DNA from: Streptomyces maremycinicus
GTDB lineage: Bacteria > Actinomycetota > Actinomycetes > Streptomycetales > Streptomycetaceae
Reading direction: 5' to 3'
Assembly: GCF_001184025.1 (NCBI RefSeq)
Contig: NZ_BBYG01000016.1
Span: forward strand, 186,001 to 250,000
DNA length: 64,000 nt
The position numbers and the translations under genes were made by a program. The notes under the pieces were generated by a model that was given only the letters and a program-made list of their open reading frames with translations, was not told the DNA's origin and made no database searches. Each line of letters starts with the position of its first letter. Positions within the stretch are counted from its first letter, which is position 1. Positions 1 through 64,000 of this stretch are shown here, piece after piece.

Positions 1-51
1 GTACAGCACGTACGCGCCGATGGCCCGGTGGGGATCCTCCTCGGGTGTCAT
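1..51 (-). CDS. Anti-sigma factor, N-terminal fragment (cut by window edge)
   Basis: Only the first 17 codons lie in the window. They begin ATG ACA CCC and encode an N-terminus ending HRAIGAYVLY, which resembles the H-x-x-x-GAYAL start of anti-sigma factors that partner ECF (SigK-like) sigma factors. The ATG overlaps the TGA of the sigma gene by four bases (ATGA), so the two are translationally coupled. The assignment rests on this short stretch plus the coupling; the rest of the protein is not visible. Confidence 0.6.
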   Translation of the reverse strand, partial: MTPEEDPHRAIGAYVLY

Positions 52-614
52 GCGTCGGCCTCCAGACAGGCGCGCAGCCGCCGCAGCCCCGCGCGCATCC
101 GCGACTTCACCGTCCCCTCGGGGGTGGAGAGTGCGTCGGCCACCTCCAGGTAGGTCAGGCCCTGGTAGTAGGCGAGCATCAGCGGCACCCGCTCCTGACG
201 GGCCAGGGCGGTGAGACAGCGGTGCAGCCGCCGCTGCTCGTCGTGGTCCTGGACGATCTCGGCCACTTCGTCGAACGGCCGCTCCGGCGCGAGGACGCCC
301 GTGCGCTGTTCGCGCTCGGTGCCGGCCTGCGCGGAACGCACCCGGTCCACCGCCCGGCGGTGGGCCACGGTGAGGACCCAGGCCTTCGCCGTTCCCCGTT
401 CGGGACGGTAGCGGTCCGCGGTGCGCCAGATCTCGATCATGACCTCCTGGGTCACCTCCTCCGCCTGGGCGACGTCCCGCACGATCCGGCAGACCAGTCC
501 CATGACACTGCCGGACAGCGCGTCGTAGACGCCGGTGAAGGCGTCCCGGTCGCCGTCCGCCACCCGGGCCAGCAGGTCCTCCACTCGGGCGTGCGGATCG
601 AAGCTGTGCGGCAA
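48..614 (-). CDS. ECF RNA polymerase sigma factor (SigK-like)
   Basis: A 188-residue sigma-70 protein with region 2 at about residues 15-85 (DAFTGVYDAL, then EEVTQEVMIEIWR, then KAWVLTVAHRRAVDR) and region 4 at about 125-180 (RVPLMLAYYQGLTYLEVA, then PEGTVKSRMRAGLRRLR). It recruits core RNA polymerase to alternative promoters. I chose a TTG start because GAGGGGAG lies 7 nt before it and the preceding residues look non-coding; the downstream GTG at VEDLL is an alternative. It is coupled by ATGA to the anti-sigma factor gene, the usual arrangement for a sigma factor held inactive by its own partner. Family confident; its stimulus cannot be read from sequence. Confidence 0.9.
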   Translation of the reverse strand: MPHSFDPHARVEDLLARVADGDRDAFTGVYDALSGSVMGLVCRIVRDVAQAEEVTQEVMIEIWRTADRYRPERGTAKAWVLTVAHRRAVDRVRSAQAGTEREQRTGVLAPERPFDEVAEIVQDHDEQRRLHRCLTALARQERVPLMLAYYQGLTYLEVADALSTPEGTVKSRMRAGLRRLRACLEADA

Positions 615-715
615 AGCCCTGCTCCCCTCGTGCCTCGTGGCTCGTGGCTCGTGCTGGGTTCGGACGGCCCGCCCGCGGCCTGTGCGGAGGGAAGGGACCT
701 GCGCCGGGAAGCCGC

Positions 716-1168
716 TCACCGCTCCGGGGACGGGGTGCGCGCGGAGCCGAGGTCGAGCAGGACGTGCACGGTCTTGCCGCCCAGGGCGGGGACCAGCCGG
801 ATCTGTCCGCCCAGCCCCCGGATGACCTCCATGCCGAAGCCGCCGCGCTCGTCGCCGGCCGAACGGCGGTGCAGCTCGGGAAGCTCCTCGCTGTGGTCGG
901 CGACGGCGATGTCCAGCCGCCCGTCGCGCACGGTCAGCGTCAGCAGACAGGGACCGCAGGTGTGCCGGACCGCGTTGGTCACCAGTTCGGAGACGACGAG
1001 GACGGCGTCCGGCACGCGGTCGACCGGGTCGGCGGCCCTCAGCCAGCTCTCGCTGACCCGGCGGGCGAGCGACGGGGCCCGCCGGGAGTGCGGCAGGGCG
1101 ACGGCACAACGCGCCGTCGTCGGCGGGGGCGCGGACGGTGCCGCGGGCGGTGATGTGGTGGTGGTCAT
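716..1168 (-). CDS. RsbW-like ATP-binding regulatory protein (HATPase_c)
   Basis: A 150-residue single-domain GHKL ATPase. The N-box is VVSELVTNAVRHT (about residues 60-73), the G1 box is VADHSEELPE and the G2-like loop is RGGFGMEVI. Streptomyces has many such stand-alone kinases; characterised members (RsbW, SpoIIAB) phosphorylate anti-anti-sigma factors or bind sigma factors. ATG 1168 has AGGGGAG 7 nt upstream. It lies about 100 bp upstream of, and on the same strand as, the ECF sigma gene. Whether it acts on that sigma factor is unknown; ECF factors normally use other anti-sigma families. Confidence 0.85.
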   Translation of the reverse strand: MTTTTSPPAAPSAPPPTTARCAVALPHSRRAPSLARRVSESWLRAADPVDRVPDAVLVVSELVTNAVRHTCGPCLLTLTVRDGRLDIAVADHSEELPELHRRSAGDERGGFGMEVIRGLGGQIRLVPALGGKTVHVLLDLGSARTPSPER

Positions 1169-1526
1169 GAGGGCTCCCCTGGAACGAAGCGTCGGGGGCG
1201 GCTTTGGTTCGCAGGGGATTCGTAGCCGCACAGCACGCGGATGCCGCCGTGATGTACACAAAAGCCTCAGGTTGCCACCCGGTCGGGCGAGTGGAGGCCG
1301 GCCACCCTCCGCCGGGGAGGCCTTCGGCCTTTATGCCGTGCCGACATTTTTTCCGCTTTGTCTTCATCCGTCCGGCTTGCGGGTCCGAATACCCCGCGTC
1401 CGGCACAGCGAGACGGGGACAGCGTTCCTCCCGGATCCACACCGCGCCCTCCGCGCGGCCGGTGGACCGGAGGGTGTGACCTCGTCGGACGTGCTCTTCG
1501 CCGAACGTTCGAGGGAGATGTGTCCG
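1169..1526. other. Divergent intergenic region
   Basis: About 360 bp separate the divergent RsbW-like gene and the GHW-repeat gene. Apart from the sigma-B-type promoter candidate at 1389-1414 and the ribosome binding sites of the two genes, I see no conserved structure or credible small gene. Confidence 0.5.
1389..1414 (-). promoter_or_regulatory. Candidate stress-sigma (SigB-type) promoter for the RsbW-like gene
   Basis: Read on the minus strand the segment is GTCT, 16 nt, GGGTAT. This fits the GNNT-N14/16-GGGTAC/T pattern described for Streptomyces SigB-family promoters. It points toward the HATPase gene, whose ATG would be about 215 nt downstream. The motif is short and could be chance. 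Confidence 0.3.
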
Positions 1527-1868
1527 ATGACCGCTTTCCTGCGAGCCCGCCGTCTGGTGGCCGGAGCCGCCGCGACGGGCCTACTGGCCGGAGGGGCCGT
1601 GCTGGGCCTGTCCGGCGCGGCGACCGCGGCTCCCGCTCCCGCTTCCGCCCCGACCGTGGTGACCACCGATCACGACGGTAAGTGCCACTGGGTGAAGGGC
1701 CACTGGGAGAAGAAGTGGGTGAAGGGTCACTGGGAGAAGAAGCGGGTCAACCACAAGACCTGGCACCACGGCCACTGGGAGAACCACCACACCTACAAGT
1801 GGGTCTACGTCCATGGTCACTGGGACCACCACTGGGTCAAGGGGCACTGGGAGTGCCACCACCGGTGA
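1527..1868 (+). CDS. Small secreted His/Trp/Lys-rich GHW-repeat protein
   Basis: A 113-residue protein with a signal peptide (RARR then a hydrophobic run, likely cut near residues 34-35 after AATA). The mature part is built of five GHW[E/D] motifs starting at residues 58, 67, 82, 97 and 106, so spacings are 9, 15, 15 and 9, a mirror-symmetric pattern. Motifs alternate with KKWVK/HHWVK segments. The only two cysteines (53 and 110) bracket the array. The His density suggests metal binding, but this is inference; I recognise no named domain. ATG 1527 was chosen because GAGGGAG lies 9 nt upstream; an in-frame ATG at 1518 has no room for a ribosome binding site. Confidence 0.8.
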   Translation: MTAFLRARRLVAGAAATGLLAGGAVLGLSGAATAAPAPASAPTVVTTDHDGKCHWVKGHWEKKWVKGHWEKKRVNHKTWHHGHWENHHTYKWVYVHGHWDHHWVKGHWECHHR

Positions 1869-1886
1869 CCGCGGTGACGCGCGGGT

Positions 1887-1918
1887 GAGGGCCGGACGCG
1901 CCATGCCGTCCGGCCCTC
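1887..1918. terminator. Bidirectional hairpin terminator
   Basis: A perfect 12-bp stem (GAGGGCCGGACG and its complement) with an 8-nt loop, between the convergent GHW-repeat gene and the methyltransferase gene. No U-tract, as is usual for Streptomyces terminators. Confidence 0.6.
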
Positions 1919-1961
1919 GTCCCGTGTCTTCGTCCGGCCCTCGCCCCGCGCCGTCGTCCGG

Positions 1962-2840
1962 CTATCGGGCGGGCCTCGGCCGCGTGGCGTAGAACGCGAC
2001 GGCGGAAGCGGCCGCCACGTTGAGGGAGTCGATCCCGGCGGACATGGGGATGCGCACCCATTCGTCCGCCGCCCGGAGCGCGTACGTGGAGAGTCCGTGC
2101 CCCTCCGAGCCCAGCATGATGGCGCTCTTCTCGAAGCGTGCCGGGTGCAGCTCGTCGAGGGGGGTCGCCTTCTCGTCCGGGGTCATGGCGAGGATGTCGT
2201 ACCCCGCGTCGCGCACGACATCGAGTCCGGCCGGCCAGGCGTCGAACCGGGCGTAGGGAACCGAGAAGACGGCGCCCATCGACACCTTGATCGCCCGCCG
2301 GTAGAGGGGGTCGGCGCAGTCCGGTGACAGCAGGATCGCCTTGATGCCCAGCGCGGCGGCGCTGCGGAAGGCGGCCCCGAGATTCGCGTGGTCGACGAAT
2401 CCCTCGAAGATCGCTACCCGTCGGCCCGCGCCGTCCGGCGGCTCCGCGCAGTGCTCGTCGGCCTGGTCCGGGACGACCGTCAAACGGGCGGCCCCCAGGA
2501 GTTCGGCGGCGGCCGGCAGCGGTTTGCGCTGCATGGAGGCCAGCGCACCGCGGTGGACGTGATAGCCGGTGACCCGTTCGGCGAGTTCCGGGGTGACGGC
2601 GTAGACCGGCGCCGGAAGCTCGTCGATGACATCGCGCATGACGTCGACCCACTTCGCCGAGAGCAGCATCGAGCGCATCTCGTACCCGGCGTCCTTGGCC
2701 CGGCGGATGACCTTCTCGCCCTCGGCGATGAACAGGCCCTCGGCGGGCTCGCGCTTACGGCGCAGCTCGACGTCGGTCAGGCCGGTGTAGTCGCGCAGAC
2801 GCGGGTCGTCGGGGTCCTCAACGGTGATGAGATCGGCCAC
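1962..2840 (-). CDS. SpoU/TrmH-family RNA 2'-O-methyltransferase
   Basis: A 292-residue SAM-dependent ribose methyltransferase of the SPOUT superfamily. The N-terminal substrate-binding part (about 1-110) contains LFIAEGEKVIRRA; the catalytic part carries the N-x-G-x-x-x-R motif (ANLGAAFRSA, about residue 153), motif 2 IMLGSEGHGLS (241-251) and motif 3 around IPMSAGIDSLNVA (264-276), which form the knotted SAM site. Target could be tRNA or rRNA and cannot be decided here. It is the last gene in a minus-strand run after the siroheme/cobalamin genes, with about 60 bp between; a functional link to them is not evident. Confidence 0.88.
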   Translation of the reverse strand: MADLITVEDPDDPRLRDYTGLTDVELRRKREPAEGLFIAEGEKVIRRAKDAGYEMRSMLLSAKWVDVMRDVIDELPAPVYAVTPELAERVTGYHVHRGALASMQRKPLPAAAELLGAARLTVVPDQADEHCAEPPDGAGRRVAIFEGFVDHANLGAAFRSAAALGIKAILLSPDCADPLYRRAIKVSMGAVFSVPYARFDAWPAGLDVVRDAGYDILAMTPDEKATPLDELHPARFEKSAIMLGSEGHGLSTYALRAADEWVRIPMSAGIDSLNVAAASAVAFYATRPRPAR

Positions 2841-2903
2841 AGGGTGATACTGCCTTGTCCTGGGTGTGGTGCCAACGGCTCGGAACGGTTGCGTTACCCG
2901 CGG

Positions 2904-4136
2904 TTACTCGGAGGTCTCCGAGCCGACGTCGACGACCGCGCCGACGACGATCACCGCCGGAGGCCTGACGTCCTGGGTACGGACCACCTCGGCGACCGTC
3001 GCGAGCGTCGCGTCGACGCGGCGCTGGGCGGCCGTCGTGCCCTCCTGGACGAGGGCGACCGGGGTGTCGGGGGACTTGCCGTGCGCGACGAGCGTCTCGG
3101 CGATCTTCCCGATCTTGTCGACGCCCATCAGGATCACCAGCGTGCCGGTGAGCCTCGCGAGCGAGGGCCAGTCGACCAGCGAACGCTCGTCGTCGGGGGC
3201 GACATGCCCGCTGACCACCGTGAACTCATGGGCGACGCCCCGGTGGGTGACGGGGATGCCGGCCGCGCCGGGCACCGAGATCGAGCTGGAGATCCCCGGG
3301 ACGACCGTGCAGGCGACGCCGGCCTCCGCGAGGGCCTGGAGCTCCTCCATGCCACGGCCGAAGACGTACGGGTCGCCGCCCTTGAGGCGGACCACCGACT
3401 TGCCCTGACGGGCGTGCTCGATCAGCGCGTTGTTGATGGCCTCCTGGGCCATGAACCGGCCGTAGGGGATCTTCGCCGCGTCGATCACCTCGACGTGCGG
3501 CGGGAGTTCGGCGAGGAGGTCGCGCGGGCCGAGCCGGTCGGCGATGACGACGTCCGCCTCGGCGAGCAGCCGGCGCCCGCGGACGGTGATCAGGTCCGGG
3601 TCGCCCGGACCGCCGCCGACCAGCGCGACACCGGGGGTCCGGGTGCGGTAGTGGGGGGCGACGAGGGTGCCGTCGCGCAGACCCTCGACGACCGCGTCCC
3701 GGATGGCGGCGGTGTGGCGCGGGTCGCGGCCGCGGGCGTCGGTCGTCAGCACGGCGACCGTGACGCCCTCGCTGTGGCCGGTCGCCGGCGTCCAGGCGGT
3801 CGCGGCGTCCGCGTCGTCGGAGCGGACGCACCAGACGCGGTGCGCCTCGGCCTCGGCGGAGGCCCGGCCGTTCGCCTCGGAGTCGCTCGTGGCGATGAGC
3901 GCGTACCAGGCCTCGGCGAGGTCGCCGTCGGCGTACGGGCGCTTCGACCAGGTGATCTCGCCCGCGTCCGCCATCGCCTCCACCGAGGGCGTCGCCCCGG
4001 GGGACACCAGGTGGACGTCGGCACCGGCCGCGATCAGCGCGGGGAGGCGGCGCTGGGCGACCTGGCCGCCGCCGAGGACGACGACCCTGCGGCCGGCGAG
4101 ACGGAGGCCTACGGGGTAGGCGGGGTGTTCGGCCAT
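2904..4136 (-). CDS. cobA: Siroheme synthase / uroporphyrinogen-III C-methyltransferase fusion
   Basis: A 410-residue CysG-like fusion. Residues 1-155 form a Met8-like precorrin-2 dehydrogenase/ferrochelatase domain with the NAD loop VLGGGQVAQRR. Residues about 167-405 are SUMT, which methylates uroporphyrinogen III at C2 and C7 to precorrin-2, with VGGGPGDPDLIT and GGDPYVFGRGMEE. It supplies precorrin-2 to siroheme (sulfite and nitrite reductases) and to vitamin B12. ATG 4136 begins MAEHPAYPVGLRLAGRRVVV; upstream codons lack homology-like character. It sits directly downstream of the BluB-CobT gene with about 145 bp between. Such genes are named cobA or cysG in actinobacteria; both activities are predicted. 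Confidence 0.93.
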   Translation of the reverse strand: MAEHPAYPVGLRLAGRRVVVLGGGQVAQRRLPALIAAGADVHLVSPGATPSVEAMADAGEITWSKRPYADGDLAEAWYALIATSDSEANGRASAEAEAHRVWCVRSDDADAATAWTPATGHSEGVTVAVLTTDARGRDPRHTAAIRDAVVEGLRDGTLVAPHYRTRTPGVALVGGGPGDPDLITVRGRRLLAEADVVIADRLGPRDLLAELPPHVEVIDAAKIPYGRFMAQEAINNALIEHARQGKSVVRLKGGDPYVFGRGMEELQALAEAGVACTVVPGISSSISVPGAAGIPVTHRGVAHEFTVVSGHVAPDDERSLVDWPSLARLTGTLVILMGVDKIGKIAETLVAHGKSPDTPVALVQEGTTAAQRRVDATLATVAEVVRTQDVRPPAVIVVGAVVDVGSETSE

Positions 4137-4282
4137 GAGGGTGCGGCTCCTCGTACGGGCAGAGAGCAGAGGGCGGGCGCTGCGGCTCTGGAGCGGCCCT
4201 GACGTGCGCATTTTAAAGGTGGCTTCAGCATGCGGCGGGGCCGGGGGCGGCACAAGCGAGTGCCCCCGGCCCCGGGCGGGAC

Positions 4283-7200
4283 CTACTTCTCGGTGACGCC
4301 CGCCGAATCGAACGTCGCCACCTCGTGCATCGCCCGCGCCGTGCTCTGCACCAGCGGCAGCGCGAGCAGGGCGCCCGTGCCCTCGCCGAGGCGCAGGTCC
4401 AGGTCGACCAGGGGGCGCAGGCCCAGCTTGTTCAGGGCGGCCACGTGACCGGGTTCGGCGCTGCGGTGGCCCGCGATGCAGGCCGCGAGGACCTCGGGGG
4501 CGATGGCGCGGGCGACCAGGGCGGCGGCGCCGGCGCTGACGCCGTCCAGGATCACGGGCGTGCGGAGGGAGGCGCCGCCGAGGAGGAGGCCGACCATCGC
4601 CGCGTGCTCGAAGCCGCCGATCGCGGCCAGGACGCCGATGGGGTCCGCCGGGTCCGGCTGGTGGACCTCCAGGGCGCGGCGCACGACCTCGGTCTTGCGG
4701 GCGAGGGTCTCGTCGTTGATGCCGGTGCCGCGACCGGTGACCTCGGCCGGGTCGGCACCCGTGAAGACCGAGATGAGGGCCGCGGACGCCGTGGTGTTCG
4801 CGATGCCCATCTCGCCCGTGAGCAGCGCCTTGTTACCGGCCGCGACCAGGTCGCGGGCGGTCTCGATGCCGACCTCGATGGCCTGTTTGGCCTCCTCGCG
4901 GGTCATGGCGGGGCCGGTGGTCATGTCGGACGTGCCCGCGCGGATCTTGCGGGGCAGCAGACCGGGGGTCGCGGGGAGGTCGGCGGCGACGCCCACGTCC
5001 ACCACGCAGACCTCGGCACCCACCTGGGTGGCGAAGGCGTTGCAGACCGCTCCCCCGCCGAGGAAGTTGGCGACCATCTGGGCCGTCACCTCCTGCGGCC
5101 AGGGGGTGACGCCCTGCGCGTGCACGCCGTGGTCGCCGGCGAAGATCGCGACCGCCGCGGGCTCCGGGATCGGCGGCGGGCACTGCCGGGACAGGCCGGA
5201 CAGCTGCGCGGAGATGATCTCCAGCATGCCGAGCGAGCCGGGCGGCTTCGTCATCCGCTTCTGCCGTTCCCAGGCCTCGCCGAGCGCCTTGGCGTCCAGC
5301 GGGCGGACGCTGGCGACGGTCTCGGCGAGCAGATCGTGCGGGTCCTCGCCGGGCAGCGCGCGACGGCCGTACGTCTCCTCGTGGACGACCCACGACAGCG
5401 GACGGCGCTTGGCCCACCCGGCCTGCATCAGCTCCGGCTCGTCCGGGAACTCGTCGACGTAGCCGACGCACAGGTAGGCGACCACTTCCAGGTGCTCGGG
5501 CAGGCCCAGCGCGCGGACCATCTCGCGCTCGTCGAAGAAGCTGACCCAGCCGACGCCGAGGCCCTCGGCACGGGCCGCGAGCCAGAGGTTCTCGACGGCG
5601 AGCGCGGAGGAGTACGGCGCCATCTGCGGCTGGGTGTGCCGGCCCAGGGTGTGGCGGCCGCCGCGGGTCGGGTCGGCGGTGACGACGATGTTCACCGGGG
5701 TGTCGAGGATGGCCTCGATCTTCAGTTCCTTGAACTGCTTGGCCCGGCCCTTGGGCAGCGACTTCGCGTACGCGTCCCGCTGACGGGTCGCCAGTTCGTG
5801 CATCGCGCGCCGGGTGTCGGCGGAGCGGATGACGACGAAGTCCCAGGGCTGCGAGTGCCCGACGGAGGGCGCGGTGTGGGCGGCCTCCAGCACGCGCAGC
5901 AGCACCTCGTGCGGGATCGGGTCAGCCCGGAATCCGTTGCGGATGTCCCGGCGCTCACGCATGACCTTCAGGACGGCCTCGCGCTCGGCGTCGTCGTACG
6001 CGGGCGCGGCGGGGCCGGTGGACTCTCGAACTTCTTCCACGGGGGCCGGGCTCTCTTCCTGGTCGGCGGCCCTGGTTTCCAGGTCCTCCGGGCTCTGTGC
6101 GACATCGGGGTCGATGCCGGTCTCGGGCTCCGTGTCCGGGGTCGCCGGGGCGGGAGCGGGGTCCGCGCCGCGCGGGGCGGGGACCGTGACGATCGCGGGG
6201 GCGGCGTCCGCCTCGTCGGCCGGCCGCTGTTCCGTCTCCGCGTGGGCCGCCTGCTCCTCCGTGGGGAGCACGAGGGCGTGCGGCGGGGTCGGGGCGAGGT
6301 GCGGGGCGGTGGGCACCATGCCCTCGACCGGCACGAACCGGCCCAGGGGCTGGTCCGCGGAGGGCTGGTCGGGCAGCGCCGGGTGCTGCGGCTGCTCCGA
6401 CCGGTCCGGCTGCTCCGTCGCGGCCGTCTGCTCCGGGTGGGGCATCGGGGCGACGGCGGACGGGAGGTCCGCGCCGGGGACGTCGGCGAGCGCGGCGGGG
6501 GCGGCCACCGGCGGCTGGACCGGGTGCGGGTGCTGCTCGTGCTGGGGGTGCTGCGGAGCGGGGGTCGCGGCAGCGGAGGCCGCCACGAGCTCCGGGGCGA
6601 CCGGTGCGGATGCTTCCTCGGCAGCGGGGGCTTCCTCGGCAAGCGTCTGCGCGGGCTGTGGCTCCGGCGACGATGCCGGTTCCGCCGCCGCTTCCGGCCG
6701 GTCGGCCGGTGACTCGGCCTCGGGCGCGGGCGCGAGGGTCGGTGCGGGCCCGGGTTCGGGCTGCGGGGCCGTCTCCGGGGCGGCGGGGGCGCCCGGGACG
6801 TGGGGCGCGGGGGCCGCGAGGTGGGGGGCCGGGGCGAGGGGCTCGTGCGCGATCCCCGCCTCGGACTGCGGCGTCTGCTCCGGCTCCGACTGCGGCTCCG
6901 ACTGCGGTGTCGGCTGGATCTCCGGGGCCGGCCGGGCGTCCTGAACCGCCTGAACCGCCTGAACCGTGTGATCCGTCCGGACGGGCTGCTCGGGAGCGGG
7001 GTCCGCCTGCGGGGCGGGCTCGGACGTCCGCGGTGCGGCCGGTTCGGCGGGGGCCGCGGCGGCGGCCTCGGCGGAAGCGGCCTCGGCGGAAGCCACGAAG
7101 GCGTCGACGAGCAGACCGGTCTCGGGGACGGCGACGGGCGCGGGGGCGGAGACCTCCGGCTCGACGGCCGCCTCGGGCGCGGCGGCCTCGGCCACCGGGG

Positions 7201-8674
7201 CAGGCATCTCCTGGGCGGCGGCGGCCGGTTCGGACACCTCGGGGACGACGGTCGCCGCGGGCTCGGGAGTCGCGGTGACGGGCACGGAGGTGGGCTCCGC
7301 GACCACCACGGGGTCCGGAACCGGGACTTCGGAAGCCGGCGCTCCGGGTGCGGGCACGAACTCGGCCGCGGGGACCGCCTCGTACGCCTGGGCCGGCGTC
7401 TCGCCGAGGTCCGCGTGAGGCTCCTGGGACGCTTGAGGCTCTGCGGGCTCCTGGTGCTGAGGTGACTCGACCGGGCTCGCCTGTCCGGCCTCGGTCACGG
7501 CCTCGGCCCCGGCCGCGTGAGCGACCGTCTCCTGTACGGAGTTCGCCTCGGGAACCTCCGCGGGCTCTGCCCCCTCGACGGGCCTCGTCGTACCGGCCGG
7601 GTCGGCGGTCGCCGCCACCTCGGCCACGTCAGCGGCCGGTTCGGCCTGCTGGACAACCTCGGCGGCGGGCTGTTCGATGTGCGCGGTCTCGGGAGCCGGT
7701 GCGGCCGCCTCGGAGACCGGTGCGGCGGACTCAGGGGCCGGTGCGGCGGACTCGGGAGTCGGTGCGACTTCCGGCGCCTGCGCCGTCTCCGTTCCCGCTC
7801 CCCCGGCCACCGGGGTCTCGACGGCCGATACGGCACTGCCGTCCGCGGGCCGGTCGTCGCCGGTGAAGGGGATGTCCGCCCCGTCCTGCCCGGCCTCCGC
7901 GACGGCGGGTGCCTCCTCGGCCTCCGCCATCATCGCGGCGCCGAGCAGTTCACCGGGGTCGACGACGCCGTAGTGCGCGGCGGCCCGGACGGGCGCCTCG
8001 GCGCCGACTGTCTCCTGGGCTTCCGGCGCCTCCTGGGCCTCCTGCGGGGCGGTCGCGGCGATCGCCTCGGTGGCCACCCGGGTCACGACGGCCTGGGCCG
8101 CGCCGGCCGGCTCGCGCTGCTGCGCTGCCGCCGGAACAACCGTTTCCGCAGCCGGGGCCCCCTGCGCGACCTGCGGCTGCGCGGCGCCCCAGGGGGACGC
8201 GCCCTGCGGGGCCGTCTCGCGCGGTTGCGGAGCGTCGAGGTACTCGGGGCCGGAGGTGGACGGGCCGGGCTGCCGTACCGGTGCCCCGGCGGGGCCGCGG
8301 TCGGCGAGCGAACGGACCGGGCTCGCGGAGGCGTCGGGGATCGGCGGACCGAGATGCAGGGGGCGGCGCGGGGCGGCCTGGGGCGCCGACGGGCTCGGGA
8401 GGCGGACGGCGCTGAGGTCGACCGAACCGCTGTCGCGGCCGCCCGTCTCGTGCGGACCCGGCTCGTGCACGGTCTCGACGACCGGCTCCGGCGGGGGTGG
8501 GGCCACCTCGTTGCCCCACGCGCTCTGGGCACCCGGCAGCAGCAACAGGTCTTCGTCCTCGGCGGTGGTCTCGGAGAGGTAGGTGTACGCACCGTGCGCG
8601 GGGGCGCCCGGCTGTTCCACCATGCCTGCGCTCTCCGGCAGTCCCTCGCCCGGGACCTGGCCGGTGTCGGTCAT
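4283..8674 (-). CDS. cobT: BluB-like flavin reductase/CobT phosphoribosyltransferase fusion with ~860-residue disordered N-terminus
   Basis: A 1463-residue protein in three parts. Residues 1 to about 890 are Ala/Pro/Glu-rich low complexity (EAPEAQE, PAPESAAP and similar), with no visible fold. Residues about 893-1108 are a nitroreductase-fold BluB domain (REAVLKVMRERRDIRNGF, SVGHSQPWDFVVIR, GVGWVSFFDE), the enzyme class that cleaves FMNH2 to 5,6-dimethylbenzimidazole (DMB). Residues about 1110-1463 are CobT (KPPGSLGMLE, FAGDHGVHAQGV, GRGTGINDE, and LRLGEGTGALLALPL with the catalytic Glu), which moves ribose-phosphate from nicotinate mononucleotide to DMB. The fusion thus joins making the lower ligand of B12 to activating it. 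The frame stays open throughout with GC-rich third positions, so the long extension is probably real. ATG 8674 is the first good start. Confidence 0.9.
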   Translation of the reverse strand: MTDTGQVPGEGLPESAGMVEQPGAPAHGAYTYLSETTAEDEDLLLLPGAQSAWGNEVAPPPPEPVVETVHEPGPHETGGRDSGSVDLSAVRLPSPSAPQAAPRRPLHLGPPIPDASASPVRSLADRGPAGAPVRQPGPSTSGPEYLDAPQPRETAPQGASPWGAAQPQVAQGAPAAETVVPAAAQQREPAGAAQAVVTRVATEAIAATAPQEAQEAPEAQETVGAEAPVRAAAHYGVVDPGELLGAAMMAEAEEAPAVAEAGQDGADIPFTGDDRPADGSAVSAVETPVAGGAGTETAQAPEVAPTPESAAPAPESAAPVSEAAAPAPETAHIEQPAAEVVQQAEPAADVAEVAATADPAGTTRPVEGAEPAEVPEANSVQETVAHAAGAEAVTEAGQASPVESPQHQEPAEPQASQEPHADLGETPAQAYEAVPAAEFVPAPGAPASEVPVPDPVVVAEPTSVPVTATPEPAATVVPEVSEPAAAAQEMPAPVAEAAAPEAAVEPEVSAPAPVAVPETGLLVDAFVASAEAASAEAAAAAPAEPAAPRTSEPAPQADPAPEQPVRTDHTVQAVQAVQDARPAPEIQPTPQSEPQSEPEQTPQSEAGIAHEPLAPAPHLAAPAPHVPGAPAAPETAPQPEPGPAPTLAPAPEAESPADRPEAAAEPASSPEPQPAQTLAEEAPAAEEASAPVAPELVAASAAATPAPQHPQHEQHPHPVQPPVAAPAALADVPGADLPSAVAPMPHPEQTAATEQPDRSEQPQHPALPDQPSADQPLGRFVPVEGMVPTAPHLAPTPPHALVLPTEEQAAHAETEQRPADEADAAPAIVTVPAPRGADPAPAPATPDTEPETGIDPDVAQSPEDLETRAADQEESPAPVEEVRESTGPAAPAYDDAEREAVLKVMRERRDIRNGFRADPIPHEVLLRVLEAAHTAPSVGHSQPWDFVVIRSADTRRAMHELATRQRDAYAKSLPKGRAKQFKELKIEAILDTPVNIVVTADPTRGGRHTLGRHTQPQMAPYSSALAVENLWLAARAEGLGVGWVSFFDEREMVRALGLPEHLEVVAYLCVGYVDEFPDEPELMQAGWAKRRPLSWVVHEETYGRRALPGEDPHDLLAETVASVRPLDAKALGEAWERQKRMTKPPGSLGMLEIISAQLSGLSRQCPPPIPEPAAVAIFAGDHGVHAQGVTPWPQEVTAQMVANFLGGGAVCNAFATQVGAEVCVVDVGVAADLPATPGLLPRKIRAGTSDMTTGPAMTREEAKQAIEVGIETARDLVAAGNKALLTGEMGIANTTASAALISVFTGADPAEVTGRGTGINDETLARKTEVVRRALEVHQPDPADPIGVLAAIGGFEHAAMVGLLLGGASLRTPVILDGVSAGAAALVARAIAPEVLAACIAGHRSAEPGHVAALNKLGLRPLVDLDLRLGEGTGALLALPLVQSTARAMHEVATFDSAGVTEK

Positions 8675-9122
8675 GCGTACCCCTCGCCCATCGGTTAGTG
8701 CCTTCTACGACCAGCTCACCCGGAGCGGCGCACCGACCGCCCCGTAGTGAAGAACGAGCGTCCGTGCCCAGCGGCACGAACGACCCGCCCGAAAAAGCGA
8801 CAAAGCCATTCAGTGGCATTGTCCCGGCCGTAGTCGCGTCGCGACAGCTTGATCCGCGACGCCCCGCTGTGGACTGCGCCACGTTGCGCGCCCTCCGGTT
8901 CTGCCGTACCACACCCATCCCAAAAGGGATGCGTTTTCCGGACATTGACCGACGAAGTGCCGGGCGAACGGAAGCGGTACGACGATCGGCCAGCCTACCG
9001 CGCGCGGTACGACAACAGGATCACGGGGAGGGCGCGCCGGGTCACGGTCGGCAGTCGGAAAGGTCCTGCCCACCGCCCGTCCGGCACACGTCCCGCACTC
9101 GCCCTTCACCTGGCCGCCACGC
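8675..9122. other. Intergenic region between cobL and bluB-cobT
   Basis: About 450 bp on the way from cobL to the fusion gene (both minus). It contains a perfect 14-bp palindrome TACCGCGCGCGGTA (8996-9009), a GTCGCG-T-CGCGAC palindrome (8833-8845) and a small CATCCC-AAAA-GGGATG hairpin (8916-8931). GGTACGAC occurs twice around the first palindrome. These may be operators. I looked for a cobalamin riboswitch and did not find a convincing one. Confidence 0.4.
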
Positions 9123-10346
9123 TCAACGGGGCGATGCGCGCCGCACGATCTCCCCGGTGAGAAGGAACGCGACGCTCCGCTCCCGCTCCGTCCAGGCCCG
9201 GGTGTCGAGTTCGACGGACTGGACGAGGGAGCACTCGACGCGGTAGCCGTGCTCGGACAGGTCGCGGCCCACGAGTTCGGCGGCGTCACGGGTCCCGGCG
9301 TGCGTGACGATGCGCTGCGGGCGGCGGTCGGCGACGGCCAGCACCACGGCCGCTCCCCCGCCACCGACCCGTACGACGTCGGGTTCGGGCAGGTTCTCCA
9401 GGACGTGCGGGGCGATGCCGTGGACGATCTGGAGCTGGACGCCGTGCCGGCGCGCGGCGCTGTCGGTGCGGGCGCACGCGTCCAGCTCGCGGTCGACGGC
9501 GATGACGGCGGCGCCCGCCCGCGCAGCCTCGGTCGCGAAGGCGCCGCTGCCGCAGCCGATGTCCCAGACGAGGTCGCCGACGCGCGGGCCGAGGCGGGCG
9601 AGTTGGGCGGCGCGCAGCAGTTCCGCCTCGCCCTCGCCGAGCCCGCCGCCGTACACCTCGGCGGGCAGCGCCCAGCCGCGCGGTCCGGTGCCCGGGTCCC
9701 GGCCGGCGATCCAGCCGCTGTCCCCGGAGACGACCGGCCCGGTGGGACCGCCGATGACGATGACGACGTTGGGGTCGCGCCAGGTGTGGTCGGCGGCCTT
9801 GTCGGAGGTGACGACGCTGACCTGTTCGCGGGTGGTGCCGAGTTCCTCGCAGACGACGAACGTGCGGTGCACGCCCTCCATGAGCAGGCCCAGCTCGGCG
9901 GGACCGGCGCCCGGGGAGGTGAGGACGGCGACCTTGGTGTGGGCGCGGCAGACGTTCACGGCGCGGCGCAGGGTGCGCCGGTGGGCGACGACGACCTGGG
10001 CGTCGTCCCAGGGCATGCCGGCCCGGGCGAAGGCGGCGGCGACGGCGGAGACCGCCGGGACGACCTCGACCTCCAGGCCGAACTCGGGTGCGCGCAGGGT
10101 CCGTACGACGCCGAAGAAGCCCGGGTCGCCGTCGGCGAGGACGACCGCGGTGCCGCGGTGGGCCGCGATACGGCGGGCGGCGAGCGAGACACTGCCGAGC
10201 CGGACGCGTTCCGCCGAGGGCGGCACCTCGGGCAGCGTCAGGTGGTGGGGGGCGCCGGCCACCAGCGTGGCGGCACCGAGGGCGGAGCGGGCCGCGGCGG
10301 TCAGCGGCGAACCGTCCCATCCGATCACCGTGACGCGGTCGGCCAT
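9123..10346 (-). CDS. cobL: Precorrin-6Y C5,15-methyltransferase (decarboxylating), CbiE-CbiT fusion
   Basis: A 407-residue bifunctional corrin methyltransferase. Residues 1 to about 200 are CbiE (tetrapyrrole methylase fold: VTVIGWDGSPL, VLADGDPGFFGV, GMPWDDAQVVVAHRR) and about 215-407 are CbiT (class I SAM fold: LVWDIGCGSGAFATEAAR, then AVDRELDAC). Together they methylate C5 and C15 and decarboxylate the C12 side chain late in the corrin ring pathway. It is first in the minus-strand order cobL, bluB-cobT, cobA, methyltransferase. Other corrin genes are not in this window. Confidence 0.92.
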   Translation of the reverse strand: MADRVTVIGWDGSPLTAAARSALGAATLVAGAPHHLTLPEVPPSAERVRLGSVSLAARRIAAHRGTAVVLADGDPGFFGVVRTLRAPEFGLEVEVVPAVSAVAAAFARAGMPWDDAQVVVAHRRTLRRAVNVCRAHTKVAVLTSPGAGPAELGLLMEGVHRTFVVCEELGTTREQVSVVTSDKAADHTWRDPNVVIVIGGPTGPVVSGDSGWIAGRDPGTGPRGWALPAEVYGGGLGEGEAELLRAAQLARLGPRVGDLVWDIGCGSGAFATEAARAGAAVIAVDRELDACARTDSAARRHGVQLQIVHGIAPHVLENLPEPDVVRVGGGGAAVVLAVADRRPQRIVTHAGTRDAAELVGRDLSEHGYRVECSLVQSVELDTRAWTERERSVAFLLTGEIVRRASPR

Positions 10347-10442
10347 CGTCGTCAGTCTCCCCCGGGGTTCACGCAGGTAGCGGGCTCCGTGAGGGTACCT
10401 GGTCGGTGGGTCACGGCAACGGTGGTGGCACCGGCCCGGGGG

Positions 10443-11081
10443 TCAGTTCCAGTCGGTGTACGAGGTGAAGCCGCCGCTCTCCGCAAAGTGCTCCCCGGAA
10501 CCCTCCAGGTCCTCCGGGAGGAGGCTCCACACGATGTAGTCGGTGCGCACCTCGTTCCAGCTGCCGTCCTCGGCCCGGGCGCGCGCTATGCAGGCGCCCC
10601 GCAGCACACCCTCGCTGATGCAGCCGATCTTCTGCGCGACCTGCTGGGAGGCGGTGTTGTCGGCGGCCGTGCGCAGTTCGATGCGCTCGATCTTCTGGTC
10701 GCGGATCAGCCAGTGGGCGGTGGCCAGCGCCGCCTCGGAGGCGTAGCCCTCGCCGCGCGCCCAGGGCGCGATGATGTACGACAGTTCGGTGGAACGGACG
10801 TGCCAGTTGGTCTTGGCGAGCTGGATGACGCCGACCAGGCGCTGGGTGAGGAACTCGGTGACGGCGAGGTCGAGGCCGCGGCCCGCGGTGCGTTCGGCGG
10901 GCGCGTACTCGGTGATCCAGCGGCGGGCGGCGGCCTCGTCGTAGGGCTGGGGCACGGCGGTCCAGGCCGCCACCTGCTCGTCGTTCATCATGTCGGCCAG
11001 GGCGGGCACGTCGTCCTCGTCGAGGGGACGCAGCACCAACCGCTCCGTGCTGATGGAGATGGTGGGGAAGGTGCTCGTCAT
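10443..11081 (-). CDS. GNAT acetyltransferase (RimJ/RimL type)
   Basis: A 212-residue GNAT protein beginning with the typical RimJ/RimL opening ISTERLVLRPLDEDDVPAL. The acetyl-CoA loop lies near SYIIAPWARGEGYASEAA (about residues 108-125), and NTASQQVAQKIGCISEGVLR (about 146-165) is the usual end of the fold. Members acetylate N-termini of ribosomal proteins or small molecules; the substrate is unknown. It lies between the cobalamin genes and the methionine importer with no clear link. Confidence 0.87.
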   Translation of the reverse strand: MTSTFPTISISTERLVLRPLDEDDVPALADMMNDEQVAAWTAVPQPYDEAAARRWITEYAPAERTAGRGLDLAVTEFLTQRLVGVIQLAKTNWHVRSTELSYIIAPWARGEGYASEAALATAHWLIRDQKIERIELRTAADNTASQQVAQKIGCISEGVLRGACIARARAEDGSWNEVRTDYIVWSLLPEDLEGSGEHFAESGGFTSYTDWN

Positions 11082-11183
11082 GCGCCGCTCCGTAACCTTC
11101 GAAACTTCGGGGTGTGACCTGCCGACCCGTCAGGGTCCGCTGAACTGCCCAGCATGCAGCATGTGCGCCCGGAACCACACCAC

Positions 11184-11214
11184 GGGGTCCGCACCGGACG
11201 AAGGAGCGGACCCC
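11184..11214 (-). terminator. Hairpin terminator after metQ
   Basis: A 9-bp perfect stem (GGGGTCCGC and complement) with a 13-nt loop, about 40 bp beyond the metQ stop on the minus strand. Confidence 0.5.
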
Positions 11215-11250
11215 GGGAACGAGCGCCGGTCACCCGGCCCGTCGTGGCGG

Positions 11251-12078
11251 TCAGAACGAGGCGATGACGGAGCCGTCGTAGGTGTCCTGGATGAACTTCT
11301 TGACCTCGGGGGAGGTGAGGAGCTTCGCGAGCTTCTTCACCCGCGGGTCGTCCTCGTTGCCGTCCTTGACGGCGAGGAAGTTGCCGTACGGGTTGTCCGT
11401 GGCGGACTCCAGGACGAGGGCGTCCGACGCGGGCTTCAGGTCGGCCTCGATGGCGTAGTTGCCGTTGATGACGGCGGCGTCCACGTCGTCCAGGGAGCGC
11501 GGGGTCTGGGCCGCCTCCAGCTCCTTGAACTTGAGCTTCTTCGGGTTGGCGGTGATGTCCGCGGGGGTCGCCTCGTTGCCCACGCCCTCCTTGAGGGTGA
11601 TGAGCTTGTTCGCGGCGAGCAGCTTGAGGGCGCGGGCCTCGTTGACGCTGTCGTTGGGGACGGCGATCGTCGCGCCGCTCTTCAGGGCGTCGGCGCTCTT
11701 CACCTTGTGGGAGTAGAGGCCGAGCGGCTCCAGGTGCACCGTGACGACGGGCACGATGTGGGTGCCGTTCTTCTTGTTGAAGTCGTCGAGGTACGGCTGG
11801 TTCTGGAAGTAGTTCGCGTCGACCGAGCCGTCCTCCGTCGCCGTGTTCGGCGTGACGTAGTCGGTGAACTCCTTGACCTCCAGGTCGAGTCCGGCCTTCT
11901 TCGCCAGCTTGTCCTTGACGAAGTCGAGGATCTCGGCGTGCGGGGTCGGGCTCGCGGCGACGGTCAGCGGGCCGCTGGTGTCGGAGGCGGAGTCCTTGTC
12001 CGAGCCGCAGGCGGTGAGCCCCAGGGTGAGGGCGCCGACGGCGAGGACTGCGGTGGTGAACTTGGCGGTGTTACGCAC
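11251..12078 (-). CDS. metQ: Methionine-binding lipoprotein of ABC importer
   Basis: A 275-residue NlpA/MetQ-family substrate-binding lipoprotein. The signal peptide ends in the lipobox LTAC, so Cys24 would be lipidated and anchor it outside the membrane. Family signatures include VAASPTPHAEILDFVKDKL, DYVTPNTATEDGSVDANYFQ and VVTVHLEPLGLYSHKV. It should capture methionine (or related sulfur amino acids) and hand it to MetI. It is the last gene of a metN-metI-metQ operon. Confidence 0.92.
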   Translation of the reverse strand: MRNTAKFTTAVLAVGALTLGLTACGSDKDSASDTSGPLTVAASPTPHAEILDFVKDKLAKKAGLDLEVKEFTDYVTPNTATEDGSVDANYFQNQPYLDDFNKKNGTHIVPVVTVHLEPLGLYSHKVKSADALKSGATIAVPNDSVNEARALKLLAANKLITLKEGVGNEATPADITANPKKLKFKELEAAQTPRSLDDVDAAVINGNYAIEADLKPASDALVLESATDNPYGNFLAVKDGNEDDPRVKKLAKLLTSPEVKKFIQDTYDGSVIASF

Positions 12079-12154
12079 GAAAAGTGCCTTTCCTGAGGGT
12101 GTCGCGACCCGCGTGGGGTGTGCGGGGGATCTGTGGGTGCGGCCTGGGACGGGT

Positions 12155-12892
12155 TCAGGCGGCCTTGCCGACGTCCGGGGCGGCCGGCTCCTTGGCCTTC
12201 AGCAGACGGAGCCTCGGCGCGGGACCGGAGCTGCCGCCGCGGCGGTGCAGGGAGCGGGCCGCGTAGTCGCCGGCGAACTGGATGAGCGAGATGACGACGG
12301 CGAGGATCGCCACCGTGATCCACATCAGTTCGGTCTCGAAGCGCTGGTAGCCGTAGCGGATGGCGATGTCGCCGAGACCTCCGGCTCCGACCGTGCCGGC
12401 CATGGCGGAATAGCCGATGAGGGCGACGATCGTGGTCGTGGTGCTCGCGAGGATCGAGGGCAGTGACTCCGGCACGAGGACCTTGCGCACGATGGTCCAG
12501 GTGTTGCCGCCCATCGCCTGAACGGCCTCGACGAGTCCGCCGTCCACCTCGCGGACGGCCGTCTCGACCAGGCGCGCGAAGAACGGGATGGCGCCGATGG
12601 CGAGCGGCACGATCGCGGCCTCGCGGCCGATGGTCGTCCCGGTGATGGTGCGGGTGAAGTTCATCAGCGCGACCATCAGGATGATGAACGGCAGCGAGCG
12701 GGCGATGTTCACGATCTGCCCGATGACCTTGTTGGCGGCCAGGTTCTGGAGCAGGCCGCCCCGGTCGGTCAGGACCAGCAGGACGCCGAGCGGGAGGCCG
12801 CCGACGACGGCGATGAGCGTGGACCAGCCGACCATGTAGAGGGTGTCCCAACACGCCTGGGACAGCAGCGGCTGCATCTCGGACCAGGTCAC
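12155..12892 (-). CDS. metI: Methionine ABC transporter permease
   Basis: A 245-residue MetI-type permease with about five transmembrane helices. The EAA loop that docks on the ATPase is EAVQAMGGNTWTIVRKVL (about residues 122-139). Other family stretches are NIARSLPFIILMVAL and SAMAGTVGAGGLGDIAIRYG. The ATG overlaps the metN stop by four bases, so translation is coupled. The C-terminus carries about 30 charged residues beyond the last helix. Confidence 0.93.
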   Translation of the reverse strand: MTWSEMQPLLSQACWDTLYMVGWSTLIAVVGGLPLGVLLVLTDRGGLLQNLAANKVIGQIVNIARSLPFIILMVALMNFTRTITGTTIGREAAIVPLAIGAIPFFARLVETAVREVDGGLVEAVQAMGGNTWTIVRKVLVPESLPSILASTTTTIVALIGYSAMAGTVGAGGLGDIAIRYGYQRFETELMWITVAILAVVISLIQFAGDYAARSLHRRGGSSGPAPRLRLLKAKEPAAPDVGKAA

Positions 12893-13959
12893 TTGGCACC
12901 ATCCTTCAGCAGCACGGACTCCTGGGCCGTGTCGGCCGCGGTGGCCGTGTCGGCCGTGTGGTCGACGATGTCGATCTGGAGGCCCTGTTCGCGCAGGAAG
13001 CCGACCGGCACGACGTTGTCCTCGTAGCGGCCGGGCAGCTCGATGCGCATGCGGCCGACCTGGAGCCCGCCGACGGTGTCGATGGCGGCGCCGAGGATCG
13101 AGATGTCGATGTTGTACGTGCGCGACAACTGGGAGATGACGGGCCGGGTGGCGGCCTCCCCGAGGAAGGTGACGTCGACGACGGTGCGGTCCTCGCCGGT
13201 GGCGTCGCCGCCGACCGGGAAGAGCGCGCCGGCCAGCTCGGAGCCCGGCGTCGCGAGCAGCTCGCCGACCGTGCCGGACTCGACGACCCGGCCGTTCTCC
13301 ATCAGCGCGGCGGAGTCGCAGATCGACTTCACCACGTCCATCTCGTGCGTGATGAGCAGGACGGTCAGGCCCAGCTGGCGGTTCAGGTCGCGCAGCAGCT
13401 GGAGGATGGAGCGGGTGGTCTCCGGGTCGAGCGCGCTGGTGGCCTCGTCGGAGAGCAGCACCTTGGGGTCGCCCGCGAGCGCGCGGGCGATGCCGACGCG
13501 CTGCTTCTGACCGCCGGAGAGCTGGGCCGGGAAGGACTTCGCCTTGTCGGCGAGACCGACGAGGTCGAGCAGCTCCAGCGCCTTGCGGGACCGTTCCCGT
13601 CCCGAGACGCCGAGGATCTCCAGGGGCAGTTCGACGTTGTCCTGCACGGTCCGCGAGGACAGCAGGTTGAAGTGCTGGAAGACCATGCCGATCCGGCTGC
13701 GCGCCTGTCGCAGCTCCTTGCCGGCCCGGGGTCCGCGCCCGGCGAGCGCGGTGAGGTCCTGTCCGGCGACGGTGACCGTGCCGGCGGTGGGACGCTCCAG
13801 GAGGTTGATGCAGCGGATGAGCGAGGACTTGCCGGCGCCGGACTGGCCGATGACGCCGTACACCTCGCCTTCGCGGACGTGGAGATCGACGCCGTCGAGG
13901 GCGGTGACCTCACGGCCGCGCGAGCGGTAGACCTTGGTCAGGCCCGTGGTGGTGATCAC
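12889..13959 (-). CDS. metN: Methionine ABC transporter ATP-binding protein
   Basis: A 356-residue ABC ATPase with Walker A GQSGAGKSS, signature LSGGQKQRVGIARAL, Walker B VLLSDEATSALD and switch His in LLITHEMDVV. Residues about 265-340 form the C-terminal NIL domain (TRPVISQLSRTYNIDISIL), which in MetN proteins binds methionine and shuts transport down when the cell is replete. Start: GTG 13959 (ITTTGLTKVYRS) has GGAAC about 5 nt upstream; GTG 13974 is the alternative. It is the first structural gene behind the leader at 13960-14296. Confidence 0.93.
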   Translation of the reverse strand: MITTTGLTKVYRSRGREVTALDGVDLHVREGEVYGVIGQSGAGKSSLIRCINLLERPTAGTVTVAGQDLTALAGRGPRAGKELRQARSRIGMVFQHFNLLSSRTVQDNVELPLEILGVSGRERSRKALELLDLVGLADKAKSFPAQLSGGQKQRVGIARALAGDPKVLLSDEATSALDPETTRSILQLLRDLNRQLGLTVLLITHEMDVVKSICDSAALMENGRVVESGTVGELLATPGSELAGALFPVGGDATGEDRTVVDVTFLGEAATRPVISQLSRTYNIDISILGAAIDTVGGLQVGRMRIELPGRYEDNVVPVGFLREQGLQIDIVDHTADTATAADTAQESVLLKDGAK

Positions 13960-14174
13960 GTGGAGTTCCGTCACTGTCGAGTGCGCGGGCGTGGGTGTGC
14001 CCGGGCGCACGGGTGCAGGCTGTCAGGGACGCGACACGGCTCTCGCTGTGGCGGGGAACCGGGGAGAAACATGTGCGCGGGGCGCGGCTACGTCCTGTAC
14101 GGCGGAATTGCGGCGCACGGACATGCCACGGCGTCTCGCTTCGGGGCGCGAGCTCGGGGTGGTGCGGGGGCCCT
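13960..14174 (-). promoter_or_regulatory. Putative attenuator region between leader peptide and metN
   Basis: A 215-nt untranslated stretch between the leader stop codon and metN. Just upstream of the metN ribosome binding site (13981-14010) is a strong hairpin: GTGCG, bulge CC, CGGGC, 8-nt loop, then GCCCG CGCAC. A smaller CTCGC/GCGAG hairpin lies closer to the leader stop. Such elements could switch with ribosome position on the leader. There is no U-tract, so control may be of translation or Rho-type termination. Folding alternatives were judged by eye only. Confidence 0.5.
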
Positions 14175-14261
14175 CTAGAAGGCGCACATTCGACACATAC
14201 AGCGAGCACCGGGCGTCATGGTCGCCTCGGTCGCAAGGGTGCGGCTGCTCGTCGTGGTCAT
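14175..14261 (-). CDS. Cys/Met-ending leader peptide upstream of metNIQ
   Basis: A 28-codon reading frame whose last ten residues are ARCMCRMCAF, read from CGC TGT ATG TGT CGA ATG TGC GCC TTC then TAG. It ends with three Cys and two Met codons around a rare CGA, and two of the Cys codons are the uncommon TGT. Its ATG lies 7 nt downstream of a -10-like TTTACT, so the mRNA is probably leaderless. The placement in front of a sulfur amino acid importer, the clustering of Cys/Met codons at the very end, and the hairpins that follow fit a regulatory peptide sensed by ribosome stalling. Leaderless Cys-rich leader peptides are known in mycobacteria; I do not know this one as described. Confidence 0.7.
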   Translation of the reverse strand: MTTTSSRTLATEATMTPGARCMCRMCAF

Positions 14262-14268
14262 GAGCATC

Positions 14269-14296
14269 AGTAAAGCAGACGTACGGTCCTGACCAA
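14269..14296 (-). promoter_or_regulatory. Promoter of the metNIQ leader transcript
   Basis: On the minus strand: TTGGTC, 16-nt spacer, TTTACT, then 7 nt to the leader ATG. The -10 is imperfect but the spacing suits a leaderless vegetative promoter. Confidence 0.5.
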
Positions 14297-14405
14297 GACC
14301 CCCCTGTCCGCATGCCGGACACCCGTGGACGGTCCGCGGGACCACTTCGGCCGTGTCCGGCGACCTCCGCCGCCCCTCCCCTGGCCAGCACCGGCAAGGC
14401 CGACC

Positions 14406-14434
14406 GGCCCGTCGTCGGACGCCGACGACGGGCC
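14406..14434. terminator. Strong hairpin in the divergent met/membrane-protein intergenic region
   Basis: A perfect 13-bp stem (GGCCCGTCGTCGG and complement) with a 3-nt loop. It lies between the met leader promoter and the divergent gene at 14584, and may insulate the two or be a binding site. The rest of 14297-14583 is extremely GC-rich with no other clear feature. Confidence 0.4.
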
Positions 14435-14583
14435 TGCGCGCCCGGTCGGCTGTGGCCAACGCCACGGCCGCCGGACGGCCGGGGCGGACGGCGCCCGCCC
14501 CGGCCCGGACCCGGCGCCGGGGCGGGCGGCCGGGGCCCGGGGCCGATCGCGGGACGCCTGATACGCCGTAATAAGGTCACTGC

Positions 14584-14943
14584 ATGCTTGATGCCCTGAC
14601 GCTGGTGACCGGCGTCGCCGCGTTGCTGCTCGCCGCCTGGTGCGGCTGGGCCGCCTACCGTGACCAGCCGACGAAGGACTGGCATTTCATCGGGATGGCC
14701 GTGGTCTCCCTGCTGGCCGTGATCCAGCTGGTGGTCGGCGTCGTCCAGCTGGCGCGGGGCGAGAAGCCGGAGCAGGGGACGACGATCTTCGTGGCCTACC
14801 TGCTCGGCGCGGTCGCGTGCGTTCCGGCCGTGGCCTTCATGTCGCTGTCCGAGCGGACCCGCTGGGGTTCGGTGACGGCCGCCGCGGGCGGTGTGGTGCT
14901 CGCCGTGCTCGAGGTGCGACTGTATGACATCTGGGGAGGCTGA
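14584..14943 (+). CDS. Small integral membrane protein
   Basis: A 119-residue protein with about four transmembrane helices (ALTLVTGVAALLLAAWCGW, FIGMAVVSLLAVIQLVVGVV, TIFVAYLLGAVACVPAVAF, VTAAAGGVVLAVLEVRL). No domain is recognised. A TAAGGT -10 box 6 nt before ATG 14584 suggests a leaderless mRNA. The next gene starts 2 nt after its stop and is also a membrane protein, so the two probably form a pair. Confidence 0.8.
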   Translation: MLDALTLVTGVAALLLAAWCGWAAYRDQPTKDWHFIGMAVVSLLAVIQLVVGVVQLARGEKPEQGTTIFVAYLLGAVACVPAVAFMSLSERTRWGSVTAAAGGVVLAVLEVRLYDIWGG

Positions 14944-14944
14944 G

Positions 14945-15370
14945 ATGACGACGGTGGACGACAAGCCGGAACGGCTGATCAGCGGGCCCGGGATGCTCCT
15001 GGTGTGGTTCTACGGCGTGATGGTGGTCGGGGCGGTCTCGCGGTCGGCGTACCAGATCGCGACCGAGTTCGACCGGGCGCCGCTGGCGTACACGCTGTCG
15101 GCGGTGGCGGGCGTGGTCTACGGATTCATCACGTACTCGCTGGTGCGGGGCGGCGAGACCGCCCGCAGGGCGGCGCAGGTGTGCTGCGCCGCCGAGCTGG
15201 CGGGGGTGCTGATCGTCGGCACCTGGACCCTGGTCGAGCCGTCGGCCTTCCCGGACTCGACGGTGTGGTCGCAGTACGGGATGGGGTACGTGTTCATCCC
15301 CGTACTGCTGCCGCTGTCCGCCCTGTACTGGCTGCGGAAGTCCCGGACGGCCGCGGCCGCTACGCGGTAG
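14945..15370 (+). CDS. Small integral membrane protein
   Basis: A 141-residue protein with about four predicted helices (GMLLVWFYGVMVVGAVSRSA, LAYTLSAVAGVVYGFITYSL, VCCAAELAGVLIVGTWTLV, YVFIPVLLPLSALYWL) and a short charged N-terminus. Function is unknown. ATG 14945 is one base past the TGA of the previous gene, with GGGGAGG just upstream. The last 11 bp overlap the 3' end of the convergent acetyltransferase gene. Confidence 0.8.
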   Translation: MTTVDDKPERLISGPGMLLVWFYGVMVVGAVSRSAYQIATEFDRAPLAYTLSAVAGVVYGFITYSLVRGGETARRAAQVCCAAELAGVLIVGTWTLVEPSAFPDSTVWSQYGMGYVFIPVLLPLSALYWLRKSRTAAAATR

Positions 15371-15857
15371 CCGCGTACTCCCCCGCCTGCTTCTCCAGGA
15401 CGATCATGGGTACGCCGTCCGTGCCCTGCGAGGTGCCGACCGTCTCGTAGCCGACCCGGCGGTACAGGCGCAGGTTGCCCTCGCTGCGGTGGCCGGTGAA
15501 AAGACGGAACTTCTTGGCGCCGCGCTCCGCGGCCAGCGCCGCCTCGGCCGCCCGCAGCAGCCGCGCGCCGATGCCGTGGCCCTGGAGGCGCGGGTGGACG
15601 CACAGCTTGCCGATGGCGGCGGCGCCGTCCTCGGTGAGGCTGCCTCGTACGGAGCCGACCACCTCGTCGCCCAGCCGGGCCACGAAGACGCAGTCGGCGG
15701 CGAGTTCCTGCCGGACCGAGTCGAGGCTCTGGACGAGCGGGGCGATGCGGTAGTTGGCGTACAACGCGGCTTCGCTCTGGAAGCACAGGTACTGCAATCT
15801 GAAGATCTGCTCGGCATCCTGCTCGGTCGCCACCGAGATGGTCACGCTCATGCCCAT
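15360..15857 (-). CDS. GNAT acetyltransferase
   Basis: A 165-residue GNAT-fold protein. The acetyl-CoA binding motif A is KLCVHPRLQGHGIGARLL (about residues 82-99), followed by the usual NLRLYRRVGYETVG near the end. The substrate is unknown. ATG 15857 was chosen because GAGGGG lies about 9 nt before it; the internal ATG 15851 and an upstream GTG 15878 are alternatives. Confidence 0.85.
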   Translation of the reverse strand: MGMSVTISVATEQDAEQIFRLQYLCFQSEAALYANYRIAPLVQSLDSVRQELAADCVFVARLGDEVVGSVRGSLTEDGAAAIGKLCVHPRLQGHGIGARLLRAAEAALAAERGAKKFRLFTGHRSEGNLRLYRRVGYETVGTSQGTDGVPMIVLEKQAGEYAATA

Positions 15858-15902
15858 GTGCGCACGCCCCTCGCTCACCTGATCGCCTGTGGTCCTTCAC
15901 TC

Positions 15903-16409
15903 CTATCCCCGCGCTTCGCGGGCCGCAACCTCCGGCGTCAGCAAACGACGCAGACATCCCAGACATCTGGAACGTTCCGGTCCGAGACTGCCCTGTGAGA
16001 TACCCAACTCCCCCGCGATCTCCCGGTAGGTGAGGTCCTGCGGCGAGAGCAGCGCCTGGAGGAGACGGGTGCAGCGGCCGGGCAGCCGGTGCACGGCCTC
16101 GCGCAGGGCGCGGTGCCGGGCGGCGGTGAGCGCGAGCTGCTCGGGGCCGCGGTCGAGGTCCTCGGCCGGGTCGCTCTCGTAAGGCTGCTCGCGGCGGGTC
16201 GTACGGCGGGCGCGGCGGACCTCGGCGCGGACGGCCCGGCGCAGCCAGCCCTGGGGGTCGGAGGGCGGGCCGTCGGTGGCGAGGTGCTCCAGCAGGCGGA
16301 GCCAGACCGCCTGTTCCAGGTCGCCGGGTTCGGTCCCGGTGGCATGGGCCTCGGCGGAGGCCTCCGCGCTGAGGAGCGGGTGCAGGGTGGTGAGCAGGTC
16401 GGGCGTCAT
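15903..16409 (-). CDS. Sigma-70-like regulatory protein
   Basis: A 168-residue protein with the outline of a small sigma factor. Residues about 20-70 resemble region 2 (DLEQAVWLRLLEHLA, then PQGWLRRAVRAEVRRARR) and residues about 100-150 are a region-4 helix-turn-helix (HRLPGRCTRLLQALL, LTYREIAGELGISQGSLG, then RSRCLGCLRRLL). Region 2 is short and divergent, so it may be a weak or specialised sigma factor. ATG 16409 begins MTPDLLTTL; an in-frame GTG lies 9 nt upstream. No anti-sigma gene is adjacent. Confidence 0.75.
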   Translation of the reverse strand: MTPDLLTTLHPLLSAEASAEAHATGTEPGDLEQAVWLRLLEHLATDGPPSDPQGWLRRAVRAEVRRARRTTRREQPYESDPAEDLDRGPEQLALTAARHRALREAVHRLPGRCTRLLQALLSPQDLTYREIAGELGISQGSLGPERSRCLGCLRRLLTPEVAAREARG

Positions 16410-16423
16410 GTGCCACACGATGC

Positions 16424-16455
16424 GGCCGCCCGGGCGGCTGGTTGCCCGGGCGGCC
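16424..16455 (-). terminator. Hairpin terminator after the glpQ-like gene
   Basis: A perfect 12-bp stem (GGCCGCCCGGGC and complement) with an 8-nt loop, about 20 bp past the phosphodiesterase stop codon on the minus strand and just before the sigma-like gene. Confidence 0.6.
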
Positions 16456-16476
16456 GACTGTCACTCCAACGGGGAG

Positions 16477-17658
16477 TCAGCCGTTGACGAAGTCCGCGCG
16501 GGCCAGCAGTCCGGTGTCCGGGTTGTCGGTGAAGACACCGTCGATGCCGGTCGCGAAGTAGGTGCGGAACGCGCCGAAGGAGTCGCCGTAGGCGTCGGCG
16601 TCCGTGCCCTTGCGGAAGTTCGTGGGCAGGAAGGGGTTCTCGTTGCGCATGGTGTAGGGGTGCAGCACCAGGCCGACCGCGTGCGCGTCCTTCACCAGCG
16701 TGGTCGGGGTGGTGAGGTTGCCGGCCGCGTCCTTCGGGATCACCAGGTCGAGGGTCGGGCCGATGCCCTGCGCGTAGCCCGCGATCTCCCTGAGTCCCGC
16801 GCGGGTGACCAGGTCGGCGACGGTACGCGGGTCGCCCGCCTCGACGAAGTCCCAGGGGCGCGAGGTCGCGCCGGACAGCAGCACCACGAGGGGGTTGTCG
16901 ACCAGCTTGTTCAGCCGCTGGATGCTGCTCGGCTCGAAGGACTGCACGATGACCGGCGAGTTCTTCTTGTCCTTGCCGTACTTGTGCAGCAGTTTGGCGA
17001 CCCGCTCCTCGAGGCCCAGACCCAGCTTGCGGAAGTAGGTGGGGTGCTTGGTCTCGGGGTAGATCCAGACCTGCTTGCCGCGCTTGCGGGTCTGCTCGTC
17101 CTGCCACCTGAGCACCTCTTCGAAGGTAGGGATCTCCCAGCGGCCGTCGTAGAGGGTGTTGTGCGGGCGGTTGGCGGGGATGCGCTCGACGGCGCGCAGG
17201 GTCTTCAGCTCGGCGAGGGTGAAGTCCTCGGTGAACCAGCCGGTCGTGGAGACACCGTCGAGGACCTTCGTGGTCCTGCGGCCGGCGAACTCCGGATGGT
17301 CGGCGACGTCCGTGGTGCCGCCGATCTCCGGCTCGTGACGGCACACCAGGTGGCCGTCCCTGGTGGGGACGAGGTCGCCCGCCTCGACGATGTCGGCGCC
17401 CAGGTCCAGGGCGAGCTGGTACGAGCCGAAGGTGTGCTCCGGCCGGTATCCGCTGGCGCCGCGGTGACCGATGACCGTCGGCACGGGCAGGCTCCCGAGG
17501 CCCTTGCCGGAGCGGGACGAGTCGGCGGCTCTCGCCGTGCCCGACAGGCCGAGGACCGTTCCGGTGGCACCGAGCACGGCGGCGCCGAGGAGGGCCCGCC
17601 GTCCGGTGCCGCCCGCGGTCGCCTGCTGGTTCGACTCCTGCGTGCCCTGCGTTCCCAT
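16477..17658 (-). CDS. glpQ: Secreted glycerophosphodiester phosphodiesterase
   Basis: A 393-residue GDPD-family enzyme, expected to release glycerol-3-phosphate from glycerophosphodiesters outside the cell. The N-terminus has a twin-arginine signal (GRRALLGAAVLGATGTVLGL, ending TARA). Catalytic signatures are VIGHRGASGYRPEHT (His/Arg pair and Glu), VEAGDLVPTRDGHLVCRHEP and WIYPETKHPTYF. ATG 17658 has AGGAGG upstream. From memory the S. coelicolor gene in this position is glpQ1, under phosphate (PhoP) control. The divergent region does contain GTTGAC/GTTTAC repeats near 17850, but their 10-bp period fits a PHO box poorly. Confidence 0.92.
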   Translation of the reverse strand: MGTQGTQESNQQATAGGTGRRALLGAAVLGATGTVLGLSGTARAADSSRSGKGLGSLPVPTVIGHRGASGYRPEHTFGSYQLALDLGADIVEAGDLVPTRDGHLVCRHEPEIGGTTDVADHPEFAGRRTTKVLDGVSTTGWFTEDFTLAELKTLRAVERIPANRPHNTLYDGRWEIPTFEEVLRWQDEQTRKRGKQVWIYPETKHPTYFRKLGLGLEERVAKLLHKYGKDKKNSPVIVQSFEPSSIQRLNKLVDNPLVVLLSGATSRPWDFVEAGDPRTVADLVTRAGLREIAGYAQGIGPTLDLVIPKDAAGNLTTPTTLVKDAHAVGLVLHPYTMRNENPFLPTNFRKGTDADAYGDSFGAFRTYFATGIDGVFTDNPDTGLLARADFVNG

Positions 17659-17970
17659 GAGGGGCCTCCTGCCGTCGGCTCGTCCGTGCGGCCCGATCGT
17701 AGGGGCGTGGACATGACCGTCGGGAGACCTCCGGCCCAACACGCGGGTGACGGCGGATGGCATGTGCCGTACGGCCGTCCGGCCGCTTCCGAGCGGTGGT
17801 CCGCCGCGTTCCGGGCAGATGACAAGCAGACGGAGATGCCGCCGTCCAGGTAAACGTACGTCAACAGTGCGTAAGACCTGGGTGACCCGATGTGCGTCGG
17901 GCCCGGCGCCGCGAGTATCGTCCTCACCTGCACAGACTCATACCGTTTTCCCTTGACATCGGAGGGCTCG

Positions 17971-18642
17971 TTGTCCCGCTTCGTGCTCATCAAGGCAGTA
18001 CTCGGCCCGGTCATGCGCCTGATGTTCCGCCCCCGGGTCGAGGGCGCGGAGCACATCCCCGGCGACGGCCCCGTCATCCTGGCCGGCAATCACCTCACGT
18101 TCATCGACTCGATGATCCTGCCGCTCGTCTGCGACCGGCAGGTGTTCTTCATCGGCAAGGACGAGTACGTCACCGGCAAGAGCCTCAAGGGCCGGCTCAT
18201 GGCCTGGTTCTTCACCGGGGTCGGCATGGTCCCGGTGGACCGCGACGGCGGCCGCGGCGGTGTCGCCGCGCTGATGACCGGGCGGCGGGTGCTGGAGGAG
18301 GGCAAGGTCTTCGGCATCTACCCCGAGGGCACGCGCTCGCCCGACGGCCGGCTGTACCGGGGGCGGACCGGCATCGCCCGGCTGACGCTGATGACCGGGG
18401 CGCCGGTGGTGCCCTTCGCGATGATCGGCACGGACAAGCTTCAGCCGGGCGGGGCGGGGATGCCTCGGCCCGGGCGGGTCACGGTCCGGTTCGGTGAGGC
18501 GATGGAGTTCTCCCGGTACGACGGGATGGACCGGGACCGGTATGTGCTGCGGGCCGTGACGGACTCGGTGATGACCGAGGTCATGCGGTTGTCTGGGCAG
18601 GAGTATGTGGACATGTATGCGACGAAGGCGAAAGCCGCGTAG
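17971..18642 (+). CDS. 1-acylglycerol-3-phosphate O-acyltransferase (PlsC family)
   Basis: A 223-residue membrane-associated acyltransferase with the NHx4D motif (GNHLTFIDS, about residues 45-53) and the FGIYPEGTRS motif (about 113-122), both needed for transfer of acyl groups to lysophosphatidate. It should act in phospholipid synthesis. The start is a TTG at 17971 with GGAGG 5 nt upstream; no ATG/GTG start fits the homology. It is divergent from the phosphodiesterase gene, a pairing that suits glycerophospholipid turnover. Confidence 0.88.
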   Translation: MSRFVLIKAVLGPVMRLMFRPRVEGAEHIPGDGPVILAGNHLTFIDSMILPLVCDRQVFFIGKDEYVTGKSLKGRLMAWFFTGVGMVPVDRDGGRGGVAALMTGRRVLEEGKVFGIYPEGTRSPDGRLYRGRTGIARLTLMTGAPVVPFAMIGTDKLQPGGAGMPRPGRVTVRFGEAMEFSRYDGMDRDRYVLRAVTDSVMTEVMRLSGQEYVDMYATKAKAA

Positions 18643-18687
18643 CGCGTCCCGCGGGTGGCTGGTCTTGCGTGCGGGGGCGTTGGGGTT

Positions 18688-18859
18688 TTTGCGCCGTTCG
18701 CCGCGCCCCTGAGGGGGGTTCGGCCCGTGGCCTGTTTTTCGGGTGGGGCGGCGTTGTCGATTTGCGCCGTTCGCCGCGCCCCTGAGGGGGGTTCGGCCCG
18801 TGGCCTGTTTTTCGGGTGGGGCGGCGTTGTCGATTTGCGCCGTTCGCCGCGCGCCTGAG
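18688..18859. repeat. 73-bp tandem repeat, about 2.3 copies
   Basis: The unit starts TTTGCGCCGTTCGCCGCGCC and repeats at 18688, 18761 and 18834 with a period of exactly 73 bp; the third copy breaks off after about 26 bp. 73 is not a multiple of three and no gene covers it. Its opening (GCGC-x-GTTC-x-CCGCGCCCC-TGA-GGGG) is a variant of a dispersed Streptomyces intergenic motif, another copy of which lies at 57361-57397. Confidence 0.85.
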
Positions 18860-18880
18860 TTCGGTGCCTGCGGGCCTGGG

Positions 18881-20404
18881 TCAGTTTGTGGGGTGCAGGT
18901 GTTGGGGTTTCAGGAGGAACCAGGCGGCCAGGGCTGTGGCGAGGAGGACTGCCGCGCCTGTCGCGGAGGCTGCGGTCAGGCCGTGGACGAATGCGTCCCG
19001 GGCCGAGGAGAGCATCGTCCCGGCCGCGGTCGGCGGCATGTGGGCCGCCGCCTCCACCGCGCCGCCCAGTGACTCGTGGGCGCCCTGCGGCGTGCCCGCC
19101 GGGGCCGGGAAGCCGCGGTACACGCCCGTCACGATCGAGCCGAGTACGGCGATGCCGAGGGCCGCGCCGAGTTCGTACGCCGTCTCGGAGACCGCCGAGG
19201 CCGCGCCCGCCTGCTCCTTGGGCACCGAGCTCAGGATGACGTCGGCGGTCACCGTGAACGAGAGGCCCGCGCCCACGCCGACCACCAGCAGGGCGGCGCC
19301 CAGCAGCGGGTAGCCGGTGGACCCGTCGATCGTCGTCAGGAGCGCCAGCGCGAGGCCGATCGCGGCGAGACCGCCGGAGACCACGGCCCGTACCGAGAAG
19401 CGGCGGGCCGCCCGGCCCGCGAGCAGACCGGCCACCACCGCGCCGACGGCCGCGGGCAGTTCGGCCAGCCCGGCCTCGAACGGGCGCCTGCCCTGGACGA
19501 GCTGGAGGTACTGGGAGAGGAAGAACACCAGCCCGGACAGGCCCAGGATGGTCAGCAGGTCGGCCAGGACCGCGCCGCTGAAGCCGCGGTTGCGGAACAG
19601 GCGCATGTCCAGCAGGGGCGCCGGCAGGGTCAGCTGGCGGCGGACGAAGCCGTACAGCGCGGCCGCGCCCAGCAGGCCGGTGCCGAGGGCGATCCCGGTG
19701 ACGCCGTGCGTCGCGGCCTCCTTGACCGCGTAGACGACACCGATCATGCCGACGAGGGACAGCAGCACGCTGGACAGGTCCCAGGGGCCCGGGTTCGGGG
19801 TTCGGGACTCCGGAAGCGTCCGGATGCCGACCACGACCAGGACGACCATCACCGGCATGTTGATGAGGAAGACCGAGCCCCACCAGAAGTGCTCGAGGAG
19901 GAAGCCGCCCACGATCGGGCCTACCGCGGTGCCGGCGGAGGCGGTCGCGCCCCAGATGCCGACGGCGAGGCTGCGCTCGCGCGGGTCGTGGAACAGGTTG
20001 CGGATCAGGGCGAGGGTCGCAGGCATCAGGGTCGCGCCGGCGACGCCGAGCAGGGCCCGGGCCGCGATCATCAGCTCCGGGGTCGTCGCGTAGGCGTTGA
20101 GGACCGAGATCAGCCCGAACGCGGTGGCGCCCATGAGCAGGATCCGCTTGCGGCCGATGCGGTCGCCGAGGCTGCCCATCGAGACGAGCAGGCCGGCGAT
20201 GACGAAGGAGTAGACGTCGCCGATCCAGAGGAGCTGGGTGCCGGAGGGCTGGAGGTCCTCGGTGATGTAGGGGGTCGCGAGACCGAGGACGGTCGCGTCG
20301 ACGGCCACCAGCAGCACGGCGAGCACGAGGACGGAGAGCGCGAGCCAACGGTCCGGGCGCTTCACCGCCCCGGTCGTGGTCGCCGGCCGCAGGGTGCTGG
20401 TCAT
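18881..20404 (-). CDS. MFS multidrug efflux transporter (EmrB/QacA, 14 TM)
   Basis: A 507-residue DHA2-type major facilitator. Signatures include VAVDATVLGLATPYI in helix 1, the loop-2 motif GSLGDRIGRKRILLM and motif C-like GPIVGGFLLEHFWWGSVFLIN in helix 5 (three segments named by key residues). It should export drugs or toxic metabolites by proton antiport. It is downstream of and on the same strand as a TetR regulator 60 bp away, so the two probably form an autoregulated efflux unit. Confidence 0.92.
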   Translation of the reverse strand: MTSTLRPATTTGAVKRPDRWLALSVLVLAVLLVAVDATVLGLATPYITEDLQPSGTQLLWIGDVYSFVIAGLLVSMGSLGDRIGRKRILLMGATAFGLISVLNAYATTPELMIAARALLGVAGATLMPATLALIRNLFHDPRERSLAVGIWGATASAGTAVGPIVGGFLLEHFWWGSVFLINMPVMVVLVVVGIRTLPESRTPNPGPWDLSSVLLSLVGMIGVVYAVKEAATHGVTGIALGTGLLGAAALYGFVRRQLTLPAPLLDMRLFRNRGFSGAVLADLLTILGLSGLVFFLSQYLQLVQGRRPFEAGLAELPAAVGAVVAGLLAGRAARRFSVRAVVSGGLAAIGLALALLTTIDGSTGYPLLGAALLVVGVGAGLSFTVTADVILSSVPKEQAGAASAVSETAYELGAALGIAVLGSIVTGVYRGFPAPAGTPQGAHESLGGAVEAAAHMPPTAAGTMLSSARDAFVHGLTAASATGAAVLLATALAAWFLLKPQHLHPTN

Positions 20405-20464
20405 GATTCCTCTCTCAGTGGGTGCGGGGTGTGTGGGGCCTGGCTGCGGAGCGCGCGGTTGCGG

Positions 20465-21025
20465 CTACCCGTCCTGCGGGGCGGGGGGCCGCAGGGCGCC
20501 GCCCAGCAGCAGCTCGACGATCATGTGCTGGAAGTCCTTGGGGGCGCCTCTGCCGCACTGCACCATCCAGGCGCCGGAGGCCAGCAGGCCGAACAGCGCC
20601 TCGCTGAGCCAGGCGGGCGTGAGGTCGATGCGGAACTCGCCGCTCAGCTGGCCGCGCCGGAACAGGCCCGAGACCCGCTCGTCGATCCGGGTCCAGCCCT
20701 GGTGCTGCTCCTCGCCCTCGAACAGCTGGTTCTCGGTGTAGAGGAAGGCGAGCAGGCCGGCGGCCGGTTCGATCTCCCGGACGAGCCGGCGGACGGCGTC
20801 GCGCGCGGGCCCCTCGTCGAGCCGCGCCGTGTCCAGGGCGGACTCGCACTCCGCGATCCCGAGGGCCTCCAGGGCCCGCACCAGCGCGTCGCGGCCCGCG
20901 AAGTGACGGTGCAGCGTGGCCCGGCTGATCCCGGCGGCCTTGGCGACCTCGTCCATCGTCGCCGTGGACTTGTGGGTCAGCAGGGCCGCGGCACCGCGCA
21001 GCACTTGTTCACGATCGACAGCCAT
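20465..21025 (-). CDS. TetR-family repressor of the adjacent efflux pump
   Basis: A 186-residue TetR regulator. The N-terminal helix-turn-helix (ATMDEVAKAAGISRATLHRHF, spread over about residues 22-42) binds DNA; the rest is the ligand and dimer domain. It starts at ATG 21025, which lies 6 nt after a TAGTCT -10 box, so the mRNA is probably leaderless. A TGAGAC-N6-GTCTCA inverted repeat overlaps the -35 region, consistent with self-repression and control of the downstream MFS gene. Confidence 0.9.
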   Translation of the reverse strand: MAVDREQVLRGAAALLTHKSTATMDEVAKAAGISRATLHRHFAGRDALVRALEALGIAECESALDTARLDEGPARDAVRRLVREIEPAAGLLAFLYTENQLFEGEEQHQGWTRIDERVSGLFRRGQLSGEFRIDLTPAWLSEALFGLLASGAWMVQCGRGAPKDFQHMIVELLLGGALRPPAPQDG

Positions 21026-21044
21026 GAGACAAGACTAACCCAGG

Positions 21045-21062
21045 TGAGACAGTGATGTCTCA
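21045..21062. promoter_or_regulatory. Candidate TetR operator
   Basis: Inverted repeat TGAGAC AGTGAT GTCTCA, centred about 30 bp upstream of the tetR-like start. An extra TGAGAC half-site lies at 21024-21029, overlapping the start codon. Confidence 0.6.
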
Positions 21063-21120
21063 TTCCCGGGGTGTGCGGATCATCGAGAGGTGCGTCACCC
21101 CGTCATCGTCGCCGTCCTCG

Positions 21121-21172
21121 CTGTCGGCCTCGCTGTCGCCCTCGCTGTCGCCCTCGCTCGCTGTCGGCCTCG
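21121..21172. repeat. 12-bp tandem repeat (CTGTCGSCCTCG)
   Basis: Four copies of CTGTCG[G/C]CCTCG at 21121, 21133, 21145 and 21161, the last offset by a 4-bp CTCG. It lies between the TetR operator and the end of the aldo/keto reductase gene and is not covered by a credible gene. Confidence 0.7.
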
Positions 21173-21208
21173 GCGGCCCGGACGGCGGAGGCCCGGTTCT
21201 GTGGCCGC

Positions 21209-22180
21209 TCAGTGCCAGGGCAGGCCGCCGCGCCGCTCCCAGTAAGCCCGCGGCTCCTCGGCGAGGCCGGCCAGCCGGTCCACCTGCTCGTCGTCGAGGT
21301 CCACGACCGCCGCGTGCAGGTTGGAGGCGAGCTGGGTGGCGGTGGCCGCGCCGGAGAGGACGACGCCGGCCCAGGGCTGCCGCAGGATCAGCGCGAGGGC
21401 GACCGCGTCGCAGCCGAGCGACGTCTGTGCCGCCACGGCCTTCAGGGCGTCCGGCGCGTGGGGCTGCGCGAGGCGCCCGTTGGCCATGCCCTCCTTCACG
21501 ATCACCGTGAGCCCGGCGTCGTGCGCCTCGGCGAGGGCGGGACCGGCCGAGGTCTCCAGCGCGTTGTACGTCGACTGGACGGTACGGAAGAGGGGCTCAC
21601 CGTCGACCGTCACACCGAGGGCGGCGCGGACGGCCTCGGCCTGGGCCGGGCCGCTGGTGGAGAACCCGACGGTGAGTCCCTGCCCGGCGGCCTCGGCCAG
21701 CCTGGCGTGGAGTTCCTTGTCGGTGAGGGCGGGGCTGTCCGGGGTCACCGAGTGGATCTGGTAGAGATCGAGCCGGTCGCCGAGCAGTTCCGCCGTCTCG
21801 GCGCGCTGCCGTTCGTACGTCGCGAGCCCGTGGTCCTTGACCTCGTGCCGGTCCGCGTCCGTCGTCCAGTCGGCGGTGTAGGTGTACCCCCACTTGCTGC
21901 CGACCACGACGTCGTCCACGTCGGGCCTGGCCTTGAGCCAGTCGGCGAGGAACTCCTCGGAACGGCCGTAGGAGCGGGCCGCGTCGAAGTAGCGGACGCC
22001 CTGGGCGTAGGCGGCGTCGAGGAGTTCGTGCGTGCGGGCGCGCAGCGCCCCGACGCTGCGGTCCTCCCCGAGGTCGTGGTCGCGGCCGAGGTTGATGTAG
22101 CCGGGGCGGCCGACGGCGGCGAGGCCGAGTCCGAGGTGGCAGGTGGGGGTTGTCGCTGAGGCCAGTCGGGCGAAGGGCAT
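21209..22180 (-). CDS. Aldo/keto reductase
   Basis: A 323-residue NADPH-dependent oxidoreductase with the AKR tetrad visible: Asp and Tyr in YFDAARSYGRSEEFL, Lys in VVVGSKWGYTY and His in LYQIHSV. The late segment KAVAAQTSLGCDAVALALIL and GAATATQLASNLHA belong to the cofactor-binding end. The substrate is unknown. ATG 22180 (MPFARLAS) has GGAG 6 nt upstream; longer in-frame versions lack homology-like sequence. It is separate from argH, whose stop lies 86 bp upstream. Confidence 0.9.
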   Translation of the reverse strand: MPFARLASATTPTCHLGLGLAAVGRPGYINLGRDHDLGEDRSVGALRARTHELLDAAYAQGVRYFDAARSYGRSEEFLADWLKARPDVDDVVVGSKWGYTYTADWTTDADRHEVKDHGLATYERQRAETAELLGDRLDLYQIHSVTPDSPALTDKELHARLAEAAGQGLTVGFSTSGPAQAEAVRAALGVTVDGEPLFRTVQSTYNALETSAGPALAEAHDAGLTVIVKEGMANGRLAQPHAPDALKAVAAQTSLGCDAVALALILRQPWAGVVLSGAATATQLASNLHAAVVDLDDEQVDRLAGLAEEPRAYWERRGGLPWH

Positions 22181-22266
22181 CGCGGGCTCCGTTGGTCGAC
22201 TCCGGTACGGCTCGGACCAACGTAACCCGCGACGACCCACGACTCCCGCCCCGGGGAGGAAGGGGC

Positions 22267-23718
<1,452 letters not shown>

Positions 23719-23745
23719 TCACCACTGCGCTCCACGACATGCATG

Positions 23746-23774
23746 AGTATGCAGTGCTCTGCATGATTCGTCAA
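23746..23774 (-). promoter_or_regulatory. argH promoter with ARG-box-like repeats
   Basis: On the minus strand: TTGACG, 17-nt spacer, CATACT. The spacer and flanks hold repeated ATGCA/TGCAT elements (AATCATGCA, ACTGCAT, CTCATGCAT) like ArgR operator half-sites. ArgR with arginine should repress here. Confidence 0.7.
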
Positions 23775-23919
23775 TTCACTTCCGGGCGATGCCGCCCGGT
23801 TCCGGATCCGGGGAAGTTTTCGACAGCGGTTTGAACGACAGCAACCGCTTACCCGTACTCCCGACTGAACGCCGGCGCCGCGTCCGTACACCCACTCCTG
23901 ACCCAAGTGAGGCATCCGC

Positions 23920-24795
23920 ATGTCCAGGGCTCTTCCGAAGTACAACAAGCGTCGCGTGGTGGTCATCGGCGCGGCCGTCGCTCTGACGCTGTCCGGCGCG
24001 GTCGTCGTCAACTCCGCCCTCGCAGGGGAGTCGTCCGGCAGTGGCGGCTCCACCGACGCCAGGACACTCGCCGCCCCCGGCACGATCACATGCCCGGACG
24101 TCGCCTCGCAGCTCCCCGCGATCCCCGCCACCGCGCAGGCCGAGGTGGACCGCAACCTGGCCCTGCTCCAGACGCAGATCGCCGAGGCCAACAAGCGCCT
24201 CGTCGACACCGTGGGCCAGGGCGGCGCCAACTTCGTGCAGAACGCGATCCTCGGCCCGCTGGCCGACAAGCGGGTGTCCACGATCGACCGCATCGCCATC
24301 TCGATCGGCCGTAAGGGCACCAAGCCGCAGGGCCTCGACGCGCTCGCCCCGTGCGCCCTCGACGCGGACGGCGTCGCGGACACCGGCGAGGACGCCGGCG
24401 GGGACGCCGCGGCGGGCGACGAGGCCGAGGTCACCCCCGGCGCGGAGGAGACCGCCGCCGCGGGCGACGGCGCCGCGGACACCGGCGCCGACGCGGCGGG
24501 CGTGGGCACCATCAGCTGCCCGGACGTCGCCTCGCGGCTCCCCGCGATCCCCGCCACCGCGCAGGCCGAGGTGGACCGCAACCTGGCCCTGCTCCAGACG
24601 CAGATCGCCGAGGCCAACAAGCGCCTCGTCGACACCGTGGGCCAGGGCGGCGCCAACTTCGTGCAGAACGCGATCCTCGGCCCGCTGGCCGACAAGCGGG
24701 TGTCCACGATCGACCGCATCGCCATCTCGATCGGCCGTAAGGGCACCAAGCCGCAGGGTCTCGACGCCCTGGCCGCCTGCACGTTGAACAAGTGA
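23920..24795 (+). CDS. Secreted protein with two near-identical ~88-residue domains
   Basis: A 291-residue exported protein. Residues 11-35 form a signal or anchor segment (KRRVVVIGAAVALTLSGAVV). The domain at residues 58-145 is repeated at 200-287; each begins CPDVAS, contains NLALLQTQIAEANKRL and DKRVSTIDRIAISIGRKG, and ends with Cys, so each may close with a disulfide. The linker (146-199) is Ala/Asp/Glu/Gly-rich. The domain is helical by appearance and is not one I recognise. A hairpin terminator follows the stop. Confidence 0.85.
   Translation: MSRALPKYNKRRVVVIGAAVALTLSGAVVVNSALAGESSGSGGSTDARTLAAPGTITCPDVASQLPAIPATAQAEVDRNLALLQTQIAEANKRLVDTVGQGGANFVQNAILGPLADKRVSTIDRIAISIGRKGTKPQGLDALAPCALDADGVADTGEDAGGDAAAGDEAEVTPGAEETAAAGDGAADTGADAAGVGTISCPDVASRLPAIPATAQAEVDRNLALLQTQIAEANKRLVDTVGQGGANFVQNAILGPLADKRVSTIDRIAISIGRKGTKPQGLDALAACTLNK
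24091..24780 (+). repeat. Intragenic 264-bp duplication (copies 24091-24354 and 24517-24780)
   Basis: The two copies differ at only 6 of 264 bases by direct comparison, most in the last 30 bp. The offset is 426 bp (142 codons), so the frame is kept. Near-identity including silent positions implies very recent duplication or ongoing gene conversion. Confidence 0.95.
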
Positions 24796-24808
24796 CGTGA
24801 CAGGCACG

Positions 24809-24844
24809 GCGGCCGCCCCGAGAAGCGCCGGCCGGGGCGGCCGC
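24809..24844 (+). terminator. Hairpin terminator
   Basis: A perfect 12-bp stem (GCGGCCGCCCCG and complement) with a 12-nt loop, 14 bp after the stop of the duplicated-domain gene. Confidence 0.7.
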
Positions 24845-24891
24845 TGTGGCGCGTCACATCACCGGCGGTTTCCTTATCTCCTTAGACAAGC

Positions 24892-24911
24892 GAAAGGCTT
24901 TCCCGGATAAT
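24892..24911 (+). promoter_or_regulatory. Promoter of the PPOx-fold gene
   Basis: -35 TTAGAC at 24892, -10 GATAAT at 24906-24911 (spacing from 24898 to 24905 counts only 8 nt to this box, so the -35 assignment is weak), then 8 nt to ATG 24920. The -10 suggests a leaderless mRNA. TTAGACA occurs twice (24892 and 24914) and could be a regulator half-site. Confidence 0.45.
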
Positions 24912-24919
24912 CGTTAGAC

Positions 24920-25501
24920 ATGGGAAAGACTTATGAGCGCATCGACGGAAGACTCCGCACCTTCATCGAGGAGCAGCCGCTCTTCTTCACCGCCACCGCC
25001 CCCCTGTCGGGCGACGGCACGGTGAACCTCTCCCCCAAGGGCCTGCGGGGCTCGTTCGCCGTGCTGGACGAACACACCGTGGCCTACCTCGACTTCGCCG
25101 GTTCCACCGCCGAGACCGTCGCGCACCTGCGGGAGAACGGCCGGATCACCCTGATGTGGTGCGCCTTCCAGGGGCCGCCGAACATCGTGCGGGTGCACGG
25201 CCGCGGCGAACCGGTCTTCCGCGACGACCCCCGCTTCGGGGAACTCCTGAGCCGCTTCCAGGATCTGGATCCGACCTCGCACGGACTGCGCGCGATCATC
25301 GTCGTGCACGCCGAACTCGTGCGGGACAGCTGCGGGTACGCGGTGCCCTTCATGACGTACGACGAGGACCGCGATCTGCACGCCAGGCGGTTCGCGCGGG
25401 AGGACGACGCATCGCTCAGCGCGTACTTCGCGAAGAAGGAGCACATCGCCACGAGCATGGACGGCCTGCCCGGGCTGCCGTTGCCCCTGAGTCCGATTTG
25501 A
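24920..25501 (+). CDS. Pyridoxamine 5'-phosphate oxidase-fold protein
   Basis: A 193-residue split-beta-barrel flavin/F420-type protein. Typical stretches are TATAPLSGDGTVNLSPKGLR (about 24-43), VAYLDFAGSTAETVAHLREN and MWCAFQGPPNIVRVHGRGEP (about 79-98). Members reduce or oxidise small molecules with FMN or F420, or bind haem; which applies here is not visible. Its ATG lies 8 nt after a GATAAT box, so translation is probably leaderless. It stands alone between terminator and peroxidase gene. Confidence 0.85.
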   Translation: MGKTYERIDGRLRTFIEEQPLFFTATAPLSGDGTVNLSPKGLRGSFAVLDEHTVAYLDFAGSTAETVAHLRENGRITLMWCAFQGPPNIVRVHGRGEPVFRDDPRFGELLSRFQDLDPTSHGLRAIIVVHAELVRDSCGYAVPFMTYDEDRDLHARRFAREDDASLSAYFAKKEHIATSMDGLPGLPLPLSPI

Positions 25502-25587
25502 CGCGCATATGCTTTCTGTACAGACAGTCAACCTGTGGGCTTCTTGGGGCATTTGACGGAATTCCCCCTTCCGCCGTTCTCGTCCCC

Positions 25588-25624
25588 TAGCGTGGCTCAC
25601 GCCCGCGCTCTCGCGCGGGCGTGA
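25588..25624 (+). promoter_or_regulatory. Promoter -10 and 5' hairpin ahead of the peroxidase gene
   Basis: A TAGCGT -10-like box (25588-25593) is followed almost at once by a perfect 12-bp hairpin (TCACGCCCGCGC, TCTC loop, complement) at 25597-25624, then GGGGGA and ATG 25640. If transcription starts near 25600 the hairpin would cap or nearly cap the mRNA and could stabilise it or limit translation. Confidence 0.4.
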
Positions 25625-25639
25625 ACACATGGGGGAAAC

Positions 25640-27340
25640 ATGTTCCGACCCGCACGCGAACCACAGAGCAAACGCCATGTCCGCTCCTCGTACTACGTCG
25701 TCGGCGAGGGCATCCTCGCCGAGTCCCGGGACGGCGGTCCGGTGCAGCCGCTGGCCGCCTCCACCGTGGCGGACCTGCGCAAGTTCCGCTTCTCCCGGCT
25801 GGGCCCCGTGTCCCGGCCGGCCCAGCAGCTCGACCGGAACACCCGTATCGAGCTGGCCAAGGCCATGACGGACCCCGAGCGGGACCACCCCGACCAGCCG
25901 GGGGTCCCGTCGGGGTTCACCTATCTCGGCCAGTTCGTCGACCACGACCTCACCCTGGACGCCACCGCGGTGCGCCTGGAGGACGAGATCACGGTGCGTC
26001 AGCTCCTTCAGGGCCGCTCCCCGGCCCTCGACCTCGACTCCCTCTACGGCCTCGGGCCCGACCACCGCTTCGACCGACGGTTCTACGAGGACGACGGCCT
26101 CCGGCTGAAGTCCGGGACGACCCAGGGCGTCCCGGACGACCCCTCCATCGTGGGCCGGCCCCTCACCGGGTTCGACCTGCCCAGGCAGGGCTCGGGATCG
26201 CTGCGGTCCGAGCGGCGCCGGGCGCTGATACCGGACCCGCGCAACGACGAGAACCTGGTCGTCGCCCAGGTCCACGCCGCCTTCATCAGGTTCCACAACC
26301 GGGTGGTGGCCGAGCTGATCGGCAAGGGCGTGTCGAGCGCGGTCCTCTTCGAGTCGGCACGCGAGACGGTCGTCAAGCACTACCAGTGGATGCTGCGCCA
26401 CGACTTCCTGCGCAGGATCGTCGACCCCGAGATCGTCGACGACGTGTTCGACAACGGACGCCGGGTGTTCGAGCCCTCGCCGGACGAGTACGACCTGCCG
26501 ACCATGCCGATCGAGTTCTCCGTGGCCGCCTACCGGCTGGGGCACAGCATGGTCCGGGGCCGCTACCACTGGAACCGCGTCTTCGACCAGGGCCGGGGCA
26601 CGCTGGAGCTGCTGTTCCGGTTCAGCGGCACCAGCGGCACCCTGTCGCCGCCGCCCGCCGACCCGGCGGACCCCGAGTCGGGCGACTTCGAGCGCCTGCC
26701 CACCAACTGGATCGCCGACTTCCGGCGGCTGTTCGCCTTCCAGGAGGCGGTGCCGGAGCGGACCGACCTCCTCGTGCCGGAGGCGCAGTTCAACCTCGCC
26801 AAGCGGATCGACACCCTGCTGGTCGACCCGCTCGCCGACCTGCCGCTCGGCGCCTTCGGCGGACGCGGCCGGCCGAAGCCTCCGGAGGAGGAGCTGAACC
26901 TCGCGTTCCGCAACCTCACCCGGGCGTCGATGCTGCGGCTCGCCACGGGACAGCAGATGGCCGAGCACTTCATCGACCGCAAGGTGGACGTGGAACCGCT
27001 GACCTCGGCCGACCTGACGCAGGGTGGCGGCGCGCGGCTCCCCGCCGCAACCGCGGAAGCGGTCGCCAGGCACACCCCGCTGTGGTTCTACATCCTGCGT
27101 GAGGCAGAGGTGCGGGGCGACGGGAAGCTGACCGGCGTCGGCGGCCGCATCGTCGCCGAGGTGTTCCACCGGGCCATCGAGGGCAGCCGGCACTCCATCG
27201 TGCGCGACCCGTTCTGGCGTCCGTTCCTCAGCCCGGTCGAGGAGCGCAACTCCCAGGGCGTCTTCGAGATGACCGACCTGCTGCTGTACGCCTTCGAGGG
27301 ACGGGCGGACCAGCTGAACCCGCTGGGTCCGGTGACCTGA
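25640..27340 (+). CDS. Animal-type haem peroxidase
   Basis: A 566-residue member of the animal haem peroxidase superfamily (relatives: myeloperoxidase, prostaglandin synthase and bacterial peroxicins). The distal His is His102 in YLGQFVDHDLT, and the proximal His is His302 in YRLGHSMVRGRY; the catalytic Arg likely lies upstream of the latter. It should oxidise halides or organics with hydrogen peroxide. I see no signal peptide, so it is cytoplasmic or exported by an unseen route. It has its own promoter with a 5' hairpin. Confidence 0.9.
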   Translation: MFRPAREPQSKRHVRSSYYVVGEGILAESRDGGPVQPLAASTVADLRKFRFSRLGPVSRPAQQLDRNTRIELAKAMTDPERDHPDQPGVPSGFTYLGQFVDHDLTLDATAVRLEDEITVRQLLQGRSPALDLDSLYGLGPDHRFDRRFYEDDGLRLKSGTTQGVPDDPSIVGRPLTGFDLPRQGSGSLRSERRRALIPDPRNDENLVVAQVHAAFIRFHNRVVAELIGKGVSSAVLFESARETVVKHYQWMLRHDFLRRIVDPEIVDDVFDNGRRVFEPSPDEYDLPTMPIEFSVAAYRLGHSMVRGRYHWNRVFDQGRGTLELLFRFSGTSGTLSPPPADPADPESGDFERLPTNWIADFRRLFAFQEAVPERTDLLVPEAQFNLAKRIDTLLVDPLADLPLGAFGGRGRPKPPEEELNLAFRNLTRASMLRLATGQQMAEHFIDRKVDVEPLTSADLTQGGGARLPAATAEAVARHTPLWFYILREAEVRGDGKLTGVGGRIVAEVFHRAIEGSRHSIVRDPFWRPFLSPVEERNSQGVFEMTDLLLYAFEGRADQLNPLGPVT

Positions 27341-27422
27341 GCGACCGGTGCGGGCGGGCGGCACCCCACACGGTCGGCCCACCCGGCCTGCCGGTGCCGC
27401 CCCCCGCGCTTAGCGTCTGATC

Positions 27423-28130
27423 ATGCCCCGTCGCGTCGTCGCCACCGCCCTCGCCTGCGCGTCCCTCGGCCTGCTCGGCGCCGCCCCGGACACCGGGGCC
27501 ACCGTGCCGCTGCCCGCGCGGATGGCGGACACGGGCGGCGGCACCCAGCTGATCACCGCCGTGGCCCCCCGGGCCGGTACCACCTCCGGCACGCTCACCT
27601 GGTGGGACCTGCGCGGCGACCGCTGGACACCGGCCGGTTCCGCGCCGGCCCGGTTCGGCGCGAAGGGCCTGGTCGAGGGCGCCGCGCGGCGGCAGGGCAC
27701 GAGCACCACACCGACGGGCCTGTACGGCCTGCCCTACGCCTTCGGCATCCGGCCGGCACCGCCCGGGACGTCGTACGCCTACCGGCCGGTGCGCCAGGAC
27801 TCCTGGTGGTGCCAGGACAACAAGTCCCGCGCCTACAACCGGTGGACCGAGCCGCGCCCCGCGGACTGCCGCGCGGCCGAGTCCGAGCACCTGGTCACCT
27901 ATCGCACGCAGTACGCCTACGCGCTGGTCATCGGGTTCAACTACCGCACACCGGTGCGCGGCCGCGGGGCGGGGATCTTCCTGCACGTCGACGGGCGCGG
28001 GGCGACGGCCGGTTGTGTGTCGGTGCCGGCCGAGGCGATGCGGCGGGTGCTGGCGTGGGCCCGGCCGGGGAAGCGGCCGCACATCGCGATCGGCACCACG
28101 GACGGGCGGACGGCGGTCACCCGGTACTGA
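27423..28130 (+). CDS. Secreted L,D-transpeptidase-like protein (YkuD family)
   Basis: A 235-residue exported protein with a signal peptide (VVATALACASLGLLGAAP). The YkuD-type catalytic motif is IFLHVDGRGATAGCVSVP (about residues 180-197), with His and the nucleophilic Cys. Such enzymes make 3-3 crosslinks in peptidoglycan or attach proteins to it. Several stretches (TTPTGLYGLPYAFG, DSWWCQDN) match the stand-alone actinobacterial form. ATG 27423 lies 6 nt after a TAGCGT -10 box, so the mRNA is probably leaderless. Confidence 0.85.
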   Translation: MPRRVVATALACASLGLLGAAPDTGATVPLPARMADTGGGTQLITAVAPRAGTTSGTLTWWDLRGDRWTPAGSAPARFGAKGLVEGAARRQGTSTTPTGLYGLPYAFGIRPAPPGTSYAYRPVRQDSWWCQDNKSRAYNRWTEPRPADCRAAESEHLVTYRTQYAYALVIGFNYRTPVRGRGAGIFLHVDGRGATAGCVSVPAEAMRRVLAWARPGKRPHIAIGTTDGRTAVTRY

Positions 28131-28339
28131 GCCCGGGTGCCGAGTCCTCACGGTACCGCCCTGACGCCGAGCCCCGCGGACCGGACCCCGGGAGCGAACC
28201 CCGGGACCGGATCCCGGTACGGCGCCGCCCCCCGGCGATAACCGGAGGTCGCGTCCGGTGAGCGTCTGCGTCGGCCGCTGAACACTCCGCGGCCGCGGCC
28301 CGTATCTGAGGGCCAAGGGTCCGTATCCACGGAGGAACA

Positions 28340-29722
28340 GTGACCACGACGATCGCCGGCGGCCGTGCCGCCCGCCGCCAGACGATGCGCCGCATCCGCC
28401 CGCGCCGCTCCCCGGCCGTCCCGTTGCTGCTCGCCGTATGGGCGGGCGCGGCGGGTGTGCTGTGGCTGTGGTGGGCCAACACGCCGAACATCGCCGACGA
28501 CAACAGCAAGATCCTCAACGCGGGACGGATCACCGGGCTGCTCGCCGGGTACCTGATGGCGCTCGTGGTGCTCCAGATGGCCCGGGTGCCCGCGCTGGAA
28601 CGGCGGGTGGGCTCGGACCGGGTCGCGCGCTGGCACGCGATGAGCGGTCGGTACACACTCTGCCTGGTCTTCGCGCACGTGTTCCTGATCATGTGGGGGT
28701 ACGCGCTCCAGGCCGGCCGGACGCTGGGGGACATCGTCCAGCAGACGATCGACTCCATCAACGACCTGCCCGACATGGGCAAGGCGGCGATCGGCACCGG
28801 TCTGTTCCTGCTCATCGGGCTGGTGTCGATCGGTCCCGTGCGCCGCCGGATGCCGTACGACACCTGGTACCACATCCATCTGATGACGTACGCGGCCGTG
28901 TTCCTGACGTTCTGGCACCAGATCACCTCCGGCAACGACTTCGCGGTCGAGCCGACGGCGAAGACCGTCTGGTACGCGCTGTACGGCTCGGTCACCACGC
29001 TGGTCGTCTGGTACCGCGTCATCGTCCCGGTCCGGCTCAACCTGCGCCACCGGCTGCGCGTCGAGGCGGTCATCGAGGAGACGCCGGGCATCGTGTCGGT
29101 GCTGATCGGCGGCCGCAAGCTGCACCGGATGGGCGCGGAGGCCGGCCAGTTCTTCCGGTGGCGGTTCATGGCGCCGGGGATGCGGTTCAGCTCCCACCCG
29201 TACTCGCTGTCGGCGGCCCCCCGCCCGGACCTGCTGCGGATCACCGTCAAGGCGATCGGCGACCACAGCGCGGCGCTGCGCGAGCTGCGGCCCGGCACGA
29301 AGGTGTGGGCCGAGGGGCCGTACGGGGCGATGACGGCGTCCCGGCGCAGCCGCGGCAAGGTGCTGCTGGTGGCCGGCGGGGTCGGCATCACGCCGATGCG
29401 CGCGCTGTTCGAGACGCTGCCGGGCGGTGCCGGTGACATCACCCTCCTCTACCGGGCCAACAGCACGCAGGACCTGGCGCTGTGGGACGAGCTGGCGAAG
29501 ATCGCCGACGAGCGTGGGGCGCGGCTGATGTACGCCGTCAACAGCCCCGACGGGGAACGCCCCGACATCTCGGCGGAGTCCCTCCAGCGGAAGATCCCCG
29601 ACATCGACAGCCACGACGTCTTCATGTGCGGACCCAACGGCTTCGCCCAAGGGGTGTACGAGGCACTGCGCGGCGCCGGGGTCCCCGCCCGCCGCATCCA
29701 CCACGAGTCGTTCGAGATGTGA
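28340..29722 (+). CDS. Ferric-reductase-like membrane flavocytochrome
   Basis: A 460-residue protein with about six transmembrane helices in the first 240 residues (ferric reductase-like domain; candidate haem ligands are His in RWHAMSGRYT, FAHVFLIMW, YHIHLMTYA and FWHQITS). The C-terminal half is a ferredoxin-NADP reductase module with the FAD motif FSSHPYSLSAAP, NAD(P) motif VAGGVGITPMRALF and CGPNGF. It should carry electrons from cytosolic NAD(P)H across the membrane. GTG 28340 has GGAGGAA upstream. The next genes encode a flavinylated electron carrier and its ApbE, implying an extracytoplasmic flavin acceptor. Confidence 0.9.
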   Translation: MTTTIAGGRAARRQTMRRIRPRRSPAVPLLLAVWAGAAGVLWLWWANTPNIADDNSKILNAGRITGLLAGYLMALVVLQMARVPALERRVGSDRVARWHAMSGRYTLCLVFAHVFLIMWGYALQAGRTLGDIVQQTIDSINDLPDMGKAAIGTGLFLLIGLVSIGPVRRRMPYDTWYHIHLMTYAAVFLTFWHQITSGNDFAVEPTAKTVWYALYGSVTTLVVWYRVIVPVRLNLRHRLRVEAVIEETPGIVSVLIGGRKLHRMGAEAGQFFRWRFMAPGMRFSSHPYSLSAAPRPDLLRITVKAIGDHSAALRELRPGTKVWAEGPYGAMTASRRSRGKVLLVAGGVGITPMRALFETLPGGAGDITLLYRANSTQDLALWDELAKIADERGARLMYAVNSPDGERPDISAESLQRKIPDIDSHDVFMCGPNGFAQGVYEALRGAGVPARRIHHESFEM

Positions 29723-29778
29723 GCGACCCGTACCCACGGGAACCTCGCCACCAACGGGAATCAGGAGCTCAGGAAGCG

Positions 29779-30858
29779 ATGAGGAAGAGCCACCCTCTTC
29801 GGCGCGTCGTACTCGCCACCGCCGCCACCGTGTCCGGGATCGTGCTGTTGCTGTCGCTGAAGCCGTCGTCCGACCCGGGCGCCGCCCAGGCGGCGGGCGC
29901 TGCGGCGCAGGGATCGGCGCAGGGCGGGGCCGGGGCGGTCGTGTCGGGGACGATGACCGGTGACGCCGCGCAGACACAGTACGGGGCCGTGCAGGTCCGG
30001 ATCACCGTCGTCAACAACAGGATCACCAAGGCGGAGGCGGTCCAGGCGCCCAAGGGCGGCACCAGCGACCAGAAGACCGCCCTCGCCGTCCCGAAGCTCA
30101 ACGCCGACGTGGTCGCCAAGCAGAGCCCGAACATCGACACGGTGTCGGGTGCCACGTACACCAGCGAGGGCTACAAGAAGTCCCTCCAGTCGGCGATCGA
30201 CAAGGCCAACGCGAGCGCCGGGTCGGGGGCGTCCCAGGGCTCCGGCGGGGCGCAGGCGGCCGGCACCTTCACCGGGGACGCGGCGCAGACGCAGTACGGC
30301 GCGGTCCAGGTCCGGATCACGGTCGCGGGCGGGAAGATCACCAAGGCGGAGGCCGTCCAGGCCCCCAAGGGCGGCACCAGCGACCAGAAGACCGCCCTCG
30401 CCGTCCCGAAGCTCAACGCGGCGGCGGTCACGGCCGGCAGCGCCGAGATCGACACCGTCTCCAGCGCGACCTACACCAGCGAGGGCTACAAGAAGTCCCT
30501 CCAGTCGGCGCTGGACAAGGCGAAGGCTGCGGCGGGCTCGTCCTCCGGGTCCGGCGACGCGGGGGCCTCCTCGGGCGCCGCCCAGGCCAGGACCGTCACC
30601 GGCAGTGTCGCGCAGACGCAGTACGGGGCCGTCCAGGTCCGGATCACGGTCGCGGGCGGGAAGATCACCAAGGCGGAGGCCGTCCAGGCCCCCAAGGGCG
30701 GCACCAGCGACCAGAAGACCGCCCTGGCCATCCCGAAGCTCAACGCGGCGGCGGTCGCGGCCGGCAGCGCCGACATCGACACCGTCTCCAGCGCGACCTT
30801 CACCAGCGAGGGCTACAAGAAGTCCTTGCAGTCGGCGCTGGACCAGGCCGGTGGCTGA
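29779..30858 (+). CDS. Exported protein with three FMN-binding domains
   Basis: A 359-residue protein with an N-terminal signal/anchor (RRVVLATAATVSGIVLLLSL) and three FMN-binding domains at about residues 58-142, 163-247 and 272-356, joined by Ser/Gly/Ala linkers. Each ends with a flavinylation motif of the D-x3-[GS]-A-T-x-T type: DTVSGATYT (Thr128), DTVSSATYT (Thr233), DTVSSATFT (Thr342). ApbE would attach FMN to these Thr residues by a phosphoester bond. Tandem flavin domains should act as a wire or reservoir of electrons. The last 8 bp overlap the ApbE gene. Confidence 0.92.
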   Translation: MRKSHPLRRVVLATAATVSGIVLLLSLKPSSDPGAAQAAGAAAQGSAQGGAGAVVSGTMTGDAAQTQYGAVQVRITVVNNRITKAEAVQAPKGGTSDQKTALAVPKLNADVVAKQSPNIDTVSGATYTSEGYKKSLQSAIDKANASAGSGASQGSGGAQAAGTFTGDAAQTQYGAVQVRITVAGGKITKAEAVQAPKGGTSDQKTALAVPKLNAAAVTAGSAEIDTVSSATYTSEGYKKSLQSALDKAKAAAGSSSGSGDAGASSGAAQARTVTGSVAQTQYGAVQVRITVAGGKITKAEAVQAPKGGTSDQKTALAIPKLNAAAVAAGSADIDTVSSATFTSEGYKKSLQSALDQAGG

Positions 30859-31651
30859 CACGGTGGCAGAGTCGGCGGCGGCTCCCGCCGTGCTGCGTCA
30901 CGCGGAAGAGGTCATGGGGACCGTCTTCTCCTTCGACGTCCGCGGCGGGGAGCCGGGGGCGGTCCGGGCGGCGCTGGAGGAGGCGATCGCCTCGCTGCAC
31001 CGGGTGAACGACGTGTTCAGCACCTACCGCGAGGACAGCCAGGTGTCCCGGCTGGTACGCGGCGAGCTGACCGTCGAGGAGTGCGATCCGGACGTCGCCG
31101 AGGTGCTGGCGCTGGGCGCCGAGGCGGAGCGGGTGAGCGACGGCTGGTTCAGCATGCGCTACCAGGGCCGGCTCGACCCGACCGGCATCGTGAAGGGGTG
31201 GGCCGCCGAGCGCGCGGCCCGGCTGGTCGCGGCGGCGGGCGTGAGCGGGGTGAGCGTCAACGGCGGCGGGGACGTGCAGTTGCTGGGTGTCCCCGGGCCC
31301 GAACGGCCGTGGCGGGTCGGGGTGTCCGACCCGCTGCGCCCGGGTGGTCTGGCCGCGGTGGTCTCGGCCGCCGGAGCGGACGAACTGGCGGTCGCGACGT
31401 CCGGTACGGCGGAGCGGGGCGCCCATATCGTCGATCCGCGCACGGGCCGCTCGGCGGTGACCGACCTGGTCGCCGTGACGGTGGTGACCCCCCGGCTGAC
31501 CTGGGCGGACTGCTGGGCGACAGCCGCGTTCGCGATGGGCTCACGGGAGGCGCTGGCCTGGCTGGAGTCGCTTCCGGACGTGGAGGCACTCCTGATCACG
31601 GCAGGCGACGAGGTCCGCTGCACGGGAGGCCTGGCCGGCCGCCTCGGCTGA
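30851..31651 (+). CDS. apbE: FAD:protein FMN transferase (ApbE)
   Basis: A 266-residue ApbE enzyme that moves FMN from FAD onto Thr or Ser of flavoproteins. Signatures: VMGTVFSFDVRG at the start, HRVNDVFSTYREDSQVSRL, LDPTGIVKGWAAERAARL, VSVNGGGDVQLLG and ATSGTAERGAHIVDPRTG. There is no lipobox, so it may act before export or be non-anchored. The start is ambiguous: GTG 30851 overlaps the previous gene by 8 bp, and GTG 30863 is possible. Its substrate is almost certainly the upstream triple-domain protein. Confidence 0.92.
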   Translation: MADTVAESAAAPAVLRHAEEVMGTVFSFDVRGGEPGAVRAALEEAIASLHRVNDVFSTYREDSQVSRLVRGELTVEECDPDVAEVLALGAEAERVSDGWFSMRYQGRLDPTGIVKGWAAERAARLVAAAGVSGVSVNGGGDVQLLGVPGPERPWRVGVSDPLRPGGLAAVVSAAGADELAVATSGTAERGAHIVDPRTGRSAVTDLVAVTVVTPRLTWADCWATAAFAMGSREALAWLESLPDVEALLITAGDEVRCTGGLAGRLG

Positions 31652-31688
31652 GCGTGCGCCTGGCCGGCCGCCTCGGCTGAGCGTGCGC
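31631..31688. repeat. 29-bp tandem duplication spanning the apbE stop codon
   Basis: CTGGCCGGCCGCCTCGGCTG and the following 9 bp occur at 31631-31659 and again exactly at 31660-31688. The first copy contains the end and stop codon of apbE; the second recreates the same ending in the 3' region. Confidence 0.9.
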
Positions 31689-32069
31689 CCGGCCGGCCAC
31701 CGGGGCGGCTGGGCGCCGCGGAGCGGTGACGTGCTCCCGGGGGCGTGTCGCCGTGTCGGGGTGGGGCTTCGTCGCGGGGGCCCGCCGGCCCCCGCTACCC
31801 AGGGCCCCGGTCACCCGGCCCCGGTCACCAGGACCGCTCGCCTGGCCCCGCTCGCCTGGCCCCACTCACCAGGCCTCGGTCACCAGGACCGCTCGCCTGG
31901 GCCCGCTCGCCTGGGCCCGGTCACCAGGACCGCTCGCCTGGCCCCGCTCACCGGGACCGCTCACCGGGACCGGTCGCCCGGACCCGCGTGCCCGGACCCG
32001 CTCCCCCGCGGTCGGTGCGGCAGGCCCCCCGGACAACCCGAAGAACCGGAGGGCCCCCTCGGGGGACGG
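31652..32069. repeat. Intergenic minisatellite of 13-14-bp units between convergent apbE and argR
   Basis: About 31810-32002 consists of roughly 14 degenerate 13-14-bp units of the form TCRCC-NGG-NCCSSN, such as TCACCAGGACCGC and TCGCCTGGCCCCGC. All frames across it are open for long stretches because it is GC-rich and stop-poor, but none has a start or homology. The remainder of this 418-bp gap holds no gene. Confidence 0.8.
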
Positions 32070-32615
32070 TCAGTGGCCGTTCTGGGCGAGCCGCAGCAGG
32101 TGGTCCGCCAACGCTTGTCCGCCCGTCGGCTCCCTGCTGATCAGCAGCAGCGTGTCGTCGCCCGCGATCGTCCCGAGGATGTCGTGCAGCTCGGCCTGGT
32201 CGATCGCCGAGGCGAGGAACTGGGCCGCGCCCGGCGGGGTGCGCAGCACCACGAGGTTGGCGGACGCCTCCGCGGAGATGAGCAGCTCCTGCGACAGCCG
32301 CCGCATCCGCTCCTCCTTGGCCGACTCCCCGAGCGGTGCCCGGGGGGTCCGGAAACCCCCCTCGCTGGGCACCGCGTAGATGAGGTCGCCCTCGTTGTTG
32401 CGGATCTTCACCGCGTTCAGCTCGTCCAGGTCCCGCGACAGCGTCGCCTGGGTGACGCTCAGTCCGTCGTCGGACAGCAGCTTCGCCAGCTGGCTCTGCG
32501 ACCGCACCGGCTGCCGGTTGAGGATGTCCACGATCCGGCGGTGGCGCGCGGTGCGGGTCTGCGGCACGGCCGGCCCGCCCGCGCCGGGCTGCTCATGGTC
32601 CTGTGCCTGACTCAT
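32070..32615 (-). CDS. argR: Arginine repressor
   Basis: A 181-residue ArgR. The N-terminal winged helix ([40 protein letters not shown]) binds ARG boxes; the C-terminal domain binds arginine and forms the hexamer ([33 protein letters not shown]). It is the last gene of argCJBDR, starts about 30 bp after the argD stop, and should repress argC and argH when arginine is plentiful. ATG 32615 gives [13 protein letters not shown]. Confidence 0.95.
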
Positions 32616-32646
32616 CGTCGTCTCATTCTCCGACTTCTCCGGATCG

Positions 32647-33834
32647 TCACTCCCCGCTCGTCGCGGCTGCGTCGAGGATGCCGGGCAGCGCCCCGAGGAA
32701 CGCCTCCGCCTCGTCATCGCCGAGGTTCAGCGGCGGCATCAGCCGGACGACGTCGGGGGCGGGTACGTTCACCAGGAATCCGGCCTCCTGAGCCGCCTTC
32801 CGCACCTGGGGCGCGCGGGGCTCGGTGAGCACGATACCCAGGAGCAGGCCCGCTCCCCGGACATAATCGATCAACGGGTGGCCCGTACCCTCGATCCCGG
32901 TCCGCAACTTCTCGCTCTGCCGCTTGACGTTCTCCAGCAACCCGTCGTTCTCGATGGTGTCGAGAACGGCGAGTCCGGCGGCGCAGGCGACGGGGTTGCC
33001 GCCGAAGGTGGTGCCGTGGTGGCCGGGCCGGAGCAGCTCGGCGGCGCGTCCGAAGGCGATCGTCGCACCCAGTGGCAGTCCGCCGCCGAGGCCCTTGGCC
33101 AGCGTCACGACGTCCGGCAGGACGCCCTCGTGGGCCTGGTACTCGAACCAGTGCCCGGTCCGGCCGACGCCGGTCTGCACCTCGTCGAGGACCAGCAGCG
33201 CGCCGGTCGCGGCGGTGATCGCGCGGGCCGCCTTGAGATAGCCGGCCGGCGGCACCACGACACCCAGTTCGCCCTGGATCGGCTCGAGGACGACGAGCGC
33301 CGTCTCCTCGGTGACCGCGGCGGCCAGCGCCTGCGCGTCGCCGAACGGGACATGGGTGACCTCGCCGGGCAGCGGCAGGAACGGGTCCCGCTTGCCGGGC
33401 TGGCCGGTGAGCGCCAGGGCGCCCATGGTCCGGCCGTGGAAGGCGCCCTCGGTGGCGACGACGTGGGTCCGCCCGGTCAGCCGGCCGATCTTGAACGCGG
33501 CCTCGTTGGCCTCCGCGCCCGAGTTGCAGAAGAAGACCCTGCCGTCCCGGCCGAAGTGCTGGAGCAGCCGTTCGGCGAGCGTGACGGTCGGCTCGGACAG
33601 GAAGAAGTTGGAGATGTGGCCGAGGGAGCCGATCTGCCGGCTCACGGCCTCGACGACGGCCGGGTGGGCGTGGCCGAGCGCGTTGACCGCGATGCCGCCG
33701 ACGAAGTCGAGGTACTCCTTGCCGTCGGCGTCCCAGACGCGGGTTCCGGCGCCGCGGACGAGCGGCAGCAGCGGGGTGCCGTAGTTGTTCATGAGCGCGC
33801 TCTGCCACCGCGCGGTCAGTTCTTCGTTGCTCAT
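32647..33834 (-). CDS. argD: Acetylornithine aminotransferase
   Basis: A 395-residue class III PLP aminotransferase that converts N-acetylglutamate semialdehyde to N-acetylornithine. Signatures: [19 protein letters not shown], the PLP-phosphate/Asp region [15 protein letters not shown] and the Schiff-base Lys in [16 protein letters not shown]. Its ATG overlaps the argB stop by four bases (ATGA). Confidence 0.96.
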
Positions 33835-34771
33835 GACGGCTCCCCCTGTGCGCCCGGCCGCGCGGCCGGCTCTGCGTGCGGCTTCTCGTCGGGCACGACC
33901 ATCGTGCCGATGCCTTCGTCGGTGAAGATCTCCAGCAGGATCGAGTGCTGGACCCGCCCGTCGATGACGCGGGCGGTGTTCACGCCGTTGCGCACGGCGT
34001 GCAGACAGCCCTCCATCTTCGGGACCATCCCGGAGCTCAGCTCCGGCAGCAGCTTCTCCAGCTGGGAAGCGGTGAGGCGGCTGATCACCTCGTCGCTGTT
34101 CGGCCAGTCCTCGTAGAGGCCCTCGACGTCCGTGAGGACCATGAGGGTTTCGGCCCCCAGTGCCGCAGCGAGTGCCGCAGCCGCCGTATCAGCATTGACG
34201 TTGTAGACATGTCCGTCGTCCTGGGAGCGGGCGATCGACGAGACGACCGGGATGCGGCCGTCGGCGAGCAGCGCCTCGATGGCGCCGGTGTCGATCGCGG
34301 TGATCTCGCCGACCCGTCCGATGTCGACCAGTTCGCCGTCGATCTCGGGCTGGTGCTTGGTGGCGGTGATGGTGTGCGCGTCCTCGCCGGTCAACCCGAC
34401 GGCGAGCGGCCCGTGCTGGTTCAGCAGCCCGACCAGCTCGCGCTGGACCTGTCCGGCGAGCACCATCCGTACGACGTCCATGGCGTCCTCGGTGGTGACC
34501 CGCAGGCCGGCCTTGAACTCGCTGACGATGCCGTGCCGGTCGAGGGCGGCGCTGATCTGCGGGCCGCCGCCGTGCACGACGACGACATGGAGCCCGGCGT
34601 GCCGCAGGAAGACGACGTCCTGGGCGAAGGCGGCCTTCAGGTCCTCGTCGATCATGGCGTTGCCGCCGAACTTGATGACGACGGTCCTGCCGTTGTGCCG
34701 GGTCAGCCAGGGCAGCGCCTCGATGAGGATCTGGGCCTTGGGGAGCGCGGTGTGCTTCCGCGTGACGTTGC

Positions 34772-34775
<4 letters not shown>
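33831..34775 (-). CDS. argB: N-acetylglutamate kinase
   Basis: A 314-residue amino-acid kinase, second step of arginine synthesis. Signatures: [60 protein letters not shown] and the C-terminal [13 protein letters not shown] with arginine-site residues. In actinobacteria this is the feedback-inhibited step. The ATG overlaps the argJ stop (ATGA). Confidence 0.96.
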
Positions 34776-37000
<2,225 letters not shown>

Positions 37001-37030
37001 TCCATGCCCGGGCGGTGCCCGGAGCGATCT

Positions 37031-37058
37031 TTGCCCAGGCCTTGCGCGTGCGTAACCT
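37031..37058 (+). promoter_or_regulatory. Leaderless promoter of the divergent gene at 37066
   Basis: TTGCCC, 16-nt spacer, TAACCT, then 7 nt to GTG 37066. Transcription should start at or next to the start codon. Confidence 0.6.
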
Positions 37059-37065
37059 CGACCCG

Positions 37066-37803
37066 GTGATCGCCATGACACCGATAACCGGCCTTGACCT
37101 GACGGGATTCACCGAGCGGGAACCCGGGGTATGGACCGACGCGGCGGGACTCGTCCTGTCGGTCCACTTCTTTCCCCTGATCCCGGACCTGCCCGCTCCG
37201 CTGCACGAGCCGGAACGGCTCGGGGCGGGACTCACGCGGCTGGTGGCCGGGGTCGGAGGCGGGCTGATCGAGGCGGCGCCCGGTTCCGTGGACGGCGTCC
37301 CGGCGGTCCGCCAGCTGGTCAAGATGCCGCTGGGCAGTCGGCGGGGGCAGGCGTTCCTCGGCTCCTGGACCGTGCCCAGGGCCGGGTCCAGCACGGTCGT
37401 GAAGGTGCAGGCCGCCGAGGGTGCCACGACCGGGATGCGGGAGGCCGTGATCCTGGCGGAGGTGGGCCCGGCCGCGTACTTCCGGCCCCACCCCTACACG
37501 GGCGAGCAGCCGGGCGGAGAGCCTGGCCGAGAGTCCGGAGGCCTGCCGTACCACGTCGGCGACGACGAGCGGTGGGACGCCCGGTTCCCCGGCCATCCGC
37601 TGACCCTCGTGCGCGCGGCCCTGCACCGGATCACGCCCACGATCACCTTCGACGACCGTTTCAAGGCCCTGCCGCCGTTCGCCGGACCGGCCGGACCGCA
37701 GTCACCGGCGTCGCAGTCACCGCCGCCGCAGTCACCGGCGTCGAGGTCGCTGTCGCACCTGCCGCCGCCGAGGCGCGGCTGGTTCCGGCGCAAGGGCGTC
37801 TGA
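37066..37803 (+). CDS. Conserved hypothetical protein, function unknown
   Basis: A 245-residue protein I do not recognise by name. The body (about 1-210) is alpha/beta-like with LVLSVHFFPLIPDLPAPL, RQLVKMPLGSRRGQAFLGSW and VVKVQAAEGATTGMREAVIL; the C-terminal 35 residues are Pro/Ser/Gln-rich repeats (SPASQSPPPQSPAS) ending in basic GWFRRKGV. There is no signal peptide. The GTG start at 37066 is chosen from the -10 box; ATG 37075 is the alternative. It is divergent from argC. Confidence 0.7.
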   Translation: MIAMTPITGLDLTGFTEREPGVWTDAAGLVLSVHFFPLIPDLPAPLHEPERLGAGLTRLVAGVGGGLIEAAPGSVDGVPAVRQLVKMPLGSRRGQAFLGSWTVPRAGSSTVVKVQAAEGATTGMREAVILAEVGPAAYFRPHPYTGEQPGGEPGRESGGLPYHVGDDERWDARFPGHPLTLVRAALHRITPTITFDDRFKALPPFAGPAGPQSPASQSPPPQSPASRSLSHLPPPRRGWFRRKGV

Positions 37804-37861
37804 AGGGGCAGAAGGGGCGGGGGGATGCTGAACGGCACGGACGCCCGAAGGCACGAGGAGA

Positions 37862-37902
37862 CCCGGCGGGGTGCGGGCCGCGGCCGCCCGCACCCCGCCG
37901 GG
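37862..37902. terminator. Bidirectional hairpin terminator
   Basis: A perfect 17-bp stem (CCCGGCGGGGTGCGGGC and complement) with a 7-nt loop, between two convergent genes. Confidence 0.75.
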
Positions 37903-37907
37903 GTCCG

Positions 37908-40397
37908 CTATCGCTGCCTGATCCGCAGGAAGGTGATCGAGTTCGCCGGGAAGGTGTAGGTGAACTCGCCCGCGACCCCGGTGAAGGTGGAGGTCACCGG
38001 TGCGACCGGGGTCGCCGCCTCCGTGTTGACCGCGTCCGGCGCGGCGGCCAGCGTGGTCACCTTCGCCCTGGACGCGACCTCGGCGCCGCCCAGGTCGATC
38101 GCCGTACGGGCGTCCGCGGACTGGGCGTTGACGACCTTGACGATCAGGTCGCCGGTCCTCTTGTCCCGGGTGACGACCTGGCGGAACGGCTCGGCCGGCT
38201 TGTCGTCGGTGAAGCTGCCCCACTCCTGGCCGTCGAGGTAGAGGGTGACCTGTCGGCCCCGCACCTTGATGTCGATGTCGTAGGCGCGGCCCGTCTCGAC
38301 GGACCCGGCCCTGGAGATCAGCGTCGACTTGCCGCCGTCCACGGCCTGCTCGACGGCGGACTGGGTGTTGTTCCAGCCGCCGAGGTTCCACCAGTAGTAG
38401 TTGCCGGTGTCCTTGACGCCGAAGGCGACCAGGAAGCCCTCCTTGCCTGACTTCTTGGTGGCCTTCACGTGCAGTTCGTAGTCGTGCCAGCCGGCGTCAC
38501 CGGCCGAGACCATGGTGTTCTCGGCGGCGGTGTCGGTCTGCACGTACTGCCCGTCCTGGAGCGACCAGCTGCCGCCGCCCGTGTGCGTCCACCGCGCGGC
38601 ATCGCCGGAGAAGTCGTCGCTCAGCAGCGTGTCGCCGTTCGCGGCGGTCACCTTCACGTCGTCGTAGGCCGCACCGGTGGCCCAGGTCGACAGGCCGACG
38701 GCGCCGGTGATGGGCCCCTGGAGGGACGGGGTCCCGGTGGCCGTCGACGGCACCACCCGGTCGCCGACGTTCGTCATGAACAGCTTCTGGACCTCGTAGT
38801 TGGCCGAGTGCCAGGAGGCGTGGTTGTTGAACCACACCAGGTCCGGGCTCCACTGCACGTAGTCCTCGTTCGCGAACAGCGGCGCGTAGGAGGCGAGCCG
38901 GACGACGTCCGCGTTGCGTTCCAGACCCGTCATGAAGGCCGCCTCGGCCAGCCCGTTCTTGAAGGCGTTGCCCCAGGAGGCGTACTCGCCGAGGAAGACC
39001 TTGGGGCCGGTGCGGTCGTAGGAGTCGTAGCGGTCGTTGTTCTGGAGGAACCACTGCGGGCCGTTGTAGTAGTGCTCGTCGACCATCGCGACGTCCGCGT
39101 CCCGGTTCAGCTGCCAGGCCGTGTCGAAGGTCGCGCCCGCGTCGTCGGGGCCGGAGTTGGAGATGACGGTGATGTCCGGGTACTTCGCCGCGATCGCGGC
39201 GCGGAACTGCTCGAAGCGGGCGAAGAACTCGGCGGGCAGGTTCTCCTCGTTGCCCACTTCGAGGTGCGTGAGGTGGAACGGCCGGGGGTGGCCCATCCGG
39301 GCCCGCTTCCCGCCCCAGGTGGAGGTGACCGGGCCGTTGGCGAACTCGATGAGGTCCAGCGTGTCCTGGATGTGGCGCTTCAGCAGCGCGTCGTCGACGA
39401 CGGCCTGGTTCTGGCCGCAGCCGGTCACCAGGGCGGGCACGACGGGCAGCGGCATCGCGCCGATGTCCTCGGCGAAGCGGAAGTACTCGTAGTAGCCGAG
39501 GCCGTAACTCTGGTTGTAGCCCCAGAAGTTGGAGTTGGTGGCGCGCTCCTCGACGGGTCCGACGGTGTCCTTCCACTGGTAGGAGCGGGCGCGCTGCCAG
39601 CCGGAGGCCTCGCTATAGTCCCGCATGGAGCCGGTGTTGACCAGGCAGCCGCCGGGGAAGCGCACGAAGCCCGGGTCGAGGGCGGCGATCTTCTCGGCGA
39701 GGTCCTTGCGCAGCCCGTTGGGCTCGTTGCGGTATGTGTCACGGGGGAACAGGGACACCATGTCGAGGGCGGCCGCGGCCGAGGAGGCCACCGACAGACG
39801 GCCCGCGTCGCTGGTGCGGGTGGCGGTGAAGGCGGCCCGGTACCTGACCCAGCCGTCACCGCGGACGGCGACCCTGCGGGCGGTGGCGAGCGCGCCGTCC
39901 GCGTCCTGGAGGCTCACGGTGAGCGTGCTGCCGCTCCCGGCGCGCGCCCACACCGAGAAGTCGTACTTCTTGCCCTGCTCGACCCGGACACCGGTGTTGT
40001 AGCCGGCGTTGGTCACGGAGGAACCGGCGCCCAGGGAGAGGTAGTTGCGGTTGCGGTCGTTGAGGCGGCCTGCGTCGTCCAGGACCTGCGCGGTGCCGTC
40101 GACCGTCCAGGAGGTCAGCGGGGTGTACGAGCGGTTGTCGACGGTGGAGTACTCGAAGGACCGGTTCTGCACGAGTTCGGCGTACAGACCGCCGTCGGCC
40201 GCCCGGTTGATGTCCTCGAAGAAGACGCCGTACATCGTGTCGTCGATCTTCACGCCCCCGGCGGCGGGATCGACGGTGATGGCGTAGTCGGTCACGGCCT
40301 CGGCGTGCGCCGGGGCGGGGACCAGGGCGGTGGCCGTCAGGAGGGCGGTGGTCGCGAGACCCAGTCCCCAGCGGGTGCGGGTGGTGCTGCGTGGCAT
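37908..40397 (-). CDS. Secreted alpha-L-arabinofuranosidase (GH51)
   Basis: An 829-residue exported glycosidase. The signal peptide ends APAHA at about residue 32. Residues about 45-225 hold a GH51 opening (YGVFFEDINRAADGGLYAEL) with a CBM4/9-like beta-sandwich insert. The catalytic barrel follows: acid/base Glu384 in HLEVGNEENLP and nucleophile Glu471 in VFLGEYAS. Residues about 590-745 are a concanavalin-type beta-sandwich (LLSDDFSGDAARW to LYLDGQEWGSF) inserted before the GH51 C-terminal strand domain. It should release arabinose from arabinan or arabinoxylan. An inverted repeat upstream may be a sugar-repressor site. Confidence 0.92.
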   Translation of the reverse strand: MPRSTTRTRWGLGLATTALLTATALVPAPAHAEAVTDYAITVDPAAGGVKIDDTMYGVFFEDINRAADGGLYAELVQNRSFEYSTVDNRSYTPLTSWTVDGTAQVLDDAGRLNDRNRNYLSLGAGSSVTNAGYNTGVRVEQGKKYDFSVWARAGSGSTLTVSLQDADGALATARRVAVRGDGWVRYRAAFTATRTSDAGRLSVASSAAAALDMVSLFPRDTYRNEPNGLRKDLAEKIAALDPGFVRFPGGCLVNTGSMRDYSEASGWQRARSYQWKDTVGPVEERATNSNFWGYNQSYGLGYYEYFRFAEDIGAMPLPVVPALVTGCGQNQAVVDDALLKRHIQDTLDLIEFANGPVTSTWGGKRARMGHPRPFHLTHLEVGNEENLPAEFFARFEQFRAAIAAKYPDITVISNSGPDDAGATFDTAWQLNRDADVAMVDEHYYNGPQWFLQNNDRYDSYDRTGPKVFLGEYASWGNAFKNGLAEAAFMTGLERNADVVRLASYAPLFANEDYVQWSPDLVWFNNHASWHSANYEVQKLFMTNVGDRVVPSTATGTPSLQGPITGAVGLSTWATGAAYDDVKVTAANGDTLLSDDFSGDAARWTHTGGGSWSLQDGQYVQTDTAAENTMVSAGDAGWHDYELHVKATKKSGKEGFLVAFGVKDTGNYYWWNLGGWNNTQSAVEQAVDGGKSTLISRAGSVETGRAYDIDIKVRGRQVTLYLDGQEWGSFTDDKPAEPFRQVVTRDKRTGDLIVKVVNAQSADARTAIDLGGAEVASRAKVTTLAAAPDAVNTEAATPVAPVTSTFTGVAGEFTYTFPANSITFLRIRQR

Positions 40398-40426
40398 GAA
40401 TACTCCGCGGCTCGATAAGGCGAGTT

Positions 40427-40461
40427 GTTCGAAATATCAGACGGTGATCAGCACTTCGAAC
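40427..40461. promoter_or_regulatory. Inverted repeat, candidate operator of the arabinofuranosidase gene
   Basis: GTTCGAA (40427-40433) and TTCGAAC (40455-40461) form an inverted repeat around 21 bp, about 30 bp upstream of the GH51 ATG. A TGATAT -10-like element lies between the arms on the minus strand. No regulator gene is adjacent. Confidence 0.5.
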
Positions 40462-40533
40462 GGCAAGATAGGGAGGGGACCTGGACACGTCAATGGGGCG
40501 TGCGGCGGCGAAAGTGTCGGAAGCGAGGAACGC

Positions 40534-41001
40534 ATGGACGAGTTCCGGCCAGTGCCGGACGCCCTGGCCTACCTCCGGGGAAGCTGGCGGGTCACCCGGT
40601 CGGTACGGGACCTGGCGAGCGGCGCCGAGGGCCGCTTCGACGGGGTCACGGTGTTCGACGCCCTGGACGAGGGCGACGGCGGGGCCGGGGACGCGGGCGG
40701 GCTGCTGCACCGGGAGACCGGCACGTTCGTCTGGCTCGGGGTCCCCCGGCCCGCCGAGCGCACCCTGCGATTCCTGCCGGGGCCGACGCCCGGCACGGCG
40801 GACGTACGGTTCGCCGACGGCCGCCCCTTCCACGACCTGGACCTGACGACGGGGCGGCACATCGCCGACCACCCCTGCTCCGCCGACCTCTACCGGGGCG
40901 AGTTCACCGTGCGGGACGCGGACCACTGGCGGACGGTCTGGCGGGTGGCGGGCCCCGCCAAGGACCTGTCGCTCATCACCGACTACGCGCGGCTGGGCTG
41001 A
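40534..41001 (+). CDS. DUF6314-like protein
   Basis: A 155-residue protein opening PVPDALAYLRGSWRVTRSVR, the start I associate with actinobacterial DUF6314. Alternating strands (TGTFVWLGVPR, RTLRFLPGPT, YRGEFTVRD, WRTVWRVAGPAKD) suggest a small lipocalin-like beta-barrel. Function is unknown. ATG 40534 has GAGGAA upstream. Its last 19 bp overlap the convergent pseudo-phosphatase gene. Confidence 0.75.
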   Translation: MDEFRPVPDALAYLRGSWRVTRSVRDLASGAEGRFDGVTVFDALDEGDGGAGDAGGLLHRETGTFVWLGVPRPAERTLRFLPGPTPGTADVRFADGRPFHDLDLTTGRHIADHPCSADLYRGEFTVRDADHWRTVWRVAGPAKDLSLITDYARLG

Positions 41002-41576
41002 GCCGAGGCCCCTTCGAGGCGGAGGTTCCAGCGACCGGCGCGGCCCGTCACGGTCGTCGTCGACAGCGGGCGCACATCGATGTTCCAGTACGTCGAGGGC
41101 GGCGCCTTCAGCGCGTACACCAGGGCCGCCCGGATGACGCTCGGCTCGGCGACGGCGACGATCCGGCCGCCGTCGCCCACCGGCCGGGTGTCGAGCCAGC
41201 CGGCGACCCTGGTGATGAACGAGAACAGCGACTCGCCGCCGTGCGGAGTGGCGAGCGGATCAGCGAGCCAGGCGTCCACGGCCTCCGGCTCGCGGGCCAT
41301 CGCCTCGCCCAGCGTGAGGCCCCGCCAGCGGCCCATGTCGCAGTCCCGCAGGGCGAGCTGCACCAGCGGCGCGTAGCCGAGCGCGTCCCCGGTGGCGCGG
41401 CTGCGCGGGGTGGGTGAGCAGTAGCGCAGCTCGGCGGCCGCGAGCGGCAGCAGGGCGTCGGCCACTTGCAGCACCTCAGCCCAGCCGTCCTGGTCCAGCG
41501 GCCGGTCGTCCTCGAAGCGTTCCGCGAGCAGCGAGGAGCTGCGAGCGGCGGCGACGAACGTGACCCGAAGTGGCAT
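40983..41576 (-). CDS. Histidine phosphatase-superfamily protein lacking both catalytic histidines
   Basis: A 197-residue protein with the outline of the phosphoglycerate-mutase-like fold. The first strand reads VTFVAAARSSSLLAERF where active members have L-R-H-G, so the phospho-accepting His is Ser. The second conserved site reads VAVAEPSVIRAALVYAL where active members have S-H-G, so the second His is also lost (Glu-Pro). The Arg in SPTPRSRATGDALG and the GGESLFSFITRV segment remain. It is likely a pseudo-enzyme or has a changed role. The start ATG 41576 gives MPLRVTF. Confidence 0.8.
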   Translation of the reverse strand: MPLRVTFVAAARSSSLLAERFEDDRPLDQDGWAEVLQVADALLPLAAAELRYCSPTPRSRATGDALGYAPLVQLALRDCDMGRWRGLTLGEAMAREPEAVDAWLADPLATPHGGESLFSFITRVAGWLDTRPVGDGGRIVAVAEPSVIRAALVYALKAPPSTYWNIDVRPLSTTTVTGRAGRWNLRLEGASAQPSRA

Positions 41577-41891
41577 GCGGTGATGGTGAGCCGCGTAACT
41601 GCGCAGGTCAAGAGCTGTCGGCCGACGGCCGGAAGAAAACTTACCGTCGGGTCAGGACCTGCCGGACAAGTCGCCAGAAAGCGGTGTCCCCCGCATGATG
41701 TCCCGATCACGACGTCCGGATCCGGCCACCCGGAGCCCGCCGCCCGGCCGCGTCCGGCCCTCTCACACCGAACCCGTCACTCCCGGCTTCGTCACGCCGG
41801 TTCCGTCCCGCCGAACCCGTCACCCCCGGCTTCGTCACGCCGGTTCCGTCCCGCCGAACCCGTCACCCCCGGCTTCGTCACGCCGAACCCG
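41577..41891. other. Intergenic region containing a 43-bp tandem repeat
   Basis: A 315-bp gap between two minus-strand genes. The first 190 bp show no gene or clear motif; the rest is the 43-bp repeat listed separately. Confidence 0.6.
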
Positions 41892-41900
41892 TCACGCCGA
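41768..41900. repeat. 43-bp tandem repeat, about 3 copies
   Basis: The unit starts CCGAACCCGTCACYCCCGGC and recurs at 41768, 41811 and 41854 with exact 43-bp spacing. The array then decays into shorter CCGAACC pieces that run into the stop codon of the acetyltransferase at 41892. Confidence 0.9.
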
Positions 41901-42362
41901 ACCGGGCTTCGCGAAGATCAGGGCCATCCAGTTGTCCGGCTTCTCCAGCGCCTCGAAGCCGACCTGCCGGTAGACCCCGTGCGCGTCGTGCGTGGCGAGC
42001 AGGATGCGGCGCAGGCCGTGCGAGCGCAGGTGGTCGCGGACGGCGGCGACGAGAGCCGTCCCGAGACCCTTGCCGCGCGCCGCCCGGTCCACGTAGACGT
42101 CGCACAGCCACGCGAACTCGGCGAGGTCGGTCACCACCCGCGCGTAGGCGACCTGCTCCCCCGACGCGGTGTCGTAGACGCCGAAGTTCAGCGAACCGGC
42201 GATCGCCTTCTCCTGCCGCTCCCGCTCGCGCCCGAGGGCCCAGTAGGCGTCCGTGGACAGCCAGTGGTGCACGCGGTCGACGTCGATGCGGGCGGAGTCG
42301 GCGGAGATCTCGTAGCCCTCGGCGAGAGGTGGAACGGCGTTCATGGCATCCGTGACAGTCAT
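41892..42362 (-). CDS. GNAT acetyltransferase
   Basis: A 156-residue GNAT protein with acetyl-CoA motif A LCDVYVDRAARGKGLGTALV (about residues 88-107) and the later GVYRQVGFEALEKPDNWMAL, typical of the small stand-alone family. Substrate unknown. Its C-terminus (FAKPGSA) is encoded at the edge of a 43-bp repeat array, so the tail may be a product of repeat expansion. Confidence 0.85.
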   Translation of the reverse strand: MTVTDAMNAVPPLAEGYEISADSARIDVDRVHHWLSTDAYWALGRERERQEKAIAGSLNFGVYDTASGEQVAYARVVTDLAEFAWLCDVYVDRAARGKGLGTALVAAVRDHLRSHGLRRILLATHDAHGVYRQVGFEALEKPDNWMALIFAKPGSA

Positions 42363-42389
42363 GGCCGGATCCTCACAGGGCGGCGATCG

Positions 42390-43844
42390 TCATGTCGAAC
42401 CTTTTCCGGCGAAGACCTCGTCGCACGCCGCCCGCAGCCGCCGTACCCCCTCCGTGATCTCAGCTGTCCCGGCGACGGCCGCGAAGCTCAACCGCACGTG
42501 GGCGGCCGGTGGTTCGGCGCTGAAGTAGGGGCGGCCGGGGGTGAGCGCGACGCCCGCGCGCAGGGCGGCGGCCGTGAACGCGGCCTCGTCGCCGCCGTCG
42601 GGCAGCCGCAGCCACAGGTGGTAACCGCCGGACGGGACGTGCGGGAGGGTCAGTTCGGGCAGCGTCACCCGCAGCGCGGCGGTCATCGCCTCCCGTCGAG
42701 CCCTCAACTCGGCGGCGATGGACCGCAGATGGCGGGGCCAGGCGGGCGAGCCGACGAGTTCGAGGGCCGCCTCCTGGAGCGGGCGGGGCACGAAGAAGGT
42801 GTCGACGACCTGGATGGCGCGCAGCCGCTCCAGGACCGGGCCGCGGGCGGCCAGCGCGCTGACCCGGAAGCTCGGTGAGGTCGCCTTGGTCAGCGAGCCG
42901 ACGTGCACGACGACACCGTCGGGGTCGTCGGCGGCGAGCGGGCGCGGCAGTTGCCCGGCGTCCTCGTGCGCGAGCCGCCGCACGAAGTCGTCCTCGACGA
43001 CGAACGCGCCCGCCTCCCGTGCGATGCGCAGCACCTGCGCGCGCCGGTCCGGGGCGAGGACGGCGCCGGTCGGGTTCTGGAACAGCGGCTGGCAGACGAA
43101 GACCCGGGCGCCGGTCGCCCTGAACGCGTCGGCGAGCAGCCCGGGCCTGACCCCGTCCGGGTCGACCGGGACCGGTACGGGGCGCAGTCCCGCCGCCCTG
43201 GCGATCGCGAGCATGCCCGGGTAGGTGGGCGACTCCACGAGCACCGGCGCCCCGGGCGGGGCGAGGGCGCGCAGGGCGGTGGTGAGTGAGGTCTGGCCCC
43301 CCGCGCTGACCAGCACCTCGGCCGCGGTCACGGAGCCTCCGATGGTCCGCGCGAACCACTCGCGCAGCTCCGGCAGGCCCTCCATGGGCGGCCGTCCCCA
43401 GGCGCCCGGCCGACGCCCGGCCCGGGCCAGGGCCGCGGCCATCGCCCGCTCCGGCTGGAGCGAGGGATGCAGATAGCCGCCGTTGAACTCGATCACGCCG
43501 GGTGGCGGGGCGGCCAGCGACACGGTGACGCCGGAGGCGTCCACCGAGCGCGGGACGAGATCGGCGGCGCCGTCCGCGCTCAGCGTGACCTCCTGCCAGG
43601 AGGTGTCTCCCGCGGGAGCGTTCACCGCGCGCGCCGGACGGGCCCGGAAGGCGCCCGCGCCGGGCCGGGTGACCACCAGCCCCTCGGCGGCCAGCTGCGC
43701 CAGGGCCCGCGAGACGGTCACCGGGCTCACCCTGAACCGTTCGACCAGGGCCCTGCTCGACGGAAGCTTTCCACCAGGAGAGTAGCGGTCGAGCTCACCT
43801 CGCAGCCGTTCCACCAGTTCACCCACACTGCTACGCTCGTGCAT
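42390..43844 (-). CDS. MocR-type regulator (GntR helix-turn-helix plus aminotransferase-like domain)
   Basis: A 484-residue regulator. Residues about 5-72 are a GntR winged helix (GKLPSSRALVERFRVSPVTV, SRALAQLAAEGLVVTRPGAG). Residues about 110-480 are a class I aminotransferase fold with the PLP Lys in VGSLTKATSPSFRVSALAA. Such proteins sense PLP or amino compounds and often control a nearby transporter; here the divergent EamA gene is the obvious target. Its ATG (43844) shares two bases with the ATG of that gene (43843), and a TACTCT -10 lies 8 nt upstream, so it is leaderless. Confidence 0.92.
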   Translation of the reverse strand: MHERSSVGELVERLRGELDRYSPGGKLPSSRALVERFRVSPVTVSRALAQLAAEGLVVTRPGAGAFRARPARAVNAPAGDTSWQEVTLSADGAADLVPRSVDASGVTVSLAAPPPGVIEFNGGYLHPSLQPERAMAAALARAGRRPGAWGRPPMEGLPELREWFARTIGGSVTAAEVLVSAGGQTSLTTALRALAPPGAPVLVESPTYPGMLAIARAAGLRPVPVPVDPDGVRPGLLADAFRATGARVFVCQPLFQNPTGAVLAPDRRAQVLRIAREAGAFVVEDDFVRRLAHEDAGQLPRPLAADDPDGVVVHVGSLTKATSPSFRVSALAARGPVLERLRAIQVVDTFFVPRPLQEAALELVGSPAWPRHLRSIAAELRARREAMTAALRVTLPELTLPHVPSGGYHLWLRLPDGGDEAAFTAAALRAGVALTPGRPYFSAEPPAAHVRLSFAAVAGTAEITEGVRRLRAACDEVFAGKGST

Positions 43845-43858
43845 GAGGACACAGAGTA
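43832..43858. promoter_or_regulatory. Overlapping divergent leaderless promoters (MocR / EamA)
   Basis: On the plus strand TACGCT (43832-43837) lies 5 nt before ATG 43843; on the minus strand TACTCT (43858-43853) lies 8 nt before ATG 43844. The start codons overlap within CATG. The two promoters must compete directly. Confidence 0.65.
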
Positions 43859-44853
43859 GCGCTACCGAGAGCCCCGCGATAGCGGTCAGCACCCCGGCCG
43901 GGCCCCCGAGCGGCACCCGGGACCACCCGCCCGCCGACGCCCCCGCGAGCGCATCCGCCGACGCCCCCGCCGGCCCGTCCGCCGGCGGCCCGCAGGCGAG
44001 CGGCCTCGGCACGGTCCTGGCCGGGCTCGGTGTCGTCGCCTTCTCCCTGACGTTCCCCGCGACCGCCTGGGGACTGGAGGGGTTCGGTCCCTGGTCGCTG
44101 GTCGCCGTGCGCAGCGTCCTGGCCGCGCTGATCGCGGGCGGATGCCTGCTGGCCCTCCGCGTGCCGCTGCCCGCCCGGCGGCACACCGCCGGACTCGCCG
44201 TCGTGGCCGCCGGGGTCGTCGTCGGCTTCCCGCTGCTCACCACGCTCGCGCTGCGGACGTCCACCACCGCGCACGCCGCCGTCGTCGTCGGCCTGCTGCC
44301 GCTGACGACCGCGTCGCTGTCCGCCCTGCGGATCGGGACCCGCCCCTCCCGCACCTTCTGGGCTGCCGCGCTGGCCGGTGCCGCCGCGGTGGTCGCCTTC
44401 ACCGTGCAGCAGAGCGGCGGGGCCCTGACCACCGCCGATCTGTATCTGTTCGGGGCGCTGCTGGTGTGCGCGGCCGGCTACACCGAGGGCGGACGGCTGG
44501 CCCGGGTCATGCCGGGCTGGCAGGTGATCGGCTGGGCGCTGGTGTTCTGCCTGCCGCTCACGGTGCCCGGCGCCGCGCTCGCCCTGGCCCGGGAGCCCGT
44601 CCACCTGACCGCGCACGGCGTGGCGGGGCTGCTGTGGGTCGCGGCGGGCTCGCAGTTCCTCGGCCTGGTCGTCTGGTACCGGGGTATGGCGCTCATCGGC
44701 GTTCCGAAGGCCAGCCAGTTGCAGTTGGGCCAACCCCTGCTCACACTGGTGTGGTCGGTGCTGCTGCTGGGCGAGCACCTCACGCCCGCCGCTCCGCTGA
44801 CGGCCGCCGCCGTACTCGTCTGCATCGCCGTCACGCAGCGGGCGCGCGGCTAG
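43843..44853 (+). CDS. EamA/DMT-family transporter
   Basis: A 336-residue drug/metabolite transporter with about ten helices in two EamA repeats. The first 50 residues are Ala/Pro/Ser-rich (PADAPASASADAPAG) and probably cytoplasmic. Helical segments include TVLAGLGVVAFSLTFPATAW, VVVGLLPLTTASLSAL and SQLQLGQPLLTLVWSVLLLG. It likely exports an amino acid or drug under control of the divergent MocR regulator. Confidence 0.9.
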   Translation: MRTQSSATESPAIAVSTPAGPPSGTRDHPPADAPASASADAPAGPSAGGPQASGLGTVLAGLGVVAFSLTFPATAWGLEGFGPWSLVAVRSVLAALIAGGCLLALRVPLPARRHTAGLAVVAAGVVVGFPLLTTLALRTSTTAHAAVVVGLLPLTTASLSALRIGTRPSRTFWAAALAGAAAVVAFTVQQSGGALTTADLYLFGALLVCAAGYTEGGRLARVMPGWQVIGWALVFCLPLTVPGAALALAREPVHLTAHGVAGLLWVAAGSQFLGLVVWYRGMALIGVPKASQLQLGQPLLTLVWSVLLLGEHLTPAAPLTAAAVLVCIAVTQRARG

Positions 44854-44897
44854 GGCACGGCAGACGTACCGCGGCACCCGGTGAGGAGGCCCAGCAG

Positions 44898-45098
44898 ATG
44901 CGCGCAACCAAGGGCGACCAGTTCGTCCAGCACGGCAGGGTGGTCGGCCAGCACGACAAGGTCGGCGAGATCGTCGAGGTCATGGGCCGGGAAGGAAACC
45001 CCCCGTACCGCGTCCGCTTCACGGACGGGCACGAGGGCGTGTGCTCGCCCGGTCCCGACACCGAGATCCGGCACAGGACGACCGAGGAACGACGGTAG
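44898..45098 (+). CDS. DUF1918 domain protein
   Basis: A 66-residue protein made of one small SH3-like barrel: MRATKGDQFVQHGRVVGQ, then GEIVEVMGREGNPPYRVRF and TDGHEGVCSPGPD. DUF1918 is widespread in actinobacteria, with no assigned role that I know. ATG 44898 has GAGGAGG about 8 nt upstream. Its stop is 1 bp from the convergent GHL10 gene. Confidence 0.85.
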   Translation: MRATKGDQFVQHGRVVGQHDKVGEIVEVMGREGNPPYRVRFTDGHEGVCSPGPDTEIRHRTTEERR

Positions 45099-45099
45099 A

Positions 45100-46320
45100 T
45101 CAGCGCGGGGGCTTCGCCGGCAGCCGGTAGTGGTCGGCGACCACCCGCGCCATCGCCCCGATCCGGTCCGTCCGCACGTCCTTGGCGGCGAAGAAGACAT
45201 GACCGCGGACCTGGGGGTGCGCGGCGGCCAGCTCGAGGTGGTCCGACAGTTCGGCCGGGTCCTGCCAGGCCGCGGGCTGGGCCGGGTCACCCGCCCGGTA
45301 CAGGGCCTCGCCGAGGTACAGGCGGGTGCGGCTGCCCTTCGCCACCTCCGCCCACCAGGGCACGAGCTTGGCGTAGTCGGCGACCGACAGCCCGATGTTC
45401 CAGTACAGCTGCGGGACGACGTAGTCGATCCAGCCCTCCCGCACCCACTTCCGGGTGTCCGCGTGGATGTCGTCGTACGACTGGAGCGCCCGGGTGTCCG
45501 AGCCGCGCGAGTCGGTGGAGGCGTTGCGCCACACACCGAAGGGGCTGATCCCGAACTGGGTGCCGGGCCGCACCGCCTTGATCCGGGCGGCCGTCTCCAG
45601 CACCAGCTTGTCGACGTTGTCGCGCCGCCAGGCCGCCCGGCTGGAGAAGGCTCCGCCGTAGGTGTCGTACGCGTCCTCGTCGTCGAAGGTCTGCCCGGCC
45701 ACCGGATACGGATAGAAGTAGTCGTCGAAGTGCACGGCGTCCACGGGGTACCTCTTCACCGCGTCGAGGATCGCGTCCTGCACGAAGGCGCGGACCTCGG
45801 GCAGGCCCGGGTTGTAGTAGAGCTTCCCGCCGAACGGGATCACCCACCGAGGATGCCTGCGGGCGGGGTGGGAGGCGACGAGCCTCGTGGGGTCGTCATG
45901 GGTCGCGACCCGGTAGGGGTTGAACCAGGCGTGCAGCTCCAGTCCGCGCGCGTGCGCCTCGGTGACGGCCGTGCCCAGCGGGTCCCACCCCGGCGACCTG
46001 CCCTGGGTGCCGGTCAGGACCTGCGACCAGGGCTCGTACGGGGAGGGCCACAGCGCGTCGGCCGTGGGCCGCACCTGGAAGATCACCGTGTTGAGCCGCC
46101 TGCTCACCGCCAGGTCGAGCATGGCGATCAGTTCGGCGCGCTGCGCCGCGGCGGTCAGGCCGGAGCGGGACGGCCAGTCACGGTTGGAGACGGTCGCCAG
46201 CCACATCCCCCGCATCTCGGTGGCCGCCCGCGGTTCCCTCGCGGGAGCGGCCGCCGCGCCCGTCGTGGTGAACGCCGACAGCGCTGCCAGCGCGAACGCC
46301 CGCCGGGTCAGTCGCCCCAT
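45100..46320 (-). CDS. Exported GHL10-type glycoside hydrolase (DUF187 family)
   Basis: A 406-residue secreted protein with an LTRRAFALAALSAF signal that looks twin-arginine-like and ends near AAAA. The TIM-barrel signatures are EMRGMWLATVSNRDWPS (about 32-48), NTVIFQVRPTADALWPSPYE, ELHAWFNPYRV and DAVHFDDYFYPYP with paired acidic residues. Relatives act on peptidoglycan or polysaccharide backbones; here the substrate is unknown. ATG 46320 has TGGGGA about 8 nt upstream; an ATG 15 nt earlier is possible. Confidence 0.88.
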   Translation of the reverse strand: MGRLTRRAFALAALSAFTTTGAAAAPAREPRAATEMRGMWLATVSNRDWPSRSGLTAAAQRAELIAMLDLAVSRRLNTVIFQVRPTADALWPSPYEPWSQVLTGTQGRSPGWDPLGTAVTEAHARGLELHAWFNPYRVATHDDPTRLVASHPARRHPRWVIPFGGKLYYNPGLPEVRAFVQDAILDAVKRYPVDAVHFDDYFYPYPVAGQTFDDEDAYDTYGGAFSSRAAWRRDNVDKLVLETAARIKAVRPGTQFGISPFGVWRNASTDSRGSDTRALQSYDDIHADTRKWVREGWIDYVVPQLYWNIGLSVADYAKLVPWWAEVAKGSRTRLYLGEALYRAGDPAQPAAWQDPAELSDHLELAAAHPQVRGHVFFAAKDVRTDRIGAMARVVADHYRLPAKPPR

Positions 46321-46412
46321 CGCACACATCCCCACACACTCTGCGGATCCGCTCGGTCACGGATCGTTTCGCGCTCCAGCATGCCTCCACCCCGACGATC
46401 GATCATCGATAC

Positions 46413-46422
46413 TTGCTAGTAA
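46413..46422. promoter_or_regulatory. TTGCTAGTAA palindrome upstream of 3-hydroxybutyryl-CoA dehydrogenase gene
   Basis: A semi-palindrome TT-R-CTAG-Y-AA in the divergent region, flanked by ATCGATCATCGAT (46400-46410 area). It resembles operators of TetR-type regulators of fatty acid genes, but the match is only by memory. Confidence 0.3.
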
Positions 46423-46503
46423 CGTGCACGATCGGAGCAGGGCGCCCGAAAACCCGGGAGACCTGCCCCGGCCATCTGAGTCAGCGCGGCGAAAGGGACT
46501 GAT

Positions 46504-47376
46504 GTGACGGGCACCCCAGCGGGAGATCTCTCACGCGTCGGAGTGGTGGGCTGCGGCCAGATGGGAGCGGGCATCGCGGAGGTCTGCGCCCGCGCCGGCC
46601 TCGACGTCAAGGTCGCCGAGACCACCGGCGAGGCCCTGGAGATCGGCCGGACCCGGCTGTTGAACTCCCTGGCCAAGGCCGCCGAGCGCGGCAAGATCTC
46701 CGAGGAGGAGCGGGACGACACCCTCGCCCGCCTCAGCTTCACCACCGACCTCGGCGAGTTCGCCGACCGGGACCTGGTCGTCGAGGCCGTGGTCGAGAAC
46801 GAGCAGGTCAAGACCGAGATCTTCCAGGTCCTCGACCAGGTGGTGACCCGGCCGGACGCGATCCTCGCCTCCAACACCTCCTCCATCCCGCTGGTGAAGC
46901 TGGCGGTCTCCACCTCGCGGCCCGACCACGTCGTCGGCATCCACTTCTTCAACCCGGCCCCGGTGCAGCAGCTCGTCGAGCTGATCCCGGCGCTCACCAC
47001 CTCCGAGGGCACGCTCAGCCGGGCCCAGCTGTTCGCCGAGAAGGTGCTGGGCAAGCACGCGATCCGCGCCCAGGACCGGTCCGGCTTCGTCGTCAACGCG
47101 CTGCTGATCCCCTACCTGCTCTCCGCGATCCGGATGTTCGAGACGGGCATCGCCAGCCGCGAGGACATCGACAACGGCATGGAGATGGGCTGCGCCCACC
47201 CGATGGGTCCGCTGAAGCTGTCCGACCTGATCGGCCTGGACACCGTCGCCTCGGTGGCGCAGAGCATGTACGACGAGTACAAGGAGCCGCTGTACGCCGC
47301 TCCCCCGCTGCTCCAGCGCATGGTGGACGCGGGCCGGCTGGGCCGCAAGACCGGTTCGGGCTTCTACGCGTACTGA
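46504..47376 (+). CDS. 3-hydroxybutyryl-CoA dehydrogenase
   Basis: A 290-residue NAD(P)-dependent dehydrogenase of the 3-hydroxyacyl-CoA family. Signatures: Rossmann loop VGVVGCGQMGAGIAEV, ILASNTSSIPLVKLAVSTSR with the catalytic region, GIHFFNPAPVQQLVELIP (catalytic His) and RSGFVVNALLIPYL. It interconverts acetoacetyl- and 3-hydroxybutyryl-CoA in butyrate, PHB or ethylmalonyl-CoA metabolism. GTG 46504 has AAGGGA upstream. It ends with a strong terminator. Confidence 0.94.
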   Translation: MTGTPAGDLSRVGVVGCGQMGAGIAEVCARAGLDVKVAETTGEALEIGRTRLLNSLAKAAERGKISEEERDDTLARLSFTTDLGEFADRDLVVEAVVENEQVKTEIFQVLDQVVTRPDAILASNTSSIPLVKLAVSTSRPDHVVGIHFFNPAPVQQLVELIPALTTSEGTLSRAQLFAEKVLGKHAIRAQDRSGFVVNALLIPYLLSAIRMFETGIASREDIDNGMEMGCAHPMGPLKLSDLIGLDTVASVAQSMYDEYKEPLYAAPPLLQRMVDAGRLGRKTGSGFYAY

Positions 47377-47397
47377 TCACCCACCGTGTTCCCCCAC

Positions 47398-47427
47398 GGG
47401 CCCGGCGCTCCTCGGAGTGCCGGGCCC
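47398..47427 (+). terminator. Hairpin terminator
   Basis: A 14-bp stem (GGGCCCGGCGCTCC and complement with one G-U pair) directly downstream of the dehydrogenase stop. Confidence 0.7.
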
Positions 47428-47560
47428 GCGGCATTCACACGCCGTGTGCGCCACGGGTCCGCATATGCCGCGCGCACACTCTCCCCACCGGCCCGCCCGG
47501 CGGGTTCACTCGTCATGCGCATGCAAGGGATGTGAGAAGACCACGGAAAGGAGCGGACAC

Positions 47561-47818
47561 GTGACCGCCGACCCCGAGCATCCCGTCGTTCATGGAGAAC
47601 TCGCGGAGTTACGTCGCCGGCTCGATGTGGCCTACGCCCGCGTCGAGGGCGGACTGGCCCTGCTGTCCCACCGCACCGAGGAGACCGCCAAGGAACTGGA
47701 CGAGCTGAACTCCCGCATGGTCTCGCTGGAACACGCGCGCTGGCCGCTGCCCTCGCTCGCGGCGCTCACGGCCCTGGGGGCACTGGTCGCGACGGTCTGG
47801 CAGGCCCTGGCCCACTGA
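47561..47818 (+). CDS. Small coiled-coil membrane protein
   Basis: An 85-residue protein. Residues 10-55 form an amphipathic/coiled-coil helix (GELAELRRRLDVAYARVEG, RTEETAKELDELNSRMVSLE) and 60-82 a single transmembrane helix (LPSLAALTALGALVATVWQA). No family recognised; likely a tail-anchored protein. GTG 47561 has AAGGAG about 8 nt upstream. Confidence 0.75.
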   Translation: MTADPEHPVVHGELAELRRRLDVAYARVEGGLALLSHRTEETAKELDELNSRMVSLEHARWPLPSLAALTALGALVATVWQALAH

Positions 47819-47836
47819 ACCCCGGCCGGTCCACGG

Positions 47837-48373
47837 CTACCCCTCGCCGAGCCTGAGGTGGTGCAGCAGCATCAGCGCGGCCGCCATGTTGGCGGCCGGG
47901 ACCTCCCCCCGGGCGACGAGGTCGGGAACGACCTTGAGGGGGACCCACTCCCGGCGGTCCGACTCGAAGTCGTCCACCGGGTGCCCCAGGTACTCGCCGT
48001 GGTCCGACCAGTAGATGTGATGGACGGCGTCGGTGAGCCCGTTGGACGGTTCCACGCTCATCAGGTGGCGCAGCGGTCCCGGCCGCCAGCCGGTCTCCTC
48101 CTCGAGCTCCCTGGCGGCCGCGCGGGCGATGTCCTCGCCGTCCTCCACCACTCCCGCCGCGAGCTCCCATCCCCAGCTGTCGGTGATGAAGCGGTGGCGC
48201 CACAGCAGGAGCACCTCGTTGGCCCGGTTCACGACCGTCGCCACCGCGACCGGCCTCAGCCGTATGAGGAAGTGGTCGAGATGCCGGCCGTCCGGCAGCT
48301 CCACGTCCGCCAGGTTGACGCTGAACCAGCGGTTTTCATACACAGTTTGTTCGTTCTGTTTCGTCCACTGCAC
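47837..48373 (-). CDS. NUDIX hydrolase
   Basis: A 178-residue NUDIX enzyme with a complete box: Gly, five residues, Glu, seven residues, RELEEETGW (GVVEDGEDIARAAARELEEE), which binds Mg2+ and cleaves nucleoside diphosphates linked to another group. The fold also resembles ADP-ribose pyrophosphatases (FLIRLRPVAVATVVNRANEV). The substrate is not certain. The start is GTG 48373 (VQWTKQNEQ) with GGAAGGTGG upstream. Confidence 0.9.
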   Translation of the reverse strand: MQWTKQNEQTVYENRWFSVNLADVELPDGRHLDHFLIRLRPVAVATVVNRANEVLLLWRHRFITDSWGWELAAGVVEDGEDIARAAARELEEETGWRPGPLRHLMSVEPSNGLTDAVHHIYWSDHGEYLGHPVDDFESDRREWVPLKVVPDLVARGEVPAANMAAALMLLHHLRLGEG

Positions 48374-48539
48374 GGTTCTGCCACCTTCCGTCGAGTGAGT
48401 GGCAATATCGCAGCAGGAACTGTGCAGCGTCGGCGTCGCGGACGGGGTCCGGCGCCTGTGGAGGTGTCGTGTCGGTATCGGTGGCGGTACCGCTGTCGGG
48501 GGTGTCGGTACCGGTGTCGGACACCCCGCCGTGTCCCGC

Positions 48540-49880
48540 CTAGAGCGGTACGCGCAGTGCCCCGTCGATGAGTTCGGCCGCCTCGGCCGTGCCCGCGCAG
48601 TCGCTGCGCACCAGGTGTTCGCGTACCGCCCGGAGTCTGTCGCGCACCCGCTGGGACTCCATCCCCCGGGCCTGTTCGGCCATCTGCACCGCGGTGACCA
48701 CCGCCTTGTCGGTGTTGCCCTGGCGCAGTTCGATCGTGCTGAGCATGGCGAGCCGGTGCACCCGGCCCCGGTCGTGCGCCGGGGTGTCGACGGCGGCCGC
48801 GGCATGCTCGGCCGCGGCGGTGAGGTCGCCGAGGCTGAGCAGCGCCTCCGCCACCTGGACGTTGACCAGGCCCGGTTGGACATAGCCGGTCTCGTCGGGC
48901 TCGTGTCCGCGCCGGATGTGATCGGCGGCGGTCTCGGCACGCCGGATGCAGGACAGGGCACTCGTACCGTCGCCGAGGTGCGCGTACGCCTTGGCCTGCA
49001 TCGCGTACAGGTCGGAGGCGAGGGCGGGCGTGATGTGCCGGCCCGCCGCCCGCAGCGCGGCCTCCGCGAAGGCCACCGCCTGCCGGTACTCCCGCATGTA
49101 CAGCGACTGGTTGACGAGGAGGGCGATGACATACGCCCCGAGTCCCCGGTCCCCACTGGCCTTTGCCAGGCGCAGCGCCTGGTGGAAGTAACGCTGGGCC
49201 AGGCCGTGCGCGTCCGCGTCGTACGCGCAGATCCCGGCGACGGCGACCAATCCGCCGGTGGCACGGTGCAGTTGACGGCCCGTCTCGTCGGTGTAGCCGC
49301 CGCGCAGCAGGGGCGCCGTCTCCGCGTTGAGGAAGCCGACGATACGGCTGCGGGTCGCGATGCCGCCCGCCTTGCGGTACATCTGCTCGTAGTGGGCGCG
49401 GGCGGCCCGCAGCATCTCGATGTCGGCCGGGGTGACCCGGTGCCGGCCGCCCCGGGAGACGTCGACGTCCTCCGGCGGGTTCTCCCACTCCCACACCGGC
49501 ATCACGGCCGGCGTGCCGGTGACGGCGGGCGCCCCCAGCAGGTGCGGGCGCTGCTGCTCGTCGGAGCGCCACAGGGCGGTGGCCCGCTCGACGAAACCGG
49601 AGAGCGAGGTGCCGTGCGGGCCTGCCGGTTCGCCCGGCACGCCGAGGCCGATGTCGTCGAGGGTGACCGGCCGGTGCAGCCGCCCGGCGAGCACCTCGCA
49701 GATCAGGTCGGGCACCTGGCCGCGCGGCCGCTGGCCCTTCAGCCACCGTGCCACCGCCGTGTGCTCGTACCGCAGCGCGAGTCCGCGGGCCCGGCCGGCC
49801 TGGTTGACGTGGGCGGCGAGGCCCGCGTGCGAGACGCCCGCCTCGTCCAGGATCGCGTCGAGCAGAGTGTTGGGCTGCAT
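48540..49880 (-). CDS. NsdA-like XRE/TPR transcriptional regulator
   Basis: A 446-residue regulator. Residues about 5-70 are a helix-turn-helix (LLDAILDEAGVSHAGLAAHV, then HTAVARWLKGQRPRGQVPDL) and residues about 150-440 are TPR-like helical repeats (DAHGLAQRYFHQALRLAKAS, GRHITPALASDLYAMQAKAY). It resembles the NsdA/NsdB class of Streptomyces regulators of differentiation and antibiotic production, so a role in development is possible but not shown. ATG 49880 follows a GGGGGG tract. A palindrome TCACAC-GGG-GTGTGA and a TACTCT -10 lie upstream. Confidence 0.85.
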   Translation of the reverse strand: MQPNTLLDAILDEAGVSHAGLAAHVNQAGRARGLALRYEHTAVARWLKGQRPRGQVPDLICEVLAGRLHRPVTLDDIGLGVPGEPAGPHGTSLSGFVERATALWRSDEQQRPHLLGAPAVTGTPAVMPVWEWENPPEDVDVSRGGRHRVTPADIEMLRAARAHYEQMYRKAGGIATRSRIVGFLNAETAPLLRGGYTDETGRQLHRATGGLVAVAGICAYDADAHGLAQRYFHQALRLAKASGDRGLGAYVIALLVNQSLYMREYRQAVAFAEAALRAAGRHITPALASDLYAMQAKAYAHLGDGTSALSCIRRAETAADHIRRGHEPDETGYVQPGLVNVQVAEALLSLGDLTAAAEHAAAAVDTPAHDRGRVHRLAMLSTIELRQGNTDKAVVTAVQMAEQARGMESQRVRDRLRAVREHLVRSDCAGTAEAAELIDGALRVPL

Positions 49881-50273
49881 GGGTGCCCCCCGGTACCTCG
49901 GTGCCGTCAGAGTAGTGGCTCCGTCCTCACACGGGGTGTGAACGGAGTACGCGCATTCGCAGGGTGCGCGCACTGTCGCGGAGCGTCTCCGGTCGGTTGA
50001 CTGGAATGCCTCGCAAGAGGTTCGCCGGGCCGTCGGCTCCCCCCTCAAACAGCGACGGCCCGGCGGTGCGGCGCGCGCCGCCGGGCGGGGTCGGGTCCGG
50101 GACCCCGGCCCAGGGGGTGTCTGACGCACGGGCGCGGGTGGAGGAGCGGCGTCCGGTGCGTGCGATCGCAAGGCGCCGGAGCGCCCTCGTGGCGGAGCCA
50201 CGTGGGTGTTTCGGCAACGCGGCGAGCGTGCGTGCCAGGCGTCGCGACGCGGCGGGCATGTGTCAGACACCCC
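49881..50273. other. Intergenic region upstream of the NsdA-like gene
   Basis: A 393-bp gap holding a candidate operator and -10 box (49906-49941 area) for the NsdA-like gene, then the inverted-repeat element at 50112-50275. Between these, 49945-50110 shows no clear feature. Confidence 0.6.
49927..49941. promoter_or_regulatory. Palindromic candidate operator
   Basis: TCACAC GGG GTGTGA, about 50 bp upstream of ATG 49880 and just upstream of a TACTCT -10-like box (minus strand). Position suits autoregulation by the NsdA-like protein. Confidence 0.4.
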
Positions 50274-50275
50274 CT
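50112..50275. mobile_element. MITE-like inverted-repeat element, 164 bp
   Basis: Terminal inverted repeats AGGGGGTGTCTGAC (50112-50125) and GTCAGACACCCCCT (50262-50275) match perfectly over 14 bp and, with one mismatch, over 17. The interior has no transposase gene. The right end supplies two bases of the TAG stop codon of the SpoIIE-type phosphatase gene. I recognise its translated frames as spurious proteins commonly predicted in Streptomyces genomes, which supports a dispersed repeat. No target duplication was evident. Confidence 0.75.
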
Positions 50276-51314
50276 AGCGGCCCGTCGTCGGCTGCGGGTG
50301 CGTCGTGGCCGGCCGTACGGTGCCGCGTGCCCCCGGCGGGCCGGACCCGCGGTCGTTCTCCAGCACCAGCAGGGCGATGTCGTCCGTGGGTCTGCCGGCC
50401 GTGTGACGCACCAGTGCGGCCAGGACCGTGCGCAGGATCTGCTGGGGTGAGACGGGACGGTCGTGCGCCGCCTCGGTGAGCGACTCCGGCAGCGAGAAGA
50501 ACCGGCCCCGGGTGTCCCGCGCGTCCTCGGCGCCGTCCGTGAACAGCACCACGGACTCACCCCTGAGCAAGTGACCGCAAGGCACGGGCGAGAGGTCGAC
50601 CGGCAGCGGGAACGGTCCCAGCGGAGGCAGCGGATCCGCCCGCGCCAGCGGCCGCACGCCCGCGCCGCCCAGCAGATACGGCCACGGATGCCCGCAGTTC
50701 AGGACGTACAGCTCGCCGTCCTCGCGGATCTCGAGCACCAGCACGGTGACGAACTCCTCCGCCACCGTGGCGTCGGGGGTGTCCCGGGCCCTCTCGCACA
50801 GATGCCGGTGAAGGGCACGCTCCAGGCGGCGCAGTACCCGGCCGAGGTCGGGCTCGTCATGGGCGGCCTCGCGGAAACTGCCGAGCAGGGCGGCGACGGT
50901 ACCCAGCGCGGGAAGCCCGTGCCCGCGGACGTCGCCCATCACGACCCGCACGCCGTGCTCGGTGGCGATCACCTCGTACAGGTCGCCGCCCACGCTCGCG
51001 CCGCGGTCCGCGGAGAGCTGGGCGGCGGCCGCGTTCAGCCCCTCGACGCGGGACGGCGGCGGCCGCAGCAGCACGCTCTGCGCGGCCCCGGCGACCCGCC
51101 GCGCCTGCTTCAGCTCACGCACCAGGGCCTGCCGCATATGGAGTACCAGCCCGGTGCCGACGGCGAAGAAGACGGCACTGGTGACGATCCGGGCCGGGAG
51201 CGCGTCCTGGCGGGCCAGCGGACAGAACAGCTTGTAGGTGATCGCCAGTGCGCCCCAGGCCGTGGGCAGCCCCGGCGCGAGGACCCGGCGCAGCGGCCGT
51301 CTGATGCCGAACAT
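50274..51314 (-). CDS. Membrane-anchored SpoIIE/RsbU-type PP2C phosphatase
   Basis: A 346-residue protein with two N-terminal membrane helices (APGLPTAWGALAITYKLFC, IVTSAVFFAVGTGLVLHM) followed by a PP2C domain of the SpoIIE/RsbU class: QLSADRGASVGGDLYEVI, VVMGDVRGHGLPALGTVAAL (metal Asp), VLNCGHPWPYLL and RGESVVLFTDGAEDARD. It should dephosphorylate an anti-anti-sigma factor. ATG 51314 has GGGGGA upstream; a TTG 30 nt earlier is a weaker choice. Its stop codon overlaps the end of the inverted-repeat element. Confidence 0.88.
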   Translation of the reverse strand: MFGIRRPLRRVLAPGLPTAWGALAITYKLFCPLARQDALPARIVTSAVFFAVGTGLVLHMRQALVRELKQARRVAGAAQSVLLRPPPSRVEGLNAAAAQLSADRGASVGGDLYEVIATEHGVRVVMGDVRGHGLPALGTVAALLGSFREAAHDEPDLGRVLRRLERALHRHLCERARDTPDATVAEEFVTVLVLEIREDGELYVLNCGHPWPYLLGGAGVRPLARADPLPPLGPFPLPVDLSPVPCGHLLRGESVVLFTDGAEDARDTRGRFFSLPESLTEAAHDRPVSPQQILRTVLAALVRHTAGRPTDDIALLVLENDRGSGPPGARGTVRPATTHPQPTTGR

Positions 51315-51349
51315 GTCGTTGGTCCCCCGTCCAGGCCCCGACAACGCAG

Positions 51350-51379
51350 ATCGGACCGGCCCCGAAAGGCCGGTCCGAT
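51350..51379 (-). terminator. Terminator of the pheST operon
   Basis: A perfect 12-bp stem (ATCGGACCGGCC and complement) with loop CCGAAA, 80 bp beyond the pheT stop on the minus strand and upstream of the phosphatase gene. Confidence 0.75.
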
Positions 51380-51458
51380 TCTGTCGAGGTCATGGCCCGT
51401 ACCTACGGGTTCACCTCTGTTGTCACCCGGATGAGTGAAGTGACCCGGGGTGCCGGCA

Positions 51459-53981
51459 TCAGGCCCGCAACACCGCTCCCGTCCGCTCACCCGCCAGGGC
51501 GACCGCCGCGTCCCGAGCCGCCGACGCCTCGTCGACGGTCAGCGTCCGGTCGTCCGCGCGGAAACGCAGCGCGTACGCGAGCGACTTGCGTCCCTCACCG
51601 AGCTGATCGGCGTTCTCGTACACGTCGAACAGCCGGATTCCCTCCAGCAGTGGACCGGCGCCCTCGCGCAGCGCGGCCTCCACCTCGGCGTGCGGGACGA
51701 ACCTGTCGACGACGAGGGCGACGTCCTGCGTGGCCACCGGGAACACCGAGATGCTCGGCGCCTGGGGCGTGTCGTCCCCGACCTGCTCCAGGACGTCCAG
51801 GTCCAGCTCCATCGCGGAGGTCCGCGAGGGCAGCCCCAGCGCCTTCAGCACCCGCGGGTGCAGCTCACCGGCGTGGCCCACGACGCGCTCGGCACCGTCG
51901 ACGACGACCAGCAGTTCGGCGCACCGGCCCGGGTGCCACGGCCCGTACTGCCCGGCGCGGACGATCAGTTCGGCCCCGGCCTCACGGGCGACGGCGCGCG
52001 CCGCCTCGACGGCGTCGGCCCAGTCCGCCGGACGGCCCTTGCCCCACCAGCCGGCCTGCTCGCGGGCGCCCGCGAGGGCGACGGCGACATGGCGCGGCTG
52101 CGCGGGCAGCACGGCGTCCAGCGCCGCGAGTTCCTCGTCGGTGGGACGGCGGTCGACGGGCAGATGCCCGGCCACGCGCTGCTCCTCCTGCGGGAGGAAC
52201 ACCAGCCCGGTCTCGAAGAGCGCCAAGTCGTGCGAGCCCCTGCCGTCGTTGCGGCGCAGGGCGGCCAGCAGGCCCGGCAGCAGCGACGTGCGGAGCGCGG
52301 GCTCCTCGTCGTTGAGCGGGTTCGTCAGCCGGACGACACGGCGGGCCGGGTCGTCGGCGTCCAGGCCGAGCTGGTCGAAGACGTGCTCGCTGACGAACGG
52401 GTAGTTCGGCGCCTCGACATAGCCGGAGCCGGCCAGGGCACGGCCGACGCGGCGGTGCAGGCGCTGGCGGTGGGTGAGACCGCGGCCGGAGGGCGGCTTG
52501 GGCAGCGTGGAGGGCAGGTTCTCGTAGCCCTCCAGCCGGATGACCTCCTCCGCCAGGTCGTTGGCCTCGGCGAGGTCGGGCCGCCAGGACGGGACGGTGA
52601 CGATCAGCTCGTCCTGCCCGTACACGTCGCAGCCGATCTCCTGGAGACGGCGGACGACGCTCTCCCGGCCGTACTCCACGCCCGCGACCCTGTCCGGGTG
52701 GTTCGCCGGGACGCTGATCGTGTGCGGGGCGGACGGCGCGATGATCTCCGTGACGCCCGCGTCGGCCGTGCCGCCCGCGAGCAGGACCAGCAGGTCGACC
52801 GTGCGCTGCGCGGCGGCCGCCGCGGCCTGCGGGTCGACACCGCGCTCGAAGCGCCGGGACGCCTCGGAGGACAGCTTGTGCCGGCGGGCCGTACGCGCGA
52901 TGGACACCGCGTCGAAGTGGGCGGCCTCGATGACCACGTCGGTCGTCGAGGCGCCGCCGTTCTCGGCGGCGTCGTGATCGGCGATCTCCGTGTCGGCGCC
53001 GCCCATGACACCGGCGAGGCCGATGGGACCGCGGTCGTCGGTGATCACCAGGTCCTCGGCGTGCAGCTCGCGGGTCACGCCGTCGAGGGTGACGATCCGC
53101 TCGCCCTCCCCGGCCCGGCGCACGCCGATGGTGCCCTGGACCAGCGAACGGTCGTAGGCGTGCAGCGGCTGGCCGATCTCCATCATCACGTAGTTGGTGA
53201 TGTCGACGGCGAGCGAGATCGGGCGCATGCCGACCTTCTGGAGCCGGCGCTTCAGCCAGATCGGGGAGCGCGCCTCGGGGCTCAGACCGGTGACGGTGCG
53301 GGCGGTGAAGCGGTCGCAGCCCATCGGCTCGGAGACCTGCACCGGGTAGCCGAAGGCGTTCGGCGCCGGTACGTCGATCAGGGCCGGGTCGCGCAGCGGC
53401 AGACCGTAGGCGATGGCGGCCTCGCGGGCGACACCCCGGATGGACAGGCAGTCGCCGCGGTTGGCGGTGACGGCGATGTCCAGGACCTCGTCGACCAGCT
53501 CGAGCAGCTCAATGGCGTCCTTGCCGACCTCGGTCTCCGGCGGCAGCACGATGATGCCGTGGCTGCCGTCGTCGCCCATGCCCAGCTCGTCGCCGGAGCA
53601 GATCATGCCGTGGGAGGTCTTGCCGTACGTCTTGCGCGCGGCGATCGCGAAGTTGCCGGGCAGGACGGCGCCCGGGAGGACCACGACGACCTTGTCGCCG
53701 ACGGCGAAGTTGCGGGCGCCGCAGACGATCTCCTGGGGCTCACCGGTGCCGTTGGCGGTGCCGACGTCGACGGTGCAGAAGCGGATCGGCTTCTTGAAGC
53801 CCTCGAGCTCCTCGATGGTGAGCACCTGGCCCACGACGAGGGGACCCTTGAGGTCGGCGCCGAGGGGCTCGACGGTCTCGACCTCGAGGCCCGCCGAGAC
53901 GAGCTTGGCCTGCACGTCACGGCCGGTCTCGGTGGCCGGCAGGTCGACGTACTCCCGCAGCCAGGAAAGCGGGACCCGCAT
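51459..53981 (-). CDS. pheT: Phenylalanyl-tRNA synthetase beta subunit
   Basis: An 840-residue PheT. The N-terminal tRNA-binding OB domain (about 40-150) holds [20 protein letters not shown] and [13 protein letters not shown]3/B4 (about 210-370, [16 protein letters not shown]), B5 and the catalytic-like core follow, and the C-terminal FDX-ACB domain starts near [17 protein letters not shown] (about 735-840). It aids phenylalanine proofreading and tRNA binding. ATG 53981 shares one base with the pheS stop. Confidence 0.97.
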
Positions 53982-55102
53982 CAGATCTCCATCCCGAACG
54001 GCCGGGTGAACCGGACGTCACCCTCGACCATGTCTCGCATGTCTTCGACGTTGTGGCGGAACATCAGCATCCGCTCGATCCCGAACCCGAAGGCGAACCC
54101 GCTGTACTTCTCCGGGTCGACGCCGCAGGCGGCCAGCACCTTGGGGTTGACCATGCCGCAGCCGCCCAGCTCGATCCAGCCCTCGCTGGAGCAGGTGCGG
54201 CAGGGGCGGTCGGGGTTGCCGACGGACTCGCCGCGGCAGACGTAGCACACCATGTCCATCTCGGCGGACGGCTCGGTGAACGGGAAGAAGTTCGGCCGCA
54301 GCCGGGTCTTCATTCCCTCGCCGAACAGCGACTGGACCATGTGGTCCAGGGTGCCCTTGAGGTCGGCCATGGTCAGGCCCTCGTCCACGGCGAGCAGCTC
54401 GACCTGGTGGAAGACCGGGGTGTGCGTCGCGTCCAGCTCGTCGGTGCGGTACACGCGGCCGGGGCAGATGACGTACACCGGCAGGTCACGGCCGAGCAGC
54501 GAGCGGATCTGCACCGGCGAGGTGTGCGTGCGCAGCACGACACCGGACTCGGTGCCGCCCTGCGGGCCCTGCACGAAGAACGTGTCGGCCTCGCCGCGGG
54601 CCGGGTGGTCCGGACCGATGTTGAGCGCGTCGAAGTTGAACCACTCGGCCTCGACCTCCGGGCCCTCGGCGACCTCGTAGCCCATGGCCACGAAGACGTC
54701 CTCGATGCGCTCCGACAGTGTGGTGAGCGGGTGGCGGGCGCCGGCCGGCTCGCGGTCGTACGGCAGTGTGACGTCCACCGCCTCCTCGACCAGCACCCGC
54801 TGGTCGCGCTCGGCCTCGAGCTCCTCCTGGCGGGCGGCGAGGGCCTTGTTCACGGCGCCTCGGGCCTGGCCGACCAGCTTGCCGGCGGCCGCCTTGGCGT
54901 GCGGCGGCAGGGCGCCGATCTCGCGGTTGGCCAGGGCCAGCGGGGAGGTGCCGCCGGTGTGCGCGACCTTGGCCTCCTGGAGCGCGTCGAGCGAGTCCGC
55001 GGCGGCGAAGGCGGCGAGCGCCTCGTCCCGCATGCGCTCGATCTCTTCCGGTTTCAAGGCCTCGACCTCTACCGGGTCGTACGACTTATTCGGTGCCGAC
55101 AT
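53981..55102 (-). CDS. pheS: Phenylalanyl-tRNA synthetase alpha subunit
   Basis: A 373-residue PheS with the class II catalytic core. Motif 2 area is [20 protein letters not shown] then [19 protein letters not shown], and the C-terminal motif 3 is [20 protein letters not shown]. An N-terminal coiled-coil tRNA-binding arm covers about the first 85 residues. It forms the alpha2-beta2 enzyme with PheT. Upstream 55103-55253 is non-coding; no T-box or leader peptide was seen. Confidence 0.97.
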
Positions 55103-55253
55103 CTCTTCCCGTGCTTCCGATTGGCTGGCTGAAGGTCCCCGTCACCGACTCACGCTGAGGTCAGAGGGCCGTCCATGGGACACAAAGGTGCCAAAGGCCG
55201 AGTCTAACGGGGTGGAGGTATACGGATGCGCCCGCGGGCTGCCCGGCCGGTTC

Positions 55254-56393
55254 TCAGGTGAGATACGCCGGGGCGCTCACGGGCAACGTAAATCGGAACC
55301 GGGCGCCGCCGCCGGGGGCGCGGCCGACCGTGATGACTCCGCCGTGGGCTTCGACGATGCCCTTGACGATGTACAGCCCGAGGCCCGTGCCGCCGCGCTT
55401 GCTGCCCCGCCAGAAGCGGGTGAAGACGCGGTTCATGGACTCCTCCGGGATGCCTGCGCCCTCGTCGCTCACGGTGACCGACGTACCGGTGTCCTCCCCT
55501 TCGCGGGGGGACGCCGAGGGCGTGACATCGATGGTGACGGTTCCCTCGCCGTGGCGCACCGCATTTTCCAGGAGGTTGCTGAGCACCTGGTCGACCTTGT
55601 CGGGGTCGGCCCACAGGGCGGGCAGCGGCTGTTCGAGGCGCAGCAGGAACCGGTCGGCGGGCTGGCCCGCGGCGACGTAGGCCTGGATGTGCCGTCCCAC
55701 GGCCGCGCCTATGTCGACGGGCTGGCGGCGCAGCTCCAGCCGCCCGGAGTCGATGCGCGAGATGTCGAGCAGCTCGGCGATGAGGCGGGTGACCCGGTCC
55801 GCGTCGGCGTCGACGGTCTCCAGCATCAGCCGCTTCTGGTCGTCGGTGAACCGCGACCACTTGGCGAGCAGGGTGGCGGTGAAGCCCTTGACCGAGGTGA
55901 GGGGGGAGCGCAGCTCATGGGCGACGGTGGCGATCAGCTCGGCGTGGCTGCGTTCGGTACGGCGGCGGGCCTCGGTGTCGCGGATCGAGACGACGACCCG
56001 GCGGACCGGTCCGGTGGGCTCGGCGCGGACGTACCGCACCGTGACGAGCACCTCGCGACCGCCCGGCAGCAGGAGGTTGCGCTCGGGCTGTCCGACCCGG
56101 ATGGCGAGACCGCCGTAGGGGTCGGTCAGCTGCCACCAGCGGCGGCCTTCGAGGTCCTCCAGCGGCAGCGCCTTCTCCAGCCGCCGGCCGAGGGCGTCCG
56201 CGGCGGAGACGGCGGTGATGCGCTGGGCGGCGGCGTTGAAGCAGACGACGTGTCCGTGTTCGTCGGCGACCACGAGCCCGTCGGGCAGGTCGTCGGGATC
56301 GATGCCGAGACCGGCGAGGTCACCGGCCGGCCGGGGTGCGGAGGCATCGGGACCGGCCTGCGCATCCCGTGTACCGCTCATGCCGACGCTCAT
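55254..56393 (-). CDS. PAS-containing sensor histidine kinase
   Basis: A 379-residue cytosolic histidine kinase. A PAS domain is at about residues 35-150 (DGLVVADEHGHVVCFNAAAQ, LEKALPLEDLEGRRWW). The HisKA H-box is ATVAHELRSPLTSVKGF (about 158-174, His in HELR). HATPase follows with the N-box LSNLLENAVRHG, G1 VSDEGAGIPEE and G2 GTGLGLYIVKG. No response regulator is adjacent, so it is an orphan in this window. ATG 56393 has a weak GGTGGGG about 9 nt upstream. Confidence 0.92.
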   Translation of the reverse strand: MSVGMSGTRDAQAGPDASAPRPAGDLAGLGIDPDDLPDGLVVADEHGHVVCFNAAAQRITAVSAADALGRRLEKALPLEDLEGRRWWQLTDPYGGLAIRVGQPERNLLLPGGREVLVTVRYVRAEPTGPVRRVVVSIRDTEARRRTERSHAELIATVAHELRSPLTSVKGFTATLLAKWSRFTDDQKRLMLETVDADADRVTRLIAELLDISRIDSGRLELRRQPVDIGAAVGRHIQAYVAAGQPADRFLLRLEQPLPALWADPDKVDQVLSNLLENAVRHGEGTVTIDVTPSASPREGEDTGTSVTVSDEGAGIPEESMNRVFTRFWRGSKRGGTGLGLYIVKGIVEAHGGVITVGRAPGGGARFRFTLPVSAPAYLT

Positions 56394-56446
56394 TCCCCGT
56401 ACCCCACCTCTCAGACGACTGAGGGGCCCCCGAGCTGGTCACCCTA

Positions 56447-57307
56447 CTAGCTCTCGGTGACGGAGCGGCACCCTCCGGAGGCGCGCTGTGCACGGGCCGA
56501 TGCGTAGAGACATACGGCGGCGGCGGTCGCGAGGTTCAGACTCTCGGCCTTCCCGTGGATCGGAACCCGCACGACGGCGTCCGCGAGGTCCCGGGTCTCC
56601 TCGGGGAGCCCCCAGGCCTCGTTGCCGAACACCCAGGCCGTGGGCCCGCCCATCGTCCGCCGGTCCAGCTCGTCGTCGAGGTCGTCGTCCCCCGCGCCGT
56701 CGGCGGCGAGGATCCGCACCCCGGCGTCCTTCAGCCCGGCCACGGCCTGTTCGACGGGGACCCCGACGGCCACGGGGAGATGGAAGAGGGAGCCCACGGA
56801 GGCGCGGACGGCCTTGGGGTTGTAGAGGTCGACGGAGGCGTCGGTCAGGACGACGGCGTCGGCGCCCGCGGCGTCCGCGCAGCGCAGGACGGTGCCGGCG
56901 TTGCCGGGGTCGCGCACATGGGCCAGTACGGCGACCAGCCTCGGCCGGGCGGCGAGGATCCGCGCGAAGGGCGTGTCCAGGAACCGGCAGATCCCGACGA
57001 GGCCCTGCGGGGTGACGGTGGTGGAGACGTCCTCGATGACCTGCTCGTCGGCGAGGTGCACCCGGGCGCCGACGGCGCGGGCCTCGCCGATGATGTCCGC
57101 GTACCGCTCCGCCGCCTCGACGGTGGCGAACAGCTCCACCAGGGTCGCCTCGCCGCCTGACCGGTGCGCGGCCGCCTCCCGCACGGCCTGCGGCCCCTCC
57201 GCGAGGAACAGCCGCTCCTTGCCCCGGAAGTTCCGCCGAGCGAGCCGCCGAGCGGCGGAGACGCGGGGGGACCGCGGGGAGATCGGCTCAGGACTGGCGG
57301 AGGACAT
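56447..57307 (-). CDS. TrmH-family RNA 2'-O-methyltransferase
   Basis: A 286-residue SpoU/TrmH-type enzyme. The N-terminal substrate-binding part (about 15-110) has NFRGKERLFLAEGPQAVREA; the catalytic part carries motif 1 LAHVRDPGNAGTVLRCADA, motif 2 WVFGNEAWGLPEET and motif 3 VPIHGKAESLNLATAAAV. It methylates ribose in tRNA or 23S rRNA. It sits downstream of rplT but after a terminator. ATG 57307 has GAAGGTG 6 nt upstream. Confidence 0.92.
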   Translation of the reverse strand: MSSASPEPISPRSPRVSAARRLARRNFRGKERLFLAEGPQAVREAAAHRSGGEATLVELFATVEAAERYADIIGEARAVGARVHLADEQVIEDVSTTVTPQGLVGICRFLDTPFARILAARPRLVAVLAHVRDPGNAGTVLRCADAAGADAVVLTDASVDLYNPKAVRASVGSLFHLPVAVGVPVEQAVAGLKDAGVRILAADGAGDDDLDDELDRRTMGGPTAWVFGNEAWGLPEETRDLADAVVRVPIHGKAESLNLATAAAVCLYASARAQRASGGCRSVTES

Positions 57308-57360
57308 GGTGTTCACCTTCGGTATCAGTGCGACCGGCTTGGCGGCGAGGGCGACCGCGG

Positions 57361-57397
57361 CCCCTGGGGGCGCGGGGAACTGCGCGACCGGCCACCG
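57361..57397. repeat. Dispersed Streptomyces intergenic motif
   Basis: CCCCTGGGGGCGCGGGGAAC followed by TGCGCGACCGGCCACC. I recognise GGCGCGGGGAACTGCGCGAC as a motif common between Streptomyces genes. The tandem repeat at 18688 starts with a diverged version on the other strand. Confidence 0.5.
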
Positions 57398-57448
57398 ACG
57401 GCCCGGCCCGTACCCCGACGACGGCCGAACCGGGACGGGCAGAAGCGA

Positions 57449-57479
57449 AGGACCCGCAGGCGGCGAGCCTGCGGGTCCT
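57449..57479 (-). terminator. Terminator of infC-rpmI-rplT operon
   Basis: A perfect 13-bp stem (AGGACCCGCAGGC and complement) with a 5-nt loop, 32 bp after the rplT stop, followed on the minus strand by TCGCTTCT. Confidence 0.8.
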
Positions 57480-57510
57480 CAAGTCACGTCGGCTCGAAGC
57501 CGGCGCGGCG

Positions 57511-57894
57511 TCACGCAGCCTTGGGCGCGTTCACGTCCGCCGGGAGGGCCTTCTGCGCGACCTCGACCAGCGCGGCGAACGCGGTGGCGTCGTTCACGGC
57601 CAGCTCGGCCAGGATCTTGCGGTCCACCTCGATGTTGGCGGCGTTCAGACCCTGGATGAAGCGGTTGTACGTGATGCCGTTGGCGCGGGCCGCGGCGTTG
57701 ATGCGCTGGATCCACAGCCGACGGAAGTCGCCCTTGCGCTTCTTGCGGTCGTTGTAGTTGTAGACCAGCGAGTGGGTGACCTGCTCCTTGGCCTTGCGGT
57801 ACAGGCGCGAACGCTGACCGCGGTAGCCGGAGGCCGCCTCGAGGATCGCCCGGCGCTTCTTGTGGGCGTTGACTGCCCGCTTGACGCGTGCCAC
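57511..57894 (-). CDS. rplT: 50S ribosomal protein L20
   Basis: A 127-residue L20, a primary 23S rRNA binder. Signatures: [57 protein letters not shown]. The start is GTG 57894 with AAGGAG upstream. It is the third gene of infC-rpmI-rplT. In other bacteria L20 feeds back on this operon; I see no clear L20 mimic here. Confidence 0.97.
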
Positions 57895-57992
57895 TTGTTT
57901 AACTCCTTGTAGCGGGGCCGTGGTTGGACTCACACGACCCGGAATCGATTGGGTCCCGGTCTGAGATCAGGCGCGTGTGCACGCGCCCGACG

Positions 57993-58187
57993 TCACTTGC
58001 CGAGAAGCTTCTTGATCTTCGCGGCGTCGCCCGGGGCCATCTCGGCGTTGCCGGTGAGGCGACGCGTCACGCGGGACGACTTGTGCTCGAGCAGGTGGCG
58101 CTTGCCGGCGCGCTCACGGAGCACCTTGCCGGAGCCGGTGATCTTGAAGCGCTTGCTGGCACCGCTGTGCGACTTGTTCTTCGGCAT
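57993..58187 (-). CDS. rpmI: 50S ribosomal protein L35
   Basis: A 64-residue L35 with the full family pattern: [20 protein letters not shown], then [19 protein letters not shown]. Between infC and rplT, as usual. Confidence 0.97.
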
Positions 58188-58294
58188 AGCGCCGTTCTCT
58201 CCTCGTCGGTGGCGTTCCGGTGCCCGGTCGTGAAACCGGGCACGGTGGAACGTCTCTTGTATCGGTTATGTCCTCGGGACTCGCGTCCCGCGGA

Positions 58295-58987
58295 TCACGC
58301 CTCGGCGGGAGCCTCGGCAGGGGCCTCGACGTCAGCCTCGGCGGCGACGACATCGGCGTCACCCTCGGCGTTGACGGCGTCGGCGTCCGCGGCGTTCTGC
58401 GAGCGACCCGGGTTGGCCTTCGCCTCGGCCTTGCGGGCCTCCTGCGCCTGACGGGCCTCGGCCATCGCCTCGGTCTTCTTCTTGTGCGGACCGAGAACCA
58501 TGATCATGTTTCGGCCGTCCTGCTTCGGGTTCGACTCGATGAACCCGAGGTCCTGGACGTCCTCCGCGAGACGCTGGAGCAGTCGGTAGCCCAGCTCGGG
58601 CCGGGACTGCTCACGACCGCGGAACATGATCGTGATCTTGACCTTGTCGCCCTGCTTGAGGAACCGAACGACGTGACCCTTCTTGGTGTCATAGTCGTGC
58701 GGGTCGATCTTCGGCCGGAGCTTCATCTCCTTGATGACCGTGTGCGCCTGGTTCTTGCGCGCCTCACGGGCCTTCATGGCCGACTCGTACTTGAACTTCC
58801 CGTAGTCCATGAGCTTGCAGACCGGCGGACGGGCGTTCGCCGCGACCTCGACCAGGTCCAGGTCGTACTCCTGGGCAAGCTCCAGTGCCTTGGCCAGGGG
58901 GACGATGCCCACCTGCTCGCCACTGGGACCGACAAGTCGCACCTCTGGAACGCGAATCCGGTCGTTGATGCGGGGCTCGGCGCTGAT
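58295..58987 (-). CDS. infC: Translation initiation factor IF-3, from an AUC start
   Basis: A 230-residue IF-3 with N-domain [19 protein letters not shown], linker [15 protein letters not shown] and C-domain [20 protein letters not shown], plus an Ala/Glu/Asp-rich tail of about 50 residues ([15 protein letters not shown]). No ATG, GTG or TTG is available in frame near the N-terminus; AAGGAGG lies 4 nt before an ATC at 58987-58985 (ISAEPRIND). infC is known in other bacteria for AUU/AUC starts that IF-3 itself discriminates against, so autorepression is likely. Confidence 0.95.
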
Positions 58988-59074
58988 GGATCCTCCTTGG
59001 TAGCACCACGCGGCGGTCTGGCGGACGGCCGCGTAACGTCTTTTTTCGTTAGACCTATAACCACGCCGAAGCAC

Positions 59075-59105
59075 AAAAAATGCCCCGAACGATCACATGC
59101 GGGGC
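59075..59105 (-). terminator. Intrinsic terminator in the infC leader (candidate attenuator)
   Basis: On the minus strand a GCCCCG/CGGGGC stem with a 12-nt loop followed by ATTTTTT, one of the few U-tract terminators here. It is about 200 nt after the predicted transcription start and about 90 nt before the infC start, so it would stop transcription before the operon unless relieved. A second hairpin (CCATCGT/ACGATGG) lies just upstream at about 59160-59185. Confidence 0.65.
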
Positions 59106-59302
59106 TCCAAGCACTACCGGAGCACCGCCGCGTGAACGCGGGGCGCACTACGGGCGACTCCATCGTCCGTACGGAACGATGGTGGCCGCCTGACCGGGGT
59201 GACCCGCCGTCCGTGAGGACAGTCGGGTGGGAGTTCGGAGCCTCCACTTGTGGGCCGGATCCGCCTGCCGAGGGGCACGCGTGTCCGACCGGTCGTTACA
59301 CG

Positions 59303-59332
59303 AGATTAGCAGCCCGCGCCAGGAACGGCCAA
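59303..59332 (-). promoter_or_regulatory. Promoter of infC-rpmI-rplT
   Basis: On the minus strand: TTGGCC, 18-nt spacer, TAATCT. The resulting leader is about 310 nt. Confidence 0.65.
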
Positions 59333-59381
59333 TCGAGCCTCGGTACGAGGACCGGTCCGGCCTGCGCCTATCGTGTGGGGC

Positions 59382-59759
59382 ATGAGTGACTCCTCCCCCG
59401 CCGGCTCCGCCGAGACCCCCGGCAACCCCGACTTCGACGAGATGACCCGCGACATCGCCGAGGTCCCCGCCGTCGAGGTGATCGTGACGGTCGCCGTCAA
59501 CCTGATGAGCGCCGCCGCCGTGAAGCTGGGGCTCACCGAGGAGGGCGACAAGTACAAGGACCTCGACGAGGCCCGCAAGCTGATCCACGCCCTCGCCGGC
59601 CTGCTGGACGGGAGCGCGACCGAGATCAGCTCCTTCCACGCGGCGCCGCTGCGGGACGGTCTGAAGTCGCTCCAGCTGGCGTTCCGCGAGGCGTCCCTCG
59701 TCCCGGACGAGCCGGGCCAGGGCCCGGGCGAGAAGTACACGGGCCCGATCTACGGCTGA
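59382..59759 (+). CDS. DUF1844 protein
   Basis: A 125-residue cytosolic protein of the DUF1844 type: DIAEVPAVEVIVTVAVNLMS (about 28-47), AVKLGLTEEG then DLDEARKLIHALAGLLD. Widespread in actinobacteria and often found by infC; role not known to me. ATG 59382 follows a TATCGT -10 box by 7 nt, so it is probably leaderless. It diverges from infC. Confidence 0.85.
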   Translation: MSDSSPAGSAETPGNPDFDEMTRDIAEVPAVEVIVTVAVNLMSAAAVKLGLTEEGDKYKDLDEARKLIHALAGLLDGSATEISSFHAAPLRDGLKSLQLAFREASLVPDEPGQGPGEKYTGPIYG

Positions 59760-59774
59760 TCCCGCTCCCCCGTC

Positions 59775-59797
59775 GGGCCGGCGTCAGCCGCCGGTCC
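59775..59797. terminator. Bidirectional hairpin terminator
   Basis: A 9-bp stem (GGGCCGGCG with CGCCGGTCC, one G-U pair) and 5-nt loop, between the convergent DUF1844 and SseB-like genes. Confidence 0.5.
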
Positions 59798-59800
59798 GGT

Positions 59801-60532
59801 TCAGCTCTTCACGTACAGGGGCTCGCCCGGAGGCGCCGTCCCGGCCGGCAGCAGTGCCAGGTCGAGGCCGCGCACCAGGCGGGCCCTCAGTGTTTCGTCG
59901 GCGGCGAGCCGTCCGGCGACCGCCCGGGCGGCCTCGGCGGGGACGGCGGCCGGGTCGAGGACGAGGGCCAGGGTGCCGTCCGCCCGTCCCGGCCCGAGGT
60001 GGGCGCTGAGGACCGACGGTTCGGCGGCCACCGCGGCCCGCACCGCCGCCCGCACGGCCGGGTCGGCCAGCGGGTCGGCCGAGGTACGACCCTCGGCGAG
60101 CGCCAGCAGCGCCGGTCCGCTCAGTTCGAAGGCCACGGGTCCCGCCAGGTCGAGGACGACCGTGTCCGCCTTCTCATGGGCGGCGGCCCGAAGCGCCTGG
60201 TGCAGGGGTACGGCGACCGGGCGGGCCTCGGGGTCCCAGCGGGCGAGGGAGTCCGTGGAGGTGAAGGCGGGCAGCGCGGTGCGGGCGCCGGCCTTCAGCG
60301 TGGGCACGGCCATGTCGCTGGTCTTCTCGCGGCGCAGTCCGTTCTCGTCCTCCTCCACCTCGCCGAGCACGGCCACCACGGGCACGAGGAGCCGGGCGTC
60401 CTTCAGGGCCGCCAGGACCGGGCCCACGGCGGTGCGGTCCTCGGCCCAGGCGGCGAGCGCGGCGCTCAGCCGGGGGTCGGCCGAGCCGTCGTCGTCGGAG
60501 AAGCCGGAGTCGGGAATGTTCTTGTTCGCCAC
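59801..60532 (-). CDS. SseB-like protein
   Basis: A 243-residue protein beginning ANKNIPDSGFSDDDGSADPR and carrying the SseB N-domain pattern (RLLVPVVAVLGE, KTSDMAVPTLKAG, ALPAFTSTDSLARWDP). Such proteins are common in actinobacteria; the name comes from enterobacteria and says little about function. GTG 60532 lies 8 nt after a TAGGGT box, so it is probably leaderless; a longer ATG start at 60619 is possible. Confidence 0.8.
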   Translation of the reverse strand: MANKNIPDSGFSDDDGSADPRLSAALAAWAEDRTAVGPVLAALKDARLLVPVVAVLGEVEEDENGLRREKTSDMAVPTLKAGARTALPAFTSTDSLARWDPEARPVAVPLHQALRAAAHEKADTVVLDLAGPVAFELSGPALLALAEGRTSADPLADPAVRAAVRAAVAAEPSVLSAHLGPGRADGTLALVLDPAAVPAEAARAVAGRLAADETLRARLVRGLDLALLPAGTAPPGEPLYVKS

Positions 60533-60683
60533 GGTCGTCGACCCTATCGGGGGGATGCTGCTGGGCTTGTGCGGGGCCCGAAACACCGCGGTGACGTCTT
60601 TCACCGGATTCTCAGACATCCCTGACGTGCCTCTAACCTCCGTCTAACGGCGCGCACAGTCGCCGCGCCCAGCATCGTCGCTC

Positions 60684-61718
60684 ATGGAGTCCTCCGGAGC
60701 ACGACGCAGCCGCCGCGCTCACCCCACCCGGCGCCGGCCGCTCCTGCACAGCGCGCTCGCCGTGGTCGCCGTCCTCGGCGCGACGGCGGCCGGGACCGTG
60801 TACGTGAAGGCACAGGCGCACTCGGGAGCGGGCGCCGTATCGTCGTCCTCCGCGACGCCGTCGGCGTCGGCGCCGGCCTCCGGGTCCGGGTCAGGGAGCG
60901 GAGAGGTGTCGGTGGAGACGGTCGCGGCGCCCGAGAAGGACCACGACGCGCTGCTGGCGTCGGCGATGAGGTCGGTGACCGTGCCGGGGGACGCGGCCGT
61001 GTCCGTGGCCGTGCTCGACCTCGACTCCGGCGCGGACGCCACGTACGGCGAGAACGCCTTCGACACGGCGAGCATCGTCAAGGTGGACATCCTGGCGACG
61101 CTGCTGCTCCAGGCCCAGGACGCGGACCGGCGTCTCACGGCCGCCGAGAAGACGTACGCCACCGCGATGATCGAGAACAGCGACAACGACTCGGCTTCGG
61201 CGCTGTGGCGGATCATCGGCAAGGCGCAGGGGCTCGACGCCGCCAACGAGCGGTTCGGGCTGACGGGCACCACCGGCGGCGACGACATGCTGTGGGGCCT
61301 GACGCAGACCACCGCCGCCGATCAGCTCACCCTGCTCCGGCAGGTCTTCGGGGACGCGTCGGAGCTGAGCGAGGCCTCGCGGACGTATCTGCGAGGCCTG
61401 ATGGGGCAGATCGCCGCCGACCAGCGCTGGGGCGTCTCGGCGGCGGCCGACGGGTCCTCGTGGGCGCTGAAGAACGGCTGGCTCGCGCGCAGCACGACCG
61501 GGCTGTGGGACGTCAACAGCATCGGCCGGGTGACCGTCGGCGGCCACGACTGTCTGGTGGCCGTGCTGTCGAACGGCAACGCCACGCAGGCGGCCGGGAT
61601 CTCGCTGGTCGAGCGGGTGGCACGGACGGCGGTGTCGGCCCTGCGGGACGACGGCGCGTCGGCATCCGCGTCGGTGTCGGCGTCCGGCTCGGCGTCCGCA
61701 TCGCCCTCCGCCTCCTAG
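60684..61718 (+). CDS. Exported class-A beta-lactamase-like serine hydrolase
   Basis: A 344-residue protein with an N-terminal membrane anchor (PLLHSALAVVAVLGATAAG), then a Ser/Ala/Gly linker (about 46-72) and a serine beta-lactamase/PBP fold. The catalytic motifs are S130-I-V-K133 (TASIVKVD), S166-D-N168 (IENSDNDSA) and K263-N-G265 in place of KTG. No Glu166-type loop is obvious, so activity may be transpeptidase/carboxypeptidase-like or only binding. The C-terminus is a SASASVSASG tail. Past the TAG the frame stays open for 27 more codons. Confidence 0.85.
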   Translation: MESSGARRSRRAHPTRRRPLLHSALAVVAVLGATAAGTVYVKAQAHSGAGAVSSSSATPSASAPASGSGSGSGEVSVETVAAPEKDHDALLASAMRSVTVPGDAAVSVAVLDLDSGADATYGENAFDTASIVKVDILATLLLQAQDADRRLTAAEKTYATAMIENSDNDSASALWRIIGKAQGLDAANERFGLTGTTGGDDMLWGLTQTTAADQLTLLRQVFGDASELSEASRTYLRGLMGQIAADQRWGVSAAADGSSWALKNGWLARSTTGLWDVNSIGRVTVGGHDCLVAVLSNGNATQAAGISLVERVARTAVSALRDDGASASASVSASGSASASPSAS

Positions 61719-61802
61719 GCGGACAGGCCCAACAGGCCCAACGGGTTCGACAAGCCCGACAGGCTGAACAAGCCGAACATGCCGGACGGGCCCACCAGCT
61801 AG
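61719..61802 (+). other. In-frame coding-like tail after the serine hydrolase TAG
   Basis: Immediately after the TAG, in the same frame, 27 codons run to a second TAG and read like a low-complexity tail: ADRPNRPNGFDKPDRLNKPN and so on. Every third position is G or C, which is unusual for non-coding DNA even here. It suggests a former C-terminal extension cut off by a stop mutation, or readthrough. It overlaps the protease 3' end only at 61799-61802. Confidence 0.5.
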
Positions 61803-62992
61803 AACGCCTCGTAGGCCTCGGGCTGCTCCCGCTCGCGGCGGCCGCGCCACAGGACGACCGCCGTCACCAGCAGCACCCCGCCGGCCCCGCCCGCGAGCAG
61901 ACCCGCCCAGCCCGCCGGGTCGTCGTCCGCCTTCGGCTTGTCCGGACCGGAGCCGAAGTACCGCTCACCGTAGGCCGCCGATCGCAGCCCCTCCGGCTGG
62001 AGCCCGGCGGCGGCCTTGATCGCGGCGGCCGGGTCGATGAAACCGTAGCCGCGGGAGTCGTCGCGGCCCCCGGTGGGGGCGTTGCGGGCGGTGTCCTCCA
62101 GGAGCTTCTTGATCTGGGCCGGGGTGAGGCCCGGGTGGGCGCCCTTGATGAGGGCCACGGCCCCCGAGACGAAGGCGGAGGCCGCGCTGGTCCCCCACCC
62201 CTCGTAGTACTTGTGGTCCGGGTCGGCGATCACGACGTCGACGCCGGGCGCGCTGACCGTGGCGTACCAGCGGCGGGTGGAGAAGGAGGCGCGGGTGCCG
62301 TAGCGGTCGACGGCGGTCGCGGCGATGACGCCCGGATAGGCGGCCGGGTAGGAGATGTGGTCGCCCTTCTCGCCGCCGTTGCCGGCCGAGGCGACCACGA
62401 CGGATCCCTTGTCCAGCGCGTACTGGACGGCCTCGTCCTCGGCGGGCTCGGGGTGGGCGGAGGCGGAGTCGTCGCCGAGCGAGAGGTTGATGACGTCGGC
62501 ACCCTGGTCGGCGGCCCAGCGGATGCCCTCGGCGAGGGCGTTGCCGCGGGTGTTGCGGGCCTTGGTGCGCTGCGGGTCGCCGTCCTCCAGGATGACCCGG
62601 ACGGGCAGGATCTTCGCCTCGGGGGCGACGCCGAGCACGCCGTCGCCGTTGCCGCTGCCATGGCCGTGACCGGCGATGATGCCGGCCATCGCGGTGCCGT
62701 GGCGGGCCCACGCGCGGTCGCCGGGACCGGCTCCGAAGCCGACCATGTCCTTGCCGGTGAGCACGTTGCCGGTGAGGTCGGGGTGGTCGGCCTCGACACC
62801 GGTGTCCAGGACGGCGACGGTGATGCCCGCGCCCTTCGTGGTCTGCCAGGCCTCCTGGGTGTGCAGGGCCTCCAGCGCCCACTGCTTGGCGCGGATGCCG
62901 TCGGCGTAGGCGGTGGAGGGCGGCACGAGGGCGACGGTGGCGGCGAGCAGACAGCACAGGATCCCGGCCCTGCGGGTCGTACGGGTGCTCAT
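61799..62992 (-). CDS. Type VII secretion mycosin-like subtilisin protease
   Basis: A 397-residue S8 protease with a signal peptide ending STAYA. The catalytic triad is Asp in VAVLDTGVEADHPDL, His in ARHGTAMAGIIAG and Ser in GWGTSAASAFVSG, with oxyanion Asn in VVASAGNGGEKG. A C-terminal transmembrane helix (GLLAGGAGGVLLVTAVVLW) and charged tail make it a mycosin (MycP) type, which works at the membrane face of ESX/type VII systems. The ATG overlaps the upstream gene's stop by four bases. Confidence 0.9.
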   Translation of the reverse strand: MSTRTTRRAGILCCLLAATVALVPPSTAYADGIRAKQWALEALHTQEAWQTTKGAGITVAVLDTGVEADHPDLTGNVLTGKDMVGFGAGPGDRAWARHGTAMAGIIAGHGHGSGNGDGVLGVAPEAKILPVRVILEDGDPQRTKARNTRGNALAEGIRWAADQGADVINLSLGDDSASAHPEPAEDEAVQYALDKGSVVVASAGNGGEKGDHISYPAAYPGVIAATAVDRYGTRASFSTRRWYATVSAPGVDVVIADPDHKYYEGWGTSAASAFVSGAVALIKGAHPGLTPAQIKKLLEDTARNAPTGGRDDSRGYGFIDPAAAIKAAAGLQPEGLRSAAYGERYFGSGPDKPKADDDPAGWAGLLAGGAGGVLLVTAVVLWRGRREREQPEAYEAF

Positions 62993-64000
62993 GAGGGCTG
63001 CTCCGAGGACGTGACGGCGGTCTTGCGCAGGCCGCGCTCGACGCGGTCGGCGAGGCCCTGCGCCTCGTTGCCGAGGCCGGCCTGGGCGGGGGCCGTGGTG
63101 GCGCCCGCCGCGGTGGCCGCCGCGGCCGGCTGCGGGGTGTCCACCACGCGGCCGTCGGCCCAGCCGGAGACGGAGTAGACGACGACCGGCGCGTCGGTGA
63201 GGACGGACACCGTCCACGCGGCGCGCTGCTTGTCGCCGAAGGCGGCGGCGACGGTGCCCTTCGCGGCGTACGGCCGGGGCATGAGATCGGTCCGCTCCGC
63301 CAGCTTCTCCCTGGTGAAGCGGGTGTCGAGCGATCGCATGGCGGCCTCGTCGGCCGTGGTGAACAGCAGTCCCACGGTGGTCACGTAGCTCTGGGTGGCG
63401 TCGGTGTAGGTGGCCCGCAGGAGCCGCTCGCAGCCGACCGGCGCGAGCACCTTGAGCAGCAGCGGGTCGAGGGCGCCTGCGCAGTCGCCGTCCGGGGCGA
63501 CGGCGATCCGTGTCCAGGTGCGGTCGGCGCCACCGGGACCGGCGCCCTGGCCGTCGACCGTCGGCGGGAACAGCCGGTCGACCGGCACGTTGTGCCACAG
63601 GCCGCCGGCGGTGGCGTAGGCGCTGTGCTCGGCGGCGTCCGCCGAGTCTCCGACCAGCCAACTGCCCGTGACCGCACCGCCGATGAGTCCCATACCGAGG
63701 ACGACACAGGCGGCGGCCGCGGCCACGCGTCCGCGGCGACCGAAGAGGCGGAGCGTGTCCCGGTACCCCTCGGGGCGCGCGAACGTCACCACGGGCCGGG
63801 TGGAGCCGAGGGTGCCGCCCGGGGTCATGGGGGCGCTCCAGGAGAGCGACGGGTCGGGACCGCTCGCCGCGCCCTCGGTCCGCTGCGGGTTCTCCGGTAC
63901 GGGAGGCGCGGCGGGGACGGGCGGTACGGCGAACCCGGGCTGCCGTACGGTCGCGCCGGGGCTCCAGGCGGGTCCGTCGTCGACGACGGACCGGGACTCC
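62989..64000 (-). CDS. Membrane protein of type VII secretion locus, 5' end cut by window edge
   Basis: The frame is open from the stop at 62989 to the window end (at least 337 codons), so the internal ATG at 63828 is not the true start. The visible part begins with a Pro-rich region (FAVPPVPAAPPVPENPQ, DPSLSWSAPMTPGGT), then one transmembrane helix (AAAAACVVLGMGLIGGAVTG) and an outer domain with Cys pairs (DGDCAGALDPLLLK, APVGCERLL). It is coupled to the mycosin by ATGA. I do not recognise it by name; similar proteins lie beside mycosins in actinobacteria. Confidence 0.8.
   Translation of the reverse strand, partial: ESRSVVDDGPAWSPGATVRQPGFAVPPVPAAPPVPENPQRTEGAASGPDPSLSWSAPMTPGGTLGSTRPVVTFARPEGYRDTLRLFGRRGRVAAAAACVVLGMGLIGGAVTGSWLVGDSADAAEHSAYATAGGLWHNVPVDRLFPPTVDGQGAGPGGADRTWTRIAVAPDGDCAGALDPLLLKVLAPVGCERLLRATYTDATQSYVTTVGLLFTTADEAAMRSLDTRFTREKLAERTDLMPRPYAAKGTVAAAFGDKQRAAWTVSVLTDAPVVVYSVSGWADGRVVDTPQPAAAATAAGATTAPAQAGLGNEAQGLADRVERGLRKTAVTSSEQPS

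Follow-up and report, generated by a model that had tools for sequence, protein, structure and literature searches.

Background

The closest described leader to the one analysed here is metL of Streptomyces lividans TK24, which, according to excerpts of the published report (Front Microbiol 2021, PMC8079986), encodes the homologous peptide MSTTSDRTPATEATTTPGARCMCRRMCAF, is leaderless by RNA-seq, has no Rho-independent terminator and is listed as methionine-dependent. In mycobacteria, leaderless sORFs with polycysteine tracts were described (Canestrari 2020), and their attenuation is said, in excerpts of two papers (PMC9031893, PMC13236596), to hinge on cysteine supply. A survey, in the part available (PMC1262725), reported no conserved RNA structure upstream of methionine operons in Actinobacteria, unlike the locus presented here.

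The present locus lies on the minus strand of a 64,000-nucleotide stretch of Streptomyces maremycinicus DNA, the whole of which is called the window and to which all coordinates refer. A leader ORF, uORF1, precedes an operon for a methionine importer in this window. The results point to uORF1 as a translation-level attenuator at whose Cys (or Met) codons ribosomes would stall, and a probability of about 0.6 was assigned to this reading.

Leader collection and distribution

The leaders were collected from 274 candidate loci, of which 225 were kept (167 Streptomyces, 56 Actinomadura-like and 2 Kitasatospora) after leaving out 40 identical copies and nine loci failing the recognition rule, that is CG[AC]ATG[TC]G with a following stop and a C-rich block. 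These nine were seven Streptomyces loci having a uORF1 frame (L020, L108, L149, L185, L189, L251 and L342), one Actinomadura-like locus having a uORF1 frame and no second ORF by scan (L293), and the weak second match of one genome with neither frame (L294). A motif search located the metN-type start in 164 of the 167 leaders of Streptomyces and in 52 of the 56 Actinomadura-like ones.

Of 199 genomes belonging to the window's genus, 86 contain the 18-mer TGYATGTGYCGNATGTGY, which encodes CMCRMC; its reversed control pattern gave one match. Model R1 matched 176 of 197 genomes of the order, all of them of the window's genus, with one match per genome save for one genome having two. Five genomes of the genus were without an R1 match, and a laxer search of them gave only weak places (E 0.03 to 9), which were rejected. 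Across 296 genomes of the class, R1 matched 28 of the window's genus and one other, G587, in whose order the core pattern was present in 10 of 150 genomes. The core model R2 matched 54 of 65 genomes of genus g124, which belongs to another order. Of its 32 matches across the 296 class genomes, 27 fell in the window's genus, one was G587 and four, all weak (E 0.006 to 0.0095), were not accepted; the R2 hits rest on sequence, the hairpin bracket being one column off, and were verified by reading the ORFs. Genera g124 and g107 are presumptively called Actinomadura-like because the Actinomadura locus L024 carries the core. At two g124 loci without a core match (L358 and L359) a leaderless-looking ORF start is left, and neither the core nor the second ORF was found; these are possibly natural losses of both.

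Leader ORF, promoter and downstream operon

The ORF reading and the comparison with homologues placed uORF1 (metL) at 14175..14261 on the minus strand, encoding the 28-residue leader peptide MTTTSSRTLATEATMTPGARCMCRMCAF*. The promoter assigned to it (14269..14296, minus) consists of a -35-like TTGGTC (14296-14291) and a -10 hexamer TTTACT (14274-14269) separated by 16 nt, and the ATG at 14261 follows 7 nt later. In the 163 homologous Streptomyces leaders with an assigned start a -10 box lies 6-7 nt ahead of the start codon, and in 157 of them it reads TTTACT, a count to be read with the fact that the start codon assignment itself demanded a -10-like hexamer. A consensus promoter scan gave no promoter-like site at the window leader. 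Transcription of uORF1 in the window probably begins at its ATG, the start having been measured for the S. lividans homologue (PMC8079986, in excerpt).

The peptide ends in ARCMCRMCAF; its Cys codons are TGT, TGT and TGC, and CGA stands directly before the last Met codon. Between the stop codon and metN lie 215 untranslated, C-rich nucleotides, and the last hairpin predicted in them ends at 13981, which is 21 nt upstream of the GTG at 13959. The promoter, the frame, the codon choice and this hairpin-bearing stretch thus agree with the preliminary description, as does the leaderless start. The same description had regarded the peptide as undescribed, and this part is withdrawn since the S. lividans TK24 homologue is already published as metL. 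No Pfam or NCBIfam family was matched by the leader peptide.

The downstream genes are metN (12889..13959, the ATPase of a methionine ABC importer, with Pfam ABC_tran and NIL), metI (12155..12892, permease) and metQ (11251..12078, substrate-binding lipoprotein), all on the minus strand and all assigned with Pfam and NCBIfam. Among the NCBIfam matches MetI scored above its cut-off, and MetN and MetQ were best matches yet below theirs. The metN initiation region (13957..13972, minus), read from the sequence and its relatives, holds a weak Shine-Dalgarno-like GACGGA (13972-13967). The most likely metN start on this comparison is the GTG at 13959, because several relatives, as read from the alignment, do not keep the upstream in-frame GTG (13974) in frame, and the GACGGAA surroundings are conserved.

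Just upstream of the promoter, an exact match to the palindromic, operator-like TGTCC-N7-GGACA occupies 14305..14321 (minus), where 0.61 matches would be expected by chance in the window with one mismatch allowed. Of 166 Streptomyces leaders 112 carried the site, 108 of them at -57..-60 and the other 4 at -68..-70 relative to the start codon; these loci, 453,580 nt altogether, gave 113 matches. None of 55 Actinomadura-like leaders had it. The palindrome is a candidate transcription-factor site for metNIQ, as judged from its placement. An inverted repeat GCCCGTCGTCGG / CCGACGACGGGC was also seen by eye upstream of the leader at 14390-14440, terminator-like and without a T-tract.

Translation and codon content of uORF1

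In all 47 entries, which stand for 46 loci because the window was counted twice, a whole number of codons separates CGAATG from a start anchor that makes no use of the frame; the nine entries whose length was other than 69 keep the frame too. This supports translation of uORF1. The Cys and Met codons were retained among the orthologous leaders, a point on which the preliminary description had set its possible refutation. Per peptide, the 124 distinct Streptomyces ORFs averaged 3.1 Cys and 2.4 Met beyond the start, and the 55 Actinomadura-like ORFs 3.9 and 2.3. The Cys codons of the window are interleaved (CMCRMC) with no contiguous run, and Cys-Cys pairs occur in some relatives only. Of the 78 metN leaders described below, only 12 passed a strict scan for leaderless Cys ORFs, six of them from g124 and g107. 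By eye, more Cys/Met-rich frames were noticed elsewhere, such as CCDMREMSSMCAMCRMCSVR in g122 and CCPGRMLSR in g84.

The name metL implies that methionine alone is the signal, with the Cys codons as passengers. This is the published reading, as far as the excerpts of that report go (PMC8079986), and it suits an operon that imports methionine; extra Met codons do occur, and Arg-Met is constant, although this constancy is partly built in because the recognition rule demands CG[AC]ATG[TC]G. A signal of methionine only is nevertheless considered unlikely, as Cys is commoner than non-start Met in both groups and some relatives with Cys-rich ends have few Met.

RNA structure of the leader

The folds (RNAalifold and the minimum-energy fold of the window) predicted a three-way junction inside uORF1 at 14199..14255 on the minus strand (CGAGC/GCTCG, CGCA/TGCG and ACCG..GGCG/CGCC..CGGT), which spans codons 3-21. 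The fold z values were -2.6 for 14261-14199, -1.9 for the whole leader, -1.2 for the block after the stop and -1.5 for the region of hairpin P5. Mean column entropy over 92 distinct Streptomyces ORFs was 0.13 bits at paired and 0.74 bits at unpaired positions, and for third codon positions alone it was 0.20 versus 0.44; the loops of the junction hold the most variable codons of uORF1. The junction is an instance of conservation more than of covariation, since its columns are nearly invariant, compensatory changes are few and a mismatch interrupts the outer stem in the window. In the Kitasatospora leaders L021 and L022, whose ORFs end in RMCRRMRRMCCR and RMCGRRMCRR, the pairing inside the ORF seems by eye to be replaced (ACATGC/GCATGT).

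The stop codon is followed by a conserved block at 14135..14173 (minus), made of GGGCCCC and a hairpin CTCGC-GCCCCGAA-GCGAG (14152-14135). Of 164 Streptomyces leaders, 162 have GGGCC following the stop and 160 have the hairpin motif CGCCCCGAAGCGA, and the block is common to both orders and nearly invariant. Closer to metN, the folds and arm counts support hairpin P5 (13975..14010, minus), in which GTGCGC (14010-14005) pairs with GCGCAC (13986-13981), followed by TCGACA (13980-13975). Among 164 Streptomyces leaders, 130 have GTGC..GCAC as its outer arms and 16 have GTAC..GTAC, which is a compensated change; standard pairs made up 64.6% in the true register and 68.0% when slid by -2. An antisequestor (2:3) pairing the mid site with the 5' arm of P5 was dropped, as the mid-site GCAC was unchanged in the GTAC-arm leaders inspected by eye.

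Such features could also belong to a riboswitch-like RNA binding a metabolite or a protein, over which the ORF lies by accident and whose peptide is irrelevant. The lower entropy of the paired columns within the ORF and the near invariance of the post-stop block across two orders would suit this proposal. The strict multiple of 3 from start to CGAATG despite unequal lengths speaks against it, and so do the Cys/Met-rich frames in genera having a different RNA sequence (g122, g39 and g84). Rfam at the gathering score also gave no match at the leader, and a search of 13850-14450 with E up to 10 gave only six chance-level matches (E 1.1 to 5.6). A structured RNA indifferent to the peptide is hence judged improbable. 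The sole Rfam match in the window at the gathering score was the Scr1601 small RNA at 59075-59297 on the minus strand (162.9 bits).

Complementarity of the uORF1 end to downstream initiation regions

The window fold and the complementarity tests identified a pairing hub at 14182..14195 (minus), formed by the codons TGT CGA ATG TGC GC. In the window fold TGTCGA (14195-14190) pairs with TCGACA (13980-13975), adjoining the metN Shine-Dalgarno, CTGT (14202-14199) pairs with ACGG (13971-13968), and ATGTGCGC (14189-14182) pairs with the mid site GCGCACAT (14078-14071), which occupies 14071..14078 on the minus strand and is complementary to the final codons of uORF1.

The 17-nt window most complementary to the uORF1 end began within -35..-26 of metN in 119 of the 164 leaders of Streptomyces. 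When partners were swapped among the Streptomyces leaders, 13 of 3000 swaps were as good as the true pairing of the uORF1 end with metN -33..-13, against 1026 of 3000 for the control window; because partner swaps ignore shared ancestry, all swap figures are read as indications. In a comparison of the same pairing with letter-shuffled leaders, p<=0.05 was reached by 76% of the 111 distinct pairs, against 11% of 142 for the control. The TGTCGA/TCGACA helix had 71.1% standard pairs versus at most 56.0% when slid, and it showed no covariation: where TGT differs, the partner mostly remains TCGACA. Five anchor-less leaders were left out of the pairing table.

The mid site, supported by partner-specific complementarity, was located by a CCCGCG anchor and not by fit to its own leader; none of 3000 swaps was as good (137 of 164 Streptomyces leaders usable, 117 distinct). 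Its partners were ATGTGCGCC mostly with CCCGCGCAC, ATGTGTGAC often with CCCGCGTCACC, and in some cases ATGCGCGCC with CCCGCGCATG. When the mid site was anchored on GCCACGCC instead, the true partners had no advantage (2086 of 3000 swaps as good; 17 of 164 leaders, 15 distinct pairs).

For the Actinomadura-like leaders the uORF1 end was compared with the start of the second ORF, uORF2, and 6 of 3000 swaps were as good, against 2432 of 3000 for the control window. This helix had 79.5% standard pairs (32 distinct pairs) and 10 two-sided cells, while slid versions had 15.9 to 63.9% and 1 to 7 cells. Against letter-shuffled leaders the result was borderline, with a median p of 0.06 and p<=0.05 in 48% of 42 pairs, and the uORF2 start ranked first among the windows in only 22 of 56 leaders, the remaining best windows being scattered. 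Taken as indications, the sequence comparisons suggest that the complementarity of the uORF1 end is both site-specific and partner-specific.

A second short ORF in relatives

All 56 kept Actinomadura-like leaders had uORF2, a short ORF lying 55 to 81 nt after the uORF1 stop, and the count becomes 56 of 57 once L293 is included. The peptide ends in HLLSHAPYPPGxx* or a close variant. Its residues H, L, P, P, P and G were invariant in 52 of 52 distinct DNA versions, in an alignment for which PPG was the anchor and with a search rule that favours P. The third bases vary, as GGN occurs in all four forms, CAC and CAT in 31 and 21, and the stops are TGA or TAG. Varying third bases beside invariant residues argue for selection on the uORF2 peptide.

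Upstream regions of 78 metN genes from 24 genera were gathered through MetN alone, without reference to uORF2. A uORF2-type peptide was found in 27 of these regions and in 9 of the 24 genera, 6 of the 27 being from g124 and g107. It often reads LRRLSHLPF[PH]PGTR* (among L355-L432, for example L373, L376, L381 and L424). In some of these regions a Shine-Dalgarno-like GAAGG or GAAAG was seen by eye before the ATG of this ORF. The uORF2 peptide strings had no mention found in the open-access literature. A remnant of uORF2 in Streptomyces is not claimed, as only 10 of 164 leaders had GAGCCA[CA]GCC, 5 had an LSHAP frame and a single one had a uORF2-like peptide.

It is tentatively suggested that the Actinomadura-like group and its relatives use a two-stage relay, in which uORF1, responding to the charging of Cys- or Met-tRNA, would gate uORF2, and uORF2, as a new and perhaps ligand-responsive arrest peptide, would gate metN. 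In Streptomyces, uORF1 would be wired directly to metN.

Proposed mechanism and effect of masking

From a transcript starting at the uORF1 ATG, with charged Cys-tRNA (or Met-tRNA) plentiful, ribosomes would complete uORF1 and depart. The vacated last codons, CGA-AUG-UGY-..., could then fold back on the initiation region of the next ORF, for which the complementarity described above was observed. The target in Streptomyces would be the mid site together with the stretch directly upstream of the metN Shine-Dalgarno, and in the Actinomadura-like leaders it would be the start codon of uORF2. When Cys or Met is short, a stalled ribosome would cover the antisense strand, the partner would be free and the importer would be made.

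The effect of masking the leader was calculated with an equilibrium fold for 68 usable leaders out of 70 drawn from the 167 of Streptomyces, and for 51 usable of the 56 Actinomadura-like leaders. The Streptomyces region metN -26..-12 opened clearly, with 38 of 68 leaders opening and 1 closing. The predicted pairing of metN -14..+3 was 0.58 free and 0.57 masked (6 opening and 5 closing), and for metN -6..+3 masking opened 16 and closed 7, again for n=68. At the uORF2 start, masking opened by more than 0.1 in 34 of 51 leaders and closed in 4. The nearly unchanged predicted pairing of the metN start in Streptomyces is the main gap in the attenuation model, as calculated by an equilibrium fold that is blind to co-transcriptional order.

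A Rho-dependent attenuation of transcription was also weighed, in which the translation of uORF1 and the state of pairing would set the exposure of the C-rich stretch to Rho before metN. The intrinsic terminator scan of 13850-14700 found none with a U-tract between uORF1 and metN; this and the 215-nt C-rich untranslated stretch accord with Rho, which is proposed for the cys leaders of other actinobacteria in the part of the survey available (PMC1262725). The conserved pairing targets are initiation regions, metN-proximal in one group and the uORF2 start in the other, and these would be unneeded for control by Rho, which makes this route rather doubtful. Translational attenuation is the simplest reading of the data; it is plausible and better supported than before. 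Of the control by stalling put forward in the preliminary description, what stands is a real ORF, Cys/Met-rich in two orders, whose end is complementary to downstream initiation regions; the novelty of the peptide does not.

If translational attenuation by uORF1 is correct, the locus would represent an actinobacterial sensor of sulfur amino acids built of an ORF and RNA alone, where the same nucleotides would both sense, as codons, and act as antisense against the start that follows. Streptomyces without and the relatives with the second ORF offer a natural series for comparison, and uORF2 is a candidate arrest peptide.

Comparison with known systems

The window ORF shares with S. lividans metL the gene position, a homologous peptide and the lack of a terminator. 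The metL description, as far as the excerpts of that paper extend (PMC8079986), concerns one strain and mentions several methionines and threonines; it covers neither conservation nor RNA partners, and it offers no Cys reading and no second ORF.

The mycobacterial Cys attenuators, as excerpted, have in common with uORF1 a leaderless short ORF with Cys codons. Their Cys codons are contiguous and precede cysteine biosynthesis genes, whereas those of uORF1 are interleaved with Met and Arg before a methionine importer and are followed by a conserved RNA block after the stop. The Cys leader peptides of Mycobacterium, P. acnes and B. longum, in the available part of the survey (PMC1262725), have Cys near the stop and no clear terminator, as in uORF1.

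The RAPP-class arrest peptides, among the matches listed and as excerpted, are encoded by an upstream ORF with a C-terminal Pro-Pro, like uORF2. They are tied to protein localisation genes, whereas uORF2 precedes metN and its arrest is a prediction. No other report of the conserved leader layout was found among the matches listed from the open-access literature. Set against these systems, three things are new: a leader layout that is conserved, the proposed antisense role of the final uORF1 codons and, most of all, the conserved uORF2 of the relatives.
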